NCBI RefSeq assembly: GCF_040786275.1
Contig: NZ_JBFMVT010000002.1
Location: forward strand, 3,782,001-3,846,000
Source: Buttiauxella gaviniae
GTDB lineage: Bacteria; Pseudomonadota; Gammaproteobacteria; Enterobacterales; Enterobacteriaceae
Direction: 5' to 3'
DNA: 64,000 bases
Of this stretch, positions 1 to 64,000 are shown piece after piece (positions within the stretch are counted from its first letter, which is position 1; each line of letters starts with the position of its first letter). The position numbers and the translations under genes are program-made. The notes below the pieces were generated by a model. It was not told the DNA's origin. It did not search any database and saw only the letters and a list, made by a program, of their open reading frames with translations.

Positions 1-836
1 GCCCCTTTAAAGGGTCGGTAAGCGGGTTGGTTGAGGAAGCTAAAGCGGGGAGGGTAGATGAAATTTATATCGCCTTGCCGCTCGTTGCCCTGGAGCGAAT
101 ACGCCATTTTTTGGCGGTGATGTCAGACACGACCGTCGACACCTATATCGTTCCGGACTTCAACTCGTACAGCACGCATATGTCGAAACTGCGCTCCATC
201 GACAACCTGCAAACCATCAGCATCCTCAGTTCGCCGTTCGAAGGCTTTGGTTCCTTCATCAAGCGTGCCGAAGATTTGGTGCTGGGCAGCATTATTATGG
301 TTCTCATCTCTTCGCTGCTGTTAGTGATTGGGATCGGTATCAAATTGACCTCACGCGGGCCGGTATTCTTCAAGCAAGACAGGTACGGCCTGAGCGGGCA
401 AAAAATTAAAGTCTGGAAATTCCGCACCATGCGCGTGATGGAAAACGCTGACATGGTGGTACAGGCGACCAAAGACGATCCGCGCGTAACGCCTTTTGGG
501 GCGTTTTTACGCCGCACATCGCTTGATGAGTTACCCCAGTTCTTTAACGTTTTGCAGGGTAGCATGTCGATAGTTGGCCCAAGGCCTCACGCGGTAACAC
601 ATAACGAGCTTTATCGTAAGCAGGTGGAAAACTACATGATCCGCCACAAAGTTAAGCCCGGGATCACAGGATTAGCACAAATTAACGGTTATCGTGGCGA
701 AATTGATGCACTTTATAAAATGGAAAAACGTGTTCAGTACGATATCGAATACATTCAAAACTGGTCGTTATGGCTGGATATAAAAATTATTATAAAAACC
801 ATTTTCAAAGGATTTGTCGGGAAAAATGCATATTAA
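1..836 (+). CDS. Exopolysaccharide priming glycosyl-1-phosphate transferase (partial, 5' end outside window)
   Basis: The reading frame is open through the left edge, so about 277 C-terminal codons are visible of a protein that in the WcaJ/WbaP family usually has 460-480 residues. The visible part has the end of a regulatory domain, a strongly hydrophobic helix (VLISSLLLVIGIG), then the bacterial sugar transferase catalytic domain with the short motifs KFRTM, SLDELPQ, IVGPRP and PGITGLAQI. Such enzymes move a sugar-1-phosphate from a UDP-sugar to undecaprenyl phosphate on the inner membrane, the first step of repeat-unit assembly. Its stop overlaps the start of the barrel gene, so it belongs to the downstream operon. 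The sugar (glucose, galactose or other) cannot be read from the sequence. Confidence 0.88.
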   Translation, partial: PFKGSVSGLVEEAKAGRVDEIYIALPLVALERIRHFLAVMSDTTVDTYIVPDFNSYSTHMSKLRSIDNLQTISILSSPFEGFGSFIKRAEDLVLGSIIMVLISSLLLVIGIGIKLTSRGPVFFKQDRYGLSGQKIKVWKFRTMRVMENADMVVQATKDDPRVTPFGAFLRRTSLDELPQFFNVLQGSMSIVGPRPHAVTHNELYRKQVENYMIRHKVKPGITGLAQINGYRGEIDALYKMEKRVQYDIEYIQNWSLWLDIKIIIKTIFKGFVGKNAY

Positions 837-2112
837 ATATATTATCGTCGCCGGTATCGTTTTATCCCAACCGGCCCTGGCAGACTTAACACCGAAATCT
901 CATATCGGCTTTGCGGGTATCGATTTTCAAAGCAAAGTCGGTGTGAATTACGGCCATGATGATAATGTGACTTATCAGCCACATGATAACGATGCTGTGG
1001 GGTCAAACTTTATGAGTGTGACACCGGTATTAAGCATGCTTGGCGAACGATACCAGGACAAATACCTCTTAATGTATTCAGGTGATTATCGCAATTATAA
1101 TAGTGACTCTGCTGATAATTACGACGACCATTTCTTCCGTTTTAATGGCGCATGGCGCTATGGATTAATGCATGGCCTGATGTTGAATGTTGAAGATTCT
1201 CTCGGCCATGAAGAACGCGGGCGTGGCGTTACTGAAGGGTTTTTACCGCAGCAGTTTCAACAGTTTGGAATAGATTCCCCGCTCACCACTAACTTATTAA
1301 ATAGTGAGCTACGTTATAGTTACGGCGCGCCTGAAGGGCGTGGTAAAGCAGAAGTCGCTCTACTTTATAAAAAATTGCGCTTTGGTAATACGCAAGATGC
1401 GCAAAACACTGACGATGATTTTTACAATTACATTCGTGAGCAGGAGTGGCATGAAAATAGCCTCGTTGCGGAAATTTTTGACCAGTACACATCGCAAACC
1501 CGCTTCCGTTATAGCTTTATTACCAATCAGCGCCACTATGATAATGCGACGGAAAAAGACAGTAATGAATATTATTTGATTTATGGAATAAAATCCCAGC
1601 TTACGGGGAAAACCAACGTCGATATGAACGTCGCGTGGTTGTATAAAACATTTGAAAACAATCCCAACTCGCAGGATTTTAATGGGCTAAACTGGGATAT
1701 TCAGGGCGAGTGGAAACCGCTCAAACAGTCTATTTTTACAGCCCATACATCGCAGCGCATTAAAGACCCTTCAGAAGTGGGGGGATATATTCTGGTTTCG
1801 CAGTACGGTATTTCTTATCAACAATTTTGGTTAAATGAGCGTTTCTCTACCTTGTTCGATTATTCGTACACCACGGAAGACTATAAAAAGCAGGATAAGG
1901 ACAGAAACGACAAAGACGGTGTATTCACCTTCTCCATGAGTTATGACTTCAGACCTTCAGTTAATTTTGAATTGAAATATCAAATAGATACTTTGCGTTC
2001 GAATAGGGATACCGACTCTTTCTATATCGGTCCTAACGACGATAGAGAAGTCCTGAGAACGTTGGGCTATGACAATTCGCTGATTATGTTTACAGCTAAG
2101 GTGCAGATTTAA
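826..2112 (+). CDS. Outer-membrane beta-barrel protein of the exopolysaccharide operon
   Basis: 428 residues from the ATG at 826. I prefer this to an upstream in-frame TTG because it opens directly onto a signal peptide (MHIKYIIVAG... cleaved near ALA-DL). The mature protein is an alternation of short amphipathic strands rich in Y, N and D with frequent aromatic ends, typical of beta-barrel porin-like EPS proteins of the VpsM/EpsL type. It overlaps the 3' end of the priming transferase gene and is followed after 1 bp by the export lipoprotein. The likely role is the outer-membrane pore or secretion barrel for the polymer. No enzymatic motif is visible. Assignment rests on barrel-like composition, length and operon position. 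Confidence 0.72.
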   Translation: MHIKYIIVAGIVLSQPALADLTPKSHIGFAGIDFQSKVGVNYGHDDNVTYQPHDNDAVGSNFMSVTPVLSMLGERYQDKYLLMYSGDYRNYNSDSADNYDDHFFRFNGAWRYGLMHGLMLNVEDSLGHEERGRGVTEGFLPQQFQQFGIDSPLTTNLLNSELRYSYGAPEGRGKAEVALLYKKLRFGNTQDAQNTDDDFYNYIREQEWHENSLVAEIFDQYTSQTRFRYSFITNQRHYDNATEKDSNEYYLIYGIKSQLTGKTNVDMNVAWLYKTFENNPNSQDFNGLNWDIQGEWKPLKQSIFTAHTSQRIKDPSEVGGYILVSQYGISYQQFWLNERFSTLFDYSYTTEDYKKQDKDRNDKDGVFTFSMSYDFRPSVNFELKYQIDTLRSNRDTDSFYIGPNDDREVLRTLGYDNSLIMFTAKVQI

Positions 2113-2113
2113 A

Positions 2114-2671
2114 ATGAAAATAATGAATCTCTGGGCATTCATATTATTCAGTGTGCTTTTGGCTGGATGCGCATCCTCTACGCCACCGCTAATGGATAAT
2201 CCTGATGCTGAATCAAAAGGATACCTCCTGGATGCAGGTGATACCGTCGCTATTAATGTGTACGGCGAACCTGATATGACAATGAAATTTATCCTCGATA
2301 AAAGTGGAACGATTATGTTCCCTTATATTGGCGAAATGGTTCTGAAAGGAAAAACACCGGAACAGGTGGGTGCTGAGTTAACTAACCGCCTGCGTGGCGA
2401 TTATCTGCAAAATCCCATGGTGACGGTCAATATTGCCGAATTCCGTAAATTCTTTGTCTCAGGTGAAGTGAAAATACCGAACGGTTTTGCCTGGGAGCCT
2501 GGGTTAACCGTCGAGAAATCTATTGCGCTGGCGGGTGGCTTTACGGACCGGGCAGATCGCAAAGAGATCAATATTCGCCTGGCGGGTACCAACCAACTGC
2601 TTGAGAACGTGGACGTAAGGCACTCCGTTCACCCCGGTGATATCGTCATTGTTGGCATGGGGTTCTTCTAA
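2114..2671 (+). CDS. Short Wza-like polysaccharide export lipoprotein
   Basis: 185 residues with a lipoprotein signal peptide (lipobox LAGC, acylated Cys19). It is followed by a Poly_export domain (YLLDAGDTVAINVYGE..., G-FPYIGEM) and one SLBB-type fold (FFVSGEVKIPNGF... ALAGGFTDRAD). E. coli Wza has about 380 residues with several SLBB-type domains and a C-terminal helix that crosses the outer membrane; this protein stops after the first SLBB unit and has no such helix. It should form the periplasmic part of the export channel and rely on another protein for the outer-membrane passage, for which the barrel encoded just upstream is the obvious partner. Translation is tightly coupled to its neighbours (1-2 bp gaps). 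Confidence 0.85.
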   Translation: MKIMNLWAFILFSVLLAGCASSTPPLMDNPDAESKGYLLDAGDTVAINVYGEPDMTMKFILDKSGTIMFPYIGEMVLKGKTPEQVGAELTNRLRGDYLQNPMVTVNIAEFRKFFVSGEVKIPNGFAWEPGLTVEKSIALAGGFTDRADRKEINIRLAGTNQLLENVDVRHSVHPGDIVIVGMGFF

Positions 2672-2673
2672 CT

Positions 2674-4812
2674 ATGAAACTATCAATAGTGGAAAATGGC
2701 AAAAAAAGAGAAAGCTCCATCGATTTCTCCAGGTTTGCCAAAGAAATTAAAAAGAACAGTTGGAAAATCCTCCTCGCGGGCTTGATTGCGGCGGCGGTCG
2801 GCTACGCGCTCATCAGCATGATGACCTCGAAATATGTCTCGACGGCCACGGTGCTGGTCAAAGCCCAGCCGGATAATGTTTCACCCTTCCCGCAGGTAGA
2901 CGGTTACGATTCGACACGCAGTGGATACTACGAAACTCAGTATGCGCTGATGCAGTCGCGCATTGTGCTGGAACAGGCGGTGCGTAATTTGAAGCTGGAC
3001 GAAAATCCCGATTTCAACGGCGTTAAATCAGACACTAAAAATGCGAGTACGCCTGAAAATCAGCAGCAGCGCGTGGATCATGCCCTGAAAACAATGCTGA
3101 AAAATCTCACGATTAGCGGCGTTCGCACCACTCACCTGGCATCTATTTCTTACGAGTCGCCTTCACCACAATTAGCGGCGCAGGTGGCTAACGGCGTGGC
3201 TCAAGCGTTTATAGATTATACGTCTGAGCAAAAACGCATGAATACCCAAAAGGCCCGCGAAAATAACCAGCAGAAAATGGGAGAACTTCAGCAGCAAATA
3301 GCCGAGCAAAAACGGGCTATCGACGATTATCTCAAGACCGAAGGGCTGCTGACTTTCCGCGGCGTAGATGGTTTTGAAACCGAACAGCTTAGTATTGTGA
3401 CGAACCGCCTGGCCGATGCCACTCAGCGTCGGGTCGCTGCAGCCTCTCTTTATAACGAAGTTCGTCAGAATGCCGGGAGATCTCTGGAAGATGTGATCTC
3501 TCTGCCCGCTATTTCCGACCACGCGCAAATTCAGGATCTGCGTATCGCGTTAATTCAGGCGAGGCGTTCGCTTTATGAACTGCGGAAATCCTATGGTCCA
3601 AAGCATATAAAAATCCTTGAAGCCCAGGCGCAAGTTCAGGCCATTCAGGATCAAACATCTAACGTGTTGCGCGAACTTGAAACAGGCCTGCGTCAGCAAT
3701 ATCAGGCGGCACTCGCCGACGAAACCAGCTACCAGAAACAGCTCGATCAGCAAAGAGATGTTTTCCAGAATCTCGGTTCCAAACGAGATGGGTACAACAC
3801 ATTAAAACTTGCGCTGGATAAAACGGAAGACTCCTACAAAATGCTTTATCAGCGCACTCAGGAACAGTCACTTTCCGGTAATTACGCTGATTCTGATGCC
3901 GTTTTGTATGACCCGGCGGTGCCTGCAGAGCGCCCATCTAAGCCAAACAAACCTTTATTGTTGGTGATGGTGGTGTTGTTAGTTCTTGCTTTCAGCATTA
4001 TGTACTTCATTGTGAAAGCCGCGATGGACAGCACGGTGAATACACTGAGCCAGGTGAAGAAGCGTTTGAACCTGGAACCATTGGGTGAGATTCGCCGTTA
4101 TAAAGGGGTGGGAAGCCGCGCGCAAATCCGGGATATTATCGCCAACAATCCGCTAAACGCCGATATTATTCATAGCATTCGCACCCGCATCATGCTGGAT
4201 AATCGTCAGCTTCAGGCCATCGCCATAACCTCGGCTGACCAGGGGGAAGGGCGTACATTACTGGCGAATCTTCTGGCTAACTCTTTTAGCTTTGACCAGA
4301 AAACCCTGCTTATCGATCTGGATTTCTTCAATAAAGAGGGATTATCCAGCGAGCTGGCTAAACCATCGGCGCAAGGCGTTGCCGAGTTGCTTCGCGGTGA
4401 AGTCACATTTGAAAGTGTGAACGTCCACGTAAATGAAAACCTGGATTTCCTGGCGCGTGGCAATGCGACAATCTCTTCCTTGCTGATGTTGTCTTCGGAA
4501 AATATCGAGCATCTCATGCGCGAATTACGCAGCCGGTATCAGCGCATTATCATAGATGTTGCGGCGGTGAATCAAAGCCAGGACAGTCAACTCATTAGCC
4601 GCGTGACTGATGGCCTGATTTTTGTATTAAAAGCCGGTGCCGCACCCGCCGAACATATCACCAGCGCCCTGGATAAACTCGACACTAACTCGTCGTTCGT
4701 CATCGGTGTGGTAATGAACCAGGTGGGTGATAAAAACCTGGAAACAAAAGAGGGATTACGTTCGCTCAACCTGCAAACTAACGAACTGATGAATGGTACA
4801 GGTCGGGTATGA
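2674..4812 (+). CDS. Wzc-like chain-length determinant with degenerate BY-kinase domain
   Basis: 712 residues, about the length of Wzc. The layout is an N-terminal membrane helix (near residues 29-51), a long periplasmic Wzz/coiled-coil region rich in Gln and Glu, a PAERPSKPNKP stretch before the second helix (near 427-452), and a cytosolic ATPase-like domain. Where active bacterial tyrosine kinases have GEGKS/T in Walker A, this one reads GEGRT (residues 524-528). The Walker A' region reads LLIDLDFF and Walker B RIIIDVAAV. The C-terminus, which normally carries a tyrosine cluster, has no tyrosine in its last 20 residues (it ends NELMNGTGRV). It should set chain length and contact the export lipoprotein, but phosphorylation-based control looks lost or altered. 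Its stop overlaps the flippase ATG. Confidence 0.85.
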   Translation: MKLSIVENGKKRESSIDFSRFAKEIKKNSWKILLAGLIAAAVGYALISMMTSKYVSTATVLVKAQPDNVSPFPQVDGYDSTRSGYYETQYALMQSRIVLEQAVRNLKLDENPDFNGVKSDTKNASTPENQQQRVDHALKTMLKNLTISGVRTTHLASISYESPSPQLAAQVANGVAQAFIDYTSEQKRMNTQKARENNQQKMGELQQQIAEQKRAIDDYLKTEGLLTFRGVDGFETEQLSIVTNRLADATQRRVAAASLYNEVRQNAGRSLEDVISLPAISDHAQIQDLRIALIQARRSLYELRKSYGPKHIKILEAQAQVQAIQDQTSNVLRELETGLRQQYQAALADETSYQKQLDQQRDVFQNLGSKRDGYNTLKLALDKTEDSYKMLYQRTQEQSLSGNYADSDAVLYDPAVPAERPSKPNKPLLLVMVVLLVLAFSIMYFIVKAAMDSTVNTLSQVKKRLNLEPLGEIRRYKGVGSRAQIRDIIANNPLNADIIHSIRTRIMLDNRQLQAIAITSADQGEGRTLLANLLANSFSFDQKTLLIDLDFFNKEGLSSELAKPSAQGVAELLRGEVTFESVNVHVNENLDFLARGNATISSLLMLSSENIEHLMRELRSRYQRIIIDVAAVNQSQDSQLISRVTDGLIFVLKAGAAPAEHITSALDKLDTNSSFVIGVVMNQVGDKNLETKEGLRSLNLQTNELMNGTGRV

Positions 4813-6020
4813 GTCTACTCCGGAGCGCGTCCACGATTGCCGGTTCATCAGTCATTTCGCAATTGATTGGTGCGCTGTCTATTTGGTTAATTTCACACAA
4901 ATATGACCTGGCGGAAGTGGGGCTGTACGCGCTTAATTACAGTATTGCATTAATTGGTGCCCAGGTTTGTACCTTTGCCTCGCAGCTATTAATCCCGAAA
5001 CAACAAGATGATGAGCTGGCTCAAAATGTGGTGTTTTGTTTATTGCAAAGCGTGATTATCGCGCTGCCGTATGCGCTGTTAACCGCATGGCTCTTTAATC
5101 AGAATATCTTTTTTCTCTACCTCCTCACGCTCTCCAACACATGGGTGCTGATTTCGGAAAACTTATCCCTGCGTACGGCTGATTTTGGTTTTTTGGTCTT
5201 CCAGCGTATTTCCGTTTCTGTGGTTGTGGTGGTTTCCGTCCTGCTCACATCGCATATCCAGGCTTTTTACTGGGCGTGGGCGGGGCTAATGATGCTGCTC
5301 ACAATTGGCTGTATTCTTCGTGCCTTTGATATTCGCACCGTAACGCTGCAACACCTCAGCCCGAAAAGTAATCTGGAATTTTTTAATAAGCACGTTCACC
5401 ACATTACTAAAGTGGGTAGCGCAGAAGTGCTGGCGATGGCGAACAGTAATTTGCCGATCATGCTAATTAACTTTTGGTTCTCAGCGTTAACGGCAGGCTA
5501 TTTTTCTATTGTGAGCCGCTTCTGCCTGGCGCCGGTTGTTATCGTCGGGAATGCGGTACGCAATGCGATTTTCTCCAAGTGGTCGATAGATTTCCGGCAC
5601 AATACTTTTAATTACGAAGAATATACAAAAGTTCGCTTGCTACTACTGGTGCTTGGGGTGATTTGCACGTCAGGCGTATTTATTTTCTACCCAATTGTCA
5701 TGCATCTTGGTTTTAGTGAAGACTGGATCAATTCGATCCCAACGTCACGCTATATGTTGCCGTACTTGTTCCCGGCGTTGGCGGTCTGCCCGCTCACGGT
5801 TATCGAACTGATTTTTGGTTCACACCGTTATTTCTTGCGCATTCAGTTCGAACAACTGGCAATTGTACTGATGGCCTTTGTTATCGTGCCCTATTTTTAT
5901 AACGACTATGCGACATCCATTATTCTGTTCTCAGTATTAACATTCGTTCGTTACGCCTTTATTTATCTGAAGGTGAATAAACGTGCCAATATTTTGAAAG
6001 ACAGGCCGGTTGTATTATGA
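4809..6020 (+). CDS. Wzx-like lipid-linked oligosaccharide flippase
   Basis: 403 residues, almost entirely hydrophobic, with a run of transmembrane helices and the polysaccharide-biosynthesis (MATE-like) pattern: N-terminal SASTIAGSSVISQLIG and a central charged loop after helix 6. The product should flip the undecaprenyl-linked repeat unit across the inner membrane. The start overlaps the previous stop (ATGA at 4809-4812) and the end overlaps the next start in the same way, so translation of three consecutive genes is coupled. It is short for Wzx (usually 420-500). Other MOP-family carriers are possible in principle, but the position beside a polymerase in an EPS operon makes Wzx the best reading. 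Confidence 0.75.
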   Translation: MSLLRSASTIAGSSVISQLIGALSIWLISHKYDLAEVGLYALNYSIALIGAQVCTFASQLLIPKQQDDELAQNVVFCLLQSVIIALPYALLTAWLFNQNIFFLYLLTLSNTWVLISENLSLRTADFGFLVFQRISVSVVVVVSVLLTSHIQAFYWAWAGLMMLLTIGCILRAFDIRTVTLQHLSPKSNLEFFNKHVHHITKVGSAEVLAMANSNLPIMLINFWFSALTAGYFSIVSRFCLAPVVIVGNAVRNAIFSKWSIDFRHNTFNYEEYTKVRLLLLVLGVICTSGVFIFYPIVMHLGFSEDWINSIPTSRYMLPYLFPALAVCPLTVIELIFGSHRYFLRIQFEQLAIVLMAFVIVPYFYNDYATSIILFSVLTFVRYAFIYLKVNKRANILKDRPVVL

Positions 6021-7390
6021 ATCTCAATACTGGACATTATCTACAAACATACTCATTTATTACCCTGGTACTTTGCGGGCTGGTGCAATATTTCACCGGC
6101 GTGCTGGCGGTGTTATGGATCCCCTTTTTCCTGACGCTGCTGATGTTCGGCCTACTGGTCATGCAAACCCGCTACGAAGCCTTGCAGCTAGATAAGCAGG
6201 AAATTGTGGTACTCACGTTGTACCTGATATTTCTGGTTATGGCCACGGTGTCGACCATTTTACAAGGCGGAATAACCGTCGCCATTGTTGGTTTTAAAAA
6301 TGAAATAGCGCTATCGCTGGTGATGTTCTGTTTATTACTGGGGTTCTGCCGCGAATCACAAATTTACCGCGTGACAAAATCTCTATACTGGGTGTTTTAC
6401 GCCCAGTTTCCGATAGTTCTTTATCAATTACTTTTTGTCGTGCCGCAGCGCGTGGCGGTTCGCGGGGAAGAAGATAAGTGGGACTCGGTAGTGGGAACCT
6501 TCGGCGGCGACCCAATGGGCGGCGGCAACACTGCCGCAATGGGGCTCTTCTGCCTGCTGATCATGCTATTAAAAGTCTCCGAATTTAAGCATGGTTTAAC
6601 CACGTTTAAATCGATGGCGTTGCATATCATTCTCGGATTTGGCCTATGCATCGTGGGTGAGGTTAAATTCGTTATTCTGCTGTCACCGATATTACTGGCC
6701 TGGGTTTGGGTTATGCCGAGTTATGTTCAAGGGGTCAACAAAGTGAATGTCAAAGCGCTGCTGTTGATCTTCGCGGGCATGGCGCTGTTAATCGGGCTGG
6801 CTATCGTTATTTTAGCCTCGGGCTATTCGTCGGCTTTTGGTAGTGATCCGACGCAAAGTTCGCTGAGCGTGTTCCTTAATTCTCTAAACTATATTTTTGA
6901 TCCTAATTATATTTTGCCGTCAGGTGAAGTGGGGCGATTTACCACGCTGACTTTTTGGCTGAAGAATAACGATCTGTGGGGGCCATCGGGAACGCTCTTC
7001 GGCTACGGTTTAAATGCCACAAACAGCGGAAGCGTTGTTTCTAAAGGCTTTTTAAACCTTAACTATAACTTGATCCTCGACTCAACTTCTTTAAGTATGC
7101 TGCTTTGGGAGGTGGGTATAGTTGGAACGGCAATATTTGTAGGTTTGATTATTTACATCCTTATTATTGTTCAGCCCAAAGCTGTGCTGGCGCGGGAACA
7201 ATTAGACCAGCAAGATCTCCAGTTGTTAAGTTTTTCACCCGCGTTTAGTGTTTTTGCTATCAGCGGCTTACTGAGTTTGCCCTACAGTCAGATACTGACC
7301 ATTACCCCGATGTTACAATTCCTTTTCTATCTGTCACTGGGCGCGTGTCTGGTTATCCGTCGATCCGTTTGTCGTTATGCGGAGCAATAA
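6017..7390 (+). CDS. Wzy-like polysaccharide polymerase
   Basis: 457 residues with about a dozen predicted membrane helices and one large loop in the second half (after VILASGYSSAFGSDPTQSSL), the architecture of Wzy/O-antigen ligase family proteins. The family has little sequence conservation, so identification is by topology and context. It follows the flippase with an ATGA overlap and precedes glycosyltransferases. Expected role: periplasmic block polymerisation of flipped repeat units. The loop contains a PSGEVGRF segment and a GPSGTLFGYGLNATNSGS segment, comparable to polymerase loops. An O-antigen ligase-like protein is the alternative. Confidence 0.72.
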   Translation: MNLNTGHYLQTYSFITLVLCGLVQYFTGVLAVLWIPFFLTLLMFGLLVMQTRYEALQLDKQEIVVLTLYLIFLVMATVSTILQGGITVAIVGFKNEIALSLVMFCLLLGFCRESQIYRVTKSLYWVFYAQFPIVLYQLLFVVPQRVAVRGEEDKWDSVVGTFGGDPMGGGNTAAMGLFCLLIMLLKVSEFKHGLTTFKSMALHIILGFGLCIVGEVKFVILLSPILLAWVWVMPSYVQGVNKVNVKALLLIFAGMALLIGLAIVILASGYSSAFGSDPTQSSLSVFLNSLNYIFDPNYILPSGEVGRFTTLTFWLKNNDLWGPSGTLFGYGLNATNSGSVVSKGFLNLNYNLILDSTSLSMLLWEVGIVGTAIFVGLIIYILIIVQPKAVLAREQLDQQDLQLLSFSPAFSVFAISGLLSLPYSQILTITPMLQFLFYLSLGACLVIRRSVCRYAEQ

Positions 7391-7391
7391 T

Positions 7392-8381
7392 ATGATAAAT
7401 AAACCTTTTATTTCAGTAAGCATTAAAACACTTAATGAAGCCGAATGTATCGAAAAAACTATCGATAGTATTCAAAAACAGATTGCTGATTATCCCCATA
7501 AAATTATTGTGGCTGATAGTTTGTCGACGGATAACACTCAGCAATTAGCCAGCAATAAAGGCGTGACGGTAGTGTCTTTAACACAACCGGGCGACCGATG
7601 CTGCGGGGTCGGGCATCAACTTGGCTATCTGTATAGCGAAGGTGAATATCTGTTATTGATGGATGGCGATATGGAGTTGGAACCCGGATTTGTGGACAGC
7701 GCCATTGCGTTTCTGGAAGCGCATCCAGAATACGCAGGCGTAGCCGGTACGGTTGAAATGGATGATGCTGCGAACTATGAATTTAAATCCCGTAAACAGC
7801 GGCTACATGAAATTTACCCAATAGGCGATTGCGATCATTTAGGCGGAGGTGGTTTATATCGCCGCACCGCCATTGAAAAAATTGGTTATCTGACAAATCG
7901 CAATCTTCATGCTTATGAAGAAGCAGAGCTGGGAATGCGTTTGGTCGATGCGGGCTATAAACTGCATCGCTTAGATACCCCGTACTTCAGCCATACTTCG
8001 CACACCCTGCCGACATTTAAATTACTGATGTATCGCTGGCGCAGTGGTTATAACCAGGCGCCGGGGGAGTTATTGCGCAGCGCATGGGGAAAGCCTTATG
8101 TGGGCCATGCCTTTAAAATGGTCAAAAATGAGGTGATTTTTGCTCTTTATATGCTGATCCTGCTTATCGCAATCTTAACCTTTGATCTTGAAATTATCGG
8201 CCTGGCTTTACTGCCGCTGCTGGCATTTATTCTGCTGAAAACTTTCAAGAATCGTTCGTTAATTAACGGATTTCAAAGTGTCATAAATTTAGCCGTGCTC
8301 TCTGTTGGATTAATCAAAGGGCTGATGAACCCTACGCGCGATCCCATGACTCCTCCCGATAGCAAAGTTATTCACGAATAG
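7392..8381 (+). CDS. GT2-family glycosyltransferase with C-terminal membrane helices
   Basis: 329 residues from the ATG at 7392, which has GGAG seven bases upstream; an in-frame ATG 15 bases earlier lacks a site. The N-terminal half is a GT-A fold: SVSIKTLNEAECIEKTIDSI, IIVADSLSTDNT and a DxD-type LLMDGDME motif. The acceptor-side region has HAYEEAELGMRL, matching the ED(/E)xE-like catalytic area of GT2 enzymes. The C-terminus has two to three hydrophobic helices (FALYMLILLIAIL...), so it is membrane-anchored on the cytosolic face. It probably adds one sugar to the lipid-linked repeat unit. Donor and linkage are not predictable. Confidence 0.85.
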   Translation: MINKPFISVSIKTLNEAECIEKTIDSIQKQIADYPHKIIVADSLSTDNTQQLASNKGVTVVSLTQPGDRCCGVGHQLGYLYSEGEYLLLMDGDMELEPGFVDSAIAFLEAHPEYAGVAGTVEMDDAANYEFKSRKQRLHEIYPIGDCDHLGGGGLYRRTAIEKIGYLTNRNLHAYEEAELGMRLVDAGYKLHRLDTPYFSHTSHTLPTFKLLMYRWRSGYNQAPGELLRSAWGKPYVGHAFKMVKNEVIFALYMLILLIAILTFDLEIIGLALLPLLAFILLKTFKNRSLINGFQSVINLAVLSVGLIKGLMNPTRDPMTPPDSKVIHE

Positions 8382-8390
8382 GGTGGTCTA

Positions 8391-9602
8391 ATGAAAATTT
8401 TACTGGTGAATAAATTTTTCTACATCAAGGGCGGTGCGGAAACGGTTTATTTTCAAGAACGTAATATGCTCAAGCAGGCAGGCATCGACGTTATTGATTT
8501 CTCGATGCAGCATGAGAAGAACTTTCCCTCAGATTACGCCGATTATTTTGTCAGCAATGTAGACTATCACCAGGGCAGCAGTCTGCTGGGTGGGATTAAA
8601 ACGGCGGTGAATTTTATTCATAACGCAGAAGCCTGCAAAAAAATGCGTGCGTTACTGGAGAAAGAGCGGCCGGATATTGTCCACTTCCATAATATCTATC
8701 ATCAATTAACGCCGTCCATTATCAAAATTGCCCGTGATTTTGGCTGCAAAACGGTATTAACTGCGCACGACTATAAAATTTCTTGCCCGTCCTATGCCAT
8801 GCTGCGCGACGGAAAAGTCTGCGATGCCTGTATTAATGGGGCGGTATATAACGCGTTCAAATATCGGTGCTATGAAGGGTCTGCCGCGAAAAGTTTGCTG
8901 CTCTCATTAGAAGCCACCTGGCAATTTATTGCCAAAAACTATCAGGCATTGGATGTCATTATTTCCCCCAGCGAATTTCTGCGTGGAGTGATTAAACATA
9001 CCTTACCTAAGTCGCGTATCGATGTGATTGTGAACGGTATTGATGACAACCAATCTTTTGAAAATATTGAAGATGAAGGCTATTTGCTTTTCGTGGGTCG
9101 TTTAAGCCATGAGAAAGGGATTGAAACGTTAGCGCAGGCGCATGAGCTAATGCGCAATAAAATACCGCTAAAAATTGTCGGTCATGGCCCGCTTTATAAC
9201 GACCTTATTAAGCAATATCCCCACGCGGAATTTCTGGGTTTTGTGCAGCAGGGTGAGGGTTTAGATAAACTGATTAAGCACGCCCGGGCGATTATTGTTC
9301 CCTCTGAATGTAATGAGAACTGCTCAATGGCCGTGCTCGAAGCAATGTCATTTGCCAGGCCGATTGTCGGTTCACGCATCGGCGGAATTCCAGAACAAGT
9401 TCGTGATGGTGTAGAAGGCGCTTTATTTACGCCGGGCAATGCGCAAGAGCTTGCGAATGTTCTTGATGACTTTGCCGAAGATCCAGAAAAAGCTCAGCGC
9501 ATGGGATTAAGTGCTCACGAGCGCCTGCGAGAGAAATACTCGATGCGAAAACATATGGATGCTTTGCTGAGTCTTTATCAAGAACTGTTGAGCAAACCCT
9601 AA
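8391..9602 (+). CDS. GT4-family glycosyltransferase
   Basis: 403 residues. GT-B fold with the N-terminal donor-side pattern FYIKGGAETVYF, then VHFHNIYHQLTP and TVLTAHDYKISCPSYAM. The C-terminal nucleotide-sugar domain has LLFVGRLSHEKGIETL, KIVGHGP and the E-x7-E signature in the segment SECNENCSMAVLEAMS. The GGAE start and the cysteine pair in the CDACINGAVYNAFKYRC segment are typical of a GT4 subgroup found in EPS loci. It is cytosolic and adds a sugar to the undecaprenyl-linked intermediate. It lies 9 bp after the GT2 gene and 1 bp before the next glycosyltransferase. Confidence 0.88.
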   Translation: MKILLVNKFFYIKGGAETVYFQERNMLKQAGIDVIDFSMQHEKNFPSDYADYFVSNVDYHQGSSLLGGIKTAVNFIHNAEACKKMRALLEKERPDIVHFHNIYHQLTPSIIKIARDFGCKTVLTAHDYKISCPSYAMLRDGKVCDACINGAVYNAFKYRCYEGSAAKSLLLSLEATWQFIAKNYQALDVIISPSEFLRGVIKHTLPKSRIDVIVNGIDDNQSFENIEDEGYLLFVGRLSHEKGIETLAQAHELMRNKIPLKIVGHGPLYNDLIKQYPHAEFLGFVQQGEGLDKLIKHARAIIVPSECNENCSMAVLEAMSFARPIVGSRIGGIPEQVRDGVEGALFTPGNAQELANVLDDFAEDPEKAQRMGLSAHERLREKYSMRKHMDALLSLYQELLSKP

Positions 9603-9603
9603 T

Positions 9604-10716
9604 ATGACGAAGAAAATTACTGTTCTGGGTACGCGAGGGATTCCTGATGTATTAGGCGGTGTAGAAACGCATTGCCAGAATCTTTATCCCGCCATTAAAC
9701 AGCAGTTTGATGTGGATATTTGTGTTATCGCCCGTGCTCCGTATGTGGCTTACAGTAAATCTCATTACAAGAATATAGAAATGCTAGCGCTTTGGGCACC
9801 GAAAAAACGCTCTTTAGAAGCGATTGTCCATTCCGTTTTAGCCGCGTTTAAAACCTGCTTTGATAAATCTTCTATTGTGCATGTGCACGCTATAGGGCCG
9901 GGTCTGGTGGTGCCGCTGCTACGTTTAATGGGTAAGAAAGTGGTATTTACCCATCATGGCCCCGATTATGAGCGCCAGAAGTGGGGGGGGATCGCAAAGC
10001 AGGCGTTGCTATTGGGCGAAAAAGTTGCGGTTAATTATGCGAATGAAGTCATCGTTATTTCGCAGGTGATCAATCAGTTGATTCAGAAGAAACATGGCCG
10101 TATGGACGCGCATTTGATCTACAACGGTGTAAATATTCCGGAGCCCTTATCGGATGAAACCGTGAGTAAAACGCTGAGCCGATATGCCCTGCAGCCTAAG
10201 AACTATCTTGTTGCGGTAGGGCGATTTGTAGAAGAAAAAGGGCTGCACGATCTGATTACTGCCTATCAGCTATCGGGTATTTCCGACCCCCTGGTATTGG
10301 TGGGTGATGCGGATCATCCTTCTGATTACAGTATGCGCCTGAAGCAATTAGCGATAAAAACCCCGAACGTTATTTTGACCGGATTTTTGAAAGGCGACGC
10401 GCTCAAAGTGGTATTTTCTCAGGCAAAACTTTTTATTATGCCTTCTTATCATGAGGGATTACCGATAGCATTATTGGAAGCTATGTCGTATTCACTCCCG
10501 GCGGTGGTCAGCGATATTCCCGCTAATCTGGAAGTCGGCCTGCCAGTCGAGGCTTATTTCCATGTTGGTAATGTGGCTGATTTAGCGAACAAAATGAAAC
10601 AAAGGGTGACTCTTAACGATGCCGATTACGGTGAGTTTCTGAAAACCTACGACTGGCGCGAGATCGCCAGTAAAACAGTAAGCGTTTACCATTCAATAGA
10701 TAAATCAATAGGTTAA
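9604..10716 (+). CDS. GT4-family glycosyltransferase
   Basis: 370 residues with a GT-B fold. The N-terminus TVLGTRGIPDVLGGVETH is the hallmark of a GT4 group common in capsule and EPS operons. Later landmarks are VVFTHHGPDYERQKWGG, LVAVGRFVEEKGLHDLI, and the PSYHEGLPIALLEAMSYS segment holding the E-x7-E catalytic pair. The start codon follows the previous stop directly, so expression is coupled. With the other GT4 and the GT2 it would give three added sugars after the priming sugar if each acts once, suggesting a tetrasaccharide or larger repeat unit (inference; further transferases may lie left of the window). Confidence 0.88.
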   Translation: MTKKITVLGTRGIPDVLGGVETHCQNLYPAIKQQFDVDICVIARAPYVAYSKSHYKNIEMLALWAPKKRSLEAIVHSVLAAFKTCFDKSSIVHVHAIGPGLVVPLLRLMGKKVVFTHHGPDYERQKWGGIAKQALLLGEKVAVNYANEVIVISQVINQLIQKKHGRMDAHLIYNGVNIPEPLSDETVSKTLSRYALQPKNYLVAVGRFVEEKGLHDLITAYQLSGISDPLVLVGDADHPSDYSMRLKQLAIKTPNVILTGFLKGDALKVVFSQAKLFIMPSYHEGLPIALLEAMSYSLPAVVSDIPANLEVGLPVEAYFHVGNVADLANKMKQRVTLNDADYGEFLKTYDWREIASKTVSVYHSIDKSIG

Positions 10717-10718
10717 AA

Positions 10719-11126
10719 TTGACCAATACGACCCGACGGCCGCTTGTTATCGACAGATTTTATGATGTGCTTAACGAGCAGACGCAAGCTGAGCTGACGC
10801 CTGAACAAAAGCAGGAAATTGAGAGCGCGCTAGTCTCAATCAGCCTGTCATCGCACCACCGTATCGATATTCGCAAAAGTTTCCCCTTTTTTGGGACCCG
10901 TTATTATCTGGTCTTTTTACTGGGGCGCGATTTTCGCAAGCGGTTACGCAAAGAATCCACGCTGATGCGTATTATCGTGACGTTTTTAATCCTTTCTGGC
11001 GCGCTGTTCGCGACACTTTGTGTGTTGCTGACCCTGTATATGATCAAATCTGCCGTGGGAATCGACCTGATTCACGATTTCCATGTCGGCATTTGGGATT
11101 GGTGGCTTAACCTGAAAAATAAGTAG
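10719..11126 (+). CDS. Small membrane protein of the EPS operon, function unknown
   Basis: 135 residues starting at a TTG two bases after the previous stop. I do not recognise a functional family. The N-terminal half is soluble and charged (RPLVIDRFYDVLNEQTQAELTPEQKQ), with FPFFGTRYYLVFLLGRD in the middle. One clear membrane helix follows (IIVTFLILSGALFATLCVLL), then a short tail rich in Trp (FHVGIWDWWLNLKNK). The position between the last glycosyltransferase and a secreted protein suggests an accessory role in assembly or export. The rare start codon implies low expression. There is no in-frame ATG early enough to replace it without losing the N-terminal domain. Confidence 0.6.
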   Translation: MTNTTRRPLVIDRFYDVLNEQTQAELTPEQKQEIESALVSISLSSHHRIDIRKSFPFFGTRYYLVFLLGRDFRKRLRKESTLMRIIVTFLILSGALFATLCVLLTLYMIKSAVGIDLIHDFHVGIWDWWLNLKNK

Positions 11127-11155
11127 CCTTACAGCTTATGGAAAACGGGAACCCT

Positions 11156-12550
11156 ATGAATATTAAAATTTTTGCGGCCTTGATGTGCATGGTGTTTCCG
11201 GGAACTGTTATGGCTGAGCCTTTGACGGTTGTTACGCCGAAAGCCCTGTCCGGCCCGATTACCAACCCTGGAATGGGGATCGCCAGTTTTCATCAGGGCT
11301 ACGGGGAGCAACTGACGCAGACGCAGTATCCTGATACCGGTATTGAATATGAGCGTTTTTACTGGACGGAGCTGGAGCCGGTAGAGGGGCAATATAATTT
11401 TGCGCTGGTGGATGATGCTTTTAAATTCGCAGCGCGGCATCAGCCTGCGATGAACGTCGGGCTGCGTTTTATGGCGCTCGAGGAGCCGCAAAGCGGCTCA
11501 AAAATCCCTGACTGGTTAATTAGAAAAGGGGTTAAAGGCCTCTGGACCTCAGATAAAAAAACCTTTATTCCCGATTTAGACGACCCTATTTTTCTGGCAT
11601 ACAGCCAGCGCCTGCTTAACGCTTTCGGCAAACGTTATGACGGAAATGAAAACCTTGCCTACGTCGATATTGGCATGGTCGGGTCATGGGGGGAGTGGCA
11701 CAACAGTAATTTCCCTTCATTGACGCCGCTCGAAAAACGCTACTCGCCTGCTACGCTGGATAAATACGTCAACATGCACTTTGCGGCTTTCCCTAAAACA
11801 CCAAAAATTATGCTCATCGCCGGGGGAGATAATCTGGTCAGTGCGGTGAAAAAGGGGGCGGGATGGCGGGCGGATTGCCTGGGCGACTGGCGCAACTTCT
11901 CCAAAGCCTGGAACTTAATGGAAGATGATTACCCTCAACGTATAGAGACGGCGCAGGGCGCTTTTTCCGGATTTAACGATGCCTGGAAGCATGCCCCGGT
12001 CAGTTTTGAAATCTGCGGCTATATGAAAGAGTGGAAAACGGAGCAACATTACAGCAAAGCAGAGGTGCAAAGAACCTTCGACTGGGCGATTGAACAACAT
12101 GCCAGCACGATTAATTTAAAGTCGCGCGAAGTGCCCGCTGAATTTCGGCCGATTGTGGATGAGGCGCTGACGAAGCTCGGGTATCGGTTTCGTTTAGCCT
12201 CCCTGAGCCATGAGTCTGCGGTGCAAAAAGGCAATAATCTGACGCTTAACAGCCAGTGGGCGAACGACGGTGTTGCGCCGATTTACCTGAAATATGACGT
12301 GTCTTTCCGCGTAATCGATAATGCAAATAAAGTCATTGCCCAGGGAAATACCCTCGACGATATTCGGACGTGGTTACCGGGCGAGCGCACGTCAAGCTAC
12401 CGCCTGGCAATACCTGCGACAGCCACAAAAGGTCAGTACAACATCGAAGTGGCGATGCTGGATAAACAGGGGAAGGCGAGAATTAATCTGGCGAATGATG
12501 TGCCCCACAGCAGCGGCTGGTATCGGGTATCAAGTTTTAAGGTTCAGTGA
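11156..12550 (+). CDS. Secreted DUF4832-type protein, putative EPS-modifying glycoside hydrolase-like enzyme
   Basis: 464 residues from the ATG at 11156 (GGGA upstream), which opens on a signal peptide MNIKIFAALMCMVFPG... cut near VMA-EP. The mature part begins GPITNPGMGIASFHQGYG and has YERFYWTELEPVEGQYNF, the pattern of (beta/alpha)8 beta-galactosidase-like proteins. VDIGMVGSWGEWHNSN holds conserved acidic and aromatic residues, and a C-terminal beta-sandwich (DUF4832) starts around LTLNSQWANDGVAP. As the last gene of the EPS operon it may trim or release polymer in the periplasm, as glycosidases in alginate and Pel/Psl operons do. Enzymatic activity is inferred from fold only. Confidence 0.7.
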   Translation: MNIKIFAALMCMVFPGTVMAEPLTVVTPKALSGPITNPGMGIASFHQGYGEQLTQTQYPDTGIEYERFYWTELEPVEGQYNFALVDDAFKFAARHQPAMNVGLRFMALEEPQSGSKIPDWLIRKGVKGLWTSDKKTFIPDLDDPIFLAYSQRLLNAFGKRYDGNENLAYVDIGMVGSWGEWHNSNFPSLTPLEKRYSPATLDKYVNMHFAAFPKTPKIMLIAGGDNLVSAVKKGAGWRADCLGDWRNFSKAWNLMEDDYPQRIETAQGAFSGFNDAWKHAPVSFEICGYMKEWKTEQHYSKAEVQRTFDWAIEQHASTINLKSREVPAEFRPIVDEALTKLGYRFRLASLSHESAVQKGNNLTLNSQWANDGVAPIYLKYDVSFRVIDNANKVIAQGNTLDDIRTWLPGERTSSYRLAIPATATKGQYNIEVAMLDKQGKARINLANDVPHSSGWYRVSSFKVQ

Positions 12551-12553
12551 TTA

Positions 12554-12580
12554 TTAAGCGCCTGAAGGCCAGGCGCTTAA
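12554..12580. terminator. Bidirectional terminator candidate between the EPS operon and galE
   Basis: Perfect inverted repeat: TTAAGCGCCT, a 7-base loop, then AGGCGCTTAA. It lies between two convergent genes. The stem is GC-rich in the middle and ends in AT pairs that can serve as short U runs in either direction. Confidence 0.7.
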
Positions 12581-12604
12581 TGTGAAATATCCAGAAAATC
12601 GCGA

Positions 12605-13621
12605 TTAAGAAGCGTAACCTTTTGGGTTATTTTTCTGCCAGTTCCAGGTGTCGCGCATCATCTCATCGAGGGTGTGCGTCGCCTGCCATCCCAACTGTTG
12701 CTTCGCCAAAGAAGAATCTGACCAGCATTCCGCCACATCACCTTCTCTTCGCTCAACAATGCGGTAGTTAATTTTCGTCTGAGAGGCTTTTTCAAACGCC
12801 TGAATCAAGTCCATCACGGAATAACCGACGCCGGTTCCAAGGTTGATGGCTTTGAAAGGTGTTCCGTCGGCTTTATGATCGAGGGCTGCAAGGTGGCCGC
12901 TGGCCAGATCCTGCACGTGGATATAATCACGAACGCCGGTGCCGTCAGGCGTTGGATAATCATTGCCGTACACTGACAGGCATTCGAGTTTACCGATAGC
13001 CACCTGAGAAATATAAGGGACCAGGTTATTCGGAATACCGTTTGGATCTTCACCGATTCGACCCGACGGATGCGCGCCAACCGGGTTGAAATAACGCAAA
13101 CAGGTGATGCGGAATTCCGGCTGCGCATGCGAGAAATCACGCAAAATCTGCTCAACCATTAATTTAGAGGTTCCGTACGGGTTGGTGGTCCCTCCGGTTT
13201 TGCACTCTTCGCTTAACGGCACTTTTTCTGGATTGCCATATACGGTTGCCGACGAGCTAAAGATCAGGCTATTAACCCCTGCCAGCAACATCTCATTGAG
13301 TAACACCATCGTGCCGACGACATTATTCTCATAATATTCCAGCGGTTTTCTGACCGATTCGCCGACGGATTTTAAACCTGCAAAATGGATAACATCCGTA
13401 ATGTTATGGCTTGAGAAAATCTCTTTGAGAACGTGTTTGTCCAAAATATCAGCAACGTAGAGTGTCGGTTCTTTGCCGGTTAATTCTGTCACTCGGTCAA
13501 GCGAGGTTTTAGATGCGTTGGAAAGATTATCGATGATGACAACATCATCACCTCTATCAAGTAATGCCAGTACGGTATGTGAGCCGATATAACCCGCGCC
13601 ACCAGTCACTAGAATTGCCAT
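12605..13621 (-). CDS. galE: UDP-glucose 4-epimerase
   Basis: 338 residues, the same length as E. coli GalE, from the start at 13621 (GGAG seven bases upstream); an upstream extension has no ribosome site. It has the NAD-binding GGAGYIGS glycine motif at residues 7-14, the SSSATVYG serine region and the catalytic YxxxK in NPYGTSKLMVE. It interconverts UDP-glucose and UDP-galactose in the cytosol. It is convergent with the EPS operon and not next to galTK, so it may mainly supply UDP-galactose (or related sugars) for the polymer. A second galE in the gal operon elsewhere is likely but cannot be seen here. Confidence 0.95.
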   Translation of the reverse strand: MAILVTGGAGYIGSHTVLALLDRGDDVVIIDNLSNASKTSLDRVTELTGKEPTLYVADILDKHVLKEIFSSHNITDVIHFAGLKSVGESVRKPLEYYENNVVGTMVLLNEMLLAGVNSLIFSSSATVYGNPEKVPLSEECKTGGTTNPYGTSKLMVEQILRDFSHAQPEFRITCLRYFNPVGAHPSGRIGEDPNGIPNNLVPYISQVAIGKLECLSVYGNDYPTPDGTGVRDYIHVQDLASGHLAALDHKADGTPFKAINLGTGVGYSVMDLIQAFEKASQTKINYRIVERREGDVAECWSDSSLAKQQLGWQATHTLDEMMRDTWNWQKNNPKGYAS

Positions 13622-13719
13622 AGTTTCTCCAGATAAAGATTGCAAAATGAACTTTCAACGTCACTTTCCGTTTGATTGTCTAATAGTATCAGCAATCTGG
13701 GAGCCCTTCATCCGCTGAT

Positions 13720-14643
13720 TCAGGCAAAAAACTGTTTCCGATATCTGACTAAAAATTTAAACGAAATCTTTTTTAAGGGGGACAGCAGGCTGAATATTAA
13801 ATTTTTCGTGTCATAGACAATATAGCTATTCGAGAAGTTTAAGGTATGAATCCCCACGCTTTGATTGATTGTTGGGGAGATGTTGGCTACCAGTTTCTCT
13901 TCAAAATTTTGTGGGGTTAAGTTGATTAACTCTTTGATAAAAACTGATTTTCCGTAAATTTCAGCGTTGCACTCTTGAGTGAAAATGTAATTTTTATTAT
14001 TGATAGAATAAGGTGTGCCAGCGCCACGGTGGTGCAAGTTACATAGCTTCAATGACGGGGTGATTTTTTTCCATTCACCTAATATTGTCTCTGCCGTATG
14101 AATAACCATCTCATTATCAAGTGTCGTGGAAATTAAATAGCAGGCGTTATCGAGTGTGAAAAATATATTGTCAGTAAATTCTGCATCGGGAATGAGTACT
14201 TTTACTTTTTCCCAACGGGCAGGAAACGCCGTGGACTGAAAGAGTATCACCTCTTTGCGTTCTGAAGACTCTGGGATCATAAACAGATTGCCATCGAGAT
14301 TGAACAGGAAGGGAAACGAAAGATGGCAGTTTAAATCATCAAAACCTTCCAGTTTGACATCCTCTATCTCCTCAAGATTCGGGTTCAGAACCCGGCAGCG
14401 GAGTATTCCTTTTGAATTGAGGAAGCTAAATGCTTCGTAGAAAACATATAATTTATCTTCCTTTTCAATAATAAAAGGATCGGCCTGGAACGTATATTTT
14501 TTATCAAGGATCTGTGCTTTAGAATTATTTAAAATATCCAGAGTATTTTCAGGGAAAGAATGTGCGTTATTTTTAATGATCATAATGTCCCAAGAGTCAT
14601 GAAAAAATAACTTTTTAATTAATTTGTTGTTTTTGTTTAACAT
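13720..14643 (-). CDS. Beta-propeller protein resembling the GINT1 N-terminal / GH43-like fold
   Basis: 307 residues with repeated blade-like motifs: ADPFIIEKEDKLYVFYEAF, HLSFPFLFNLDGNLFMIPES, FFTLDNACYLIS, and HHRGAGTPYSINNKNYIF. These resemble the five-bladed propeller seen in glucosamine-inositolphosphorylceramide-transferase-type N-terminal domains and in bacterial surface-glycan loci. There is no signal peptide and no membrane helix. The gene is clearly more AT-rich than galE and ftnA, and its ribosome site is weak, suggesting a late arrival with the EPS locus. A role in glycan transfer or decoration is an inference from fold and neighbours; no catalytic residues can be named. Confidence 0.5.
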   Translation of the reverse strand: MLNKNNKLIKKLFFHDSWDIMIIKNNAHSFPENTLDILNNSKAQILDKKYTFQADPFIIEKEDKLYVFYEAFSFLNSKGILRCRVLNPNLEEIEDVKLEGFDDLNCHLSFPFLFNLDGNLFMIPESSERKEVILFQSTAFPARWEKVKVLIPDAEFTDNIFFTLDNACYLISTTLDNEMVIHTAETILGEWKKITPSLKLCNLHHRGAGTPYSINNKNYIFTQECNAEIYGKSVFIKELINLTPQNFEEKLVANISPTINQSVGIHTLNFSNSYIVYDTKNLIFSLLSPLKKISFKFLVRYRKQFFA

Positions 14644-14984
14644 TTTATCATATTGTCCATGTTGGTTATTACTGGTCTCAGGAAAAACATGATGCTTATT
14701 ATTTTAAAATTATAAGTAATGCTAAATCAGGTTGCTTTAACAGGGCAAAACCGTTGTGAAGAAGAAAAACGAAGAGACTGCTGATGGGAGTATAGACACT
14801 TAATTTTTATTCGCCTTTTTAAATACAAAAAAATCTTAATAATCTGCAGGGCTTATCAAAATCATCGATTTTGGATAAAAAGAGTATTCAGGAAAAATCA
14901 TTAATAACAAAGGGGTATGTTACCAAAAGCGAATAAATGGGAGGTGTTGCAGGAATATCAGCTAGATGGGCGATTGTATTTTTG
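14644..14984. other. AT-rich intergenic stretch without a gene
   Basis: About 340 bases between the propeller gene and the ftnA terminator. The sequence is AT-rich with many stop codons. The only sizeable open frame in this direction runs into ftnA antisense and has no coding character. It presumably holds the promoter of the leftward propeller gene; no convincing -35/-10 pair was singled out. Confidence 0.5.
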
Positions 14985-15017
14985 TGAAAAAAATGGCAAG
15001 CACAAAACATGCTTGCC
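14985..15017 (-). terminator. Rho-independent terminator of ftnA
   Basis: GGCAAGCA, loop of 7, TGCTTGCC (14995-15017). Read on the minus strand the stem is followed by ATTTTTTTC, a good U tract, 12 bases after the ftnA stop. Confidence 0.85.
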
Positions 15018-15028
15018 GATAATTCGTA

Positions 15029-15526
15029 TTAAGCTTGCGTATCGAGAGTGGAAAGTTCTTTATCCACGAAATAAAGACCTTCGCCGCTTTTGCCAACCAG
15101 GCTGAGTTTATCCAGTACAGATTTGAACAATTTCTCTTCTTCATGCTGCTCTGCCACATACCATTGCAAGAAGTTAAAGGTTGGATAATCCTGCGATGTC
15201 ATTGCTGCATGAGCCAACTCATTAATCTTGCGAGTGATTAACTGTTCGTGTTCGTAGGTGGCGCTAAACAGATTATCCAGCGAGGTATAGTCATGATCGG
15301 GGGCTGGAATCGCATTAATGCGCGGCAGGCTGCCGGTATCCGTCAGATAGGCAAACAGGCGCTGCATATGTTCCATCTCTTCCTGAGCGTGGCGACGCAA
15401 GAAAGCCGCTGCACCTTCAAAGCTATGGTAGCTGCACCAGGCGCTCATTTGTTGATAAAGCAGGGAAGAATAAAGCTCAAGATTCATTTGTTCGTTAAGT
15501 TTTTCGATCATTTCAGCTTTAAGCAT
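15029..15526 (-). CDS. ftnA: Non-haem ferritin
   Basis: 165 residues, the same length as E. coli FtnA. Ferroxidase ligands are in place: Glu17, Glu50 and His53 in EEMEHM, and Glu94 in YEHE. The conserved [12 protein letters not shown] helix is also present. It stores iron as ferric mineral in a 24-mer shell in the cytosol. It lies next to yecR as in E. coli. The upstream region has a partial Fur-box-like sequence; in E. coli ftnA is induced in iron-replete cells through Fur relieving H-NS. It has its own terminator. Confidence 0.96.
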
Positions 15527-15614
15527 GGTGCGCTCCGGAAAATAGAATATTCAATAAGAGCGCTACTTTAATTTTATTATTTCAATAATGCAAAGGAATT
15601 GTTAATTATATTAT

Positions 15615-15633
15615 TGTAATGATAATGGTTGCT
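15615..15633. promoter_or_regulatory. Possible Fur-binding site upstream of ftnA
   Basis: TGTAATGATAATGGTTGCT matches 12 of 19 positions of the Fur consensus, including the nine-base core AATGATAAT. It is placed about 90 bases upstream of the ftnA start in AT-rich DNA. By eye only; weak in the right half. Confidence 0.35.
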
Positions 15634-15753
15634 AATAGTATTTCCATTTAAGGTGAGTTTGTTTATTGAATAAGAATGATTTTTATTTAATTGAACGGCG
15701 GAGGGATAATCGTCATCCGCCGATTTTTAAATAATGGCGCGTCTTTTACTCAG

Positions 15754-16101
15754 TTACTGAACAATCGTTTCGTCTCTAAGATATTTCTCCATTCCCACGC
15801 CCCGGCACTGATACTCAAGCGTCACCTGCTGATTCAGACATAACGCACCGCTGCGCAGGCTACAGGTCTTGATCGGCTCTCCATAGGGGAATGCGGCGAT
15901 ATAACCCCACTGCTGGCATTGATGGCTCGCGGTTGATTGCGCAATGTAGCTATCGACCTTTCCGTTTTGTAACGCGGGCAGATCAAAACCCAGACGCACA
16001 ACGCCCGCAACTTCGCTACTCTTGATGGGCTGAGGTATTTTATCCAGGGTGCAGCCCGCTAATAACGTAGCCGTTAAAACTAAACAAAAAGTTCTCATCA
16101 T
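15754..16101 (-). CDS. yecR: YecR-family lipoprotein
   Basis: 115 residues from the ATG at 16101. A TTG four codons earlier is possible, but the ATG has GAG at proper distance. The lipobox LAGC puts the acylated Cys at residue 17. The mature protein has a repeated aromatic/cysteine pattern (CQQWGYIAAFPYGEPIKTC..., GALCLNQQVTLEYQC) with four cysteines suited to disulfides. E. coli yecR lies beside ftnA and belongs to the flagellar regulon; function unknown. I found no FliA promoter sequence upstream here, so that control cannot be claimed for this copy. Confidence 0.8.
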   Translation of the reverse strand: MMRTFCLVLTATLLAGCTLDKIPQPIKSSEVAGVVRLGFDLPALQNGKVDSYIAQSTASHQCQQWGYIAAFPYGEPIKTCSLRSGALCLNQQVTLEYQCRGVGMEKYLRDETIVQ

Positions 16102-16447
16102 GCTGATGCTCAAAGACTGTTTTTTATAAATTTAGCACGCGCAGGAAACAGAAAATCATCTGTAGCATAAAGCGATTTAATTTCACTTAGATAAATCAAT
16201 GTGACTTTCCTAACGCAAATTTATGTCTACTTTTCGGTGGGCGGGGGCTAAATCAATCCCGTTAGTCCTGATGGAATCAGATGGGGAGGGCGCTTTGCAA
16301 AGCGTCAGAAAGCAAAAGTGTGAGCACCTCTTAATTTTTTAAAACAAAATTTCATTAAATTTGAAAGTATGTTTGCTAGATAGTATCGTTAATGCATACC
16401 AAAGCTATTCACCGCGGGAAATCCCGTGACCCAATCAGGAGACGGAA
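16102..16447. other. Intergenic region upstream of the RpiB-like gene with a 14-bp perfect palindrome
   Basis: About 346 bases between divergent genes. It holds the perfect palindrome CGCTTTGCAAAGCG at 16291-16304, about 145 bases before the isomerase start, which looks like an operator for a dimeric regulator. Nearer the start is a small hairpin around CGGGAAATCCCG and a good AGGAG-type ribosome site. No other gene is visible. Confidence 0.5.
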
Positions 16448-17086
16448 ATGAAAATAGCACTGATGATGGAAAACAGTCAGGCTGGAAAAAACGCCATCAT
16501 TCTTAAAGAGTTGCAAGCAGTTGCGGCTGAAAAAGAGTACTCAGTCTACAACGTAGGCATGAGCGATGAGCAGGATCACCACCTGACCTACATCCACCTC
16601 GGTATCATGGCCAGTATTCTGTTGAATGCCAAAGCAGTTGATTTCGTTGTCACCGGGTGTGGCACAGGCCAGGGCGCGATGATGTCTCTGAACATCCATC
16701 CGGGCGTGGTGTGTGGCTATTGCCTGGATCCAGCAGATGCTTTCCTGTTCTCGCAAATTAACAACGGTAACGCCCTGTCCCTGGCCTTTGCGAAAGGCTT
16801 TGGCTGGGGTGCAGAACTGAACGTGCGCTATATGTTCGAAAAAGCGTTCACAGGCCGTAAAGGTGAAGGTTATCCGGTTGAGCGTAAAGAGCCGCAGGTT
16901 CGTAACGCCGGTATTCTGAATCAGGTTAAAGCGGCTGTGGTGAAAGAAAACTATCTGGATACACTGCGTGCTATCGACCCTGAGCTGGTGAAAACCGCGG
17001 TTTCCGGCGAGCGTTTCCAGAAGTGCTTCTTCGAGAATTGCCAGAATAAAGAGATTGAAGCGTTCGTTCGCGAAATCCTTGCTTAA
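16448..17086 (+). CDS. RpiB/LacA/LacB-family sugar-phosphate isomerase
   Basis: 212 residues. The family motif TGCGTGQG with catalytic Cys71 is present, followed by NIHPGVVCGYCLDPADA and the NNGNALSLAF segment that corresponds to the phosphate/substrate loop. It is longer than RpiB (about 150) by a C-terminal extension with conserved Cys pairs (KCFFENCQN), which places it in a distinct RpiB-like subgroup. The reaction should be aldose-ketose isomerisation of a phosphorylated sugar or sugar acid; the substrate is unknown. It is monocistronic, with its own strong terminator. It lies inside the yecR-azuC interval, where E. coli has no such gene. Confidence 0.85.
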   Translation: MKIALMMENSQAGKNAIILKELQAVAAEKEYSVYNVGMSDEQDHHLTYIHLGIMASILLNAKAVDFVVTGCGTGQGAMMSLNIHPGVVCGYCLDPADAFLFSQINNGNALSLAFAKGFGWGAELNVRYMFEKAFTGRKGEGYPVERKEPQVRNAGILNQVKAAVVKENYLDTLRAIDPELVKTAVSGERFQKCFFENCQNKEIEAFVREILA

Positions 17087-17094
17087 TATTGCAC

Positions 17095-17122
17095 ACGGCC
17101 AGCTTTCGCTGGCCGTTCTTTT
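17095..17122 (+). terminator. Rho-independent terminator of the RpiB-like gene
   Basis: ACGGCCAGC, loop TTTC, GCTGGCCGT, then TCTTTT. Nine perfect base pairs, starting 9 bases after the stop codon. Confidence 0.9.
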
Positions 17123-17143
17123 ATAAGTCCCTTTCTGCCTCGA

Positions 17144-18562
17144 CTAACCCTTCTTAGATACGCTACTTCCCGCGTTTTGCGGCAGGCGCAGCAAATCAAT
17201 CAGCCCGAGCAGGCAAATCAGCGTAATCATCACAAACGAAATTTTAATGCTAATGCCGGGAATCGCCGTGACGTCCAGCCACTGACTCAGCTTTTCACCA
17301 AGACGTATGCCAATCGCCCCAAGGGTAATTCCCAGCCCGACTGAAAGCTGTGTCGCGGTGCTAAACAGCGTATTGGCGTAGCTCATCTGGGGGGAAGGAA
17401 CATCGGAAAAGGCGAGGGTGCTGATGCCGGTGAACTGCATCGAACGGAACATGCCGCCGAAGAAAAGTATCGCAATAATTAGCCAGGTACTGGTCTGCGG
17501 GGTGAGAAAAGCACAGGCCAGCAGCGAGGCAACATTGAGCAGGCCATTAATAATCAACAGTTTTTTAAACCCTAAGCTGCGAATCAACGCCGTAGTGGCC
17601 GGTTTCATCGCGAGGTTTCCAGCAAACACCGCCAACACTAATAATCCCGAATGAAAAGCATCCATCCCGAAACCGACCTGAAACAGCAGCGGCAATAAAA
17701 ACGGCACCGCGCTGATAGAGGTCCGAAATAGTGACCCGCCGTACATCGTCACCCCAAAAGTTTGTACTTTTAAAGCATCAAGACGAATCATCGGGTGTTT
17801 CGCGCGTTTAAAATGCCGCAGCGAGAACCAAAGCGCCGCCGCTCCCAGCACCAGCAGGCTCACGGTTGGGAGCACGTTAATTTGCGATTGCCCGAGCATT
17901 TCCAGGCCGTAGACCAGGCTAATCATCGCTACTGCCGTTGCGGCAAAACCGATGGCATCAAACGGGCGACGCTCGTCATCATGTATATCGGGTATCAGGC
18001 GCCATGCCAAAGCCATCGCAATCAGGCCAAGCGGCAGATTGATGTAAAAAATCCAGCGCCAGGAGGCGTAACTGGTGATAAATCCCCCCAGCGGCGGGCC
18101 GATGATGGGCGCAACCAACGCAGGCCAGGTGAGCGTGGCAATCGCGGTAATCAGCAAATGTTTGGGTGTCGTACGTAACACCGCAAGGCGACCAACGGGC
18201 ACCATCAGTGCGCCGCCAATCCCTTGTAAAACGCGCATCGCAACAAACTGTTCCAGCGTGTTAGCCATGCCGCACAATACCGAAGCGAAAGTGAATATCC
18301 CGAGTGCCAGGGTAAAAACTTTGCGAGCGCCAAATCGGTCAGCAATCCAACCGCTTGCGGGAATTAACACGGCAAGTGTGAGCAAATAGGCGCTCATGCC
18401 GATGTTCAAATCAACGGCTTCAATACCGAAGGTGCGTGCCATTTCAGGCAGGGCGGTAGCGATAACCGTACCGTCGAGAAACTCCATGAAAAATGCGCCA
18501 GCAACCAGTAATGCCATTCCGGAGATGCCACGTTTTGCTGCCGGAGAAGGGGTGTCATTCAT
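17144..18562 (-). CDS. MFS multidrug-type transporter, DHA2 (14-helix) family
   Basis: 472 residues, strongly hydrophobic, with the DHA2 signatures: motif A in GWIADRFGARKVF, motif C in IIGPPLGGFI, and MRVLQGIGGALMVPVGR, which is also seen in MdtD. It should be a proton-driven exporter in the inner membrane; the substrate is unknown. It is divergent from azuC across about 215 bases that contain a CRP site, and convergent with the isomerase gene. It resembles MdtD in sequence pattern, but the baeSR/mdt context is missing, so no symbol is given. Confidence 0.85.
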   Translation of the reverse strand: MNDTPSPAAKRGISGMALLVAGAFFMEFLDGTVIATALPEMARTFGIEAVDLNIGMSAYLLTLAVLIPASGWIADRFGARKVFTLALGIFTFASVLCGMANTLEQFVAMRVLQGIGGALMVPVGRLAVLRTTPKHLLITAIATLTWPALVAPIIGPPLGGFITSYASWRWIFYINLPLGLIAMALAWRLIPDIHDDERRPFDAIGFAATAVAMISLVYGLEMLGQSQINVLPTVSLLVLGAAALWFSLRHFKRAKHPMIRLDALKVQTFGVTMYGGSLFRTSISAVPFLLPLLFQVGFGMDAFHSGLLVLAVFAGNLAMKPATTALIRSLGFKKLLIINGLLNVASLLACAFLTPQTSTWLIIAILFFGGMFRSMQFTGISTLAFSDVPSPQMSYANTLFSTATQLSVGLGITLGAIGIRLGEKLSQWLDVTAIPGISIKISFVMITLICLLGLIDLLRLPQNAGSSVSKKG

Positions 18563-18679
18563 GAGCGAAACTCAAAATTAAAATTATGTTTTAAAAAAAA
18601 GTTGAGTCAATTAACCAGTTAAGTCGTGGATATGCAAGCCATTTTGTGTGACGAACATGTAAAATCCACACTCAAAATG

Positions 18680-18695
18680 TGTGATGCACATCACA
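18680..18695. promoter_or_regulatory. CRP-binding site upstream of azuC
   Basis: TGTGATGCACATCACA is a perfect palindromic match to TGTGA-N6-TCACA. It is centred about 48 bases upstream of the inferred azuC transcription start, overlapping or abutting the -35 region. It lies in the azuC/transporter divergent region and could affect both. Confidence 0.88.
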
Positions 18696-18701
18696 AAACT
18701 A

Positions 18702-18729
18702 TTGATTTGTGTGACGGATGTCATATTAT
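18702..18729 (+). promoter_or_regulatory. azuC promoter
   Basis: -35 TTGATT (18702-18707), 16-base spacer, -10 TATTAT (18724-18729). Start of transcription expected near 18736. That predicts an RNA of about 165 nt up to the terminator, in agreement with the 164-nt AzuCR RNA known from E. coli. Confidence 0.7.
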
Positions 18730-18777
18730 TAGCCACATAACGAGCAACACCTGAAAAAATAAAAACTGGAGCACACA

Positions 18778-18861
18778 ATGAAACTGCGCAAAATCCTGAA
18801 AAGCATGTTTGAAAACTACTGCAAAACCTTTAAAGATGTACCTCCTGGCGGCATGTTCTAA
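18778..18861 (+). CDS. azuC: Small amphipathic membrane-associated protein AzuC
   Basis: 27 residues, MKLRKILKSMFENYC followed by KTFKDVPPGGMF, nearly identical to the 28-residue AzuC of E. coli (which ends GNMFR). GGAG lies six bases before the ATG. The N-terminal half is a basic amphipathic helix. In E. coli AzuC sits at the membrane and raises the activity of the aerobic glycerol-3-phosphate dehydrogenase GlpD. The gene is too short for ordinary gene callers. Downstream it has a strong terminator, upstream a CRP site. In E. coli the neighbours are yecR and yecJ; here transporters separate them. Confidence 0.92.
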   Translation: MKLRKILKSMFENYCKTFKDVPPGGMF

Positions 18862-18874
18862 TCTGCCAGCCGAT

Positions 18875-18901
18875 AAAAAACCTGCTGCGGCAGGTTTTTT
18901 T
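18875..18901 (+). terminator. Rho-independent terminator of azuCR
   Basis: AAAAAACCTGC, loop TGCG, GCAGGTTTTTTT. Strong stem with a seven-T tail, 13 bases after the azuC stop. Confidence 0.93.
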
Positions 18902-19051
18902 ATGCCCCAAATTTGCCGTCTAACCCCCAATATACCTCTATTTTTTTCATTAGCACTTTTTCGCATAAGGTTATGCACTTTACACTCATTTACAATGTGG
19001 GTATGGCTGGTGCACTATGCGGGCTCTAATTGAGACGGAGTCCGTGAATAA

Positions 19052-20644
19052 ATGCGTAAACCCCTGTTATTTTCTGCGCTGTTTGCCTCTTTGGCCCTGG
19101 CACTTTCTGGCTGTGATAATGCGAAAAGTGATACTGCAGCAACGCCTGCCCCGGCAAAACAAGCCTCTCAGGATGGCGGTAATTTGATTATCGGTGTCAC
19201 CACCGGCGATCCGTTGGCGATGAACCCATTGTATGCCAGCGACCGTACCACGCTCACCATCATGCAAGCGCTTTACGCCCCGCTTTACAGCTTCAACGGC
19301 GACAAAATCGAATGGGGCCTGGCAGAAAGCCTGACGCCTTCAGAAGATAACCTCTCATACATTTTAAAACTCAAACCGAATCTGAAATGGCAAGATGGGC
19401 AGGCTATTACCGCAGACGACGTGGTGTTTACCTTCAACAAATTGCTCGATGAAAAGCAGCACAGCTTCTTCCGCAGCATGTTCGTTTATGGCGGCAAACC
19501 GATTCAGGTCAGCAAAGTCGATGAGCAAACCGTGAAATTCACCCTTCCACAGGTGAGCGCAGCCTTCGTCGGTTCGCTGGTGCAGATTTACCCGATTCCG
19601 CAGCACGTGTTTGCCAGCGAAAGCGGCGATATGGAAAAGAGCACCAAAAACGATGCGCCAGTGGGTTCAGGGCCGTTTAAATTCAAAGAGTATCGCGCCG
19701 GTCAGTATTATGCGCTGACCCGTTTTGATGATTACTGGAACGGTAAACCTAAGCTCGATGCGGTGACTTACCGTTTCGCTAAAGACAGCAACTCAGCAAA
19801 CCTTGCGCTGCAAAACGGCGAGATCAACATGAAGATGATTGATCCGCAGGATGTCACCCGCCTGAAATCCAGCGGTAAATTCGACTTCGTGATTTACCCG
19901 GAAGGGCGTCTGGCATACATGACGTTTAACCAGAACATCGACAGCATGAAGAACAAGGCGCTTCGTCAGGCCATCGCTTATGCCATCAATAAAGACGAAC
20001 TGGTTCAGGCTGCGTTCTCCTCCCTGGATTATGCTCAGCCAGCCGCCTCTATTCTGACGCCAGATACGCTTTACCAGACTAGCGACGTTGAACCTTATAA
20101 ATACGACGTTGAAAAAGCAAAAGCGCTGCTGAAAGAATCGGCTGCACCGGCGAATTTGAAACTGCGTCTTGCTTATATTAACACCAATAAAACCCAGGAA
20201 AGCATGGGGCTGTATATCCAGCAGCAGTTGAAAAACATCGGTATTACGGTCGAACTGATGCCAATGGATGCCAACGCGATGTCTCAGCGCAGCCTGGATA
20301 TGAAAAATACTGATTATGAATTAAGCCTGGGCGGCTACATCATGGGCATGGAACCTGATGGCTATAAGTCTTTGTACATGAGTAACGAAGCTTATAACTA
20401 TGCCCATTATAAGAACCCGGCGTTTGATGCGCTGTGGGAACAGGGTGCCACTGAGACAGACAAAACCAAACGCGCTGAGATTTACAAGCAAATCCAGCAA
20501 ACGGTAGCCAACGATATGGCGTGGTATCCGATTGCCTACACCAATGCGGTTGTTGCCGTGGATAAGCGCTTTGCTGGAACCAAAGAGGCAGAACCTAAGC
20601 CTGTTTATATGTTCCAGGACTTGTCGAAAATCTATCAAAAATAA
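19052..20644 (+). CDS. Peptide/nickel-type ABC transporter substrate-binding lipoprotein
   Basis: 530 residues, SBP_bac_5 family (DppA/OppA/NikA type). The signal peptide ends in lipobox LSGC, so unlike E. coli DppA it should be lipid-anchored (Cys21), followed by an Ala/Pro-rich linker. Family landmarks: ADDVVFTFNKLLDE, PVGSGPFKFKEYRAGQYY, and LRQAIAYAINKDELV. It captures the ligand in the periplasm and delivers it to the two permeases downstream. A hairpin and a REP unit separate it from them, which commonly lets the binding protein be made in excess. The ligand (peptide, metal chelate or other) cannot be told from sequence. Confidence 0.9.
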   Translation: MRKPLLFSALFASLALALSGCDNAKSDTAATPAPAKQASQDGGNLIIGVTTGDPLAMNPLYASDRTTLTIMQALYAPLYSFNGDKIEWGLAESLTPSEDNLSYILKLKPNLKWQDGQAITADDVVFTFNKLLDEKQHSFFRSMFVYGGKPIQVSKVDEQTVKFTLPQVSAAFVGSLVQIYPIPQHVFASESGDMEKSTKNDAPVGSGPFKFKEYRAGQYYALTRFDDYWNGKPKLDAVTYRFAKDSNSANLALQNGEINMKMIDPQDVTRLKSSGKFDFVIYPEGRLAYMTFNQNIDSMKNKALRQAIAYAINKDELVQAAFSSLDYAQPAASILTPDTLYQTSDVEPYKYDVEKAKALLKESAAPANLKLRLAYINTNKTQESMGLYIQQQLKNIGITVELMPMDANAMSQRSLDMKNTDYELSLGGYIMGMEPDGYKSLYMSNEAYNYAHYKNPAFDALWEQGATETDKTKRAEIYKQIQQTVANDMAWYPIAYTNAVVAVDKRFAGTKEAEPKPVYMFQDLSKIYQK

Positions 20645-20658
20645 TTAACTTTATCTTT

Positions 20659-20718
20659 AAGGGTCTCGTTTAAGAGGCCCTTATTGTAGGTCGGATAAGC
20701 GTAGCGTCATCCGACATT
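20659..20718 (+). repeat. Attenuator-like hairpin followed by a REP unit
   Basis: AAGGGTCTC / GAGGCCCTT hairpin at 20659-20682 with a weak T tail, then the REP palindrome GTCGGAT ... ATCCGAC at 20690-20715. Located between the binding-protein and permease genes; probably limits read-through and stabilises the upstream mRNA. Confidence 0.75.
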
Positions 20719-20741
20719 GATTGAGTCAATTTTGAGGCAGT

Positions 20742-21695
20742 ATGAACAATCTGTTAGTACGACGCCTGGCACAGTTAGTGCCGATGTTGTTCTTTATCTC
20801 GCTGGTGTCGTTTTTGCTGGTCAAACTGGCGCCGGGCGACCCGGTGCAGGCGTACATTACGCCACGTATGAACCCTGAAGATATTGAACGTATCCGTCAC
20901 AGTCTCGGGCTTGATAAACCGATGTTTATGCAATACCTGTTGTGGCTAAAAAACGTGCTGCAAGGGGATTTGGGCTATTCGCTCATTTACCACCGCCCGG
21001 TGTTAACCATGATTGCCGAGCGTATTCCGGCCACCCTGGGTTTGATGGGCGCCTCACTGATTCTGGCGATGGTGCTGGCTATTCCATTGGGGCTGCTGGC
21101 GGGCGCGTATAAACACCGCTGGCTCGATCACTTCCTGAATATGTTTGCCTACATCGGCATTTCCATCCCTATTTTCTGGTTTGGTATCTTACTGATTACT
21201 GTGTTTTCGGTGCAGCTAAACTGGCTGCCGAGCATGGGCATGCGCACCATCGGCGTAGAAGATTCGTGGCTGGATGTGGTTCGCCACGGCATTTTGCCGT
21301 GCATTGCGCTGAGCTTTTATAACTTGTCCAACTACGTGCGCTACATCCGCTCCAACACCATCACACAGCTTTCGGCGGATTACGTGCAAACGCAGCTCGC
21401 GTATGGCGCGACGCGCCGTTCAATCTTATTCCGTCATGTTCTCAAAAACGTGCTGCTGCCGGTGATCACCCTGTTTGGGATCTCTTTTGGCGAGCTGGTG
21501 GTCGGGGCGTATGTCACTGAAAGCGTGTTCTCCTGGCCGGGAATGGGGCTGCTCGGGATTCAGTCGATAACCTCTCTGGATTACCCGCTGATCATGGCGA
21601 TGATCATGCTTTCTTCATTGATGCTTATCGTCGGCAATTTACTGGCAGATTTGTTATATCGCGTGGCTGACCCGCGCATTAAGGCGTTGAGGTAA
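20742..21695 (+). CDS. ABC transporter permease, DppB/OppB type
   Basis: 317 residues with six membrane helices. The N-terminal LAQLVPMLFFISLVSFLLVKLAPGDPV pattern is typical of the first permease of peptide/nickel importers. The EAA-type cytosolic loop is at YVQTQLAYGATRRSILFRHVLKN, which docks the ATPases, followed by FSWPGMGLLG. It forms the inner-membrane pore with the next gene, starting 4 bp after this one ends. Five genes (binding protein, two permeases, two ATPases) are in the canonical dpp order. Confidence 0.92.
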   Translation: MNNLLVRRLAQLVPMLFFISLVSFLLVKLAPGDPVQAYITPRMNPEDIERIRHSLGLDKPMFMQYLLWLKNVLQGDLGYSLIYHRPVLTMIAERIPATLGLMGASLILAMVLAIPLGLLAGAYKHRWLDHFLNMFAYIGISIPIFWFGILLITVFSVQLNWLPSMGMRTIGVEDSWLDVVRHGILPCIALSFYNLSNYVRYIRSNTITQLSADYVQTQLAYGATRRSILFRHVLKNVLLPVITLFGISFGELVVGAYVTESVFSWPGMGLLGIQSITSLDYPLIMAMIMLSSLMLIVGNLLADLLYRVADPRIKALR

Positions 21696-21699
21696 GACG

Positions 21700-22545
21700 A
21701 TGAGTAGACGTTGGCAACAAGTTAAACATGGCCTGAAACGTAATCGTCCCGCTCAATTCGCGTTACTGGTATTGGTTATTTTCAGCATTGCGGCGTTACT
21801 GGCGGCACTCAGCCCCTGGGATCCGAATCAGATGTCGCTGACGGCCCGATTGCAACCACCCGATGCCACGCACTGGTTTGGCACGGATGACTATGGGCGC
21901 GACTATTTCACTCGTGCCTTGTACGGCGGCCAAATTTCCCTGATGGTCGGTTTCCTGGCGATGCTCTTTTCAACGCTAATTGGCACGCTGGTGGGTACCG
22001 TTAGCGGCTATTTTGGTGGGCGAATTGATAACATCATGATGCGCATCGTCGATATTTTGATGTCAATTCCGGCGTTCTTTTTGCTGCTGGTTTTGAACGC
22101 GTATCTGAAACCCGGTATCGCCAATATTATCCTGATAATCAGCGCCCTGACCTGGATGAGTATGTCACGACTGATACGCGCGGAAACTTTATCGGTGAAA
22201 GAGCGTGAATATGTGATTTACGCTCGGGCCTGCGGTGAGCACCCGTTAATTATTATTGCGCGCCATATTATTCCTAATATTTTGCCGACCATTATGGTGG
22301 CGGCGACGCTGAATATTGCCTCTGCGATACTGATGGAATCGACGCTCAGTTTCTTAGGCCTGGGCGTGCAACAGCCCAATGCGTCATGGGGAAGTATGCT
22401 GAATAATGCGCAATCCTTTATTGGCGAAGCCACGTGGCTTGCGATGTTCCCTGGCGTGCTTATTTTACTGACGGTACTGAGTTTTAACGTGTTGGGCGAT
22501 GTGTTGCGTACCGCCTTTGAGCCGGGAGCAAACCGCGATGAATAA
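21700..22545 (+). CDS. ABC transporter permease, DppC/OppC type
   Basis: 281 residues. The N-terminal OppC-type region (NRPAQFALLVLVIFSIAALLAALSPWDPNQ) is followed by HWFGTDDYGRDYFTRALYGGQISL, the usual DppC signature. The EAA loop is EYVIYARACGEHPLIIIARHIIPN. The 3' end overlaps the first ATPase gene by 8 bp. It pairs with the preceding permease in the inner membrane. Confidence 0.92.
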   Translation: MSRRWQQVKHGLKRNRPAQFALLVLVIFSIAALLAALSPWDPNQMSLTARLQPPDATHWFGTDDYGRDYFTRALYGGQISLMVGFLAMLFSTLIGTLVGTVSGYFGGRIDNIMMRIVDILMSIPAFFLLLVLNAYLKPGIANIILIISALTWMSMSRLIRAETLSVKEREYVIYARACGEHPLIIIARHIIPNILPTIMVAATLNIASAILMESTLSFLGLGVQQPNASWGSMLNNAQSFIGEATWLAMFPGVLILLTVLSFNVLGDVLRTAFEPGANRDE

Positions 22546-23521
22546 CTTACTCGAACTCGACAACCTGCAAACCTCATTCTTCACCCGCGAAGGGGAAGTG
22601 AAAGCGGTGCGCGGCGTAAGTTTTGCGGTAAAACGCGGCGAAGTGGTGGGGATCGTGGGTGAATCCGGCTGTGGCAAAAGTGTCACCTGTAAATCAGTGC
22701 TGAAATTGCTCGGCAGCAACGGCAAAGTAGTGGGCGGTCACGTCCATTTTATGGGGGAAGATCTCGCCCGTAAAACGCCGGAGCAGATGCGCCATATTCG
22801 CGGGAATAACATTGCGATGATTTTCCAGGACCCGATGACCGCGCTGAATCCGGTGCTGACCATTGGCAAGCAGATGAGCGAAATTCTGATCCGTAATCAA
22901 AATCTCAGCAAAAAAGCGGCCAAAGAAAAAGCCATTGCCATGCTGCAACAGGTGGGAATTGGCAACGCCGAGAACCGTTACAGCCAGTATCCGCACGAGT
23001 TTAGCGGCGGTATGCGCCAGCGCGTGATGATTGCCATCGCTCTGTCTTGCCATCCGAAATTATTGATTGCCGACGAGCCCACCACCGCGCTGGACGTCAC
23101 GATTCAGGCACAAATTTTACGCCTGCTAAAACAACTCCAGCAGCAAACTGACACCGCTATTATGCTGATCACCCACGATCTCGGCGTCGTCGCTCAGGTT
23201 TGTTCGCGCGTTGTGGTGATGTATGGCGGGCTGGTGATGGAGCAGGGGAGCGTAGAAGATATTTTCTATCGCCCCGCGCATCCCTACACCCGTGGTCTGC
23301 TGGCGTCGCTGCCACGGCCTGGCGAAGTGAGTGAACGTTTGTCTCCCATTGAAGGTTCCCCTCCAGGTTTACTTAATCCACCGCCGGGTTGCCCGTTTGC
23401 CGAGCGTTGCCCGCAGCGCATGGCGCGTTGCAGCACGCTGCCGCCGGTGTACCAAACGGGGGAAGGGCACGAGGCCATGTGCTGGTTATGGGATTCGGAG
23501 GTGAACAATGCAGGACGTTAA
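22538..23521 (+). CDS. ABC transporter ATPase, DppD/OppD type
   Basis: 327 residues from the ATG at 22538 (GGGAG upstream). An earlier in-frame ATG would extend into the permease gene and has no homologous N-terminus. Walker A GESGCGKS, signature FSGGMRQR, Walker B LLIADEPT. The C-terminal oligopeptide-transporter extension has the cysteine pattern [14 protein letters not shown], which in this family can hold an iron-sulfur cluster. It forms a heterodimer with the next ATPase on the cytosolic side. It overlaps the next gene by 14 bp. Confidence 0.93.
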
Positions 23522-24485
23522 GCCACTCATTCGTGTGAACGGGTTACGTAAATATTTCCACAGCCAGCAAGGCTGGTTTAGCAAAACCGCGCCGGTAAAA
23601 GCCGTTGATGGTGTGAGCTTCGAAATCTATCCCGGTGAAACCTACGGGCTGGTGGGGGAGTCTGGCTGCGGGAAGTCAACCTTAGGGCGTAGTGTGTTAA
23701 GGCTGTTTGAGATCACCGACGGTGAAATTGAATTTGCAGGCCAGGACATCGCCAAAATGAGCGATAAGCAACTGAAACCGTTGCGCCGCCGCATGCAGGC
23801 AATTTTCCAGGACCCGTACTCATCGCTTAATCCGGGTATGACGGTCGCGCAGTTAATTGCCGAACCGATGAAAATCCACGGTTATGGCAAACAACAGCGT
23901 GAATCTCGCACGCTTGAACTGTTGGAAAAAGTGGGGTTGAAAGCGGAGCATTTAAATCGCTTCCCGTATGAATTCAGCGGCGGCCAGCGCCAGCGTATCA
24001 GCATCGCCAGGGCGTTGTCGGTCAATCCTGAATTTGTATTATGCGATGAGCCGTTATCCGCGCTGGATGTTTCCGTGCAGGCGCAGGTCGTGAATATTTT
24101 GCAGGATTTACAGCAGGCGTTGGGGCTTACATACCTGTTTATCGCGCATGATTTATCGATGGTTCGCCATATTTCAGACCGCATTGGTGTGATGTATCTG
24201 GGCGCACTGGTTGAAGAGGGCCCCGCCGAAACGTTATATACCGAACCGGCGCACCCTTATACCCGCGCGCTGCTGGCCTCCATTCCGGTTGCCGATCCGC
24301 ATGTCCAAATGCTGGACCAGGGCGGCATCAAAGGTGAGTTAGCGGGTGCGATGAGCGATTGGACGGGCTGTAAATTTTGCACACGCTGCCCAAGAGCGAT
24401 GGAGAAATGCAAGACGCAATCGCCAGCCATGCAGGAAATTTCGTCGGGGCATCGGGTCGCATGTTGGTTGTTTGACGGTCAGTAA
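23508..24485 (+). CDS. ABC transporter ATPase, DppF/OppF type
   Basis: 325 residues with GGAGG before the ATG. Walker [11 protein letters not shown]-loop IFQDPYSSLNP, signature FSGGQRQR, Walker B VLCDEPLSALD, and the C-terminal cysteine-rich tail CKFCTRCPRAMEKC. Last gene of the importer operon. The paired ATPases power uptake through the two permeases. Confidence 0.93.
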   Translation: MQDVKPLIRVNGLRKYFHSQQGWFSKTAPVKAVDGVSFEIYPGETYGLVGESGCGKSTLGRSVLRLFEITDGEIEFAGQDIAKMSDKQLKPLRRRMQAIFQDPYSSLNPGMTVAQLIAEPMKIHGYGKQQRESRTLELLEKVGLKAEHLNRFPYEFSGGQRQRISIARALSVNPEFVLCDEPLSALDVSVQAQVVNILQDLQQALGLTYLFIAHDLSMVRHISDRIGVMYLGALVEEGPAETLYTEPAHPYTRALLASIPVADPHVQMLDQGGIKGELAGAMSDWTGCKFCTRCPRAMEKCKTQSPAMQEISSGHRVACWLFDGQ

Positions 24486-24528
24486 CCTCATTTCTGCATC
24501 TCAAACCGAGGTGCAGAAATCAACATGT

Positions 24529-24822
24529 TCAGCGTGGCGCCAGAGCGAGAATGACATGCTCGGGATCGTTCTCAATCGCCCGTAACAGCGCTTTAGCTGG
24601 GCCTGTCGGTTCGCGTCGGCCTTGTTCCCAGTTTTTTAGGGTATCTACACTGACGGAAATGAGCCGGGCAAACCCGGCCTGCGAAAGTCCGGTTGCCTGG
24701 CGAATGTTTTTGACCTGAGTCGCCGTCACTTCCGTTACGCGAGACGGCTCGCGTTTGCCTTCTACAATCTCGCTCATCTGCGCCATGCTTTCTGACAGAC
24801 GCGCGAACAGTTGCTTATCCAT
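24529..24822 (-). CDS. HigA/NadS-type antitoxin, HTH regulator
   Basis: 97 residues. Central HTH_3/Xre domain: VKNIRQATGLSQAGFARLISVSVDTLKNWEQGRREPTGPAKALLRAI. The N-terminal LFARLSESMAQMSEIVEG helix is typical of antitoxins paired with HigB/RelE-like toxins in the NadS group. A strong site (AGAGAGGTGG) precedes the ATG. The gene is intact while the upstream toxin partner is truncated, so it could still act as a DNA-binding autorepressor or neutralise a toxin of the same family encoded elsewhere. Confidence 0.85.
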   Translation of the reverse strand: MDKQLFARLSESMAQMSEIVEGKREPSRVTEVTATQVKNIRQATGLSQAGFARLISVSVDTLKNWEQGRREPTGPAKALLRAIENDPEHVILALAPR

Positions 24823-25004
24823 TTACCACCTCTCTTTCCTTTGTTTTTCGCCAGCCAGCGCACTTTGCGCAGACCACCGGTATGAGGAATGACATCGCCG
24901 CTTTCCGGTGACATTGCGAGAAATAACTGAAACAGCCGGTATTCCTCGTCCGTAAGCAGTGCGTTGACATCCTCTGTGAAAATGGGCGTTTCAATAAAGA
25001 GCAT
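24774..25004 (-). pseudogene. Truncated HigB/RelE-type toxin
   Basis: The N-terminal two thirds of a toxin are clear: MLFIETPIFTEDVNALLTDEEYRLFQ ... GDVIPHTGGLRKVRWLAKNKGKRGG. Intact relatives (about 105-115 residues) continue after RGG with a VRVIYY-like beta strand and 30-40 more residues that complete the ribonuclease fold. Here the reading passes from GKRGG straight into the antitoxin's start region and ends after 20-odd unrelated residues (76 in all). The missing part looks deleted exactly up to the antitoxin start. An ATG four codons upstream (25016) is an alternative start. It is probably non-toxic. Confidence 0.75.
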
Positions 25005-25212
25005 AATATCCGCCATTGGCTTATAGCCACAATCAGGTTAACAGGAAATTAAGGTAAGTCAATGGCGTACTTAAATAACATACAACGTTATGTCGGATAA
25101 ACGAATTTGCAAAGTTGTCAGGCGTTTTACGAGATGTATTCCAGATTGGCTTATTGCCTGATGCGCCGTGGCGCGAGTACTATGACGCCCATTGCAAAAC
25201 AGGAGAAGAATG

Positions 25213-25464
25213 ATGTCTGAACAATTATCTGCCGACCAGGAACTGGTGTCTGATGTGGTGGCATGCCAGCTGGTGATTAAGCAAATTCTGGATGTGATTG
25301 ATGTGATTGCGCCGGTTGAAGTGCGTGAAAAAATGGCTAATCAATTAAAGACCATTGATTTCGCCACACATCCGGCAGCGGCAGATCCTGTAACTCGCCG
25401 TGCGATTCAGAAAGCGATTACGTTGATTGAGCTGAAGTTCACGCCCCAGGGCGAAGCGCATTAA
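25213..25464 (+). CDS. yecJ: YecJ-like small protein (DUF2766)
   Basis: 83 residues from the ATG at 25213, seven bases after AGGAG; an ATG one codon earlier is also possible. The sequence [24 protein letters not shown]... [20 protein letters not shown]... [11 protein letters not shown] fits the small soluble YecJ/DUF2766 family. Its place in the azuC-to-araF interval, as in E. coli (ftnB-yecJ-azuC), supports orthology. Function unknown. ftnB, expected beside it, is missing here. Confidence 0.7.
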
Positions 25465-25473
25465 GAAAAAATA

Positions 25474-25540
25474 CCCCTCCCTTGTCAGGGGAAGGAGCAG
25501 TGAGCTCCTCCACCTGGCAAGGGGGAGGTCGGGAGGGGGT
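25474..25540. repeat. Large imperfect inverted repeat between convergent genes
   Basis: Outer arms CTCCCTTGTCAGG and CCTGGCAAGGGGGAG with an inner GGAGC-AGTGA-GCTCC hairpin form a branched palindrome. It sits between yecJ and the dcu-type gene and probably doubles as a terminator. It resembles dispersed enterobacterial palindromes, but I cannot name the family. Confidence 0.6.
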
Positions 25541-25554
25541 TCTGAAACTAACAG

Positions 25555-26898
25555 TTAAAAGAACGTCATCACCAGCAAATAACTCGCCGCACAAGCACAG
25601 CTCACGCCAATCAACCCCGGCAAAATGAAACTGTGGTTAATAATGAATTTGCCAATTTTGGTGGTCCCGGAACGGTCAAAGCCGATACAGGCCAAATCGC
25701 TCGGATAAGTCGGCAGAACAAAATAACCGTAGGACGCAGGGAAAAAGGCAATCAGCATTTTCGGCTCAACGCCTAGCATCAAGCCCATCGGTGCCACCGC
25801 CGTTAACGCCGCGGCCTGGCTGTTCACCAGTTTAGAAACCAAAAACAGCACAATGGCATAGGTCCACGGATGGCTTTTAACCACGCCCTCGAGTGCCATT
25901 TTTAGCTCTTCAAGATGCGCCTGAAAGAAAGTGTCACTCATCCATGCCACACCGAATACCGAGAATATCGCCACCATCCCGGCTTTAAATACCGCGCCAT
26001 TAGAAATGGCTGAAGCGTTAACTTTGCAGACAATCAGCATCACGGCACCGGCAATCAACATCATCATCTGGATAACCAGATTCATCGACAGCGGTTTTAG
26101 TGCGCCCTTAATCTCAAAAGAAGGGCGCAGCGCCGGAATGGCCCCCAATAACACCACCACCAGAATCCCGGTGAAAAAAATCCAGGTCGACCAGTAAGCC
26201 TGTTTCGGAAACACCTGGTTCATCAGCGTTTCGCTACTGCCGTAAATAAATTCACGCTGTTTAGGATCTTTAAGCCTGGCCTGAAACTCCGGGTCGTCCT
26301 GCAACTCTTTGCCACGGCGCAAACTCCAGAGTGCTGCAATCAACACGCCAAACAACGAGGCAGGAACCGAAATACAGAGAATATCCAGTATGCCCCACGC
26401 CCGGCCAATGCCATGGTTTGCCGCCAGAATAGAGATGAGCGACACCACGGCAACGGAGACAGGCGAGGCGGTGATCGCCATCTGTGAAGCAATCGATGCC
26501 ACCGCCATCGGGCGCTCTGGGCGAATCCCTTTTTTCAGCGCGATGTCGGCGATAATCGGAAACATGGTGTACACCACATGGCCGGTGCCGCACAAGAAAG
26601 TCAGCATCCAGGTGGTGAAAGGGGCGAGCAGAGTAATATGCTGAGGATGTTTACGCAGCAGGCGCTCGGCGAACTGCATCATCACGTTCAGGCCACCCGC
26701 GGTTTGCAACGTGGCGGCACAACCAATTACCGCCAGAATGGTAAGCATGACATCAACCGGTGGTTTTCCCGGTTCAAGGCCGAATATAAAAGTGAGAATA
26801 AATAGCCCAATTCCGCTTATCAGGCCGAGCCCCATTCCACCGAAACGCGTTCCCACCAGCAGGCACAAAATAATGACAATGAACTCTATGGTTATCAT
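25555..26898 (-). CDS. Anaerobic C4-dicarboxylate transporter, DcuA/DcuB family
   Basis: 447 residues, close to DcuB (446). Characteristic stretches: GLEPGKPPVDVML, LCGTGHVVYTMFPII, IRPERPMAVASIASQM, ASPVSVAVVSL, LVSKLVNSQAAALTAVAP, and FDRSGTTKIGKFIINHSFILPG near the C-terminus. It should exchange fumarate, malate or aspartate for succinate, or take up dicarboxylates, in anaerobic growth. It diverges from both E. coli DcuA and DcuB, so no symbol is assigned. A promoter with a good FNR box was not found. Confidence 0.9.
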   Translation of the reverse strand: MITIEFIVIILCLLVGTRFGGMGLGLISGIGLFILTFIFGLEPGKPPVDVMLTILAVIGCAATLQTAGGLNVMMQFAERLLRKHPQHITLLAPFTTWMLTFLCGTGHVVYTMFPIIADIALKKGIRPERPMAVASIASQMAITASPVSVAVVSLISILAANHGIGRAWGILDILCISVPASLFGVLIAALWSLRRGKELQDDPEFQARLKDPKQREFIYGSSETLMNQVFPKQAYWSTWIFFTGILVVVLLGAIPALRPSFEIKGALKPLSMNLVIQMMMLIAGAVMLIVCKVNASAISNGAVFKAGMVAIFSVFGVAWMSDTFFQAHLEELKMALEGVVKSHPWTYAIVLFLVSKLVNSQAAALTAVAPMGLMLGVEPKMLIAFFPASYGYFVLPTYPSDLACIGFDRSGTTKIGKFIINHSFILPGLIGVSCACAASYLLVMTFF

Positions 26899-27097
26899 GG
26901 CAATCCCTTAATGTGACATTTCGCAATAGCATTACAGAATGTAGGGGCTGCCTTTGAGACAGAGATCTTAATTGTTAAAATTCAAATAAAACAGAAGGTT
27001 AATAACATTTCATTAACACGACGAAAATGAACTAATTATTACCTCAGACCTTTAATTTCATCGTTTCAAATATAATGATCAAAGTTATGATTTATCA

Positions 27098-27177
27098 CCG
27101 GGAGCTTACTCCAGTAAGTGACTGGGGTGAGCGAGGAAAGCCAACGCACATGCAACTTGAAGTATGACGGGTATAGA
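27098..27177 (+). repeat. Truncated ERIC element
   Basis: GGGAGCTTACTCCAGTAAGT, GACTGGGGTGAGCGAGG, AGCCAACGCACATGCAACTT and GAAGTATGACGGGTATA follow one another and match the conserved right part of the enterobacterial repetitive intergenic consensus. The other half of the about 127-bp element is not present. It abuts the stop codon of the AraC-type gene and lies upstream of the dcu-type gene. Confidence 0.88.
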
Positions 27178-28044
27178 TCATATTGTTTGCCCGTCAGCCA
27201 GATGCGCACGCGCTTGCTTGCGGTACTGCAACGGTGTCTGGCTCATCATTTTCTTAAAACAGGTAATAAAGTAAGTCACCTCAATAAAACCGACTTCCTG
27301 AGCGATGGCATCGATGCTTAACGGCGATGTGCGTAATAGATCGCAACCTTTCTTGATTCGCCTCGTAAGCAAATATTCATGAATGCTGCCGCCGGTCTGC
27401 TGGCGAAAAATGCGCGAGGTATAACTGCGTGACAATCCGATCGCCTGGGCCAGTTCATCCAGAGAAAACTTCTCGCTGTAGTTGTTTTCAACCCACTGCA
27501 TGATGCGTGCGGAAACGGTTTGCTGCTGGGGCATAAAAGCCTGCGGCTGCTCAGGGAGGAAAGCCATAATTTGCATCACCATAAGCGCCACATCGCTGGC
27601 CGTGGAATGACCGCTCGGGTCCAGTTTGTCGAACTTCTCAAGGATGACTTCCATAAATCCTGCCTGGTCACTCAAATCGTAAACCTGCGCCGGGGCGTGG
27701 CTCGCGGCGAGCGCGGAAAACTGCGCCTGCTGGCGCGGGAAGGCATGCAGGGTACCGATCACCGATGAATGTTCGATATGCATGGTGGTGCGGTGGTACT
27801 GATTTTTGTCGCAGGCGTCAACGTGAACTTTATGCAGACGAAACGGCGGGAAGATAAAAAGCCGCCCTGGCCGCGCGGTGTAATGCTGATTATCCACGAC
27901 GACGATGCCGTAGCCTTTTGAAATATAGAGAAACTCAACGCACTGGTGCCAGTGATAATACTTGGCACTTGAGGCCCACAGGCGATGAAATGAGATAACC
28001 TGGCTGTCGAGCGTAATCCGCTCCATCAATTGTGGTTCACTCAT
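27178..28044 (-). CDS. AraC-family transcriptional regulator
   Basis: 288 residues. The N-terminal cupin-like sensor domain has HWHQCVEFLYISKGYGIVVVDN and PGRLFIFPPFRLHKVHVD. The C-terminal double HTH has FSLDELAQAIGLSRSYTSRIFRQQTGGSIHEYLLTRRI and SIDAIAQEVGFIEVTYFITCFKKMMSQTPLQYR. It is divergent from the DUF2264/GH88 operon across about 230 bases, so it most likely activates that operon in response to a sugar or uronyl oligosaccharide. Its 3' end abuts the ERIC remnant. Confidence 0.9.
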   Translation of the reverse strand: MSEPQLMERITLDSQVISFHRLWASSAKYYHWHQCVEFLYISKGYGIVVVDNQHYTARPGRLFIFPPFRLHKVHVDACDKNQYHRTTMHIEHSSVIGTLHAFPRQQAQFSALAASHAPAQVYDLSDQAGFMEVILEKFDKLDPSGHSTASDVALMVMQIMAFLPEQPQAFMPQQQTVSARIMQWVENNYSEKFSLDELAQAIGLSRSYTSRIFRQQTGGSIHEYLLTRRIKKGCDLLRTSPLSIDAIAQEVGFIEVTYFITCFKKMMSQTPLQYRKQARAHLADGQTI

Positions 28045-28146
28045 TTCCCCTCCAGGACAATAAATTTAAAATTTTACGCCATCATTTGTAATTTATTGCC
28101 CCGCAAAATAGAAAAATCCAGTGAAACTGAAATAACGGTTTATTTT

Positions 28147-28162
28147 TGTGATGGGGTTCACT
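28147..28162. promoter_or_regulatory. CRP-binding site upstream of the GH88 operon
   Basis: TGTGATGGGGTTCACT matches TGTGA-N6-TCACA in nine of ten conserved positions. It lies in the divergent regulator/operon region about 110 bases before the first operon gene, consistent with catabolite control of a carbohydrate pathway. Confidence 0.65.
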
Positions 28163-28272
28163 CTGAGCCTGGAATAAAAGCGACTACTCTTGGCGTTAAC
28201 GCGCAGAATGAGCGTGCACAAAATATGAATAACAACGACTTATATTATTCTCGTGTCTGACGGGAGGACATT

Positions 28273-30105
28273 GTGCAACCTGAAAACATTACCCTAAATA
28301 ACCCTCTTAAAAGCAGGGCCGACCTTCAAAAACTGGTTAATGAATTATTGAATGCCGTTTCGCCATTCTTTAAAAAAGACGCCAGCCGAATTGACCTGGC
28401 TAATTTCACCGCTCATTACGGGCAACAGATCGCCAATATGGAAACCTTCTCGCGGTTACTGTGGGGCGTTACACCCCTGCTGGCAGGCGGGCAAGAGCCT
28501 GAACAATTCTCTTTTTATATTCAGGCCATAAAAAACGGCACTCATCCCGCGCATGCAGATTATTGGGGGGAAGTCGCCCCTTACGATCAGCGTATCGTAG
28601 AAATGGCGGCCTACGGATTATTACTGGCTGTCGCGCACCAGCCGCTGTTGGCGCATTTTAATGAACAAGAAAAAGACCATCTCTGGCAATGGCTAAAACA
28701 GAGTGAAACCCAGGATATCCCTGACAATAACTGGCATTTCTTCCCGATTCTGGTGCAGGTAGGGTTTCATCATGCCGGGATGGTAAAAAATGCCGGGGCG
28801 CTGGAAAAGCATTTCACGGTGATGGAACAGTATTACCTGGGCGACGGCTGGTATTCAGACGGCCCTGGTCGCCCGCGTGATTACTATATTTCGATGGGAT
28901 TTCATTTCTACGGTCTGATTTACGCCAAATTAATGCAGGACGTCGATCCGCAACGCTGCGAAAAAATGCGTGAACGCGCGACGCTTTTTGCGGCTGATTT
29001 TATCCATTTCTTTGCCGATGATGGAGCGGCGATTCCCTTTGGCCGCAGCCTGACCTATCGCTTCGCGCAGGCCGCGTTCTGGAGTGCGGTGGCGTTTGCC
29101 GGGTTGGACGTTTATGAGCCAGGCGTGGTTAAAGGGATTGTTCTGCGCCATTTGCGCTGGTGGCTCAAACAGCCAATGCTCGATCGTGATGGCATTCTGA
29201 GCGTCGGGTATAGCTACCCCAACCTTATTATGGCGGAAGATTACAACGGGCCCGGTTCGCCGTACTGGGGGCTGAAAACCATGCTGGTGCTCTCGCTGGG
29301 TGAACAAGATGCCTTCTGGCAGGCACAAGAGCTGCCGCTACCTGGACGCGAAACGCATCACAGCATTCCTCATGCTTCGCAAATTTTGGTTCATCAGGCT
29401 AACCATTTATGGATGCTGACGTCCGGTCAGCTAGAGCTTAATAACTTCGTCAATACCGAAGCTAAATACTGCAAATTTGCCTACTCCACCCGCTTTGGGT
29501 TCAACATTGAACGCGGGCGTTTTGGGCTTAATCATGCTGCGCCAGATTCTATGCTGTTGCTGTGTGAGAAAGATGATTACTGGCGCGGGCGTCGTGATTG
29601 CCAGGATGTCACCACTGCTGATGGCATGATTTTCAGCCGCTGGCAGCCCTGGCACGATGTGACGATCAACACCTGGCTGTTGCCGCTGGGCGACTGGCAA
29701 ATACGGGTGCATTTCCTTAAAACCGCGCGTGAACTGGATTGTGCTGAAGGTGGTTTCAGCCTGCCCAATCGCCCGCAGCTACAACTTCAGCAGGCATCCG
29801 CAAAATCCCAGCTCAGCACCGCGAGCGATACCAGCGTTATTCATTGTTTAAGCCCGCAGCCGCGAAGGGGCGAGCTGGTGTTAACCCCGCCAAACAGTAA
29901 CTTGCTGTTTGCTGAACGTGCGGCGGTTCCGCTCCTGCGTGGCGAGCTGAATGCAGGAACACATCTGTTAATCAGCGCCGTTTGGGCGGGGGAGACAGGC
30001 GCGTTTGATGAACTGACTTGCCCTAAAGCCATTGTCAGCGAGGACGCGGTACGCCTGGTGATAGGCCACCACGAAAAACAAGTCATTCTGGAGAATCTCC
30101 AATGA
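28273..30105 (+). CDS. DUF2264 protein, predicted carbohydrate-active partner of GH88
   Basis: 610 residues from a GTG start with GGGAGG five bases upstream. There is no signal peptide, so it is cytosolic. The N-terminal about 370 residues form an alpha-rich DUF2264 domain (ETFSRLLWGVTPLLAGG, DNNWHFFPILVQVGF, DGWYSDGPGRPRDYYISMGFHFYGL), likely an (alpha/alpha)6 toroid. The C-terminal part looks beta-rich. Members occur in polysaccharide-use loci, but I know of no firm biochemical activity. The gene overlaps the symporter gene (ATGA), so it is part of an uptake-and-cleavage operon. Confidence 0.75.
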   Translation: MQPENITLNNPLKSRADLQKLVNELLNAVSPFFKKDASRIDLANFTAHYGQQIANMETFSRLLWGVTPLLAGGQEPEQFSFYIQAIKNGTHPAHADYWGEVAPYDQRIVEMAAYGLLLAVAHQPLLAHFNEQEKDHLWQWLKQSETQDIPDNNWHFFPILVQVGFHHAGMVKNAGALEKHFTVMEQYYLGDGWYSDGPGRPRDYYISMGFHFYGLIYAKLMQDVDPQRCEKMRERATLFAADFIHFFADDGAAIPFGRSLTYRFAQAAFWSAVAFAGLDVYEPGVVKGIVLRHLRWWLKQPMLDRDGILSVGYSYPNLIMAEDYNGPGSPYWGLKTMLVLSLGEQDAFWQAQELPLPGRETHHSIPHASQILVHQANHLWMLTSGQLELNNFVNTEAKYCKFAYSTRFGFNIERGRFGLNHAAPDSMLLLCEKDDYWRGRRDCQDVTTADGMIFSRWQPWHDVTINTWLLPLGDWQIRVHFLKTARELDCAEGGFSLPNRPQLQLQQASAKSQLSTASDTSVIHCLSPQPRRGELVLTPPNSNLLFAERAAVPLLRGELNAGTHLLISAVWAGETGAFDELTCPKAIVSEDAVRLVIGHHEKQVILENLQ

Positions 30106-31382
30106 ATATGTCGACACCTACGCGCACCGCGCAGATAAAAATGAGCAGTTTTATCTTTCTCTACTTTTTCACCTGGTCATCAAGTTTTGGATTATATGCC
30201 CTGTGGTTGAGCCAAAAAGTCGGTCTAGACAGCGTCACCATCGGCAGCGTTTTTGCCATTAACGGCGTTTTCGCCGTGGTGATGAAACCGGTTTACGGCT
30301 ACATCATGGACAAAATAGGGATGAGCAAATGGCTGCTCTATTTTGTGTGCGCTATTTCGGCGTTGATGGCCCCGTTTTTCGTCACCGTTTATCAGCCACT
30401 TTTGCTTACGCACACCACGGTGGGGATTATTATCGGTGCGTTTTATCTGAGCCTCGGCTGGTATGCAGGCGTTGCGGCGTCTGAATCCTATGCCGACCGC
30501 TTTAGCCGCTTGTATGGCCTGGAATTTGGGCGCATTCGTATGTGGGGCTCGCTTGGCTGGGCGATGGCAGCGTCGGTTTCTGGCCTGCTATTTAATTATA
30601 CGCCGCTGGCAAACTTCCTCGTCAGCAGCACGACCTCCGTCTTAATGCTGCTGGTGCTCATTAGTCTCAAAATCGGCGATGAGCAACTGCGCAATAACAA
30701 TGTGATTTCAGCGAATAAAATTGTCTTTGCCGACGTCATTATGCTGCTGAAAAACCGTAAATTCTGGATGTTCAGCCTCTATGTGGCGGGCGTTGCGTGG
30801 ATGATGTTTGTCGCCGAGCAGCAATTCCCCCGCTACTTCGTCTCGTTCTTTGATACCAAAGAGCAGGGCAATGCGTGGTACGGCTACCTGAGCACCGTGC
30901 AGTCCGGCATGGAATTTGTGATGATGATGTTTATCCCGCTGCTGGTGAATCATTACGGGGCGAAAAAAGGCCTGCTGTTCTGCGGCTGCGTGGTAGGCCT
31001 GCGTCTGATTGCTTCGGGCCTGACAACCGACCCGCTGATTATCTCGATTATCAAACCGTTTTACGGGGTGGAAATCGCGCTGCTGCTGATCTCCGTCTTT
31101 AAATATATTGCCGAGCATTTCCACAAAAAAATCAACGCCACCATGTACCTGTTGGGCTATCAGGCGATGATTTATGTCGGTTCGGTCGTTGTGGCACCGC
31201 CTGCGGGTTACCTGTACGACAAAATTGGCTTCGAACATACCTACTTAATGATGGGCTGTTGCGCGCTGGTCTTCACACTTATTTCAGCGTTCACCCTCTC
31301 CCGTTGCCAGGCGAAACGTGATGAATCCCGCACTTTCTCACCCGCTTTAGAAACCTCACCGGTTGAGCCGGTAAAACATTAA
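30102..31382 (+). CDS. MFS oligosaccharide:H+ symporter (LacY/RafB-like)
   Basis: 426 residues with twelve helices. LacY-type features: N-terminal SSFIFLYFFTWSSSFGLYALWLSQ, then GFARIRMWGS-like EFGRIRMWGSLGWAMAASVSG, and YLLGYQAMIYVGSVVVAPPAGYLYDKIG in the second half. It should import a di- or oligosaccharide with protons across the inner membrane. Between DUF2264 and GH88 genes the substrate is probably an unsaturated uronyl di- or oligosaccharide released by a lyase made elsewhere or by other organisms. Confidence 0.85.
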   Translation: MNMSTPTRTAQIKMSSFIFLYFFTWSSSFGLYALWLSQKVGLDSVTIGSVFAINGVFAVVMKPVYGYIMDKIGMSKWLLYFVCAISALMAPFFVTVYQPLLLTHTTVGIIIGAFYLSLGWYAGVAASESYADRFSRLYGLEFGRIRMWGSLGWAMAASVSGLLFNYTPLANFLVSSTTSVLMLLVLISLKIGDEQLRNNNVISANKIVFADVIMLLKNRKFWMFSLYVAGVAWMMFVAEQQFPRYFVSFFDTKEQGNAWYGYLSTVQSGMEFVMMMFIPLLVNHYGAKKGLLFCGCVVGLRLIASGLTTDPLIISIIKPFYGVEIALLLISVFKYIAEHFHKKINATMYLLGYQAMIYVGSVVVAPPAGYLYDKIGFEHTYLMMGCCALVFTLISAFTLSRCQAKRDESRTFSPALETSPVEPVKH

Positions 31383-31396
31383 TTAAAGGAAACGTT

Positions 31397-32602
31397 ATGA
31401 CCCGTAATCTAGTCACTGAAAATGTGGTGACCGAGCCACTGCGCCCTATTGAATTGCATCAGGTGGACCGTCTGGCACTGAAACGCAAGCTGGATGCGGC
31501 CTTGCAAAGCGTAACCAAAAAGCTCGATAAAACCATTGCCATCGTCGGGGATAAATTCCCTAACGAGGCCTGCGAAAACGGCAAGTGGATCCCCGCCGAT
31601 AATGTGGAATGGACAACCAGTTTTTGGCCGGGCCAGCTTTGGCTCGCCTGGGAGATGACCGGCGAAGATAAATATCGTCAGGCGGCGGAGCATTATCTGC
31701 CCTCATTTGCCGAACGGTTAGATAAACGCATTGAAACCGCCACGCACGATCTTGGCTTCTTATATACCCTTTCTTGCGTTAATGCCTGGCGTTTAACCGG
31801 CAATGAAACGGCCCGCCAGACCGCACTAAAAGCGGCAGATATTTTGATGGAGCGTTTTAATCCGGTGGCGAAAATCATCCAGGCCTGGGGGGATTTGAAT
31901 GATCCAGAACAACAGGGGCGGATGATTATTGATTGTAATATGAACCTTCCGCTGCTTTATTGGGCAAGTCAGCAAACGGGCGATGCCCGCTACGCGCAGG
32001 CAGCGACAGCTCACGCAGAGCAGGCCGCGAAATATATCGTTCGCCCGGATGCCTCTACTTTCCATACCTTCTATATGGATGTGGAAACCGGCGAGCCGAG
32101 ATTTGGTAATACGCACCAGGGTTATAGTGACACATCATGCTGGTCGCGCGGGCAGGCGTGGGGCATTTATGGTTTCTTGCTCACGTATCTGTATACCGGC
32201 GACAAAAGCATGGTGGATCTCACCCGTAGCCTGGCGCATTACTTTATCAACCGCCTGCCGGAAGATGACGTTTGCCATTGGGATCTGGCGCTATTGGGAA
32301 CGGATGCAGTGCGCGACAGTTCGGCGGCGGCGATTACCGCCTGCGGTTTGTTAGAACTGGTGAAAGCGTTGCCGGTGCTGGATGAACATCGTGCGCACTA
32401 TGAAGAGATGGCGCTGCGCATTATTCAGTCGCTTACCGATAACTATCTGGCGCGTGATGACGAAGCCTGTGAAGGCTTGCTCAAACATTCCGTCTACCAC
32501 ATGGCGAGCGGGAAAGGTGTGGATGAATGCTGTAGTTGGGGAGACTATTTCTACCTTGAAGCACTTACGCGCGTGCGTCAGGTATGGAGTCTCTACTGGT
32601 AA
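31397..32602 (+). CDS. Glycoside hydrolase family 88 unsaturated uronyl hydrolase
   Basis: 401 residues with no signal peptide. The two aspartates that define catalysis in GH88 (Asp88 and Asp149 in the Bacillus GL1 enzyme) correspond to Asp118 in THDLGFLYTL and Asp179 in MIIDCNMNLPLLYWAS. Other landmarks: TSFWPGQLWLAWE, HQGYSDTSCWSRGQAWGIYG and DECCSWGDYFYLEAL. It hydrates the C4-C5 double bond of unsaturated glucuronyl/galacturonyl sugars at the non-reducing end, releasing a keto-uronate and the neighbouring sugar in the cytosol. Third gene of the operon. Confidence 0.92.
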   Translation: MTRNLVTENVVTEPLRPIELHQVDRLALKRKLDAALQSVTKKLDKTIAIVGDKFPNEACENGKWIPADNVEWTTSFWPGQLWLAWEMTGEDKYRQAAEHYLPSFAERLDKRIETATHDLGFLYTLSCVNAWRLTGNETARQTALKAADILMERFNPVAKIIQAWGDLNDPEQQGRMIIDCNMNLPLLYWASQQTGDARYAQAATAHAEQAAKYIVRPDASTFHTFYMDVETGEPRFGNTHQGYSDTSCWSRGQAWGIYGFLLTYLYTGDKSMVDLTRSLAHYFINRLPEDDVCHWDLALLGTDAVRDSSAAAITACGLLELVKALPVLDEHRAHYEEMALRIIQSLTDNYLARDDEACEGLLKHSVYHMASGKGVDECCSWGDYFYLEALTRVRQVWSLYW

Positions 32603-32609
32603 GTCTTTC

Positions 32610-32631
32610 GCCCCCGCAACGCCGTGGGGGC
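32610..32631 (+). terminator. GC-rich hairpin after the GH88 gene
   Basis: GCCCCC ... GGGGGC stem, eight bases after the GH88 stop, without a T run. It may be an attenuator or processing site before the PfpI-family gene. Confidence 0.4.
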
Positions 32632-32647
32632 TATATGGAGAGTCGAG

Positions 32648-33205
32648 ATGAAAACCGTTGCAGTTCTACTGGCCCCAGGTTTTGAAGAAGGGGAAGCCAT
32701 TGTTACCATTGATATTTTACGCCGCCTGAAAATTAACGTGCGCACGCTTTCCTGCGTGAATACCCGTGCGGTTTTGAGCTATCACGAGATTCCTATGGTT
32801 GCGGATGCCACGTTAAGCGAATGTTTTGACGAAACTTTTGACGCCGTGGTATTACCCGGCGGCCCGGAAGGCAGCGTGTTTCTGGCGGGCAACGCTAACG
32901 TGATCGCGTTTGTACGCCGCCATGATGAGCAGGGCAAATTCATTTGCCCGATTTGCTCCGCAGCAGCGCGTGTGCTGGGTGGCAACGGTTTACTGAAAGG
33001 CCGTCGCTATGTTTGTTCCGGTGATTTATGGCAGCAGGTGACAGACGGGGTGTATGTCGATGCTGATGTTGTTGAGGACGGAAACCTGATAAGCGGCAAA
33101 GGGCTGGGGAAAGTATTTGATTTTGCACTTACCCTGGCGGCTCGTCTGGAAGGGGATGAAGCTCCGGCCCGTGACCACGCGGATCATATTTATTATCCGT
33201 GGTGA
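32648..33205 (+). CDS. DJ-1/PfpI superfamily protein
   Basis: 185 residues from the ATG at 32648 with GGAG upstream. An earlier in-frame ATG adds eight residues not expected for the family. MKTVAVLLAPGFEEGEAIV contains the DJ-1/YajL-type FEEGE with Glu16, and ICPICSAAARVLGG holds the nucleophilic Cys103 in the nucleophile elbow. Such proteins act as glyoxalases, deglycases/repair enzymes or chaperones; the exact role is not predictable. It lies 45 bp after the GH88 gene and may be co-transcribed, perhaps dealing with reactive keto-uronates (inference). Confidence 0.85.
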   Translation: MKTVAVLLAPGFEEGEAIVTIDILRRLKINVRTLSCVNTRAVLSYHEIPMVADATLSECFDETFDAVVLPGGPEGSVFLAGNANVIAFVRRHDEQGKFICPICSAAARVLGGNGLLKGRRYVCSGDLWQQVTDGVYVDADVVEDGNLISGKGLGKVFDFALTLAARLEGDEAPARDHADHIYYPW

Positions 33206-33209
33206 TGGC

Positions 33210-33244
33210 GAATACTCAGGGGGAATATTCTCTCCTGAGTATTC
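33210..33244 (+). terminator. Terminator-like hairpin after the PfpI-family gene
   Basis: GAATACTCAGG, 13-base loop, CCTGAGTATTC: 11 perfect base pairs followed by TTGTT. It closes the carbohydrate operon and marks the left border of the AT-rich Hcp islet. Confidence 0.7.
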
Positions 33245-33426
33245 TTGTTAACGGAGAATATAAAAATTTCACTAATCTAAACATTCAATTCTACACTATA
33301 AATCTCTTCATTATTTTCTACCGACGATGGAAAGTTTGATTTCAGCCATTATTAATTTCTATGTTGTCATTCATTTTATTCGGCAGTTTAATTCTCTGTA
33401 ATATTAATCATTATGGAGAGATTGAA

Positions 33427-33906
33427 ATGGCAAATGTTATTTACATGACGATTAAAGGGGAAAAGCAAGGCATGATTTCCCAGGGGTGTGGCACAGCTGA
33501 CTCTATTGGCAATAAATACCAGTTCGGGCATAAGGACCAGATTTTAATCTATGAGTTGTCGAACGTCATATCGCGAGAGCAAAATGCCATTCACCACCCA
33601 CTCGAAATAAGAAAACCAATCGATAAATCAACACCGCTATTAGGTGTGGCTATTTCTAATAATGAAAAAGTCGAGTGTGAATTTTTCATGTATAGAACGT
33701 CTATCGCGGGCGGTATGGAGCTTTTTTTCAAAGTTAAACTTACCGGTGCGACCTTGAGTCAAATGCGGTTTTTCTATCCTAACTCTCTGACCCATAATGA
33801 CGTGCAACCCCAAGAAAGTATTTCCATTCGCTATGAAACGATAACCTGGGAACATGTTGCATCAGGAACAAGCGGTTGGAGTTTATGGAATGATCGGGTG
33901 CTCTGA
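33427..33906 (+). CDS. Hcp-family type VI secretion tube protein (orphan)
   Basis: 159 residues from the ATG at 33427 with GGAGA in front. It begins MANVIYMTIKGEKQGMI, followed by GCGTADSIGNKYQFGHKDQ, and ends TWEHVASGTSGWSLWNDRV, a pattern typical of enterobacterial Hcp (HcpA/Hcp1-like, DUF796). Hcp hexamers stack into the T6SS tube and carry small effectors in their lumen. No other T6SS structural gene is in the window, so this is an orphan hcp with cargo: the next gene overlaps its stop (TGATG). Base composition is more AT-rich than the flanks, consistent with acquisition. Confidence 0.92.
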   Translation: MANVIYMTIKGEKQGMISQGCGTADSIGNKYQFGHKDQILIYELSNVISREQNAIHHPLEIRKPIDKSTPLLGVAISNNEKVECEFFMYRTSIAGGMELFFKVKLTGATLSQMRFFYPNSLTHNDVQPQESISIRYETITWEHVASGTSGWSLWNDRVL

Positions 33907-34742
33907 TGGGAACTTCAGCCATTTCTCATTTGAAATACGATCTGGACAATTATGCTATTGCATTAAAAAGAGTCGCCAACCTTGCTGCCAGCTTCTTCCT
34001 GGAAGATGCCATAATCAGGATGAAATATATCAAAGAAATCGATGATTATATAAATGAAATGAATTATCGGTTTCAACAGACGTTTGATCCTAATGAAAGG
34101 ATGCGAATAGTCAATGACGTGAAAGCCGAAGCTGATATGGCAGAACGGGAATATCAACTATTAAGGCAGGGCGACTATACAAAATACTTTTCGACTGAGA
34201 TATTTGAGGACCAAGGTGTATTGAAATATGCAAAAATCGGTGGCGGGGTGGTTGCGGGTGGGGCACAGATTTACTCAGGTAGCGTATTAGTTAATGTGGG
34301 GAGACGTCTAAATAGTAAGTCATTTAAATCCATTGGAGTGATGTTAATTGCCCATGGTGCGAATAATATGTATGAATCAATATCTCCAATACTATTTGAA
34401 CATTCAAAAGCAGGTTATTTGAGAAGGTTTTACAGAAAAAGTGCTAACGTTTTGGGTTACGATAATAATACTGGTGATTGGATTTATAGTGCAGCGGATC
34501 TTGCTGTGACAATAATAGCAGCCGTTGATACTCCGGTTTTGGTGCAAAACCGCAATCGACTGATCCCAAAGGGGTGGTTTGAAAAGCCAGGAACTGGCCG
34601 TTTATTCAATAGCATAAACCAAGATTATATCCCTAAATTGCAGAAAATGAATAAAGCAATGAAATTTTTCCAGATCGGTAATTCAGGGTATAAAGTTACA
34701 ACTGAGCTCATATTGGGAGGGTATAAATATCAGGATGAGTAA
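33906..34742 (+). CDS. DUF4225-type protein, putative Hcp-linked T6SS effector
   Basis: 278 residues. The N-terminal about 100 residues are soluble and helical (YIKEIDDYINEMNYRFQQ). They are followed by a glycine-rich hydrophobic segment (AKIGGGVVAGGAQIYSGSVLV), a second (SIGVMLIAHGANNMYESI), and the DUF4225-like part RRFYRKSANVLGYDNNTGDWIYSAADLAVTIIAAVD. No signal peptide. DUF4225 proteins are recurrently encoded beside orphan hcp genes; I know of no settled activity. Translational coupling to hcp and the two hydrophobic segments suggest an Hcp-delivered, membrane-active toxin (inference). No nuclease, lipase or amidase motif is visible. Confidence 0.65.
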   Translation: MGTSAISHLKYDLDNYAIALKRVANLAASFFLEDAIIRMKYIKEIDDYINEMNYRFQQTFDPNERMRIVNDVKAEADMAEREYQLLRQGDYTKYFSTEIFEDQGVLKYAKIGGGVVAGGAQIYSGSVLVNVGRRLNSKSFKSIGVMLIAHGANNMYESISPILFEHSKAGYLRRFYRKSANVLGYDNNTGDWIYSAADLAVTIIAAVDTPVLVQNRNRLIPKGWFEKPGTGRLFNSINQDYIPKLQKMNKAMKFFQIGNSGYKVTTELILGGYKYQDE

Positions 34743-34778
34743 ATTGTATACTTCATTCTAAAATTTATGGCTATGTTA

Positions 34779-35189
34779 TTATTTTAATGAAAACTTGCTG
34801 ATGCAGGTTTTCATTTTTATTTTATAGTGAAGTGCAATTAATTTAACGATTGTAACCATTTTTAAACCGGTACTGTTTTTTTGAGAATAAATTATAATGA
34901 AAAACATTATTAAATAAATAACTAATGCTACAGCAAGGCTTTTGATATCATGATGTTCTAATCTAAGATAGATGGCTTGAATTAAAGAAATAATAGATAT
35001 GATCAAAGTACAGCATGATGCACTTTCAGCAGTAGTCACAATATATTTTTGAAAACTTTCAGGCTCAGTCGCCGGGACTGGTTTTTTTTCCAGACGGTAC
35101 CATTTTCTCATTGCGTGAAAATTATTTTTCATTGTAAGGAGTTCTTGATAGGAAAAACCGCTATTTAATATTATTTCTTTAGTATTCAT
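34779..35189 (-). CDS. Small two-helix membrane protein, immunity candidate (paralogue 1)
   Basis: 136 residues from the ATG at 35189, chosen because MNTKEIILNSGFSYQELLTMKNNF aligns with the start of the adjacent paralogue. Starts at 35201 and 35228 are open alternatives. Two hydrophobic stretches lie in the middle (CCTLIISIISLIQAIYL and LAVALVIYLIMFFIIIY), with a soluble helical N-terminus and a basic C-terminus. I do not recognise a family. It is AT-rich, convergent with the DUF4225 gene and shares its terminator. It fits an inner-membrane immunity protein against a membrane-acting toxin. Confidence 0.6.
   Translation of the reverse strand: MNTKEIILNSGFSYQELLTMKNNFHAMRKWYRLEKKPVPATEPESFQKYIVTTAESASCCTLIISIISLIQAIYLRLEHHDIKSLAVALVIYLIMFFIIIYSQKNSTGLKMVTIVKLIALHYKIKMKTCISKFSLK
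34788..34818. terminator. Hairpin between the convergent effector and immunity candidates
   Basis: TGAAAACTTGC, loop TGAT, GCAGGTTTTCA, then TTTTTA on the plus strand. It terminates the hcp-DUF4225 transcript. It also falls inside the last codons of the minus-strand gene, so that gene's mRNA carries the stem in its coding end. Confidence 0.75.
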
Positions 35190-35231
35190 TTGCTCTGACA
35201 TCCTGTTTGATATAATTAGTATTTTCAATAA

Positions 35232-35621
35232 CTACGCTAAACCTGCCATCCTGGCCCGTACCCGCAATATCATCAATTTAATTATAGTTAGATACCTAAC
35301 ATTGAATATTCTTGCATTATCTTGAATGCCTAAAATAAAGCCATAGGCGGTAGTTATAAAAATCGGCACGATAATGGATATATTGTCAGTTAACATTACT
35401 GCAGAATAAGTTAATAAAGGGCATAGGATCAGAAAGTTAAAAGGAGACCAGAAACATAACTGTGCCATTATAAGAATAACCTCTTTGAGATTTTCATCTT
35501 CCGTCATGGGTTCGTGAGGTTTATAATAATGTCTACGAATGTACTGGAAATAGCCTTTTATCATAAGCAGTTCTTTATAAGTAAAACCACTGCTCAATAT
35601 TAAATCCTTTTTATTTACCAT
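35232..35621 (-). CDS. Small two-helix membrane protein, immunity candidate (paralogue 2)
   Basis: 129 residues. The N-terminus (MVNKKDLILSSGFTYKELLMIKGYF) and the layout match the downstream gene: N-terminal helices with a PHEPMTED-like loop, two hydrophobic segments (FWSPFNFLILCPLLTYSAVML and IIVPIFITTAYGFILGI), and an ending with MVT/LTIIKLxxL-like RYLTIIKLMILRVRARM. The two genes therefore arose by duplication and stand 42 bases apart on the same strand, probably one transcript. Tandem diverged immunity genes are common next to polymorphic toxins. No known family recognised. Confidence 0.6.
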   Translation of the reverse strand: MVNKKDLILSSGFTYKELLMIKGYFQYIRRHYYKPHEPMTEDENLKEVILIMAQLCFWSPFNFLILCPLLTYSAVMLTDNISIIVPIFITTAYGFILGIQDNARIFNVRYLTIIKLMILRVRARMAGLA

Positions 35622-36145
35622 TCATTTTATATCCATATCAATCAGTGGGTTTTGCATGATGGCGCTATAATACAAGTTAATTTCGAGGGTGCATAGAGAA
35701 TGTATCATTTTACTTTGAACGCATATATTTTCTGAATTTAATACATGCAAAATATAATCAAATTTAATTAAAGACGGAGCTTTGTTTAACCAGTGCATGT
35801 TCATAATACGTAGTATGAATGAGCCCCAACCCGGTTATGGCAAACGCAGCGACAAGCCACCCTTCAACTCAACAAACGAACCTCAGGGATGCGCTGAGTG
35901 AACTTATGGACAAATCAGCTAGTGCAGGTTTTATTGGTCCTACATATACATCCGTTTTTATGTGTTTAATTGCTGAATATATGCACAGTTTTACTGTAAT
36001 TCTGCCGTGTGACTTTGCTCTCCTATGGATTATCAATTACCCGCTACAACTACCTCCAGCGTTGAAAGCGAAAAGCTAATGCTGCTAATGGCTTGTTTTA
36101 AATAAACCTTACCCTACAGATAATAAAATCGAGCTGGAGTTAACC
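35622..36145. other. Intergenic region between the immunity candidates and araF
   Basis: About 520 bases, AT-rich on the left, becoming more balanced near 35820-35920. Two short frames exist: a 60-codon one on the minus strand ending directly before paralogue 2, and an 86-codon one on the plus strand (MSPNPVMANAATSH...) from 35819. Neither has a clear ribosome site or recognisable family; the second may be debris of an older gene. The last 200 bases must contain the araF promoter. Only a CRP half-site (TGTGACTTT, near 36008) was noticed, and AraC sites could not be placed with confidence. Confidence 0.45.
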
Positions 36146-37135
36146 ATGCACAAATTTACTAAAGCGCTGGCGGCCATTGGTATCGCCGCGGTTATGTCAC
36201 AATCCGCTATCGCTGAAACTATGAAACTGGGTTTTTTGGTCAAGCAGCCAGAAGAGCCCTGGTTCCAGACGGAATGGAAATTTGCCGATAAAGCCGGGAA
36301 AGATCTCGGGTTTGAAGTGATTAAAATCGCCGTACCTGATGGCGAGAAAACGCTCAATGCCATTGACAGCCTCGCGGCCAGCGGTGCGAAAGGCTTCGTT
36401 ATTTGTACGCCGGACCCAAAACTCGGCTCGGCTATTGTCGCCAAAGCGAAAAGCTACGACATGAAGGTAATTGCCGTTGACGACCAGTTCGTTACCGCAA
36501 AAGGTAAACCGATGGAAACCGTGCCGTTGGTGATGATGGCGGCAACAAAAATCGGCGAGCGGCAGGGGCAAGAGCTTTATAAAGAGATGCAAAAACGCGG
36601 TTGGGATGTGAAGGAATCAGCGGTGATGGCGATTACCGCTGATGAGCTTGATACCGCTCGCCGCCGCACCACGGGCTCAATGGACGCGTTGAAAGCCGCC
36701 GGTTTCCCGGAAAAACAAATCTACAAAGTACCGACCAAATCTAACGATATTCCAGGGGCGTTTGACGCCGCAAACTCCATGCTGGTTCAGCATCCCGAAG
36801 TGAAACACTGGCTGGTGGTGGGCATGAACGATAACACCGTGCTGGGTGGCGTGCGTGCAACCGAAGGCCAGGGCTTCAAAGCGCCGGATGTGATTGGGGT
36901 GGGTATCAATGGGGTGGATGCGGTGAGCGAACTGTCTAAAGCGCAGGCGACAGGCTTCTATGGCTCACTGCTCCCAAGCCCGGACGTACACGGTTATAAG
37001 AGCAGCGAAATGCTCTACAACTGGGTCACCAAAGGCGCTGAACCGCCGAAATTCACCGAAGTGACCGACGTGGTGCTGATCACGCGCGACAACTTTAAAG
37101 AAGAACTCGCCAAGAAAGGGTTGGGCGGTAAATAG
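36146..37135 (+). CDS. araF: L-arabinose-binding periplasmic protein
   Basis: 329 residues, the E. coli length. Signal peptide MHKFTKALAAIGIAAVMSQS... cut after AIA. The mature start ETMKLGFLVKQPEEPWF is diagnostic for AraF, with AVDDQFVTAKGKPM and GMNDNTVLGGVRATEGQGF following. It binds L-arabinose (and D-galactose weakly in E. coli) in the periplasm and feeds AraGH. First gene of araFGH; three REP-type palindromes lie between araF and araG. Confidence 0.98.
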   Translation: MHKFTKALAAIGIAAVMSQSAIAETMKLGFLVKQPEEPWFQTEWKFADKAGKDLGFEVIKIAVPDGEKTLNAIDSLAASGAKGFVICTPDPKLGSAIVAKAKSYDMKVIAVDDQFVTAKGKPMETVPLVMMAATKIGERQGQELYKEMQKRGWDVKESAVMAITADELDTARRRTTGSMDALKAAGFPEKQIYKVPTKSNDIPGAFDAANSMLVQHPEVKHWLVVGMNDNTVLGGVRATEGQGFKAPDVIGVGINGVDAVSELSKAQATGFYGSLLPSPDVHGYKSSEMLYNWVTKGAEPPKFTEVTDVVLITRDNFKEELAKKGLGGK

Positions 37136-37142
37136 ACATTAC

Positions 37143-37276
37143 GGTGGATGGCGCGGGCGCTTATCCACCCTACAAACTCGGTTTTTGTAGGTTGGGTCAG
37201 GCGAAAGCCACCACCCAACATTAATGTACATCATCCGGAACGTAGGTCGGGTCAGGTGCGAGCCGCCACCCGACAT
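37143..37276. repeat. Three REP-type palindromes (BIME) between araF and araG
   Basis: GGTGGAT...ATCCACC (37143-37169), GTTGGGT...ACCCAAC (about 37190-37219) and GTCGGGT...ACCCGAC (about 37246-37274), each a REP-like stem with a variable loop. Expected effect: protection of the araF mRNA 3' end and reduced araGH expression relative to the binding protein. Confidence 0.8.
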
Positions 37277-37293
37277 TGGGTAAAGGGTAAATC

Positions 37294-38808
37294 ATGCAAC
37301 AGCACACACCGTATCTCTCTTTTCGCGGTATCGGTAAAACCTTCCCCGGCGTTAAAGCATTGCAGGACATCAGTTTTGACTGTTATGCCGGGCAAGTTCA
37401 CGCCCTTATGGGAGAGAATGGCGCCGGCAAATCCACGCTGCTGAAAATTCTGAGCGGAAATTACGCCCCGAGTCAGGGCAGCATTGTTTTGCGTGGCGAA
37501 GACGTCACTTTTGCCGATACGCCTGCAGCCCTTAATGCAGGCGTGGCGATTATCTATCAGGAACTCCACCTGGTGCCGGAAATGTCGGTGGCAGAGAACA
37601 TTTACCTCGGCCAACTCCCGCACAAAGCGGGCTTTGTGAACCGCTCTTTACTGAATTACGAAGCGAAACTGCAGCTCGAACACCTCGGTCTGGATATCGA
37701 CCCCAGTACGCCGCTCAAATATCTCTCCATCGGCCAGTGGCAAATGGTTGAAATTGCCAAAGCGCTGGCACGCAACGCAAAAGTTATCGCCTTTGACGAG
37801 CCCACCAGTTCGCTGTCGCGCCGTGAGATAGACAACCTGTTTCGTGTTATCCGCGAATTACGCGCCGAAGGCCGCGTGATCCTCTACGTTTCGCACCGTA
37901 TGGAAGAAATTTTTGCCCTCAGCGACGCCATCACCGTATTTAAAGATGGGCGCTACGTATGCACGTTCGATGACATGCAGCAGGTCAATCACGATTCACT
38001 GGTGCAGGCGATGGTGGGGCGCGATCTCGGAGACATTTACGGCTGGAAACCGCGTGACCACGGCCCAGAGCGTTTGCTCCTGGATGCGGTAAAAGCCCCT
38101 GGCGTGCGCACGCCGATTTCCCTTTCGGTACGCAGCGGCGAAATCGTTGGGTTGTTTGGCCTGGTGGGAGCCGGGCGCAGTGAACTGATGAAAGGCATGT
38201 TTGGCGGCACGCGCATTACCGATGGCAAGGTGTCGATTGATGGGGAGATTATCAACATCAATAAGCCAGCCGATGCGATTCGGGCGGGCATGATGCTGTG
38301 CCCTGAAGATCGCAAAGCGGACGGCATTATTCCGGTGCACTCGGTGCGCGATAACATCAATATCAGCGCGCGGCGTAAACATATTAGCGCAGGCTGCCTG
38401 ATCAACAACCGCTGGGAAGCCGACAACGCCGCCTCGCATATTCGTTCCCTGAATATCAAAACGCCGTCAGCCGATCAGTTGATTATGAATCTTTCCGGCG
38501 GTAACCAGCAAAAAGCGATTCTGGGGCGCTGGCTATCCGAAGAGATGAAGGTGATCTTGCTCGATGAGCCGACGCGCGGCATCGATGTGGGCGCAAAACA
38601 TGAAATCTACAACGTGATTTATGCCCTGGCGGCACAAGGCGTGGCGGTGCTGTTTGCCTCAAGCGATTTGCCGGAAGTCCTGGGGCTTGCCGACCGCATT
38701 ATCGTGATGCGCGAAGGGGAAATTGCCGGAGAGTTGCTGCATGGCGAAGCCAATGAGCAACAAGCGTTAAGCCTGGCGATGCCGAAAACTAGCGCGTCTG
38801 CCGCATGA
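37294..38808 (+). CDS. araG: L-arabinose ABC transporter ATPase
   Basis: 504 residues with two fused ABC domains as in sugar importers of the CUT2 class. The first half has Walker [10 protein letters not shown] and the [10 protein letters not shown] Walker B region. The second half has a degenerate Walker A (GLVGAGRSE), signature LSGGNQQKA and [18 protein letters not shown]. It energises arabinose uptake with AraH. Its stop overlaps an upstream in-frame ATG of araH, though the araH start with the ribosome site is 15 bases further on. Confidence 0.97.
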
Positions 38809-38822
38809 GTAAGGAGAGAAAA

Positions 38823-39827
38823 ATGTCTGCATTAACGCCATCATCAACCAATACATCATCGGGCGGCAGTAAGAAAAAGTCGTCTTTGAGTCTCGGGCGT
38901 ATCTGGGATAACTACGGCATGCTGGTGGTGTTCGCGGTGCTGTTTATCGCCTGCGCTATTTTCGTGCCGAATTTCTCCTCTTTTGTGAATATGAAGGGGT
39001 TAGGGCTCGCCATTTCGATGTCCGGTATGGTGGCCTGCGGGATGTTGTTCTGCCTGGCTTCCGGTGATTTCGATTTGTCGGTAGCGTCAGTCATTGCCTG
39101 CGCCGGGGTAACCACGGCGGTGGTGATTAACATGACCGAAAGCCTGTGGATTGGCGTGGCGGCAGGGCTATTACTGGGAATGTTAAGCGGCCTGGTGAAC
39201 GGTTTTGTTATCGCAAAACTGAAAATCAACGCGCTGATAACCACCCTTGCCACCATGCAAATCGTGCGCGGCCTGGCGTACATTATTTCTGATGGTAAAG
39301 CGGTGGGTATCGAAGATGAGCGCTTCTTTACCCTGGGTTATGCCAACTGGCTGGGGCTGCCTGCGCCCATCTGGTTGACGGTCGGCTGCCTGATTATCTT
39401 TGGTTTTCTGCTCAACAAAACCACCTTCGGGCGCAACACGCTGGCGATTGGTGGGAATGAAGAAGCGGCGCGTCTGGCCGGTGTCCCGGTGGTGCGCACC
39501 AAAATTATCATCTTTGTTCTTTCCGGTTTGGTTTCGGCGGCGGCGGGGATCATTCTTGCCTCGCGTATGACCAGCGGCCAGCCGATGACCTCCATCGGTT
39601 ATGAATTGATCGTCATTTCAGCCTGTGTGCTGGGCGGGGTTTCGCTAAAAGGCGGCATCGGGAAAATTTCCTATGTGATCGCCGGTATTTTGATTTTGGG
39701 CACCGTGGAAAATGCGATGAACTTGCTGAATATTTCGCCTTTCTCGCAATATGTTGTGCGCGGTTTGATTCTGTTGGCCGCGGTGATTTTCGACCGCTAC
39801 AAACAGAAAGCGAAGCGTACGGTATAA
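38823..39827 (+). CDS. araH: L-arabinose ABC transporter permease
   Basis: 334 residues from the ATG at 38823 (AAGGAGA in front). The alternative at 38805 overlaps araG and adds six residues absent from E. coli AraH. After a Ser/Thr-rich N-terminus the sequence is nearly the E. coli protein: WDNYGMLVVFAVLFIACAIF, LCLASGDFDLSVAS-like FCLASGDFDLSVASVIACAG, and ISPFSQYVVRGLILL near the end. Inner-membrane channel for arabinose. Confidence 0.97.
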   Translation: MSALTPSSTNTSSGGSKKKSSLSLGRIWDNYGMLVVFAVLFIACAIFVPNFSSFVNMKGLGLAISMSGMVACGMLFCLASGDFDLSVASVIACAGVTTAVVINMTESLWIGVAAGLLLGMLSGLVNGFVIAKLKINALITTLATMQIVRGLAYIISDGKAVGIEDERFFTLGYANWLGLPAPIWLTVGCLIIFGFLLNKTTFGRNTLAIGGNEEAARLAGVPVVRTKIIIFVLSGLVSAAAGIILASRMTSGQPMTSIGYELIVISACVLGGVSLKGGIGKISYVIAGILILGTVENAMNLLNISPFSQYVVRGLILLAAVIFDRYKQKAKRTV

Positions 39828-39831
39828 ATAC

Positions 39832-39865
39832 AAGGGTGGATGTCGCTTGCGCGCCTCCACCCTTT
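39832..39865 (+). terminator. Hairpin terminating araFGH
   Basis: AAGGGTGGA ... TCCACCCTT stem with a GC-rich interior, 4 bases after the araH stop, followed by TAAAA. REP-like in sequence. Confidence 0.7.
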
Positions 39866-39957
39866 AAAACCAGCCATTCCGTGAATAATTGAATCACTAG
39901 GGGCTCAATTATCGCAATGACTCTGTCGTGCCCGCCCTGGCGATTAATCTTAGAAAA

Positions 39958-39985
39958 TTGCGACACCCGTCACCCTGTCTATACT
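39958..39985 (+). promoter_or_regulatory. otsBA promoter candidate (sigma-S type)
   Basis: -10 CTATACT (39979-39985) followed by TA, the form preferred by sigma-S, with a TTGCGA -35-like hexamer 16 bases upstream. otsBA of E. coli is sigma-S dependent. Located 70 bases before the otsB start. Confidence 0.5.
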
Positions 39986-40033
39986 TACATGGCTAATCAT
40001 AAATTGTCGTTACCGTCACGGTGGCGAAATTAA

Positions 40034-42257
<2,224 letters not shown>

Positions 42258-42290
42258 TGAATGATAGCTGACCGTATTCAATAAGAAATA

Positions 42291-42324
42291 TCCCCGTCGT
42301 ACCACCTGAAGTATGACGGGGATC
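42291..42324. repeat. Short ERIC-end hairpin (deletion derivative)
   Basis: ATCCCCGTC, 16-base loop containing CCTGAAGTAT, GACGGGGAT. The right arm with CTGAAGTATGACGGGG matches the end of the ERIC consensus, so this looks like an ERIC that kept only its termini. It lies between convergent otsA and uspC and can serve as a terminator. Confidence 0.6.
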
Positions 42325-42343
42325 AATTTAACTAAAATTCTGC

Positions 42344-42766
42344 TTAACTCAACGGGACTAACAAAACATCAACCTGGCTTGACGCTACCACCGTTTTTGC
42401 AGAACACATTATCTTGCTGAAAAAGGTCTGATTGTGATTACCGCAAATCACTAAATCCACCGCACTTTTACTGCATATTGCCAGAATATGTTCACTTAAC
42501 TCGCCGGTGGCAATAATGGTTTTGGCAATCGGGTAGTTCGCCTTCGCAATTAACTCGTCGATAAAAAGCTGAGTCTCTTCAAGCATTAACTCACGTAAAT
42601 TCTCCATCATCGGTGCAGCGAACTGATTGTAAAGCTCCGGGTCGGAAGCGAGCGTAATCAGGGTTATTTTCCCGTTTACGGGGCTGGCGATTGAAACGGC
42701 TTTTTCCACCAGCCGTTGGCTTTCCGGACTGACGGCGACAGCAACCAAAATGTGTTGGTAACTCAT
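42344..42766 (-). CDS. uspC: Universal stress protein C
   Basis: 140 residues from the ATG at 42766 with AGGAGG in front; a longer frame upstream is not homologous. Usp alpha/beta fold: MSYQHILVAVAVSPESQRLVEKAVSIA, IITLITLASDP-like KITLITLASDPELY, and the C-terminal LVICGNHNQTFF...SSQVDVLLVPLS. E. coli uspC lies between otsA and flhD in the same orientation, is induced in starvation and osmotic stress, and influences motility. The context here is identical. Confidence 0.95.
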   Translation of the reverse strand: MSYQHILVAVAVSPESQRLVEKAVSIASPVNGKITLITLASDPELYNQFAAPMMENLRELMLEETQLFIDELIAKANYPIAKTIIATGELSEHILAICSKSAVDLVICGNHNQTFFSKIMCSAKTVVASSQVDVLLVPLS

Positions 42767-43270
42767 TACAACCTCCTGTTGCCTGATAACCAGACGGTTA
42801 ACATTTTTCCTACAACAATCTTCATTTTGAGGCAAGGATAGTCACCCCTGGAAATGTGAGTCTGCTCATGAAAAATGATAAGAAATTCTAATGTAAATGA
42901 CCTGTGTAAATCTCGTAATGCATGAATCGCTTAAATTTCCATCAAACTTTCTTATTATTTTACCTCCGCATAAATATGGCCGGCTTTGACGAAGAGCTTG
43001 TTCTTTTTCTAAAGCTAAATTTAATTGTTAAAAGTTAAATGTGCTGATAAAAGGCAATAAAATAGTTCATTAGTTTGAGTTTATAAAAAATCTATATAAA
43101 TCACATGGCTAAGTAGAGTGGGGTTGCGCTTATTGATGGTTAGTCATGAGATTGTTAGCCAGAAGAAAAGGTTTATCCAGATTAACGTAACGGATAATTC
43201 GAATTTGGCTACTAAGTGCTCAATTGAAAAGTCTGGCTGATGTTTGAAGGGGATATATAAAGTAAATATA

Positions 43271-43286
43271 TGTGATCGCCGTCACA
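43271..43286. promoter_or_regulatory. CRP-binding site of flhDC
   Basis: TGTGATCGCCGTCACA matches the ten conserved CRP positions perfectly. Its centre is about 71 bases before the inferred start near 43350, the same distance as in E. coli, where CRP activates flhDC. Confidence 0.9.
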
Positions 43287-43314
43287 TAAACTTCAAAATC
43301 CACGGGCGATCGCA

Positions 43315-43343
43315 TTGTATGTCTAAATGGCTACGAGTAGAGT
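43315..43343 (+). promoter_or_regulatory. flhDC core promoter
   Basis: -35 TTGTAT, 17-base spacer, -10 TAGAGT. Located by likeness to the E. coli promoter (CGAGTACAGT there, CGAGTAGAGT here) and by distance from the CRP site. The leader to the flhD ATG is about 240 nt. Confidence 0.75.
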
Positions 43344-43371
43344 TTGCCGGGAATTAGGAAAAATCTTAATT

Positions 43372-43398
43372 ATTTGTAAGATTTGTAAGATTTGTAAG
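43372..43398 (+). repeat. Three tandem 9-bp repeats in the flhD leader
   Basis: ATTTGTAAG occurs three times head to tail directly after the conserved AAAAATCTTAATT block, in what should be the early transcribed leader of flhDC. Confidence 0.9.
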
Positions 43399-43591
43399 AA
43401 ATATACACTCGGATAAAAACGCACTAACAAGGAAACCTCCACGGCATCCTATGTCGATGGGATAGTGTGCGTGTTATCAGTCAATTGAATTTGGCTTTTT
43501 TGGTTGTTTTAATTTTAACCGGGATTTCCCGGCGACTCACGGGGTGCGGCATCGCCGCATGGTTAAAAGTTAGTTTTTCAGGATGAACACA

Positions 43592-43942
43592 ATGCATACA
43601 TCCGAGTTGTTAAAACATATCTACGATATCAATCTGTCGTATTTGCTTCTTGCACAGCGCCTTATTAGCAGTGATAAAGCCTCAGCAATGTTTCGTTTGG
43701 GCGTGACCGAAGATATGGCCAATTCCCTGAGCGAATTAACCTTGCCACAAATGGTAAAACTGGCGGAAACCAATCAACTGATTTGCCAGTTCCGCTTTAG
43801 CGACAACCAAACCATTACCCGATTAACACAAGACTCTCGTGTGGATGATCTACAGCAAATTCATACTGGCATTTTGTTATCCACCCGCTTATTAAATGAG
43901 GTGTCCGCGATAGACGAGGCATCTCGCAAAAAAAGGGCGTAA
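43592..43942 (+). CDS. flhD: Flagellar master regulator subunit FlhD
   Basis: 116 residues from the ATG at 43592, eight bases after AGGA. An ATG three codons upstream gives a 119-residue form but sits on the ribosome site itself. [25 protein letters not shown] and [19 protein letters not shown] are almost those of E. coli. FlhD with FlhC forms the FlhD4C2 activator of class 2 flagellar genes. Four bases separate it from flhC. Confidence 0.98.
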
Positions 43943-43946
43943 CAAA

Positions 43947-44525
43947 ATGAGCGAAAAAAGTATTGTTCAGGAAGCCCGCGATATACAACTGGCGATGGAA
44001 TTAATTACGCTTGGGGCAAGATTGCAGATGCTGGAAAGCGAAACGCAATTAAGCCGTGGCAGACTGATCAAACTGTATAAAGAGCTCCGTGGTAGCCCCC
44101 CGCCCAAAGGTATGCTGCCATTTTCTACCGACTGGTTTATGACGTGGGAGCAAAATATCCACGCTTCCATGTTTTGCAACGCCTGGCAGTTCTTACTGCG
44201 TAGCGGACTGTGTTCCGGTGTCGATGCCGTCATTAAGGCTTATCGCTTGTATCTGGAACAGTGCCCAGCCCAGGAGGGCGGCCCGCTGCTGGCGCTGACA
44301 CGCGCCTGGACGCTGGTGCGTTTTGTTGAAAGTAACATGCTGGAATTGAGCCGTTGCAACTGCTGCGGTGGCAACTTTATTACCCACGCGCACCAGCCCG
44401 CAGGCAGCTTTGCCTGTAGTTTGTGCCAGCCGCCGTCGAGAGCGGTAAAAAGACGTAAACTTTCTACGAATACTGCCGATATTATTCCACAACTGCTGGA
44501 TGAACAGGTCAAACAGGCCGTTTAA
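43947..44525 (+). CDS. flhC: Flagellar master regulator subunit FlhC
   Basis: 192 residues, the E. coli length. The zinc-binding cysteines are seen in RCNCCGGNF and CSLCQP. The C-terminal [19 protein letters not shown] segment also encodes the motA FliA promoter in its DNA. Partner of FlhD in activating class 2 genes. A strong terminator follows. Confidence 0.98.
44456..44482 (+). promoter_or_regulatory. FliA (sigma-28) promoter of motABcheAW, inside flhC
   Basis: TAAACTTT, 11-base spacer, GCCGATAT: one mismatch in each half from the consensus TAAAGTTT-N11-GCCGATAA. It lies in the 3' end of flhC, 170 bases before motA. Confidence 0.85.
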
Positions 44526-44549
44526 CAGTTCGGTGTGGATAAACACTCC

Positions 44550-44581
44550 AGCAGCGATAAGCGATTATCGCTGCTTTTTTT
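44550..44581 (+). terminator. Rho-independent terminator between flhC and motA
   Basis: AGCAGCGATAA, loop GCGA, TTATCGCTGCT, then a T run (about seven). Eleven perfect pairs. It lies downstream of both flhDC and the FliA promoter inside flhC, so it would act on both transcripts. Confidence 0.9.
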
Positions 44582-44651
44582 GCTCCGCATCCGCTGTTAT
44601 CACCTCTGATTTGTGATTCCTCGTCACATTTAACAGCAGAAGGATGTACTC

Positions 44652-45545
44652 GTGCTGATTGTAATAGGTTATCTGGTCGTAATTGCGACAGTATTCGGCG
44701 GCTATATGATGACCGGCGGTCATCTTGGCGCACTCTATCAACCAGCTGAATTTATCATCATTGGTGGAGCGGGCGTGGGGGCCTTTATCGTTGGGAATAA
44801 CGGCAAGGCGATTAAAGCAACGGTAAAAGCGTTGCCATTACTTTTTCGCCGCTCGAAATACACCAAAAGCCTGTATATGGATCTCATGGCGCTGCTTTAT
44901 CGCCTGATGGCGAAATCTCGTCAGCAGGGGATGTTTTCCCTTGAGCGTGATATTGAAAACCCAAAAGAGAGCGAAATATTCGCCAGCTACCCGCGTATTT
45001 TAGCCGACACCCTGATGCTCGATTTTATTATTGATTATCTGCGCTTGATCATCAGCGGAAATATGAACTCGTTCGAAATTGAAGCGCTCATGGACGAAGA
45101 GATTGAAACCCACGAAAGTGAGGCGGAAATACCGGCAAATAGCCTCGCCATTATGGGGGATTCTCTTCCGGCCTTCGGGATAGTCGCCGCGGTAATGGGC
45201 GTGGTGCACGCACTTGCCTCAGCCGACAGGCCCGCGGGTGAGCTGGGTGCATTAATTGCGCACGCCATGGTGGGTACCTTCCTGGGTATTTTGCTGGCCT
45301 ACGGTTTTATCTCGCCGCTGGCGACGGTGCTGCGTCAAAAAAGTGCCGAAACCACCAAAATGATGCAGTGCGTCAAAGTCACCTTGCTCTCCAGCCTGAA
45401 TGGTTATGCCCCGCCAATCGCCGTTGAGTTTGGTCGTAAAACGCTTTATTCCAGCGAACGTCCTTCGTTTGTCGAACTTGAAGAACATGTGCGTGCCGTT
45501 CGTTCCCCGAATGCGCCGCAGCGTGCGACGGAAGAAGAAGTATGA
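44652..45545 (+). CDS. motA: Flagellar motor stator protein MotA
   Basis: 297 residues from a GTG (AGAAGGA upstream). Four membrane helices and the large cytosolic loop between helices 2 and 3 with the charged rotor-contact segment ([24 protein letters not shown]). VGDSLPAFG-like [16 protein letters not shown] contains the conserved prolines near the proton path. Forms the MotA5B2 proton channel. Overlaps motB by 4 bp (ATGA). Confidence 0.98.
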
Positions 45546-46471
45546 AACACAATGCGCGCCCCATTGTTGTCGTAAAACGACGCAAACACAAAGGCCACGG
45601 CGGCGGCGCGCACGGTTCATGGAAAATTGCCTACGCCGACTTCATGACGGCCATGATGGCTTTTTTTCTGGTTATGTGGCTGATTTCCATCTCCAGCCCT
45701 AAAGAACTGGCGCAAATTGCCGACTATTTCCGTACGCCACTTTCCGCCGCGATTACCGGTGGGCAGCGCATCGCCGACAGCCAAAGCCCGATACCTGGCG
45801 GCGGCGACGATGTGACCCAACAGCAAGGCGAAGTGAAAAAACAGCCGAATATTGAAGAACTCAGGAAACGCATGGAAACCAGTCGCCTGAAACGCCTGGG
45901 CGATAAACTCGATCAGTTGATTGAGGCGGATCCGAAATTGCGCGCGTTACGCCCGCATTTGCAGATAGACCTGGTTCAGGAAGGGCTGCGGATCCAAATT
46001 ATCGACAGCCAGAACCGCCCGATGTTTAAAAATGGCAGCGCTGAAGTGGAGCCCTATATGCGCGATATTTTGCGCAGCATAGCGCCGCTACTGAATGAAT
46101 TTCCTAACAAAATTAGCTTATCCGGCCACACTGATGATCTGCCTTATGCGATGGGCGAGCGCGGTTACAGCAACTGGGAACTTTCCGCTGACCGGGCAAA
46201 CGCCTCGCGGCGCGAACTGATGTACGGCGGGCTTATCGACGGCAAAGTTTTGCGCGTGGTGGGGATGTCGTCAACCATGCGCCTGACCAATCGCGGCCCA
46301 GGGGATGCCATTAACCGGCGCATTAGTTTGCTGGTACTCAATAAACAAGCTGAAGAGGCCATCGTGCACGAAAACGCAGAAAGTGAAAATCGGCCCCTAA
46401 GCATTCTCCAACAACCTGCTGCCGTGGAACCGGCGCAGAACACATTACCGCCACAATCCGGTACGAGGTGA
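45542..46471 (+). CDS. motB: Flagellar motor stator protein MotB
   Basis: 309 residues. Basic N-terminus, single membrane helix with the essential proton-binding aspartate in [18 protein letters not shown] (Asp33, Asp32 in E. coli; one extra Gly precedes it). It is followed by the plug region and a C-terminal OmpA-like peptidoglycan-binding domain ([28 protein letters not shown]). Anchors the stator to the cell wall. Four bases upstream of cheA. Confidence 0.98.
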
Positions 46472-46475
46472 TAGC

Positions 46476-48482
46476 GTGAGTATGGATATCAGCGATTTTT
46501 ACCAGACTTTTTTTGACGAAGCCGATGAGCTGCTGGCCGATATGGAACAGCATCTGCTCAATCTGCTGCCAGAAGCCCCCGATTCAGAACTGCTCAACGC
46601 CATATTTCGCGCCGCGCACTCGATAAAAGGGGGCGCGGGAACATTCGGCTTCTCGATTTTGCAGGAAACCACGCACCTCATGGAAAACCTGCTCGACGAG
46701 GCGCGGCGCGGTGAGATGCACCTCAGCACCGATATCATCAACCTGTTTTTGGAAACCAAAGATATTATGCAGGAACAGCTGGACGCTTATAAAAACTCAC
46801 AGGAACCTGACGCCGAGAGTTTCGAATATATCTGCAAAGCGTTGCGCCAACTGGCTCTGGAAGCCAAAGGCGAAACCGCTGCGCCGCCTGCAAAATTAAC
46901 GGTTGTTGAAAAAGAGCCCGTTGCGGTTACGCCATCCGGCGACGGTTTTTTACGCATCGTCATCACCGGGCTGAAAGCGACCGAACGCGATCTGCTGCTT
47001 GAAGAGCTGGGCAATCTCGGCACATTAAGCGCGATTGAAAAGGGCGAAGGTTCCGTCACCGCGACCATTGAAACGAGCGTCAGCGCCGATGACATTAGCG
47101 CGGTACTCTGCTTTGTTATCGAACCCGAACAAATCGAATTCCTGCCGTTACCTGCCAGCGCACAGGTGGAAGAAGTTGTAGAAATCGCAGCGCCGTTAGC
47201 GGTTAACGCCCCGCAGCCTGTACTCGCTGAAGTTGCCCCGGCGGCACCGGTTTCACCCCGCGTTGAGCGAGAAAACAAGCCGACGCGCGTCAGCGAATCG
47301 AGCAGTATTCGCGTCGCGGTAGAAAAGGTTGATCAGCTAATCAATCTGGTGGGTGAACTGGTAATCACCCAGTCGATGCTGGCGCAGCGATCTAATGAGC
47401 TTGACCCGGTTGAGCACGGAGAACTGATTACCAGCATGGGTCAGTTACAACGTAACGCCCGCGATCTGCAAGAATCAGTGATGTCTATCCGCATGATGCC
47501 AATGGAATATGTCTTCAGCCGCTTCCCGCGCCTGGTGCGTGACCTGGCGGGCAAACTGGATAAACAGGTGGAGCTTACGCTCCAGGGCAGCTCCACTGAA
47601 CTGGATAAAAGCTTAATCGAACGCATTATCGACCCGCTTACCCACCTGGTGCGTAACAGCCTGGATCACGGTATCGAATCCCCGGAAAAACGGCTCGCGG
47701 CGGGAAAATCCGCGGTCGGTAATTTGATTTTGTCTGCCGAACACCAGGGCGGGAACATCTGCATTGAGGTTTCTGACGATGGTGCGGGCTTGAACCGGGA
47801 ACGTATTCTGGCGAAAGCGCTGTCGCAGGGCATGGCGGTGCATGAAAACATGTCTGACGAAGAAGTGGGCATGCTGATTTTCGCCCCTGGCTTCTCTACC
47901 GCCGAGCAGGTGACGGATGTTTCCGGGCGCGGCGTGGGGATGGACGTGGTGAAACGTAACATTCAGGAAATGGGTGGCCACGTCGAAATCAAATCCCAGG
48001 CCAATGTCGGCACCACTATCCGCATTATGCTCCCGCTGACGCTTGCGATCCTTGACGGGATGTCGGTCAAAGTGGCGGATGAAGTATTCATTCTGCCGCT
48101 CAACGCGGTGATGGAATCGCTGCAGCCGAAAGAAGATGACCTGCATCCGTTGGCAGGGGGCGAACGCGTGCTTGAAGTGCGCGGTGAGTATCTGCCGCTG
48201 GTTGAGTTGTGGAAAGTGTTTGATGTTGCCGGGGCTAAAACGGAAGCGACGCAGGGCATAGTCGTTATCCTGCAAAGCGCCGGACGCCGTTATGCGCTGC
48301 TGGTCGATCAGCTTATTGGTCAGCATCAGGTGGTGGTGAAAAACCTCGAAAGTAACTATCGCAAAGTACCGGGTATTTCTGCTGCAACCATCCTCGGCGA
48401 TGGCAGCGTGGCGCTGATCGTTGATGTTTCAGCGCTGCAAGGTTTGAATCGTGAACAACGTCTGGCAGGCCAGGCCGCCTGA
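46476..48482 (+). CDS. cheA: Chemotaxis histidine kinase CheA
   Basis: 668 residues from a GTG, as in E. coli. P1 with phosphorylated His48 in RAAHSIKGGAGTFG; the P2 CheY/CheB-binding domain is followed by a variable Pro/Ala-rich linker. P3 dimerisation begins at SIRVAVEKVDQLINLVGEL, P4 ATPase has N-box HLVRNSLDHGIE, G-boxes DDGAGLN and GRGVGMDVV, and P5 is the CheW-like domain at the C-terminus. Phosphorylates CheY and CheB under receptor control. An internal start for a short form is likely, as in E. coli, but was not located. Confidence 0.98.
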   Translation: MSMDISDFYQTFFDEADELLADMEQHLLNLLPEAPDSELLNAIFRAAHSIKGGAGTFGFSILQETTHLMENLLDEARRGEMHLSTDIINLFLETKDIMQEQLDAYKNSQEPDAESFEYICKALRQLALEAKGETAAPPAKLTVVEKEPVAVTPSGDGFLRIVITGLKATERDLLLEELGNLGTLSAIEKGEGSVTATIETSVSADDISAVLCFVIEPEQIEFLPLPASAQVEEVVEIAAPLAVNAPQPVLAEVAPAAPVSPRVERENKPTRVSESSSIRVAVEKVDQLINLVGELVITQSMLAQRSNELDPVEHGELITSMGQLQRNARDLQESVMSIRMMPMEYVFSRFPRLVRDLAGKLDKQVELTLQGSSTELDKSLIERIIDPLTHLVRNSLDHGIESPEKRLAAGKSAVGNLILSAEHQGGNICIEVSDDGAGLNRERILAKALSQGMAVHENMSDEEVGMLIFAPGFSTAEQVTDVSGRGVGMDVVKRNIQEMGGHVEIKSQANVGTTIRIMLPLTLAILDGMSVKVADEVFILPLNAVMESLQPKEDDLHPLAGGERVLEVRGEYLPLVELWKVFDVAGAKTEATQGIVVILQSAGRRYALLVDQLIGQHQVVVKNLESNYRKVPGISAATILGDGSVALIVDVSALQGLNREQRLAGQAA

Positions 48483-48511
48483 TCCTCGGGTTTTGAGAAT
48501 AGGATAAGTAA

Positions 48512-49012
48512 ATGACTGGATTAACCAATGTGACAAAGCTGACCGGGGAAACGGTAGGGCAAGAGTTCCTCGTCTTCACCCTCGGTGATGAAGAGTACGG
48601 CATCGATATTCTTAAAGTGCAGGAGATCCGCGGCTACGACCAGGTGACGCGTATCGCCAACACGCCTGCATTTATCAAGGGCGTGACCAACCTGCGCGGT
48701 GTGATTGTGCCGATCCTCGATCTGCGCATTAAGTTTGCGCAAGATGACGTGGAATATAACGATAACACGGTAGTTATCGTGCTGAACTTCGGCCAACGTG
48801 TGGTGGGCATTGTGGTGGACGGCGTGTCTGATGTGCTGTCGTTAACCGCAGAACAAATCCGCCCGGCACCGGAGTTTGCCGTGACGCTTTCAACGGAATA
48901 CCTGACCGGCCTCGGCGCACTGGGCGATCGGATGCTGATTCTGGTGAACATTGAGAAGCTGCTCAATAGCGAAGAGATGGAACTGGTGGATAACGCTGCG
49001 CGGGTGGCGTAA
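48512..49012 (+). CDS. cheW: Chemotaxis coupling protein CheW
   Basis: 166 residues: [43 protein letters not shown] and ILVNIEKLL are typical of CheW. Links receptors to CheA. Last gene of motAB-cheAW; a pair of REP units follows and the next gene is convergent. Confidence 0.98.
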
Positions 49013-49027
49013 AAGTTTAGGGTTAAT

Positions 49028-49115
49028 GTCGGATGGCGCGGCGCTAATCCGACCTACCCAATATACGAAAGAATGTGCGTTTTTGTAGGGCGGATTAGCG
49101 TAAGCGCCATCCGCC
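49028..49115. repeat. Two REP units in opposite orientation (BIME)
   Basis: GTCGGATGGCGC ... TAATCCGACCTAC (49028-49057) and GTAGGGCGGATTAGCG ... CCATCCGCC (49085-49115) face each other between convergent cheW and the symporter gene. No other terminator is visible there. Confidence 0.85.
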
Positions 49116-49130
49116 GCTACTTCAGGCAAA

Positions 49131-50393
49131 TTACGCTTCTACACGCTCGCCTGTTTCAACTTGCTCTTCCATCTCACCTTCGTTCTTCGACAGCATCGCC
49201 GTCGCCACACCGTTACCCAGCACGTTAATGGCTGAACGGCCCATATCCAGGAAGTGGTCGATACCCATCAGCAGCAAAATACCTGCCACCGGAATATTGA
49301 AGCTTGGAATGGTTGCTGCCAACACCACCAGGGCAGAACGCGGCACGCCTGCAATCCCTTTGGACGCCAGCATCAGCGTCAACATCAACACCACAATCTC
49401 AGAAAAAGTCAGGTGAATGTTATAGGCCTGAGCGATAAACATTGATGCAAAAGAGCAGTACACCATTGAACCGACCAGGTTGAACGAATACCCGATTGGC
49501 AGAACGAATGACGCGATGTTACGTGAACAGCCAAACTTAGTGAGCTGATCGAGCGTTTTAGGATAAGCCGCTTCGGAGCTGCTGGTGGTAAATGCCACCA
49601 GAACCGGGTCTTTCAGCATGGTCAGCAGGCGGAAAACATCACGCTTGAGCACCATGTAACCCACGCCAACCAGCACCATGCAGGTCAATACGATAGCCAG
49701 GTAGTAGCCGCCAATGAACGAAGCGTAGTTCAGCAAAATGCCCAGACCTTCGGTCGCCACCACAGAAGAGATGGCGGCAAAAATTGCCAGCGGTGCCACG
49801 TACATCACATAGCCCGTCACTTTCAGCATAATGTGGGAAACCACATCCAGGGCTGCCACCAATGGCGTATTAAATTTCTCGCCAAGGGATGCACCCGCGA
49901 TACCGAAGAACAGAGAGAACACCACAATTTGCAGGATTTCGTTGTTCGACATCGCACCCGCGATGCTGGTTGGAATGGTATGCGAGATAAACGCTTTCAG
50001 GTTCATACCGCTAACCGCAAGGCCGGTTTGCACATCACCGGCTGGCACCTGAAGATTCATCCCGGAACCCGGATGCTGCAGGGTCACGATGAACAGACCG
50101 ACCAGGATAGAGAGGACGGAAGAGGAGACAAACCAGATCATCGCTTTGCCGCCAACGCGGCCGATGGTCGAGGTTTCGCCCATCTTCATGATGCCCACCG
50201 TCAGGGTGCTAAACACCAACGGCGCAATCACCATCTTGATCAGGCGTAAAAAGATATCGGTAAACAGCGTGATGTTTTCTGCGTAACTTTTGATGTTGTC
50301 CGGTGCAGCATATTCATGAATAGCCGCGCCCGAGAGAATCCCGGCAAACATGAAAAGCAGTATGAAGAGCGTGAGTTTGTTTGAACTAGACAA
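49131..50393 (-). CDS. Dicarboxylate/amino acid:cation symporter (DAACS family)
   Basis: 420 residues, GltP/DctA fold. Serine-rich hairpin TTSSSEA (HP1, near 269-275), ASKGIAGVPRSA (HP2, near 343-354) and the substrate-coordinating FLDMGRSAINVLGN (Asp383, Arg386, Asn390). The helix-7 cation motif, usually NMDGT or NLDGS, reads NLVGS here (residues 305-309), losing the aspartate. It should import aspartate, glutamate or a C4-dicarboxylate in the inner membrane. It is divergent from the pilus operon, with a CRP site upstream. It separates cheW from tar, unlike in E. coli. Confidence 0.9.
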   Translation of the reverse strand: MSSSNKLTLFILLFMFAGILSGAAIHEYAAPDNIKSYAENITLFTDIFLRLIKMVIAPLVFSTLTVGIMKMGETSTIGRVGGKAMIWFVSSSVLSILVGLFIVTLQHPGSGMNLQVPAGDVQTGLAVSGMNLKAFISHTIPTSIAGAMSNNEILQIVVFSLFFGIAGASLGEKFNTPLVAALDVVSHIMLKVTGYVMYVAPLAIFAAISSVVATEGLGILLNYASFIGGYYLAIVLTCMVLVGVGYMVLKRDVFRLLTMLKDPVLVAFTTSSSEAAYPKTLDQLTKFGCSRNIASFVLPIGYSFNLVGSMVYCSFASMFIAQAYNIHLTFSEIVVLMLTLMLASKGIAGVPRSALVVLAATIPSFNIPVAGILLLMGIDHFLDMGRSAINVLGNGVATAMLSKNEGEMEEQVETGERVEA

Positions 50394-50799
50394 TTACGTT
50401 ATAACCCCGTCGATTAGTAACATTTATTTAACTTATTGAGCTATATATAATAATTATGATTGCCCAATATATATTCGGCCCATAAATTGAACCAAAGTGA
50501 GTCGGGATTCAACTATTTTTTACTATTTGTCATAATTGTTAATTTAGAAACCCTTACGTAACAATGTGATTGTAATCACGAAAATAATATTATTATTTCT
50601 CTTAACGCTCAGCGTTATTCCTGCCGCTTACCTATTAATTGATTGATTCAAAAGTAAAATATTTTGCAATCACCCGAGAGGGTGATTCGTTGTTTAGTTT
50701 CTGGTCATTTCTGAATACCTAAACTAAATTTCAATTAGTTAGCGTGGTTAGCACCCTGACCGTCGAAGGGTATCGGATATGCAAAATGAGGAGTAAACA
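50394..50799. other. Divergent regulatory region between the symporter and the pilus operon
   Basis: About 406 AT-rich bases. It contains a CRP-like site (50565-50580), a perfect AATCACCC-GAGA-GGGTGATT hairpin at 50668-50687 without a T run, and GAGGAG before the first pilin ATG. The hairpin could be an operator or a leader structure for the pilus transcript. No further gene seen. Confidence 0.6.
50565..50580. promoter_or_regulatory. CRP-type binding site
   Basis: TGTGATTGTAATCACG matches nine of ten conserved CRP bases, and the flanks AA/AAA also fit. It lies about 170 bases before the symporter start and 220 before the pilin start. Dicarboxylate carriers such as dctA are CRP-regulated in E. 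coli. Confidence 0.65.
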
Positions 50800-51369
50800 A
50801 TGAAAGTGCACACACTTTTGATGCTTTGTGGCAGTGGTTTACTTTGTGGCATACCCGGAGCGCAGGCTGTCACCAGCAGCGGCACCATTGATGCAACGCT
50901 TACCCTGACGAACGGCTGTTTAATAAACGGCTCGCCCGCTCAGAACGGCATTAACTTCGGTACTCTGGATTTCGGGGAGCATCCCGCCACGTTCTCGACA
51001 TTGACGACGGAACTCACCGGTGCCTCCGGTGGCAACAGCTTTGGCATTCAGTGCACCACCGGTGCGACTTACACTGTACAAGTCACGGGCAGCACCAACG
51101 GCGCGCCGGGCACTACCGTCGGTACACCGGGCACGCCCGCTCGTTACCTGGTTAATACCACCGATGCAACACAAGGTGTGGCCTACAGCATCTACAGCGA
51201 CAGCGCCTTCAATAATGTGATCGCCAATAATACGGCAATTCCTAAAGCTTCCACGACCGATGGGGTAGACAACTACATTGTTTATGGTCGCATACAGGGT
51301 GGGGGCGACAGTGTCACCGTCAAGCCGGGGACTTACACTGACATCATTAACGTCAGCGTAACGTACTAA
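50800..51369 (+). CDS. Csu-type major pilin, spore coat U (SCPU) domain
   Basis: 189 residues with GAGGAG before the ATG. Signal peptide cut near AQA-VTSSG. The mature protein begins TIDATLTLTNGCLINGS, has the paired cysteines of the SCPU pilin fold (GCLING... FGIQCTTGATY) and the INFGTLDFG motif. It ends with the beta strand YTDIINVSVTY suited to donor-strand complementation. First gene of a five-gene archaic chaperone-usher operon; by analogy to Acinetobacter CsuA/B it is the main shaft subunit. Confidence 0.85.
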   Translation: MKVHTLLMLCGSGLLCGIPGAQAVTSSGTIDATLTLTNGCLINGSPAQNGINFGTLDFGEHPATFSTLTTELTGASGGNSFGIQCTTGATYTVQVTGSTNGAPGTTVGTPGTPARYLVNTTDATQGVAYSIYSDSAFNNVIANNTAIPKASTTDGVDNYIVYGRIQGGGDSVTVKPGTYTDIINVSVTY

Positions 51370-51437
51370 CTTCCCACGCGGCGTTAGCCATTCCAGGAAT
51401 TTAACAGCAGGCAGATGCCACTGCTGAGGGCCGCGCT

Positions 51438-51941
51438 TTGCATAAAATTCACGTCTGGTTATGGGGAGTGCTGGTGGCGCTCCCGGCAGGGGCCGTCACT
51501 CAGCAATCTTTTCAGGTCGGCGCGACGATAACCCCAGGGTGTTCGGTGGCCAGCGGCAGCGGTGGTAATTTCGGCAGCTTAAATTTTGGCAGCCATAGCG
51601 GCGTGGAAAACACCGTTGTCAGTAATGCATTTATCCCAAACACCTCCCTTGCGCTGGCCTGCACGCCAGGGGTGGCATTGAACATGACGGTCGATGGCGG
51701 CAAACATTACGCCTCGGGGCGCAAAATGGTGCGAAACGGCGGGAGTGACGCAGTGCCGTACCGGCTTTACACCAGCGGCGCGCTCACCGCCAACACGGAA
51801 ATTATGGTCAATCAGGCGGTGGCGATCACTTATAGCAACAGCAACAACATTACGTTGCCGATTTATGGGGCGGCACAGTTAACCGGGTTTAGCCCCGCAG
51901 GCACCTATACCGACCAACTGACCGTGACGCTGTCATGGTAA
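51438..51941 (+). CDS. Csu-type minor pilin, SCPU domain
   Basis: 167 residues from a TTG that follows GAGGG at proper distance; the signal peptide is HVWLWGVLVALPAGAVT. It has the same fold as the preceding pilin: TPGCSVASGSGGNFGSLNFGSH, LALACTPGVALNMTVDGG, and the final strand YTDQLTVTLSW. The weak start codon fits a low-abundance adaptor or minor subunit. In Acinetobacter csu operons two minor subunits (CsuA and CsuB) are present; only one occurs here. Confidence 0.82.
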   Translation: MHKIHVWLWGVLVALPAGAVTQQSFQVGATITPGCSVASGSGGNFGSLNFGSHSGVENTVVSNAFIPNTSLALACTPGVALNMTVDGGKHYASGRKMVRNGGSDAVPYRLYTSGALTANTEIMVNQAVAITYSNSNNITLPIYGAAQLTGFSPAGTYTDQLTVTLSW

Positions 51942-51956
51942 TAAAGGGAGAAAATA

Positions 51957-52709
51957 ATGGCGCAATGGCTCTCGCGTAAATGGCTGATAGCGGCAGGTTT
52001 TCTCGCCTGCAATCAGGCCCTGGCGGCTGGAAATATCTTAATTTGGCCCATCGACCCCTATCTTGATGCCGATGCAAAAGCCGCAGAATTGTGGATCCAG
52101 AATCAAAGCAATACGGCCACCACTATGCAGGTGCGAGTGGTTGGCTGGCAACAGCAGCAAGGGCATGAAAAATATCAGACACAACAGGACGTCGTCGCCA
52201 GCCCGCCGATTGTGCGCATCGAAGGGGGCAGCAAACAACTGATTCGACTGATTAAACAGAACGTCGTGCCGCCGGGTCAGGAACAGGCCTACCGCATTGT
52301 GGTGGATGAGATCCCGCAGCCTGCGGATGAACGTAAACCGCAAATGGGGCTGAAATTACAGATGCGCTACTCCATCCCGCTGTTTTCCTATGGCGCGGGA
52401 ATGAATATCGAAAAAGCGGCGGCTCACCACGCCAATGCTGAACCGGCAAAACTGTCGTGGCGAATTAACAACGAAAATGGCCAGCCCATGCTGCAAGTCA
52501 CTAACCGCGGCAATATTCATGCCCGGCTAAGTAACGTCACGTTGCGCCAGGGGAGCCAAAAGCGGGTGTTAACCGACGGATTGATGGGCTATGTGCTGCC
52601 GAATAGCCAGCGTGAATGGCCGCTGCCTGCCTCATTTACCCGGCCTGATCAGCTATCTGCCACGATCAATGCCCGGGCTGAACAATGGCAATCCGCCCCG
52701 GTCAATTGA
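51957..52709 (+). CDS. Archaic-type pilus chaperone (CsuC-like)
   Basis: 250 residues with signal peptide (ending ALA-AGN). PapD-like two-domain immunoglobulin fold: NILIWPIDPYLDADAKAAELWIQNQ, then the conserved VASPPIVRIEGGSKQLIRLIKQ containing the basic subunit-binding strand, and RIVVDEIP as in fimbrial chaperones. Escorts pilins through the periplasm. It overlaps the usher gene by 25 bp. Confidence 0.88.
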   Translation: MAQWLSRKWLIAAGFLACNQALAAGNILIWPIDPYLDADAKAAELWIQNQSNTATTMQVRVVGWQQQQGHEKYQTQQDVVASPPIVRIEGGSKQLIRLIKQNVVPPGQEQAYRIVVDEIPQPADERKPQMGLKLQMRYSIPLFSYGAGMNIEKAAAHHANAEPAKLSWRINNENGQPMLQVTNRGNIHARLSNVTLRQGSQKRVLTDGLMGYVLPNSQREWPLPASFTRPDQLSATINARAEQWQSAPVN

Positions 52710-55081
52710 GTCGATTCCGGATGGCGATGCTGCTTTTTTCTTTGCCGCTGTATAGTTTTGGCGCGCAGGAAGATGACGCCTTGCCTCCGCCACCGGACGC
52801 TCAGGCGCTAAATCAACAGGCGCAGTTTCGCTTATCACTGGTTTTTAACCAGTGGGATAGCGGATTGGTGGTACCCGTCACGCAGCGCAACGGGCAATTT
52901 TTTGTTAGCCGCGCCGATTTGCAACGCGCGGGGCTGCCTGGGGATAAATTCACGGCGGACGAGGTGAATGTCTCCGCACAAAAAGATGTGCAAACCCAGT
53001 ACGACAGCGCCGGGCAACGGCTGTTGATGACCGTTCCCAACGAGTGGCTACCGAGTCAGGCGATTATGCTGGGTAAAAATGAGGCGAGTTTTAAACCCCT
53101 GAGCGGCACCGGCGCGCTATTCAATTACGATCTCTACGCAAGCCATGCGCAAAACAGCGGCAGCCAGGCGTCGGTCTGGCACGAATTACGGGTTTTTAGC
53201 GGCAACCTCAGTCTTTCTTCCACCGGCACATTTCGCCAGGATCTCTCCGGCTACAGTACCTCAAGCGGGGAAGGATACCGCCGCTACGACACAACCCTAA
53301 CCGGCACCGACGAAGAGGACATTCTCAGTTGGTCAGCGGGGGATGTGGTGAGTGACGCGCTAAGCTGGAGCAACAGCGTGCGCATGGGGGGCATTTCCAT
53401 TGGCCGCGATTTCTCCCTGCGCCCGGATTTAATCACCTATCCGCTGCCCGCGTTTTCCGGTGAGGCGGCGGTTCCCTCAACCGTGGATGTGTTTATCAAT
53501 GGCTATCGCAGCGGCAGTACGCAGTTGCAGCCTGGCCCGTTTACGCTCACCAATCTTCCCTATATTAACGGCTCCGGCGATGCGGTTCTGGTCACCACCG
53601 ATGCGCTGGGCCGCCAGGTTTCCACCACGCTCCCGTTCTATGTCGCCAGCGACTTACTGAAACCCGGTTTGAGCGATGGCGCATTCACCCTCGGCAACCT
53701 GCGCCGCGACTACGGCATCGATAATTTTTCCTACGGCCCGGCGGCGGCCAGCGGTTCGTATCGCTATGGCGTCAATGATTTCTGGACGCTGGAAAGCCAT
53801 GCCGAAGGGGCGCAATCCCTGGCGCTTGTCGGCGTTGGAACCCTGGTAAAACTCGGGCGATTTGGCGTGGTAAACGGAGCCTGGTCGCACAGTGAAATGC
53901 GCGGTCAGAGTGGGCAGCAAGTGAACTGGGGTTATCAGTACAACACCAATGTCTTTAATATCGGAACGCAGCACAGCCGACGCGACCGGGGATTTGGTAA
54001 CCTCGCGCTCTACGACTCCCCGGATAGTTATGACGATAATAATCAGCCCATCGCAAGCCTCAGCCGTAGCACCGATCAATACTCGCTCTCTGTGAATTTG
54101 GGGCGTTTCGGTAACCTGGGCGCGGCGTGGATTGACCTGCGTAGTTTTGATGATGACAAAACGCAGTTGCTCAATCTTTCCTGGAGCAAAAATCTATGGG
54201 GAAACAGCAGTTTTTATCTGGCGGCAAGCCACGACCCGGCGCAAAACGGCTGGAGCCTGGCGCTATCGCTACAGGTTCCGTTAGGGGCTTCCGACAATGC
54301 GGCCTTGAGTGTTGAAAGCACGCCGGATGCGGGCAGCTCGCAGCGGGTGAATTACAACCATGCGATGCCAAGCAACGGCGGTTTTAGCTGGAACATGGCC
54401 TATGCCCACCAAAGCAAGGATGATGATTATCAGCAGGCCACGCTCGGCTGGCGCAACAATAAAGTGGAATTGCAGGGCGGGGCGTACGGGCAGCGCGATA
54501 ACTACACCCAATGGGGGGAAATGGCCGGGTCGCTGGTGTTGATGGATAACACGTTGCTTGCGGCAAACCGCATTAACGATGCGTTTATGGTGGTCAGCAC
54601 CGATGGCTACCGTGATGTGACGGTTAATTTTGAAAACCAGCCGATAGGCACTACCGACGACGACGGCTACCTGCTGATTAGCGGCGTCTCCTCTTATTAC
54701 CCCGCTAATTACAGCATCAATACCCTTAATCTCCCGGCTGATACGCGTATAAAAGATACCGAACGCCGTGTGGCATTGCGCCGTCATTCCGGGTATTTAC
54801 TGGATTTCCCGATGGAGCAGCAGCGCGTCGCCAGCGTGATTTTACACGACAGCCAGGGCCACGCGTTGCCTGTTTCAAGCCAGGTTTATCGTTCCCTTCA
54901 ACCGCCTGTGCCGGTGGGGTATGACGGCATTGTGTACCTCGAAAATCTCAGTAACGTGAATCCGCTTACCGTCACAATGCCGGATGGCAAACGCTGTAGC
55001 GCAACCTTAACCCTCGACGATAACCTCGATCGCAAACTGAAAACGTACGGTCCTTTGCTGTGCCGCGAGGGGGCAAGATGA
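52685..55081 (+). CDS. Archaic-type outer-membrane usher (CsuD-like)
   Basis: 798 residues, the length of archaic/alternative ushers. The ATG at 52685 is used; an internal ATG at 52721 (MAMLLFSLPLYSFGAQ) gives a cleaner signal peptide and may be the true start. N-terminal usher domain, barrel strands with typical GGISIGRDFSLRPDLITYPLPAFSG, plug region PSTVDVFINGYRSGSTQLQPGPF, and a C-terminal domain with cysteines CSATLTL...LLCREG. Assembles and exports the pilus. Its stop overlaps the tip gene start. Confidence 0.9.
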   Translation: MAIRPGQLSRFRMAMLLFSLPLYSFGAQEDDALPPPPDAQALNQQAQFRLSLVFNQWDSGLVVPVTQRNGQFFVSRADLQRAGLPGDKFTADEVNVSAQKDVQTQYDSAGQRLLMTVPNEWLPSQAIMLGKNEASFKPLSGTGALFNYDLYASHAQNSGSQASVWHELRVFSGNLSLSSTGTFRQDLSGYSTSSGEGYRRYDTTLTGTDEEDILSWSAGDVVSDALSWSNSVRMGGISIGRDFSLRPDLITYPLPAFSGEAAVPSTVDVFINGYRSGSTQLQPGPFTLTNLPYINGSGDAVLVTTDALGRQVSTTLPFYVASDLLKPGLSDGAFTLGNLRRDYGIDNFSYGPAAASGSYRYGVNDFWTLESHAEGAQSLALVGVGTLVKLGRFGVVNGAWSHSEMRGQSGQQVNWGYQYNTNVFNIGTQHSRRDRGFGNLALYDSPDSYDDNNQPIASLSRSTDQYSLSVNLGRFGNLGAAWIDLRSFDDDKTQLLNLSWSKNLWGNSSFYLAASHDPAQNGWSLALSLQVPLGASDNAALSVESTPDAGSSQRVNYNHAMPSNGGFSWNMAYAHQSKDDDYQQATLGWRNNKVELQGGAYGQRDNYTQWGEMAGSLVLMDNTLLAANRINDAFMVVSTDGYRDVTVNFENQPIGTTDDDGYLLISGVSSYYPANYSINTLNLPADTRIKDTERRVALRRHSGYLLDFPMEQQRVASVILHDSQGHALPVSSQVYRSLQPPVPVGYDGIVYLENLSNVNPLTVTMPDGKRCSATLTLDDNLDRKLKTYGPLLCREGAR

Positions 55082-56037
55082 GGGGTATTTTGCTGGCGCT
55101 GCTGCTGTTTATCGCGCAACCGGTGAGCGCCGCCTGTACCCAGGGTGGGCAAAGCGGGGCGTTTGGCACCCAGAGTTCGTTCGTGATTAACTCCACCGTT
55201 CAGAACACCAGCACAACCCTGACGCTGGATTGCGACACCGTGCTTAATCTGTTGACCTCTGATTCCATAAAAATGACCTACCTCGGTGCCACGCCTGTGG
55301 TGAGCGGAACGCGCGGATTATTGCGTCGCACCGATGTGCCCACCAATCCTGATAATGTGCCGGTAGTGGTTTGCACCCAGGCGGCGTGCGCGGGGAGCAG
55401 CGAAGTGCAGGTCGGAGGGACATATACGTGGAGCGGCAACACGCTGCTGAATTTACTCGCCAGCAAACGCTACTCGTTACCGATTTATTTGCGCACCGTG
55501 GCCGGGCAGAACGTCAGCGCCGGGCCTTATCGCGTGGTGCTTAATTTGCGCCTCGACTGGAATATTTGCAGCCTCGGGGTGGCGGCGTGTCTGGCTTTTC
55601 AGACCGGCAACGGCAGCGTGGATATTGCCATCACCCTGACGATAACCAACGATTGCAGCACGATCTCGGCGCCGGCGGTAAATTTCGACAGCGCCCCGCT
55701 GGTGCAAAATTTCAAAAGTATTTCGCAAAGTATTGCCATCACGTGTACCAAAGGCAGCAGCTATACCGTGGGCGTCAGCAATGGCGCGAATGCCTCGGGG
55801 AATGTGCGGCGCATGAAAAGCGGCAATAACTATATGAGCTATGAAATCTACAAATCCAACGGGACTGACCGCTGGGGGAGTCTGGGTGCTGAGCGCTGGG
55901 CAAGTGCGGCCTCTTCTGGCCTGAGCAGCGATGGGTTATTGCGTAATTACAATTACGTGGCGAAGGTGCTGACCACGCAAACCACACCCCCCGCAGGGAG
56001 TTATATTGATACGCTGGTGGTGGATGTGGCGTTTTGA
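55078..56037 (+). CDS. Csu-type tip adhesin with two SCPU-like domains (CsuE-like)
   Basis: 319 residues from the ATG at 55078 (GAGGGGG upstream, ATGA overlap with the usher). Signal peptide ILLALLLFIAQPVSA. The mature N-terminal domain (CTQGGQSGAFGTQSSFVIN...) is followed after about residue 180 by a second, pilin-like domain (CSTISAPAVNFDSAPLV, ITCTKGSSYTVGVSNG) ending in the donor strand YIDTLVVDVAF. Two-domain tip subunits bind hydrophobic surfaces in Acinetobacter Csu pili. End of the operon. Confidence 0.85.
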   Translation: MRGILLALLLFIAQPVSAACTQGGQSGAFGTQSSFVINSTVQNTSTTLTLDCDTVLNLLTSDSIKMTYLGATPVVSGTRGLLRRTDVPTNPDNVPVVVCTQAACAGSSEVQVGGTYTWSGNTLLNLLASKRYSLPIYLRTVAGQNVSAGPYRVVLNLRLDWNICSLGVAACLAFQTGNGSVDIAITLTITNDCSTISAPAVNFDSAPLVQNFKSISQSIAITCTKGSSYTVGVSNGANASGNVRRMKSGNNYMSYEIYKSNGTDRWGSLGAERWASAASSGLSSDGLLRNYNYVAKVLTTQTTPPAGSYIDTLVVDVAF

Positions 56038-56067
56038 GACAGGAAATGGGGTTTTACCTCTAAAGGT

Positions 56068-56507
56068 GAGATCTTTAAGCTGCTGAGGTTTTCCGTTCAC
56101 CCAAGCGTTCGGCTTTTCCATGTAATTATTGCTAACGGTGAACGTGCCAGGGGAATGACGCCATTCCCCTGGCGACCCCGACGCCCGGCAAGTAAATCGC
56201 CGCTAAAGCGGTAAACCCCCGTTTTCCCCCAACATTCAGGGTCGTTCGCGACTCGTTCCCGACGGTCGCTCTCTCACGTGGTTCCCGACCACGTGACCCT
56301 GACTGAAGGGGAAAAACCGGGGCGATTTAAGCCGGGAACAAGGGCGTTGCTGCAAATTTCAGGAATATTGTCGCGTTGGCTTTGCTGCTAAATCTAAAGC
56401 GATGCCGTGCAAAAGTAATAACGCGCAGTGGAAACGAGGGTTTTGAGCCCGGCAAGTAAATCACCGTGCTTCCGGTGAACGGAAAACCTCTGCACTTTAC
56501 AGATCTC
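56068..56507. mobile_element. MITE-like non-coding element with 34-bp inverted repeats
   Basis: Left end (56068-56101) and right end (56474-56507) are inverted repeats: GAGATCT, ten variable bases, then a perfect 17-mer GAGGTTTTCCGTTCACC, mirrored at the right. Inside are an 11-bp perfect hairpin GCCAGGGGAAT / ATTCCCCTGGC (56146-56173) and a nested stem from CCCGGC (56184) to GCCGGG (56336). The nested stem contains TTTTCCCC/GGGGAAAA, CAGGGTC/GACCCTG and TCACGTGGT/ACCACGTGA pairs. The phrase GCCCGGCAAGTAAATC occurs twice (56183 and 56447). No open frame codes for a protein. Origin as a transposon-derived miniature element is an inference. Confidence 0.6.
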
Positions 56508-56556
56508 GCCCTAAAAGATTGCCAGAAGGAGAGAGGATCGCCCCCCTAATTTCACG

Positions 56557-56583
56557 TAAAGTTTCCCAACCCCATGCCGATAA
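56557..56583 (+). promoter_or_regulatory. FliA (sigma-28) promoter of tar-tap-cheRBYZ
   Basis: TAAAGTTT, 11-base spacer, GCCGATAA: identical to the FliA consensus. 31 bases before the tar ATG. Confidence 0.96.
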
Positions 56584-56614
56584 CACCCATAAGAAATCAT
56601 TACAAGGGTGTTAT

Positions 56615-58276
56615 ATGTTGAACCGTATTCGCGTTGTCACCATGCTAATGATGGTGCTGGTGGTGTTTGCACTCCTCCAACTCATCTCAGGCGGAATGTT
56701 TTTTAACTCTCTCAAGCAAAATAACGACAGCTTTAAAGTCGCAAGAGATCTGCGCATTCAGCAATCTGAACTGGCAAACACCTGGGAACTGATGCTGCAA
56801 ACGCGCATCAACCTCAGCCGCTCGGCTGCCCGTATGATGATGGATGCCAGCAACGGCCAAAGCTCGGCAAAAACGGAGCTGCTGAGCAACGCGAAGAAAA
56901 CCCTTTCTGAGGCGCAAAAACATTACGCGCTGTTTAAACAAATTCCCGCCATTAACCCTGAAATTGAAACCGCTGTGCAGGGCATTGATGACGACTACCA
57001 GAACTACAATCAGGCGCTGAATGAGCTGGTGGGGTATCTGGAAAGCGGCAATATGGACGCCTATTTTGCGCAGTCCACCCAGAGCCTGCAAAACGCGCTG
57101 GAAAAAGAGTTTGCTGGTTACATCGCGCTCAATGACCGCATCTACGAACACTCTTTCACGGCCAGTAACGACGATTACAACTTTGCGAAATGGCAGATTG
57201 CTTGCCTTGCGTTGGCGCTGTTCTCCGTGATTTTGCTGGTGTGGTTCGGCATGCGCCGCATTCTGCTCCAGCCGCTGGCGGTGGTTATCGGCCATATCCG
57301 TGAAATTGCTAACGGAAATCTGACCGAAAATATCGTCTCCAGCGGTCGCAATGAAATCAGCGAACTGACCTCCAGCGTACGCCACATGCAGCAAGAGCTG
57401 ATTATTACCGTCGGCAGCGTGCGCGATGGGTCTGATGCCATTTACAGCGGTGCGTCTGAAATTGCCGCCGGAAATAACGACCTTTCTTCCCGTACCGAAC
57501 AGCAAGCCGCATCGCTTGAAGAGACCGCCGCCAGCATGGAACAACTCACCGCGACGGTGAAACAGAACGCCGAAAATGCCCGTCAGGCTTCGCAACTGGC
57601 ATTAAGCGCCTCCGAAACGGCCCAGCGCGGCGGCAAAGTGGTGGATGGCGTGGTGAAAACCATGCACGACATCGCCGGTTCCTCGAAAAAAATCGCCGAT
57701 ATTACCGGTGTAATTGACGGCATTGCTTTCCAGACCAACATTCTGGCGCTCAACGCCGCGGTAGAAGCCGCGCGTGCGGGTGAGCAGGGGCGTGGATTCG
57801 CGGTGGTTGCGGGAGAAGTGCGAAACCTTGCGCAGCGCAGTGCGCAGGCCGCCAAAGAGATCAAATCCCTGATTGAAGATTCTGTTTCTCGCGTCGATAC
57901 CGGCTCGGTGCTGGTAGAAAGCGCGGGGGAAACCATGAGCGACATCGTGAATGCGGTCACCCGCGTCACCGACATTATGGGCGAAATCGCCTCTGCCTCC
58001 GACGAGCAAAGCCGGGGCATCGACCAGGTGGCGCTGGCGGTGTCAGAGATGGACCGCGTCACCCAGCAGAACGCTTCGCTTGTGGAAGAGTCTGCCTCTG
58101 CCGCGGCGGCGCTGGAAGAACAAGCCAGCATGCTGAACCAACTGGTTGCCGCCTTCCGTTTAACCACAGAACCTGCGCTAACGCCTGCCGTAACGGCAAA
58201 GACTTCATCTGCTCCGGCGCTCAAACCGAGTAAACCAGCCGCGAGCGGGCATGACGATAACTGGGAAACTTTCTAA
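56615..58276 (+). CDS. tar: Aspartate-type methyl-accepting chemotaxis protein Tar
   Basis: 553 residues, exactly the E. coli Tar length, from the ATG at 56615 (AAGGG upstream). Two membrane helices flank a periplasmic four-helix domain. The aspartate-binding arginines are kept in [14 protein letters not shown] and a threonine in [13 protein letters not shown] follows, then methylation helices and the hairpin tip [20 protein letters not shown]. The C-terminal pentapeptide NWETF, the CheR/CheB docking site, is present. Senses aspartate (and maltose via binding protein in E. coli). First gene of the receptor/che operon. Confidence 0.95.
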
Positions 58277-58323
58277 GAATCATTAATGAATGGCCGGCAG
58301 ACGTGTCGGCTCGAGGGGCTGTG

Positions 58324-59928
58324 ATGTTCAACCGTATCCGAATTTCGACCACTCTGTTGTTAATCTTAATCGTCTGCGGCTTATTGCAGATTGGGAGTAA
58401 TGGACTCTCCTTTTGGGCATTCAGGGATGACTTTCAGAATCTAAAAATGGTTGAAGTCGGGAACCAACAGCGCGACACCTTGACCCAAAGCCGCGCGGCG
58501 CTTCTACAGGCCAGCACCGCGTTAAGTCGTGCCGGTACGCTGACGGCGCTCAGTTATCCACCCGAAGATATTAAACGCCTGATGGCCAGCGCGCGCGGCA
58601 GCCTGAAACAGGCTGATATGCTGTTTAACCAGTTTCTGGAAATCCCACTGCTGACCAAAGACAGCGAAGAGATGATGGCGTCGACCAAAAAGAGCTACGC
58701 CACTTATCGCGATGATTTGCAGCACCAGGCGACCTGGCTTGAAAGCAATCAGCTTTCTGATTTCCTCAGCGCGCCGATTCAAAAGTCGCAGGATATTTTT
58801 GATGCGAATTTCAACGCCTGGCAGCAGAGCATTAACGACACGGTGGCGGCTTCCAGCGAAGACAGCAAACTCAATTACCAGATCTCGGCGATTATTTTTG
58901 CCAGCGTCACGGTGATTGCCATTCTGATGCTGATTGGTTCGATTATCTGGTCGCGCAGAATGCTGGTGCAGCCGCTGGAAATCGTCCGCAATCACTTCGA
59001 ACACATCGCTACTGGCGACCTGGCGCACCCGATTCACGTCTACGGCCGCAATGAAATTTCAGAGATTTTCCGCAGCCTGAAAAACATGCAGCAGGCGTTG
59101 AAAGAGACGGTGCACCAAGTCCGCCAGGGTAGCAGCGCGATGCATACGGGTATCGCCGAAATTGCCGCAGGCAATAACGATCTCTCGTCGCGCACCGAAC
59201 AGCAGGCCGCATCGCTGGCTGAAACGGCCGCCAGTATGGAGCAGCTCACCGCCACGGTTAGCCAGAATGCCGATAACGCCCGCCAGGCGGCACAGCTTTC
59301 ACGCACTGCGGCAGACACCGCGCAGCAAGGCGGTCAGCAGGCGGCAAATGTGGCGCGCACCATGCATGACATCGCCGGAAGTTCGAAGAAGATCGGCGAT
59401 ATCACCAGCGTCATCGACGGCATTGCTTTCCAGACCAACATTCTGGCGCTCAACGCTGCGGTAGAAGCCGCGCGTGCCGGTGAGCAAGGGCGCGGATTTG
59501 CGGTGGTGGCAGGCGAGGTGCGCAATCTGGCGCAACGCAGTGCGCAGGCGGCAAAAGAGATCAAAGTGCTGATTGAAGAGTCGGTGAACCGCGTGCAGCA
59601 AGGCTCGCAACTGGTGGATACCGCCGCAACCACCATGGCGGAAATTGTCCGTTCGGTCACTCAGGTCAACGACATCATGGGGGAAATTGCTTCCGCATCT
59701 GATGAACAACGCCGGGGGATCGAGCAGGTGGCGCAAGCCGTCAGCCAGATGGATCAGGTGACACAACAAAACGCCGCGCTGGTGGAAGAAGCGGCGGCAG
59801 CAACCGATGCCCTGGCAAACCAGGCCGAACACCTTAGCGGTGTGGTAGCGGTATTTAATCTGGAAAATGTCGCTGATGAAGAGGCAAGCCAAGATTTAGT
59901 AACCAACGGGGTGCTCGTCACCTCCTGA
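58324..59928 (+). CDS. tap: Dipeptide-type methyl-accepting chemotaxis protein Tap
   Basis: 534 residues from the ATG at 58324 (GAGGGG upstream). The N-terminus [27 protein letters not shown] and [11 protein letters not shown] are almost those of E. coli Tap. HAMP starts near [20 protein letters not shown], and the signalling tip is intact. It has no NWETF tail, as in E. coli Tap, so it depends on Tar-type receptors for adaptation. In E. coli it senses dipeptides through DppA. Confidence 0.94.
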
Positions 59929-59959
59929 TTGTGATTATGAATGTGATTGAGAAGGCGCT

Positions 59960-60826
59960 ATGACATCACCCCTGTCCAACGGACAAACGTCATTAATGTT
60001 ACAGATGACACAGCGTCTACCGCTATCCGATACCCATTTTCGTCGGATATGCCAGTTGATTTACCAGCGCGCAGGTATTGTGCTGGCCGATCACAAGCGC
60101 GACATGGTTTACAACCGTCTGGTGCGCCGTCTGCGCACCCTGGGACTGGAGGATTTTGGGCATTACTTGAACATGCTGGAAGCCAACGGCAGCAATGCCG
60201 AATGGCAGGCGTTTATTAATTCCCTGACCACCAATCTGACGGCGTTTTTTCGCGAAGGTCACCACTTTCCCATTCTTGCTGAGCATGCACGAAAACGCAG
60301 TGGGGAATACAAAGTCTGGAGCGCTGCGGCGTCCACGGGAGAGGAGCCGTACTCCATCGCTATTACGCTTGCCGATGTTTTGGGTATGGCGCCTGGCCGC
60401 TGGAAAGTGTTCGCCAGCGATATTGACACCCAGGTGCTGGAGAAAGCCCAGAGCGCTATTTATCGTCAGGATGAGCTGAAAACGCTGGCTCCGCTCCAGA
60501 TGCAGCGCTATTTCATGCGCGGCACCGGGCCGCACGAAGGGCTGGTGCGGGTGCGTAGTGATTTGGTCAGCCATATGGAATTTGCGCCGATTAACCTGCT
60601 GGATAAGCAAGCACCCATTCCGGGGCCGTTTGATGCCATTTTCTGTCGCAATGTGATGATTTATTTCGACAAAGCAACGCAGCAGCAAATCTTGCAGCGC
60701 TTTGTGCCGCTGCTAAAACCGGGCGGATTGCTGTTTGCCGGGCATTCGGAGAATTTTAGCAACCTCAGCCGCGAGTTTTTACTGCGTGGGCAGACCGTGT
60801 ATGGGCTGAGTAAGGAAAGGTCATGA
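59960..60826 (+). CDS. cheR: Chemotaxis protein methyltransferase CheR
   Basis: 288 residues. N-terminal helical substrate-binding part ([27 protein letters not shown]), then a Rossmann SAM-binding domain with [16 protein letters not shown] and [14 protein letters not shown]. The beta-subdomain that binds NWETF lies within the second half. Methylates receptor glutamates. It overlaps cheB by 4 bp. Confidence 0.97.
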
Positions 60827-61872
60827 CAAAAATAACCGTCCTGTGTGTCGATGATTCCGCCCTGATGCGCCAGATCATGACAGAAATCGTCAATAGTCAC
60901 GATGACATGGAAATGGTGGCGACAGCCCCGGACCCGCTGGTGGCGCGTGATTTAATTAAGAAATTCAACCCGGACGTGCTGACCCTGGATGTGGAAATGC
61001 CGCGTATGGACGGGCTGGATTTTCTCGAAAAACTGATGCGCCTGCGCCCCATGCCGGTGGTGATGGTTTCCTCCCTGACCGGAAAAGGCTCGGAAGTGAC
61101 GTTGCGTGCCCTGGAGCTGGGCGCGATTGATTTTGTCACTAAACCGCAACTGGGTATTCGCGAAGGGATGCTCGCCTACAGCGAAACCATCGCGGAAAAA
61201 GTGCGCACTGCGGCGAAGGCCAAACTGGCTGCCCGTGCGCCAAGTGCGGCCCCCATGCTGCTGAAAGCCGGGCCGCTTCTGAGTTCGGAAAAGCTGATTG
61301 CGATTGGGGCGTCCACCGGCGGCACCGAGGCGATTCGCCATGTGCTCCAGCCGCTGCCGCTTTCAAGCCCGGCGGTGCTAATCACGCAGCATATGCCGCC
61401 AGGGTTTACGCGCTCGTTTGCTGACCGGCTCAATAAACTTTGCCAGATAACGGTGAAAGAGGCCGAGGATGGCGAGCGTGTACTCCCGGGGCACGCCTAT
61501 ATCGCCCCTGGCGATAAACATATGGAGCTTGCCCGCAGCGGGGCGAACTACCAAATCAAGATTCATGACGGCCCGCCCGTAAACCGGCATCGTCCGGCAG
61601 TGGATGTGCTGTTCCATTCGGTTGCGAAGTTCGCCGGGCGAAATGCCGTGGGCGTGATTCTGACGGGAATGGGGAGTGACGGCGCGGCGGGGATGCTGGC
61701 GATGCATAAAGCCGGGGCATGGACCATCGCCCAAAACGAAGCAAGTTGTGTGGTGTTCGGCATGCCGCGTGAGGCCATTAACAGCGGTGGCGTCAGCGAA
61801 GTGGTCGATTTAAGTCAAATCAGCCAGCAGATGCTGGCGAAAATTAGTGCCGGACAGGCAATACGTATTTAA
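60823..61872 (+). CDS. cheB: Chemotaxis methylesterase/response regulator CheB
   Basis: 349 residues. Receiver domain with Asp10/Asp11 in CVDDSALMR and phospho-acceptor Asp56 in [12 protein letters not shown]. The C-terminal esterase/deamidase domain has the nucleophilic serine in [12 protein letters not shown], a histidine in [10 protein letters not shown] and an aspartate in [11 protein letters not shown]. Demethylates and deamidates receptors; activated by CheA phosphorylation. Confidence 0.97.
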
Positions 61873-61889
61873 CAGAGGAGCCGTAGTAA

Positions 61890-62279
<390 letters not shown>

Positions 62280-62289
62280 GGAGAGGCTC

Positions 62290-62934
62290 ATGCACTCATC
62301 TACTAATCCCGCGTCAGAGTTACATTCAACCGGCGATATTATCGTTCGGATAGGCAGCCTGACCCGTATGCTGCGCGACAGCTTACGCGAGCTGGGCCTT
62401 GATCAAGCGATTGCCGAAGCGGCGGAAGCAATTCCCGATGCCCGTGACCGTCTGGACTATGTGGTGCAGATGACCGCGCAGGCGGCGGAACGTGCGCTGA
62501 ACTGTGTGGAGTTATCGCAGCCGCATCAGAACAAACTGGAATCCGACGCCAAAGCCTTAACCGGCCGCTGGGATGCCTGGTTTGAAAATCCTATCGAGCT
62601 TGGGGACGCCCGTGAGCTGGTCACCGATACGCGCAGCTATCTTTCCGGCGTGCCGTCTCACACCAGTTTTACTAACGCCCAGCTTCTGGAAATTATGATG
62701 GCGCAAGATTTCCAGGATCTCACCGGCCAGGTGATCAAACGTATGATGGACGTTATCCAGGAAATTGAACGCCAGTTGTTAATGGTGTTGATGGAAAACA
62801 TGCCGGAGCTGGATGCGCGTGCGAAGCGTCCTGCCGATAGCCTGCTCAATGGCCCACAAATGAACGCCAGTGCGGCGGGCGTGGTGGCAAGCCAGGATCA
62901 GGTTGATGATTTGCTGGATAGTTTAGGGTTTTAA
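62290..62934 (+). CDS. cheZ: CheY-P phosphatase CheZ
   Basis: 214 residues, the E. coli length. Long helical hairpin with the catalytic glutamine in [16 protein letters not shown] and a flexible linker leading to the C-terminal CheY-binding helix [13 protein letters not shown]. Dephosphorylates CheY. Eleven bases after cheY. Confidence 0.97.
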
Positions 62935-62942
62935 TTATTGCT

Positions 62943-62966
62943 ACTGTGCCCCATGCGGGGCACAGT
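62943..62966. terminator. Hairpin between cheZ and the LysR-type gene
   Basis: ACTGTGCCCC, loop ATGC, GGGGCACAGT: ten perfect pairs between convergent genes. T runs are poor on the plus strand and better on the minus strand side (AATAATTAAAA). Confidence 0.7.
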
Positions 62967-62978
62967 GTGATGAGTATT

Positions 62979-63884
62979 TTAAATATCACTTTTTAATACA
63001 CTCATTATTTTATTAATTAGCTCATTGTTTTTGTTTTTCTTATTAATATGAGCCTTAACAGGGATTCTTTCATTCGGCATAATATCGCATTTCACTTCTC
63101 TTATATTGATGGTTTCTTTTAATAGTTGAAAGTAGATTTGAGGTATAAATATCACAAAGTCATGATTAAGAAGACTCAATATCATCGAGGTTGCAGACTC
63201 GCTTCTGAAGGCGGGTTCTGCCGTTCTGAGAGAGACAAACTCATTGTAGTTATTAAGTGAAATTGCCCCAGAAAACCGCGTGCTGTATGCGAAGTAGGGC
63301 TCGCTAATGAATTGTTTTTCCGTCATTTTATCGCCTAATGTTGAGTGATTATGACGACATATTAATATATATATCCAATCAAAAAGTGTATGTGAAACAA
63401 TATTTATATCCCCTGTCAAAAACAAACCTACATCTATATCAATTTCCTGAGTACGTAGCTTATGAATACGCTCTTCAGTATCAGCGACTGCGTACTTGAA
63501 TTCAACATTACACTCATCAGGAACAATTCTACTTTTCAGTAATCGGTCCATAATCCAAAACTGAGTGAGCGCATCCGCCCGCATATAAATTGTTTGTGTT
63601 GTATTAACGGTTAAAGATTCGATGTTCAGGGCAGCGTTAATATCATCGTGTATGAGTTTGAACCGATCATAAAGATTGAGTGCAAGAGTGGTGGGTTTTA
63701 CGCCGTGGAGGCTGCGCACAAAGAGCGGATCTTTATAGTGCTCACGAAGTTTCTTCACCGCATAGCTCACAGCAGACGGCGCGACATTAAGCATCTCAGC
63801 GGCATTGACCATGCTTCGGGTATCGACAATCACAACCAGATAGCGAATCAAATTAAAATCAAACTTTTCAGAAGAAAGGGCCAT
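62979..63884 (-). CDS. LysR-family transcriptional regulator
   Basis: 301 residues. N-terminal winged HTH with FDFNLIRYLVVIVDTRSMVNAAEMLNVAPSAVSYAVKKLREHY and PLFVRSLHGVKPTTLA, of the LeuO/NhaR-like subgroup in which the second residue block begins with FDxNL. The C-terminal effector domain is divergent. The gene is markedly AT-rich compared with che genes, and occupies the place where flhB follows cheZ in E. coli, so it looks like an insertion. Target genes and ligand unknown. Confidence 0.88.
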   Translation of the reverse strand: MALSSEKFDFNLIRYLVVIVDTRSMVNAAEMLNVAPSAVSYAVKKLREHYKDPLFVRSLHGVKPTTLALNLYDRFKLIHDDINAALNIESLTVNTTQTIYMRADALTQFWIMDRLLKSRIVPDECNVEFKYAVADTEERIHKLRTQEIDIDVGLFLTGDINIVSHTLFDWIYILICRHNHSTLGDKMTEKQFISEPYFAYSTRFSGAISLNNYNEFVSLRTAEPAFRSESATSMILSLLNHDFVIFIPQIYFQLLKETINIREVKCDIMPNERIPVKAHINKKNKNNELINKIMSVLKSDI

Positions 63885-64000
63885 CAGGTAAATCCAGAAA
63901 AATGCAGGTAGGTTTAGTGTAGTTCAGTGAATTTTTACGTGAATATGTTTCTATTCATTCATTTCTCTTGTGAATGTATCCGTGTTTGAATACTCCCCAG

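Follow-up and report, generated by a model that had tools for sequence, protein, structure and literature searches.

The genome of Buttiauxella gaviniae carries, just upstream of a chemoreceptor gene, a 440-bp stretch packed with palindromes (positions 56068-56507 of the window, the whole 64,000-nucleotide stretch of DNA that we analysed), and this locus raises the question of whether it holds a mobile element, a structured RNA or DNA, or a fixed regulatory region of the gene beside it. A domain search of the neighbouring genes finds Spore Coat Protein U, a fimbrial-type domain, on one side of the element and TarH, HAMP and MCPsignal on the other. A sigma-28-like box (TAAAGTTT-N11-GCCGATAA, 56557-56583) lies ~50 bp downstream of the element and precedes the latter, tar-like gene, in agreement with the original prediction, which had put the element upstream of a tar FliA promoter. 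The same prediction had seen no coding frame, and the element indeed contains no ORF of 80 aa or more; its longest stop-free stretch is 64 codons.

We then compared the parts of the element with those first described. The 34-bp imperfect inverted termini of the original prediction are real as inverted repeats, pairing 56058-56101 with 56474-56517 over 44 nt at 82% complementarity (in a self-match, positions 407-440 of the element align with 1-34 at 88% identity on the minus strand), but they are subterminal and not transposon ends: in intact relatives the true end lies ~41 bp beyond the left terminus so defined. The left repeat (56068-56101, plus strand) and its right counterpart (56474-56507, minus strand) hold, in inverted orientation, both the GAGATCT motif and the perfect 17-mer GAGGTTTTCCGTTCACC (56085-56101 / 56474-56490) that had been reported. 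The outer hairpin of the arm spans 56094-56144 (stem CGTTCACC / GGTGAACG, with a variable 35-nt loop), and a perfect hairpin, GCCAGGGGAATG-ACGC-CATTCCCCTGGC, occupies 56146-56173; its stem (56146-56157 / 56162-56173) is present as claimed, at a length of 12 bp instead of 11. The multi-branch domain of the left arm (helices 3-10) follows at 56184-56336, comprising inverted repeat I2 and two small hairpins, in most cases with a TCCCG loop, and inverted-repeat analysis recovers the nested stem as a long stem at 56216-56243 / 56295-56322. The internal direct repeat GCCCGGCAAGTAAATCGCCG is found at the start of the branched domain (56183-56202, plus strand) and again at 56447-56466, with 19 of 20 bases alike; the second occurrence lies inside a rearranged remnant (56447-56473, plus strand) at the place of the right arm of other copies. 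The spacer between the two arms (56344-56446, plus strand) is common to copies L002 and L003, in which matches to the window element reach its positions 376 and 398. The 440 nt are strongly structured, as had been proposed, folding as RNA to -202.5 kcal/mol (z -10.6) and as DNA with z -9.4; neither fold is equalled by any of 100 shuffles.

Conservation as a single copy at the orthologous site, which the original prediction had singled out as the pattern of a fixed regulatory region, is the opposite of what we observed. The tar-like gene is present in all 12 genomes of the genus, and the element is absent beside it in 11 of 11 relatives (1.5 kb upstream, E up to 1e-3), five of which keep the same upstream gene at the empty site (L284, L285, L286, L288 and L290). 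Presence at the tar site is thus polymorphic, between species only. The case for fixed regulation of the tar-like gene by the element draws on its distance of ~50 bp from the sigma-28-like box; against it, a box of this kind is readable in all 11 upstream sequences lacking the element, and other copies lie elsewhere in the genome. We reject this reading on the strength of the empty sites and accord it only a very small probability. In L290, three CCCTCTCCC-GGGAGAGGG palindromes occupy the exact place of the window element, upstream of the tar-like gene.

The checks suggested at the outset included searches for further copies, target-site duplications, and full-length transposons with matching ends. 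Further copies exist both in this genome and in relatives. By BLAST, the genome itself holds three long copies, namely the window copy and two others (94% identity over 376 bases and 90% over 398), together with several fragments. When 60 genomes including its own were searched with the window copy, 11 matched, these being its own and 10 of the 11 others of Buttiauxella; 0 of the 48 sampled genomes outside the genus did so. A full-length query gave matches, some of them weak, in 13 of 295 family genomes, which fall in 5 of the 154 genera covered; match numbers from these genome searches are lower bounds and count pieces, not copies. An exact-pattern scan of named genomes yielded 106 stretches, and the 80 of these that were listed belong to Buttiauxella species, Cedecea davisae, C. 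sulfonylureivorans, 'Enterobacteriaceae bacterium RIT693', and 'Enterobacter sp.' Ag1 and Cy-643. Among the five carriers searched outside Buttiauxella, RIT693 has the most matching pieces (at least 104, with 13 to 36 in the others). A distant blastn search of E. coli genomes, plasmids and phages gave no match at 1e-5, and viral contigs gave 0 matches for one exact pattern. The family therefore occurs in multiple dispersed copies, as a MITE does, and this repeat family of Buttiauxella, Cedecea and relatives appears to be unreported in the literature that we searched. Genomes G004 and G009 have in common a full-length copy with the same flanking sequence (L061 and L224); because these flanks are shared, at least one insertion probably predates the split between the two genomes.

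Intact copies measure ~610-730 bp, and six copies of the family have a GC content of 51-57% versus 49.5% for the window. Over the 42 ends of 21 hand-picked copies, the end consensus is CTGTCTCTTATACACAACT, with the consensus base at positions 11, 12 and 17 present in only 21-22 of the 42. As given in the oligonucleotide tables of PMC3347997, the Tn5 mosaic end is CTGTCTCTTATACACATCT and the OE is CTGACTCTTATACACAAGT; the consensus shares 18 of 19 bases with the former and 17 of 19 with the latter. Around the matches to this end in G009 we examined 16 loci, 13 of which show a facing end pair around an element, two a single end (L214 and L223) and one an unrelated sequence (L226). Terminal inverted repeats with at most three mismatches per end are present in 39 of 66 candidate end pairs, a set that includes some chance pairs and was filtered by this mismatch limit at each end and a length below 760 bp. 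Removal of one duplicate flank pair left 38, and target-site duplications are found among them: 14 of the 38 carry duplications of 9-11 bp with at most one mismatch, against a mean of 1.2 and a maximum of 6 in 2000 shuffles of partners, and six carry exact duplications (five of 9 bp, one of 11 bp; null mean 0.2, maximum 2). The remaining 24 have no duplication by the criterion used.

The Nextera/Tn5 library adapter contains the same mosaic end, and identity of this kind is what would be seen if the Tn5-like ends were adapters left in the assemblies. The exact 19-bp mosaic end occurs only once in the loci examined, and on this count we reject an adapter artefact as the source of the ends; further, the ends vary (TATACACAACT, TAGTCACATCT) and lie mostly inside long contigs, next to the same interior in several assemblies and with target duplications. 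The probability that we leave to this explanation is negligible, the smallest of any considered here.

The flanks of the element also point to a preferred target. CTCTCC on the left or GGAGAG on the right is present in 23 of the 38 flank pairs and neither in 15, and these motifs are halves of a palindrome, CCTCTCCC-NNN-GGGAGAGG, that all 12 genomes contain, with site numbers ranging from 2 in the genome of the window through 44 in G009 to 85 in G011; the reversed pattern occurs 0 times in any of the 12. Because the flanks correspond to palindrome halves, the element appears often to have inserted into the loop of REP-like palindromes. The palindromes themselves are plentiful in some genomes of the genus and rare in others.

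Several copies depart from the intact form. L187, L216 and L217 are short derivatives of 170, 257 and 283 bp that retain both Tn5-like ends, and exact target duplications flank L216 and L217; because two of the three carry such duplications, these minimal forms seem to have moved. L042 and L065, in two genomes of the genus, share an extra hairpin-rich insert of ~80 bases (ACAAAAATGTCAGGAACATTTTTGAACAACGC...) inside a hairpin of the right arm, which may be a nested small element, and split matches suggest the same insert in L043 and L221.

Copies lacking one or both IS50-like ends are numerous, the window copy among them. Such copies would be at home in a scheme in which the core is a REPIN-like single-stranded unit moved by a HUH/RAYT transposase, the Tn5-like ends being a later or parallel acquisition, and the palindromic, near-invariant ends of the core (CCGTTCACC / GGTGAACGG) and its compensatory changes recall REPINs as far as PMC3116915 describes them. 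Against this scheme, copies with both ends show target duplications of 9-11 bp, the element is 610-730 bp in size, and some of the end-less copies sit at shared orthologous sites, as expected of old copies that have decayed. We consider a REPIN-like origin improbable, and return to a transposon with IS50-type ends.

We then sought the transposase that might act on these ends. There is no transposase gene inside the element: in six copies the longest stop-free stretches run to 64-149 codons, compared with 464 aa for an IS50-type transposase. The stretch of 149 codons, in the full copy L218, lies inside the palindrome and looks like chance; the other five copies checked have 64-109. PF02281 was found neither in the 12 Buttiauxella genomes, that of the window among them, nor in six carrier genomes, one of them G009, in a search whose built-in controls were silent and which did find PF02281 in 7 of 295 family genomes. 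Likewise, the suggested search for a full-length transposon with matching ends found none in carriers, the nearest being an IS50-type IS of another genus. In this IS, from G172, a 464-aa transposase lies between ends CTGTCTCTTGATCACAAGT and CTTTCTCTTATACAG; the protein matches NF033590 (IS4 family, 517.7 bits) and Tnp_DNA_bind (58 bits), with DDE_Tnp_1 (22.4) and Dimer_Tnp_Tn5 (20.3) below their cut-offs, and it aligns with the Tn5 transposase 1muh at E 3.5e-80. A search with this transposase recovered the positive control, G172, and found a homologue in 0 of the 17 genomes covered, 12 from Buttiauxella and five from other carriers. Loci of PF01609 transposases in 11 genomes, checked for ends of the element, gave three weak (4-mismatch) matches in 16 loci. 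As to membership in the IS50 group, then, the 19-bp IS50-type ends are present and a cognate transposase was found in 0 of 17 host genomes; we infer from the ends that the mobiliser would be an IS50/Tn5-type transposase.

The window copy (56065-56526, plus strand) consists of a left arm, the spacer, the remnant of a right arm and an inverted left-type end, and the outermost IS50-like ends are absent on both sides. In local alignment with the near-full copy L003 it is collinear over 56065-56461, with gaps of 1 bp and 2 bp, and beyond 56461 it has no counterpart to ~206 bp of the right arm of L003. At its right end, 56474-56526 match the left end of L002 in inverted orientation, with 90.6% identity over 53 bp, and this match stops ~22 bp short of the transposon end of L002; the inverted left end of L003 matches at 84.9%, and the right end of L003 over 24 bp only. 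Homology on the right thus runs to ~56526, only the last stretch being lost there. Because of this left-type sequence at the right, we do not read the element as a simple L003-like copy with a deleted right arm. It is a degenerate, rearranged relic from which most of the right arm and the outermost ends are gone, and it is presumably unable to move any longer.

The interior of intact copies is built of two inverted arms of ~270 bp, each with an outer hairpin, a 12-bp hairpin and a branched domain, and the full copy L117 (637 nt, in which no tRNA was found) folds to -328 kcal/mol (z -16.7; 0 of 20 shuffles as good). In an alignment of 26 left arms, 97.4% of 1713 cells pair versus 89.8% when shuffled, and 147 cells are doubly changed versus 46.3 in shuffles (0 of 500 reach 147) and 2-27 with partners slid, in a test that took its structure from the very alignment being tested and whose shuffle comparison is inflated by related sequences. 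Both-sided changes affect 22 of the 66 pairs. Helix 1 of this alignment (A1), the outer hairpin, is paired in 99.0% of cells, and helix 2, the 12-bp hairpin drawn one pair further out in the consensus, has both-sided changes in 9 of its 12 pairs. Further pair types do not exceed shuffles (36 versus 38.1), in keeping with few wobble forms.

Very low folding energies, the 22 pairs changed on both sides and the largely conserved loops of the small hairpins are also what would be expected if the interior were a structured non-coding RNA or mRNA-processing element riding on the transposon, its stems kept by selection on RNA. Selection on RNA from one strand should favour GU pairs on that strand, and the wobble counts bear on this point. 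Counting pairs predicted on both strands, in 99 sequences for the left arm and 76 for the right (in each case with the reference arm added to the 98 or 75 collected), we found GU in 17 + 25 cells (left + right), AC in 21 + 15, other mismatches in 62 + 72 and Watson-Crick pairs in 3947 + 3835; these counts mix orthologues and paralogues, and their cells are not independent events. Both these and the pairwise counts were made after removal of identical arms, of arms containing N and of those shorter than 85% of the query. With 42 GU and 36 AC cells among 7,782 Watson-Crick, the two are about equally rare, and this parity counts against the RNA reading. An apparent RNA-strand bias was rejected, as it depended on the strand folded: GU/AC was 50/25 for plus-predicted and 20/109 for minus-predicted pairs in the left arm, and 50/15 and 26/15 in the right, so that only both-strand pairs were kept. 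Further, the window copy has no sigma-70-like promoter and one terminator-like site versus 1.3 in shuffles, and Rfam gave no gathering-score match for the window or for four full-copy loci, the latter returning two hits below gathering score, one outside the element (E 0.034) and one inside it (E 0.55). An RNA function for the interior seems to us unlikely, if less so than a REPIN-like origin. Because wobble pairs are rare and strand-symmetric, these data suggest instead that hairpin pairing is kept at the DNA level; the symmetry argues against RNA and is no proof of a DNA mechanism.

The order in which paired changes arise was read from pairwise comparisons. In distant bins, both-sided changes number ~10 (left arm) and 12-14 (right arm) per comparison, and one-sided changes ~1-2 at larger distances, with 4.1 in one right-arm bin. 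Among bins at 87-98% identity, one-sided changes outnumber two-sided in six of eight (the exceptions being left 96 and right 87); because they exceed doubles among close pairs, one-sided intermediates evidently occur and are later compensated or lost. This is the pattern that sequential compensation in RNA would also give, and it fits selection or later correction better than double changes in single events. Copies at the same site in different species show 5 double, 3 single and 2 other changes in the left arm (five comparisons at four sites, summed over L168-L084, L168-L073, L031-L177, L048-L116 and L047-L090) and 4 double and 1 single in two right-arm comparisons; these sums leave aside L084-L073, which repeats a site, L068-L108 (5 double, 0 single), whose orthology is unclear, and other pairs missing from the alignments. 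Same-site copies thus contain compensated pairs, in small numbers to which gene conversion from other copies possibly contributed. With the long-range fold of four orthologous full copies, single changes exceed double in six of six comparisons (18 versus 3 for L168/L073), a result that depends on the pair set, L168/L073 giving 2 and 2 in the left arm with the arm-only set. Homogenisation between the two long arms of one copy was rejected as a source of pairing, self identity exceeding cross-copy identity in only 3 of 21 copies. At a site with conserved flanks that four Buttiauxella genomes have in common, the core of L077 (G009) is apparently in opposite orientation to that of L084, L168 and L073, as if inverted in place.

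Template switching in short hairpins is discussed in PMC8794818, where selection versus template switching is treated as an open matter in hairpin evolution. Both short-hairpin template switching and selection on folded DNA could contribute to the pairing kept in this family.

Taken together, we conclude that the window element is very probably the decayed remnant of a MITE, a non-autonomous element moving by cut and paste, within the IS50/Tn5 group of the IS4 family. The original proposal of a miniature transposable element is borne out, since the family has further copies, ends in inverted repeats, often carries target duplications and is missing from the orthologous site in relatives. A transposase of the Tn5 type, acting in trans and either lost from the hosts or only transiently arriving, would have bound the ends, excised the element and pasted copies into REP-like palindromes. 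One copy would have inserted between the Spore Coat Protein U-domain gene and the tar-like gene, and would later have lost both extremities along with the greater part of the right arm. Hairpin pairing is probably kept in DNA: short hairpins may be corrected on their own template, a folded form of the DNA may be under selection, or the two may act together. More tentatively, the interior may be a two-armed, cruciform-like folded DNA device whose pairing is actively kept in several genera, even in copies with decayed ends; we hold this to be possible, with the odds against it. If true, the device would represent a novel kind of structured cargo in a transposon, either working at the level of DNA or subject to a mutational process that corrects itself. 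Since the natural ends all but match the engineered Tn5 mosaic end, the family lends itself to direct trials with a well-studied transposase, and the arms (98 left, 75 right) form a large natural data set that could separate selection from replication template switching.

How does this family compare with known systems? It resembles IS50/Tn5 (IS4 family) in its terminal 19 bp, at the 18/19 and 17/19 bases given above for the mosaic end and OE, and in the 9-bp length of five of its six exact duplications, 9 bp being the length of the Tn5 target duplication. Unlike IS50/Tn5, it has a palindromic interior of 610-730 bp without a transposase gene, an apparent preference for REP-like palindromes, and ends slightly nearer the engineered mosaic end than the natural OE. 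Insertion into extragenic palindromes is shared with the REP-targeting IS elements of which PMC1525189 treats, the likeness being one of target type. With REPINs, in the terms of PMC3116915, the family shares palindromic structure, conserved ends and compensatory hairpin changes, and differs from them in its far larger size, DDE-type ends and target duplications. Finally, like the bacterial MITEs Correia, ERIC and QMITE as PMC10969869 presents them, its copies are short, non-coding, dispersed and strongly folding, with terminal inverted repeats and target duplications; they differ from those MITEs in being longer and not AT-rich, and in having two inverted multi-hairpin arms, extensive compensatory change and IS50-type ends. 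MITEs are a known class, and it is the type of end, the REP-like target and the strongly co-varying, two-armed interior that set this family apart as a variant.
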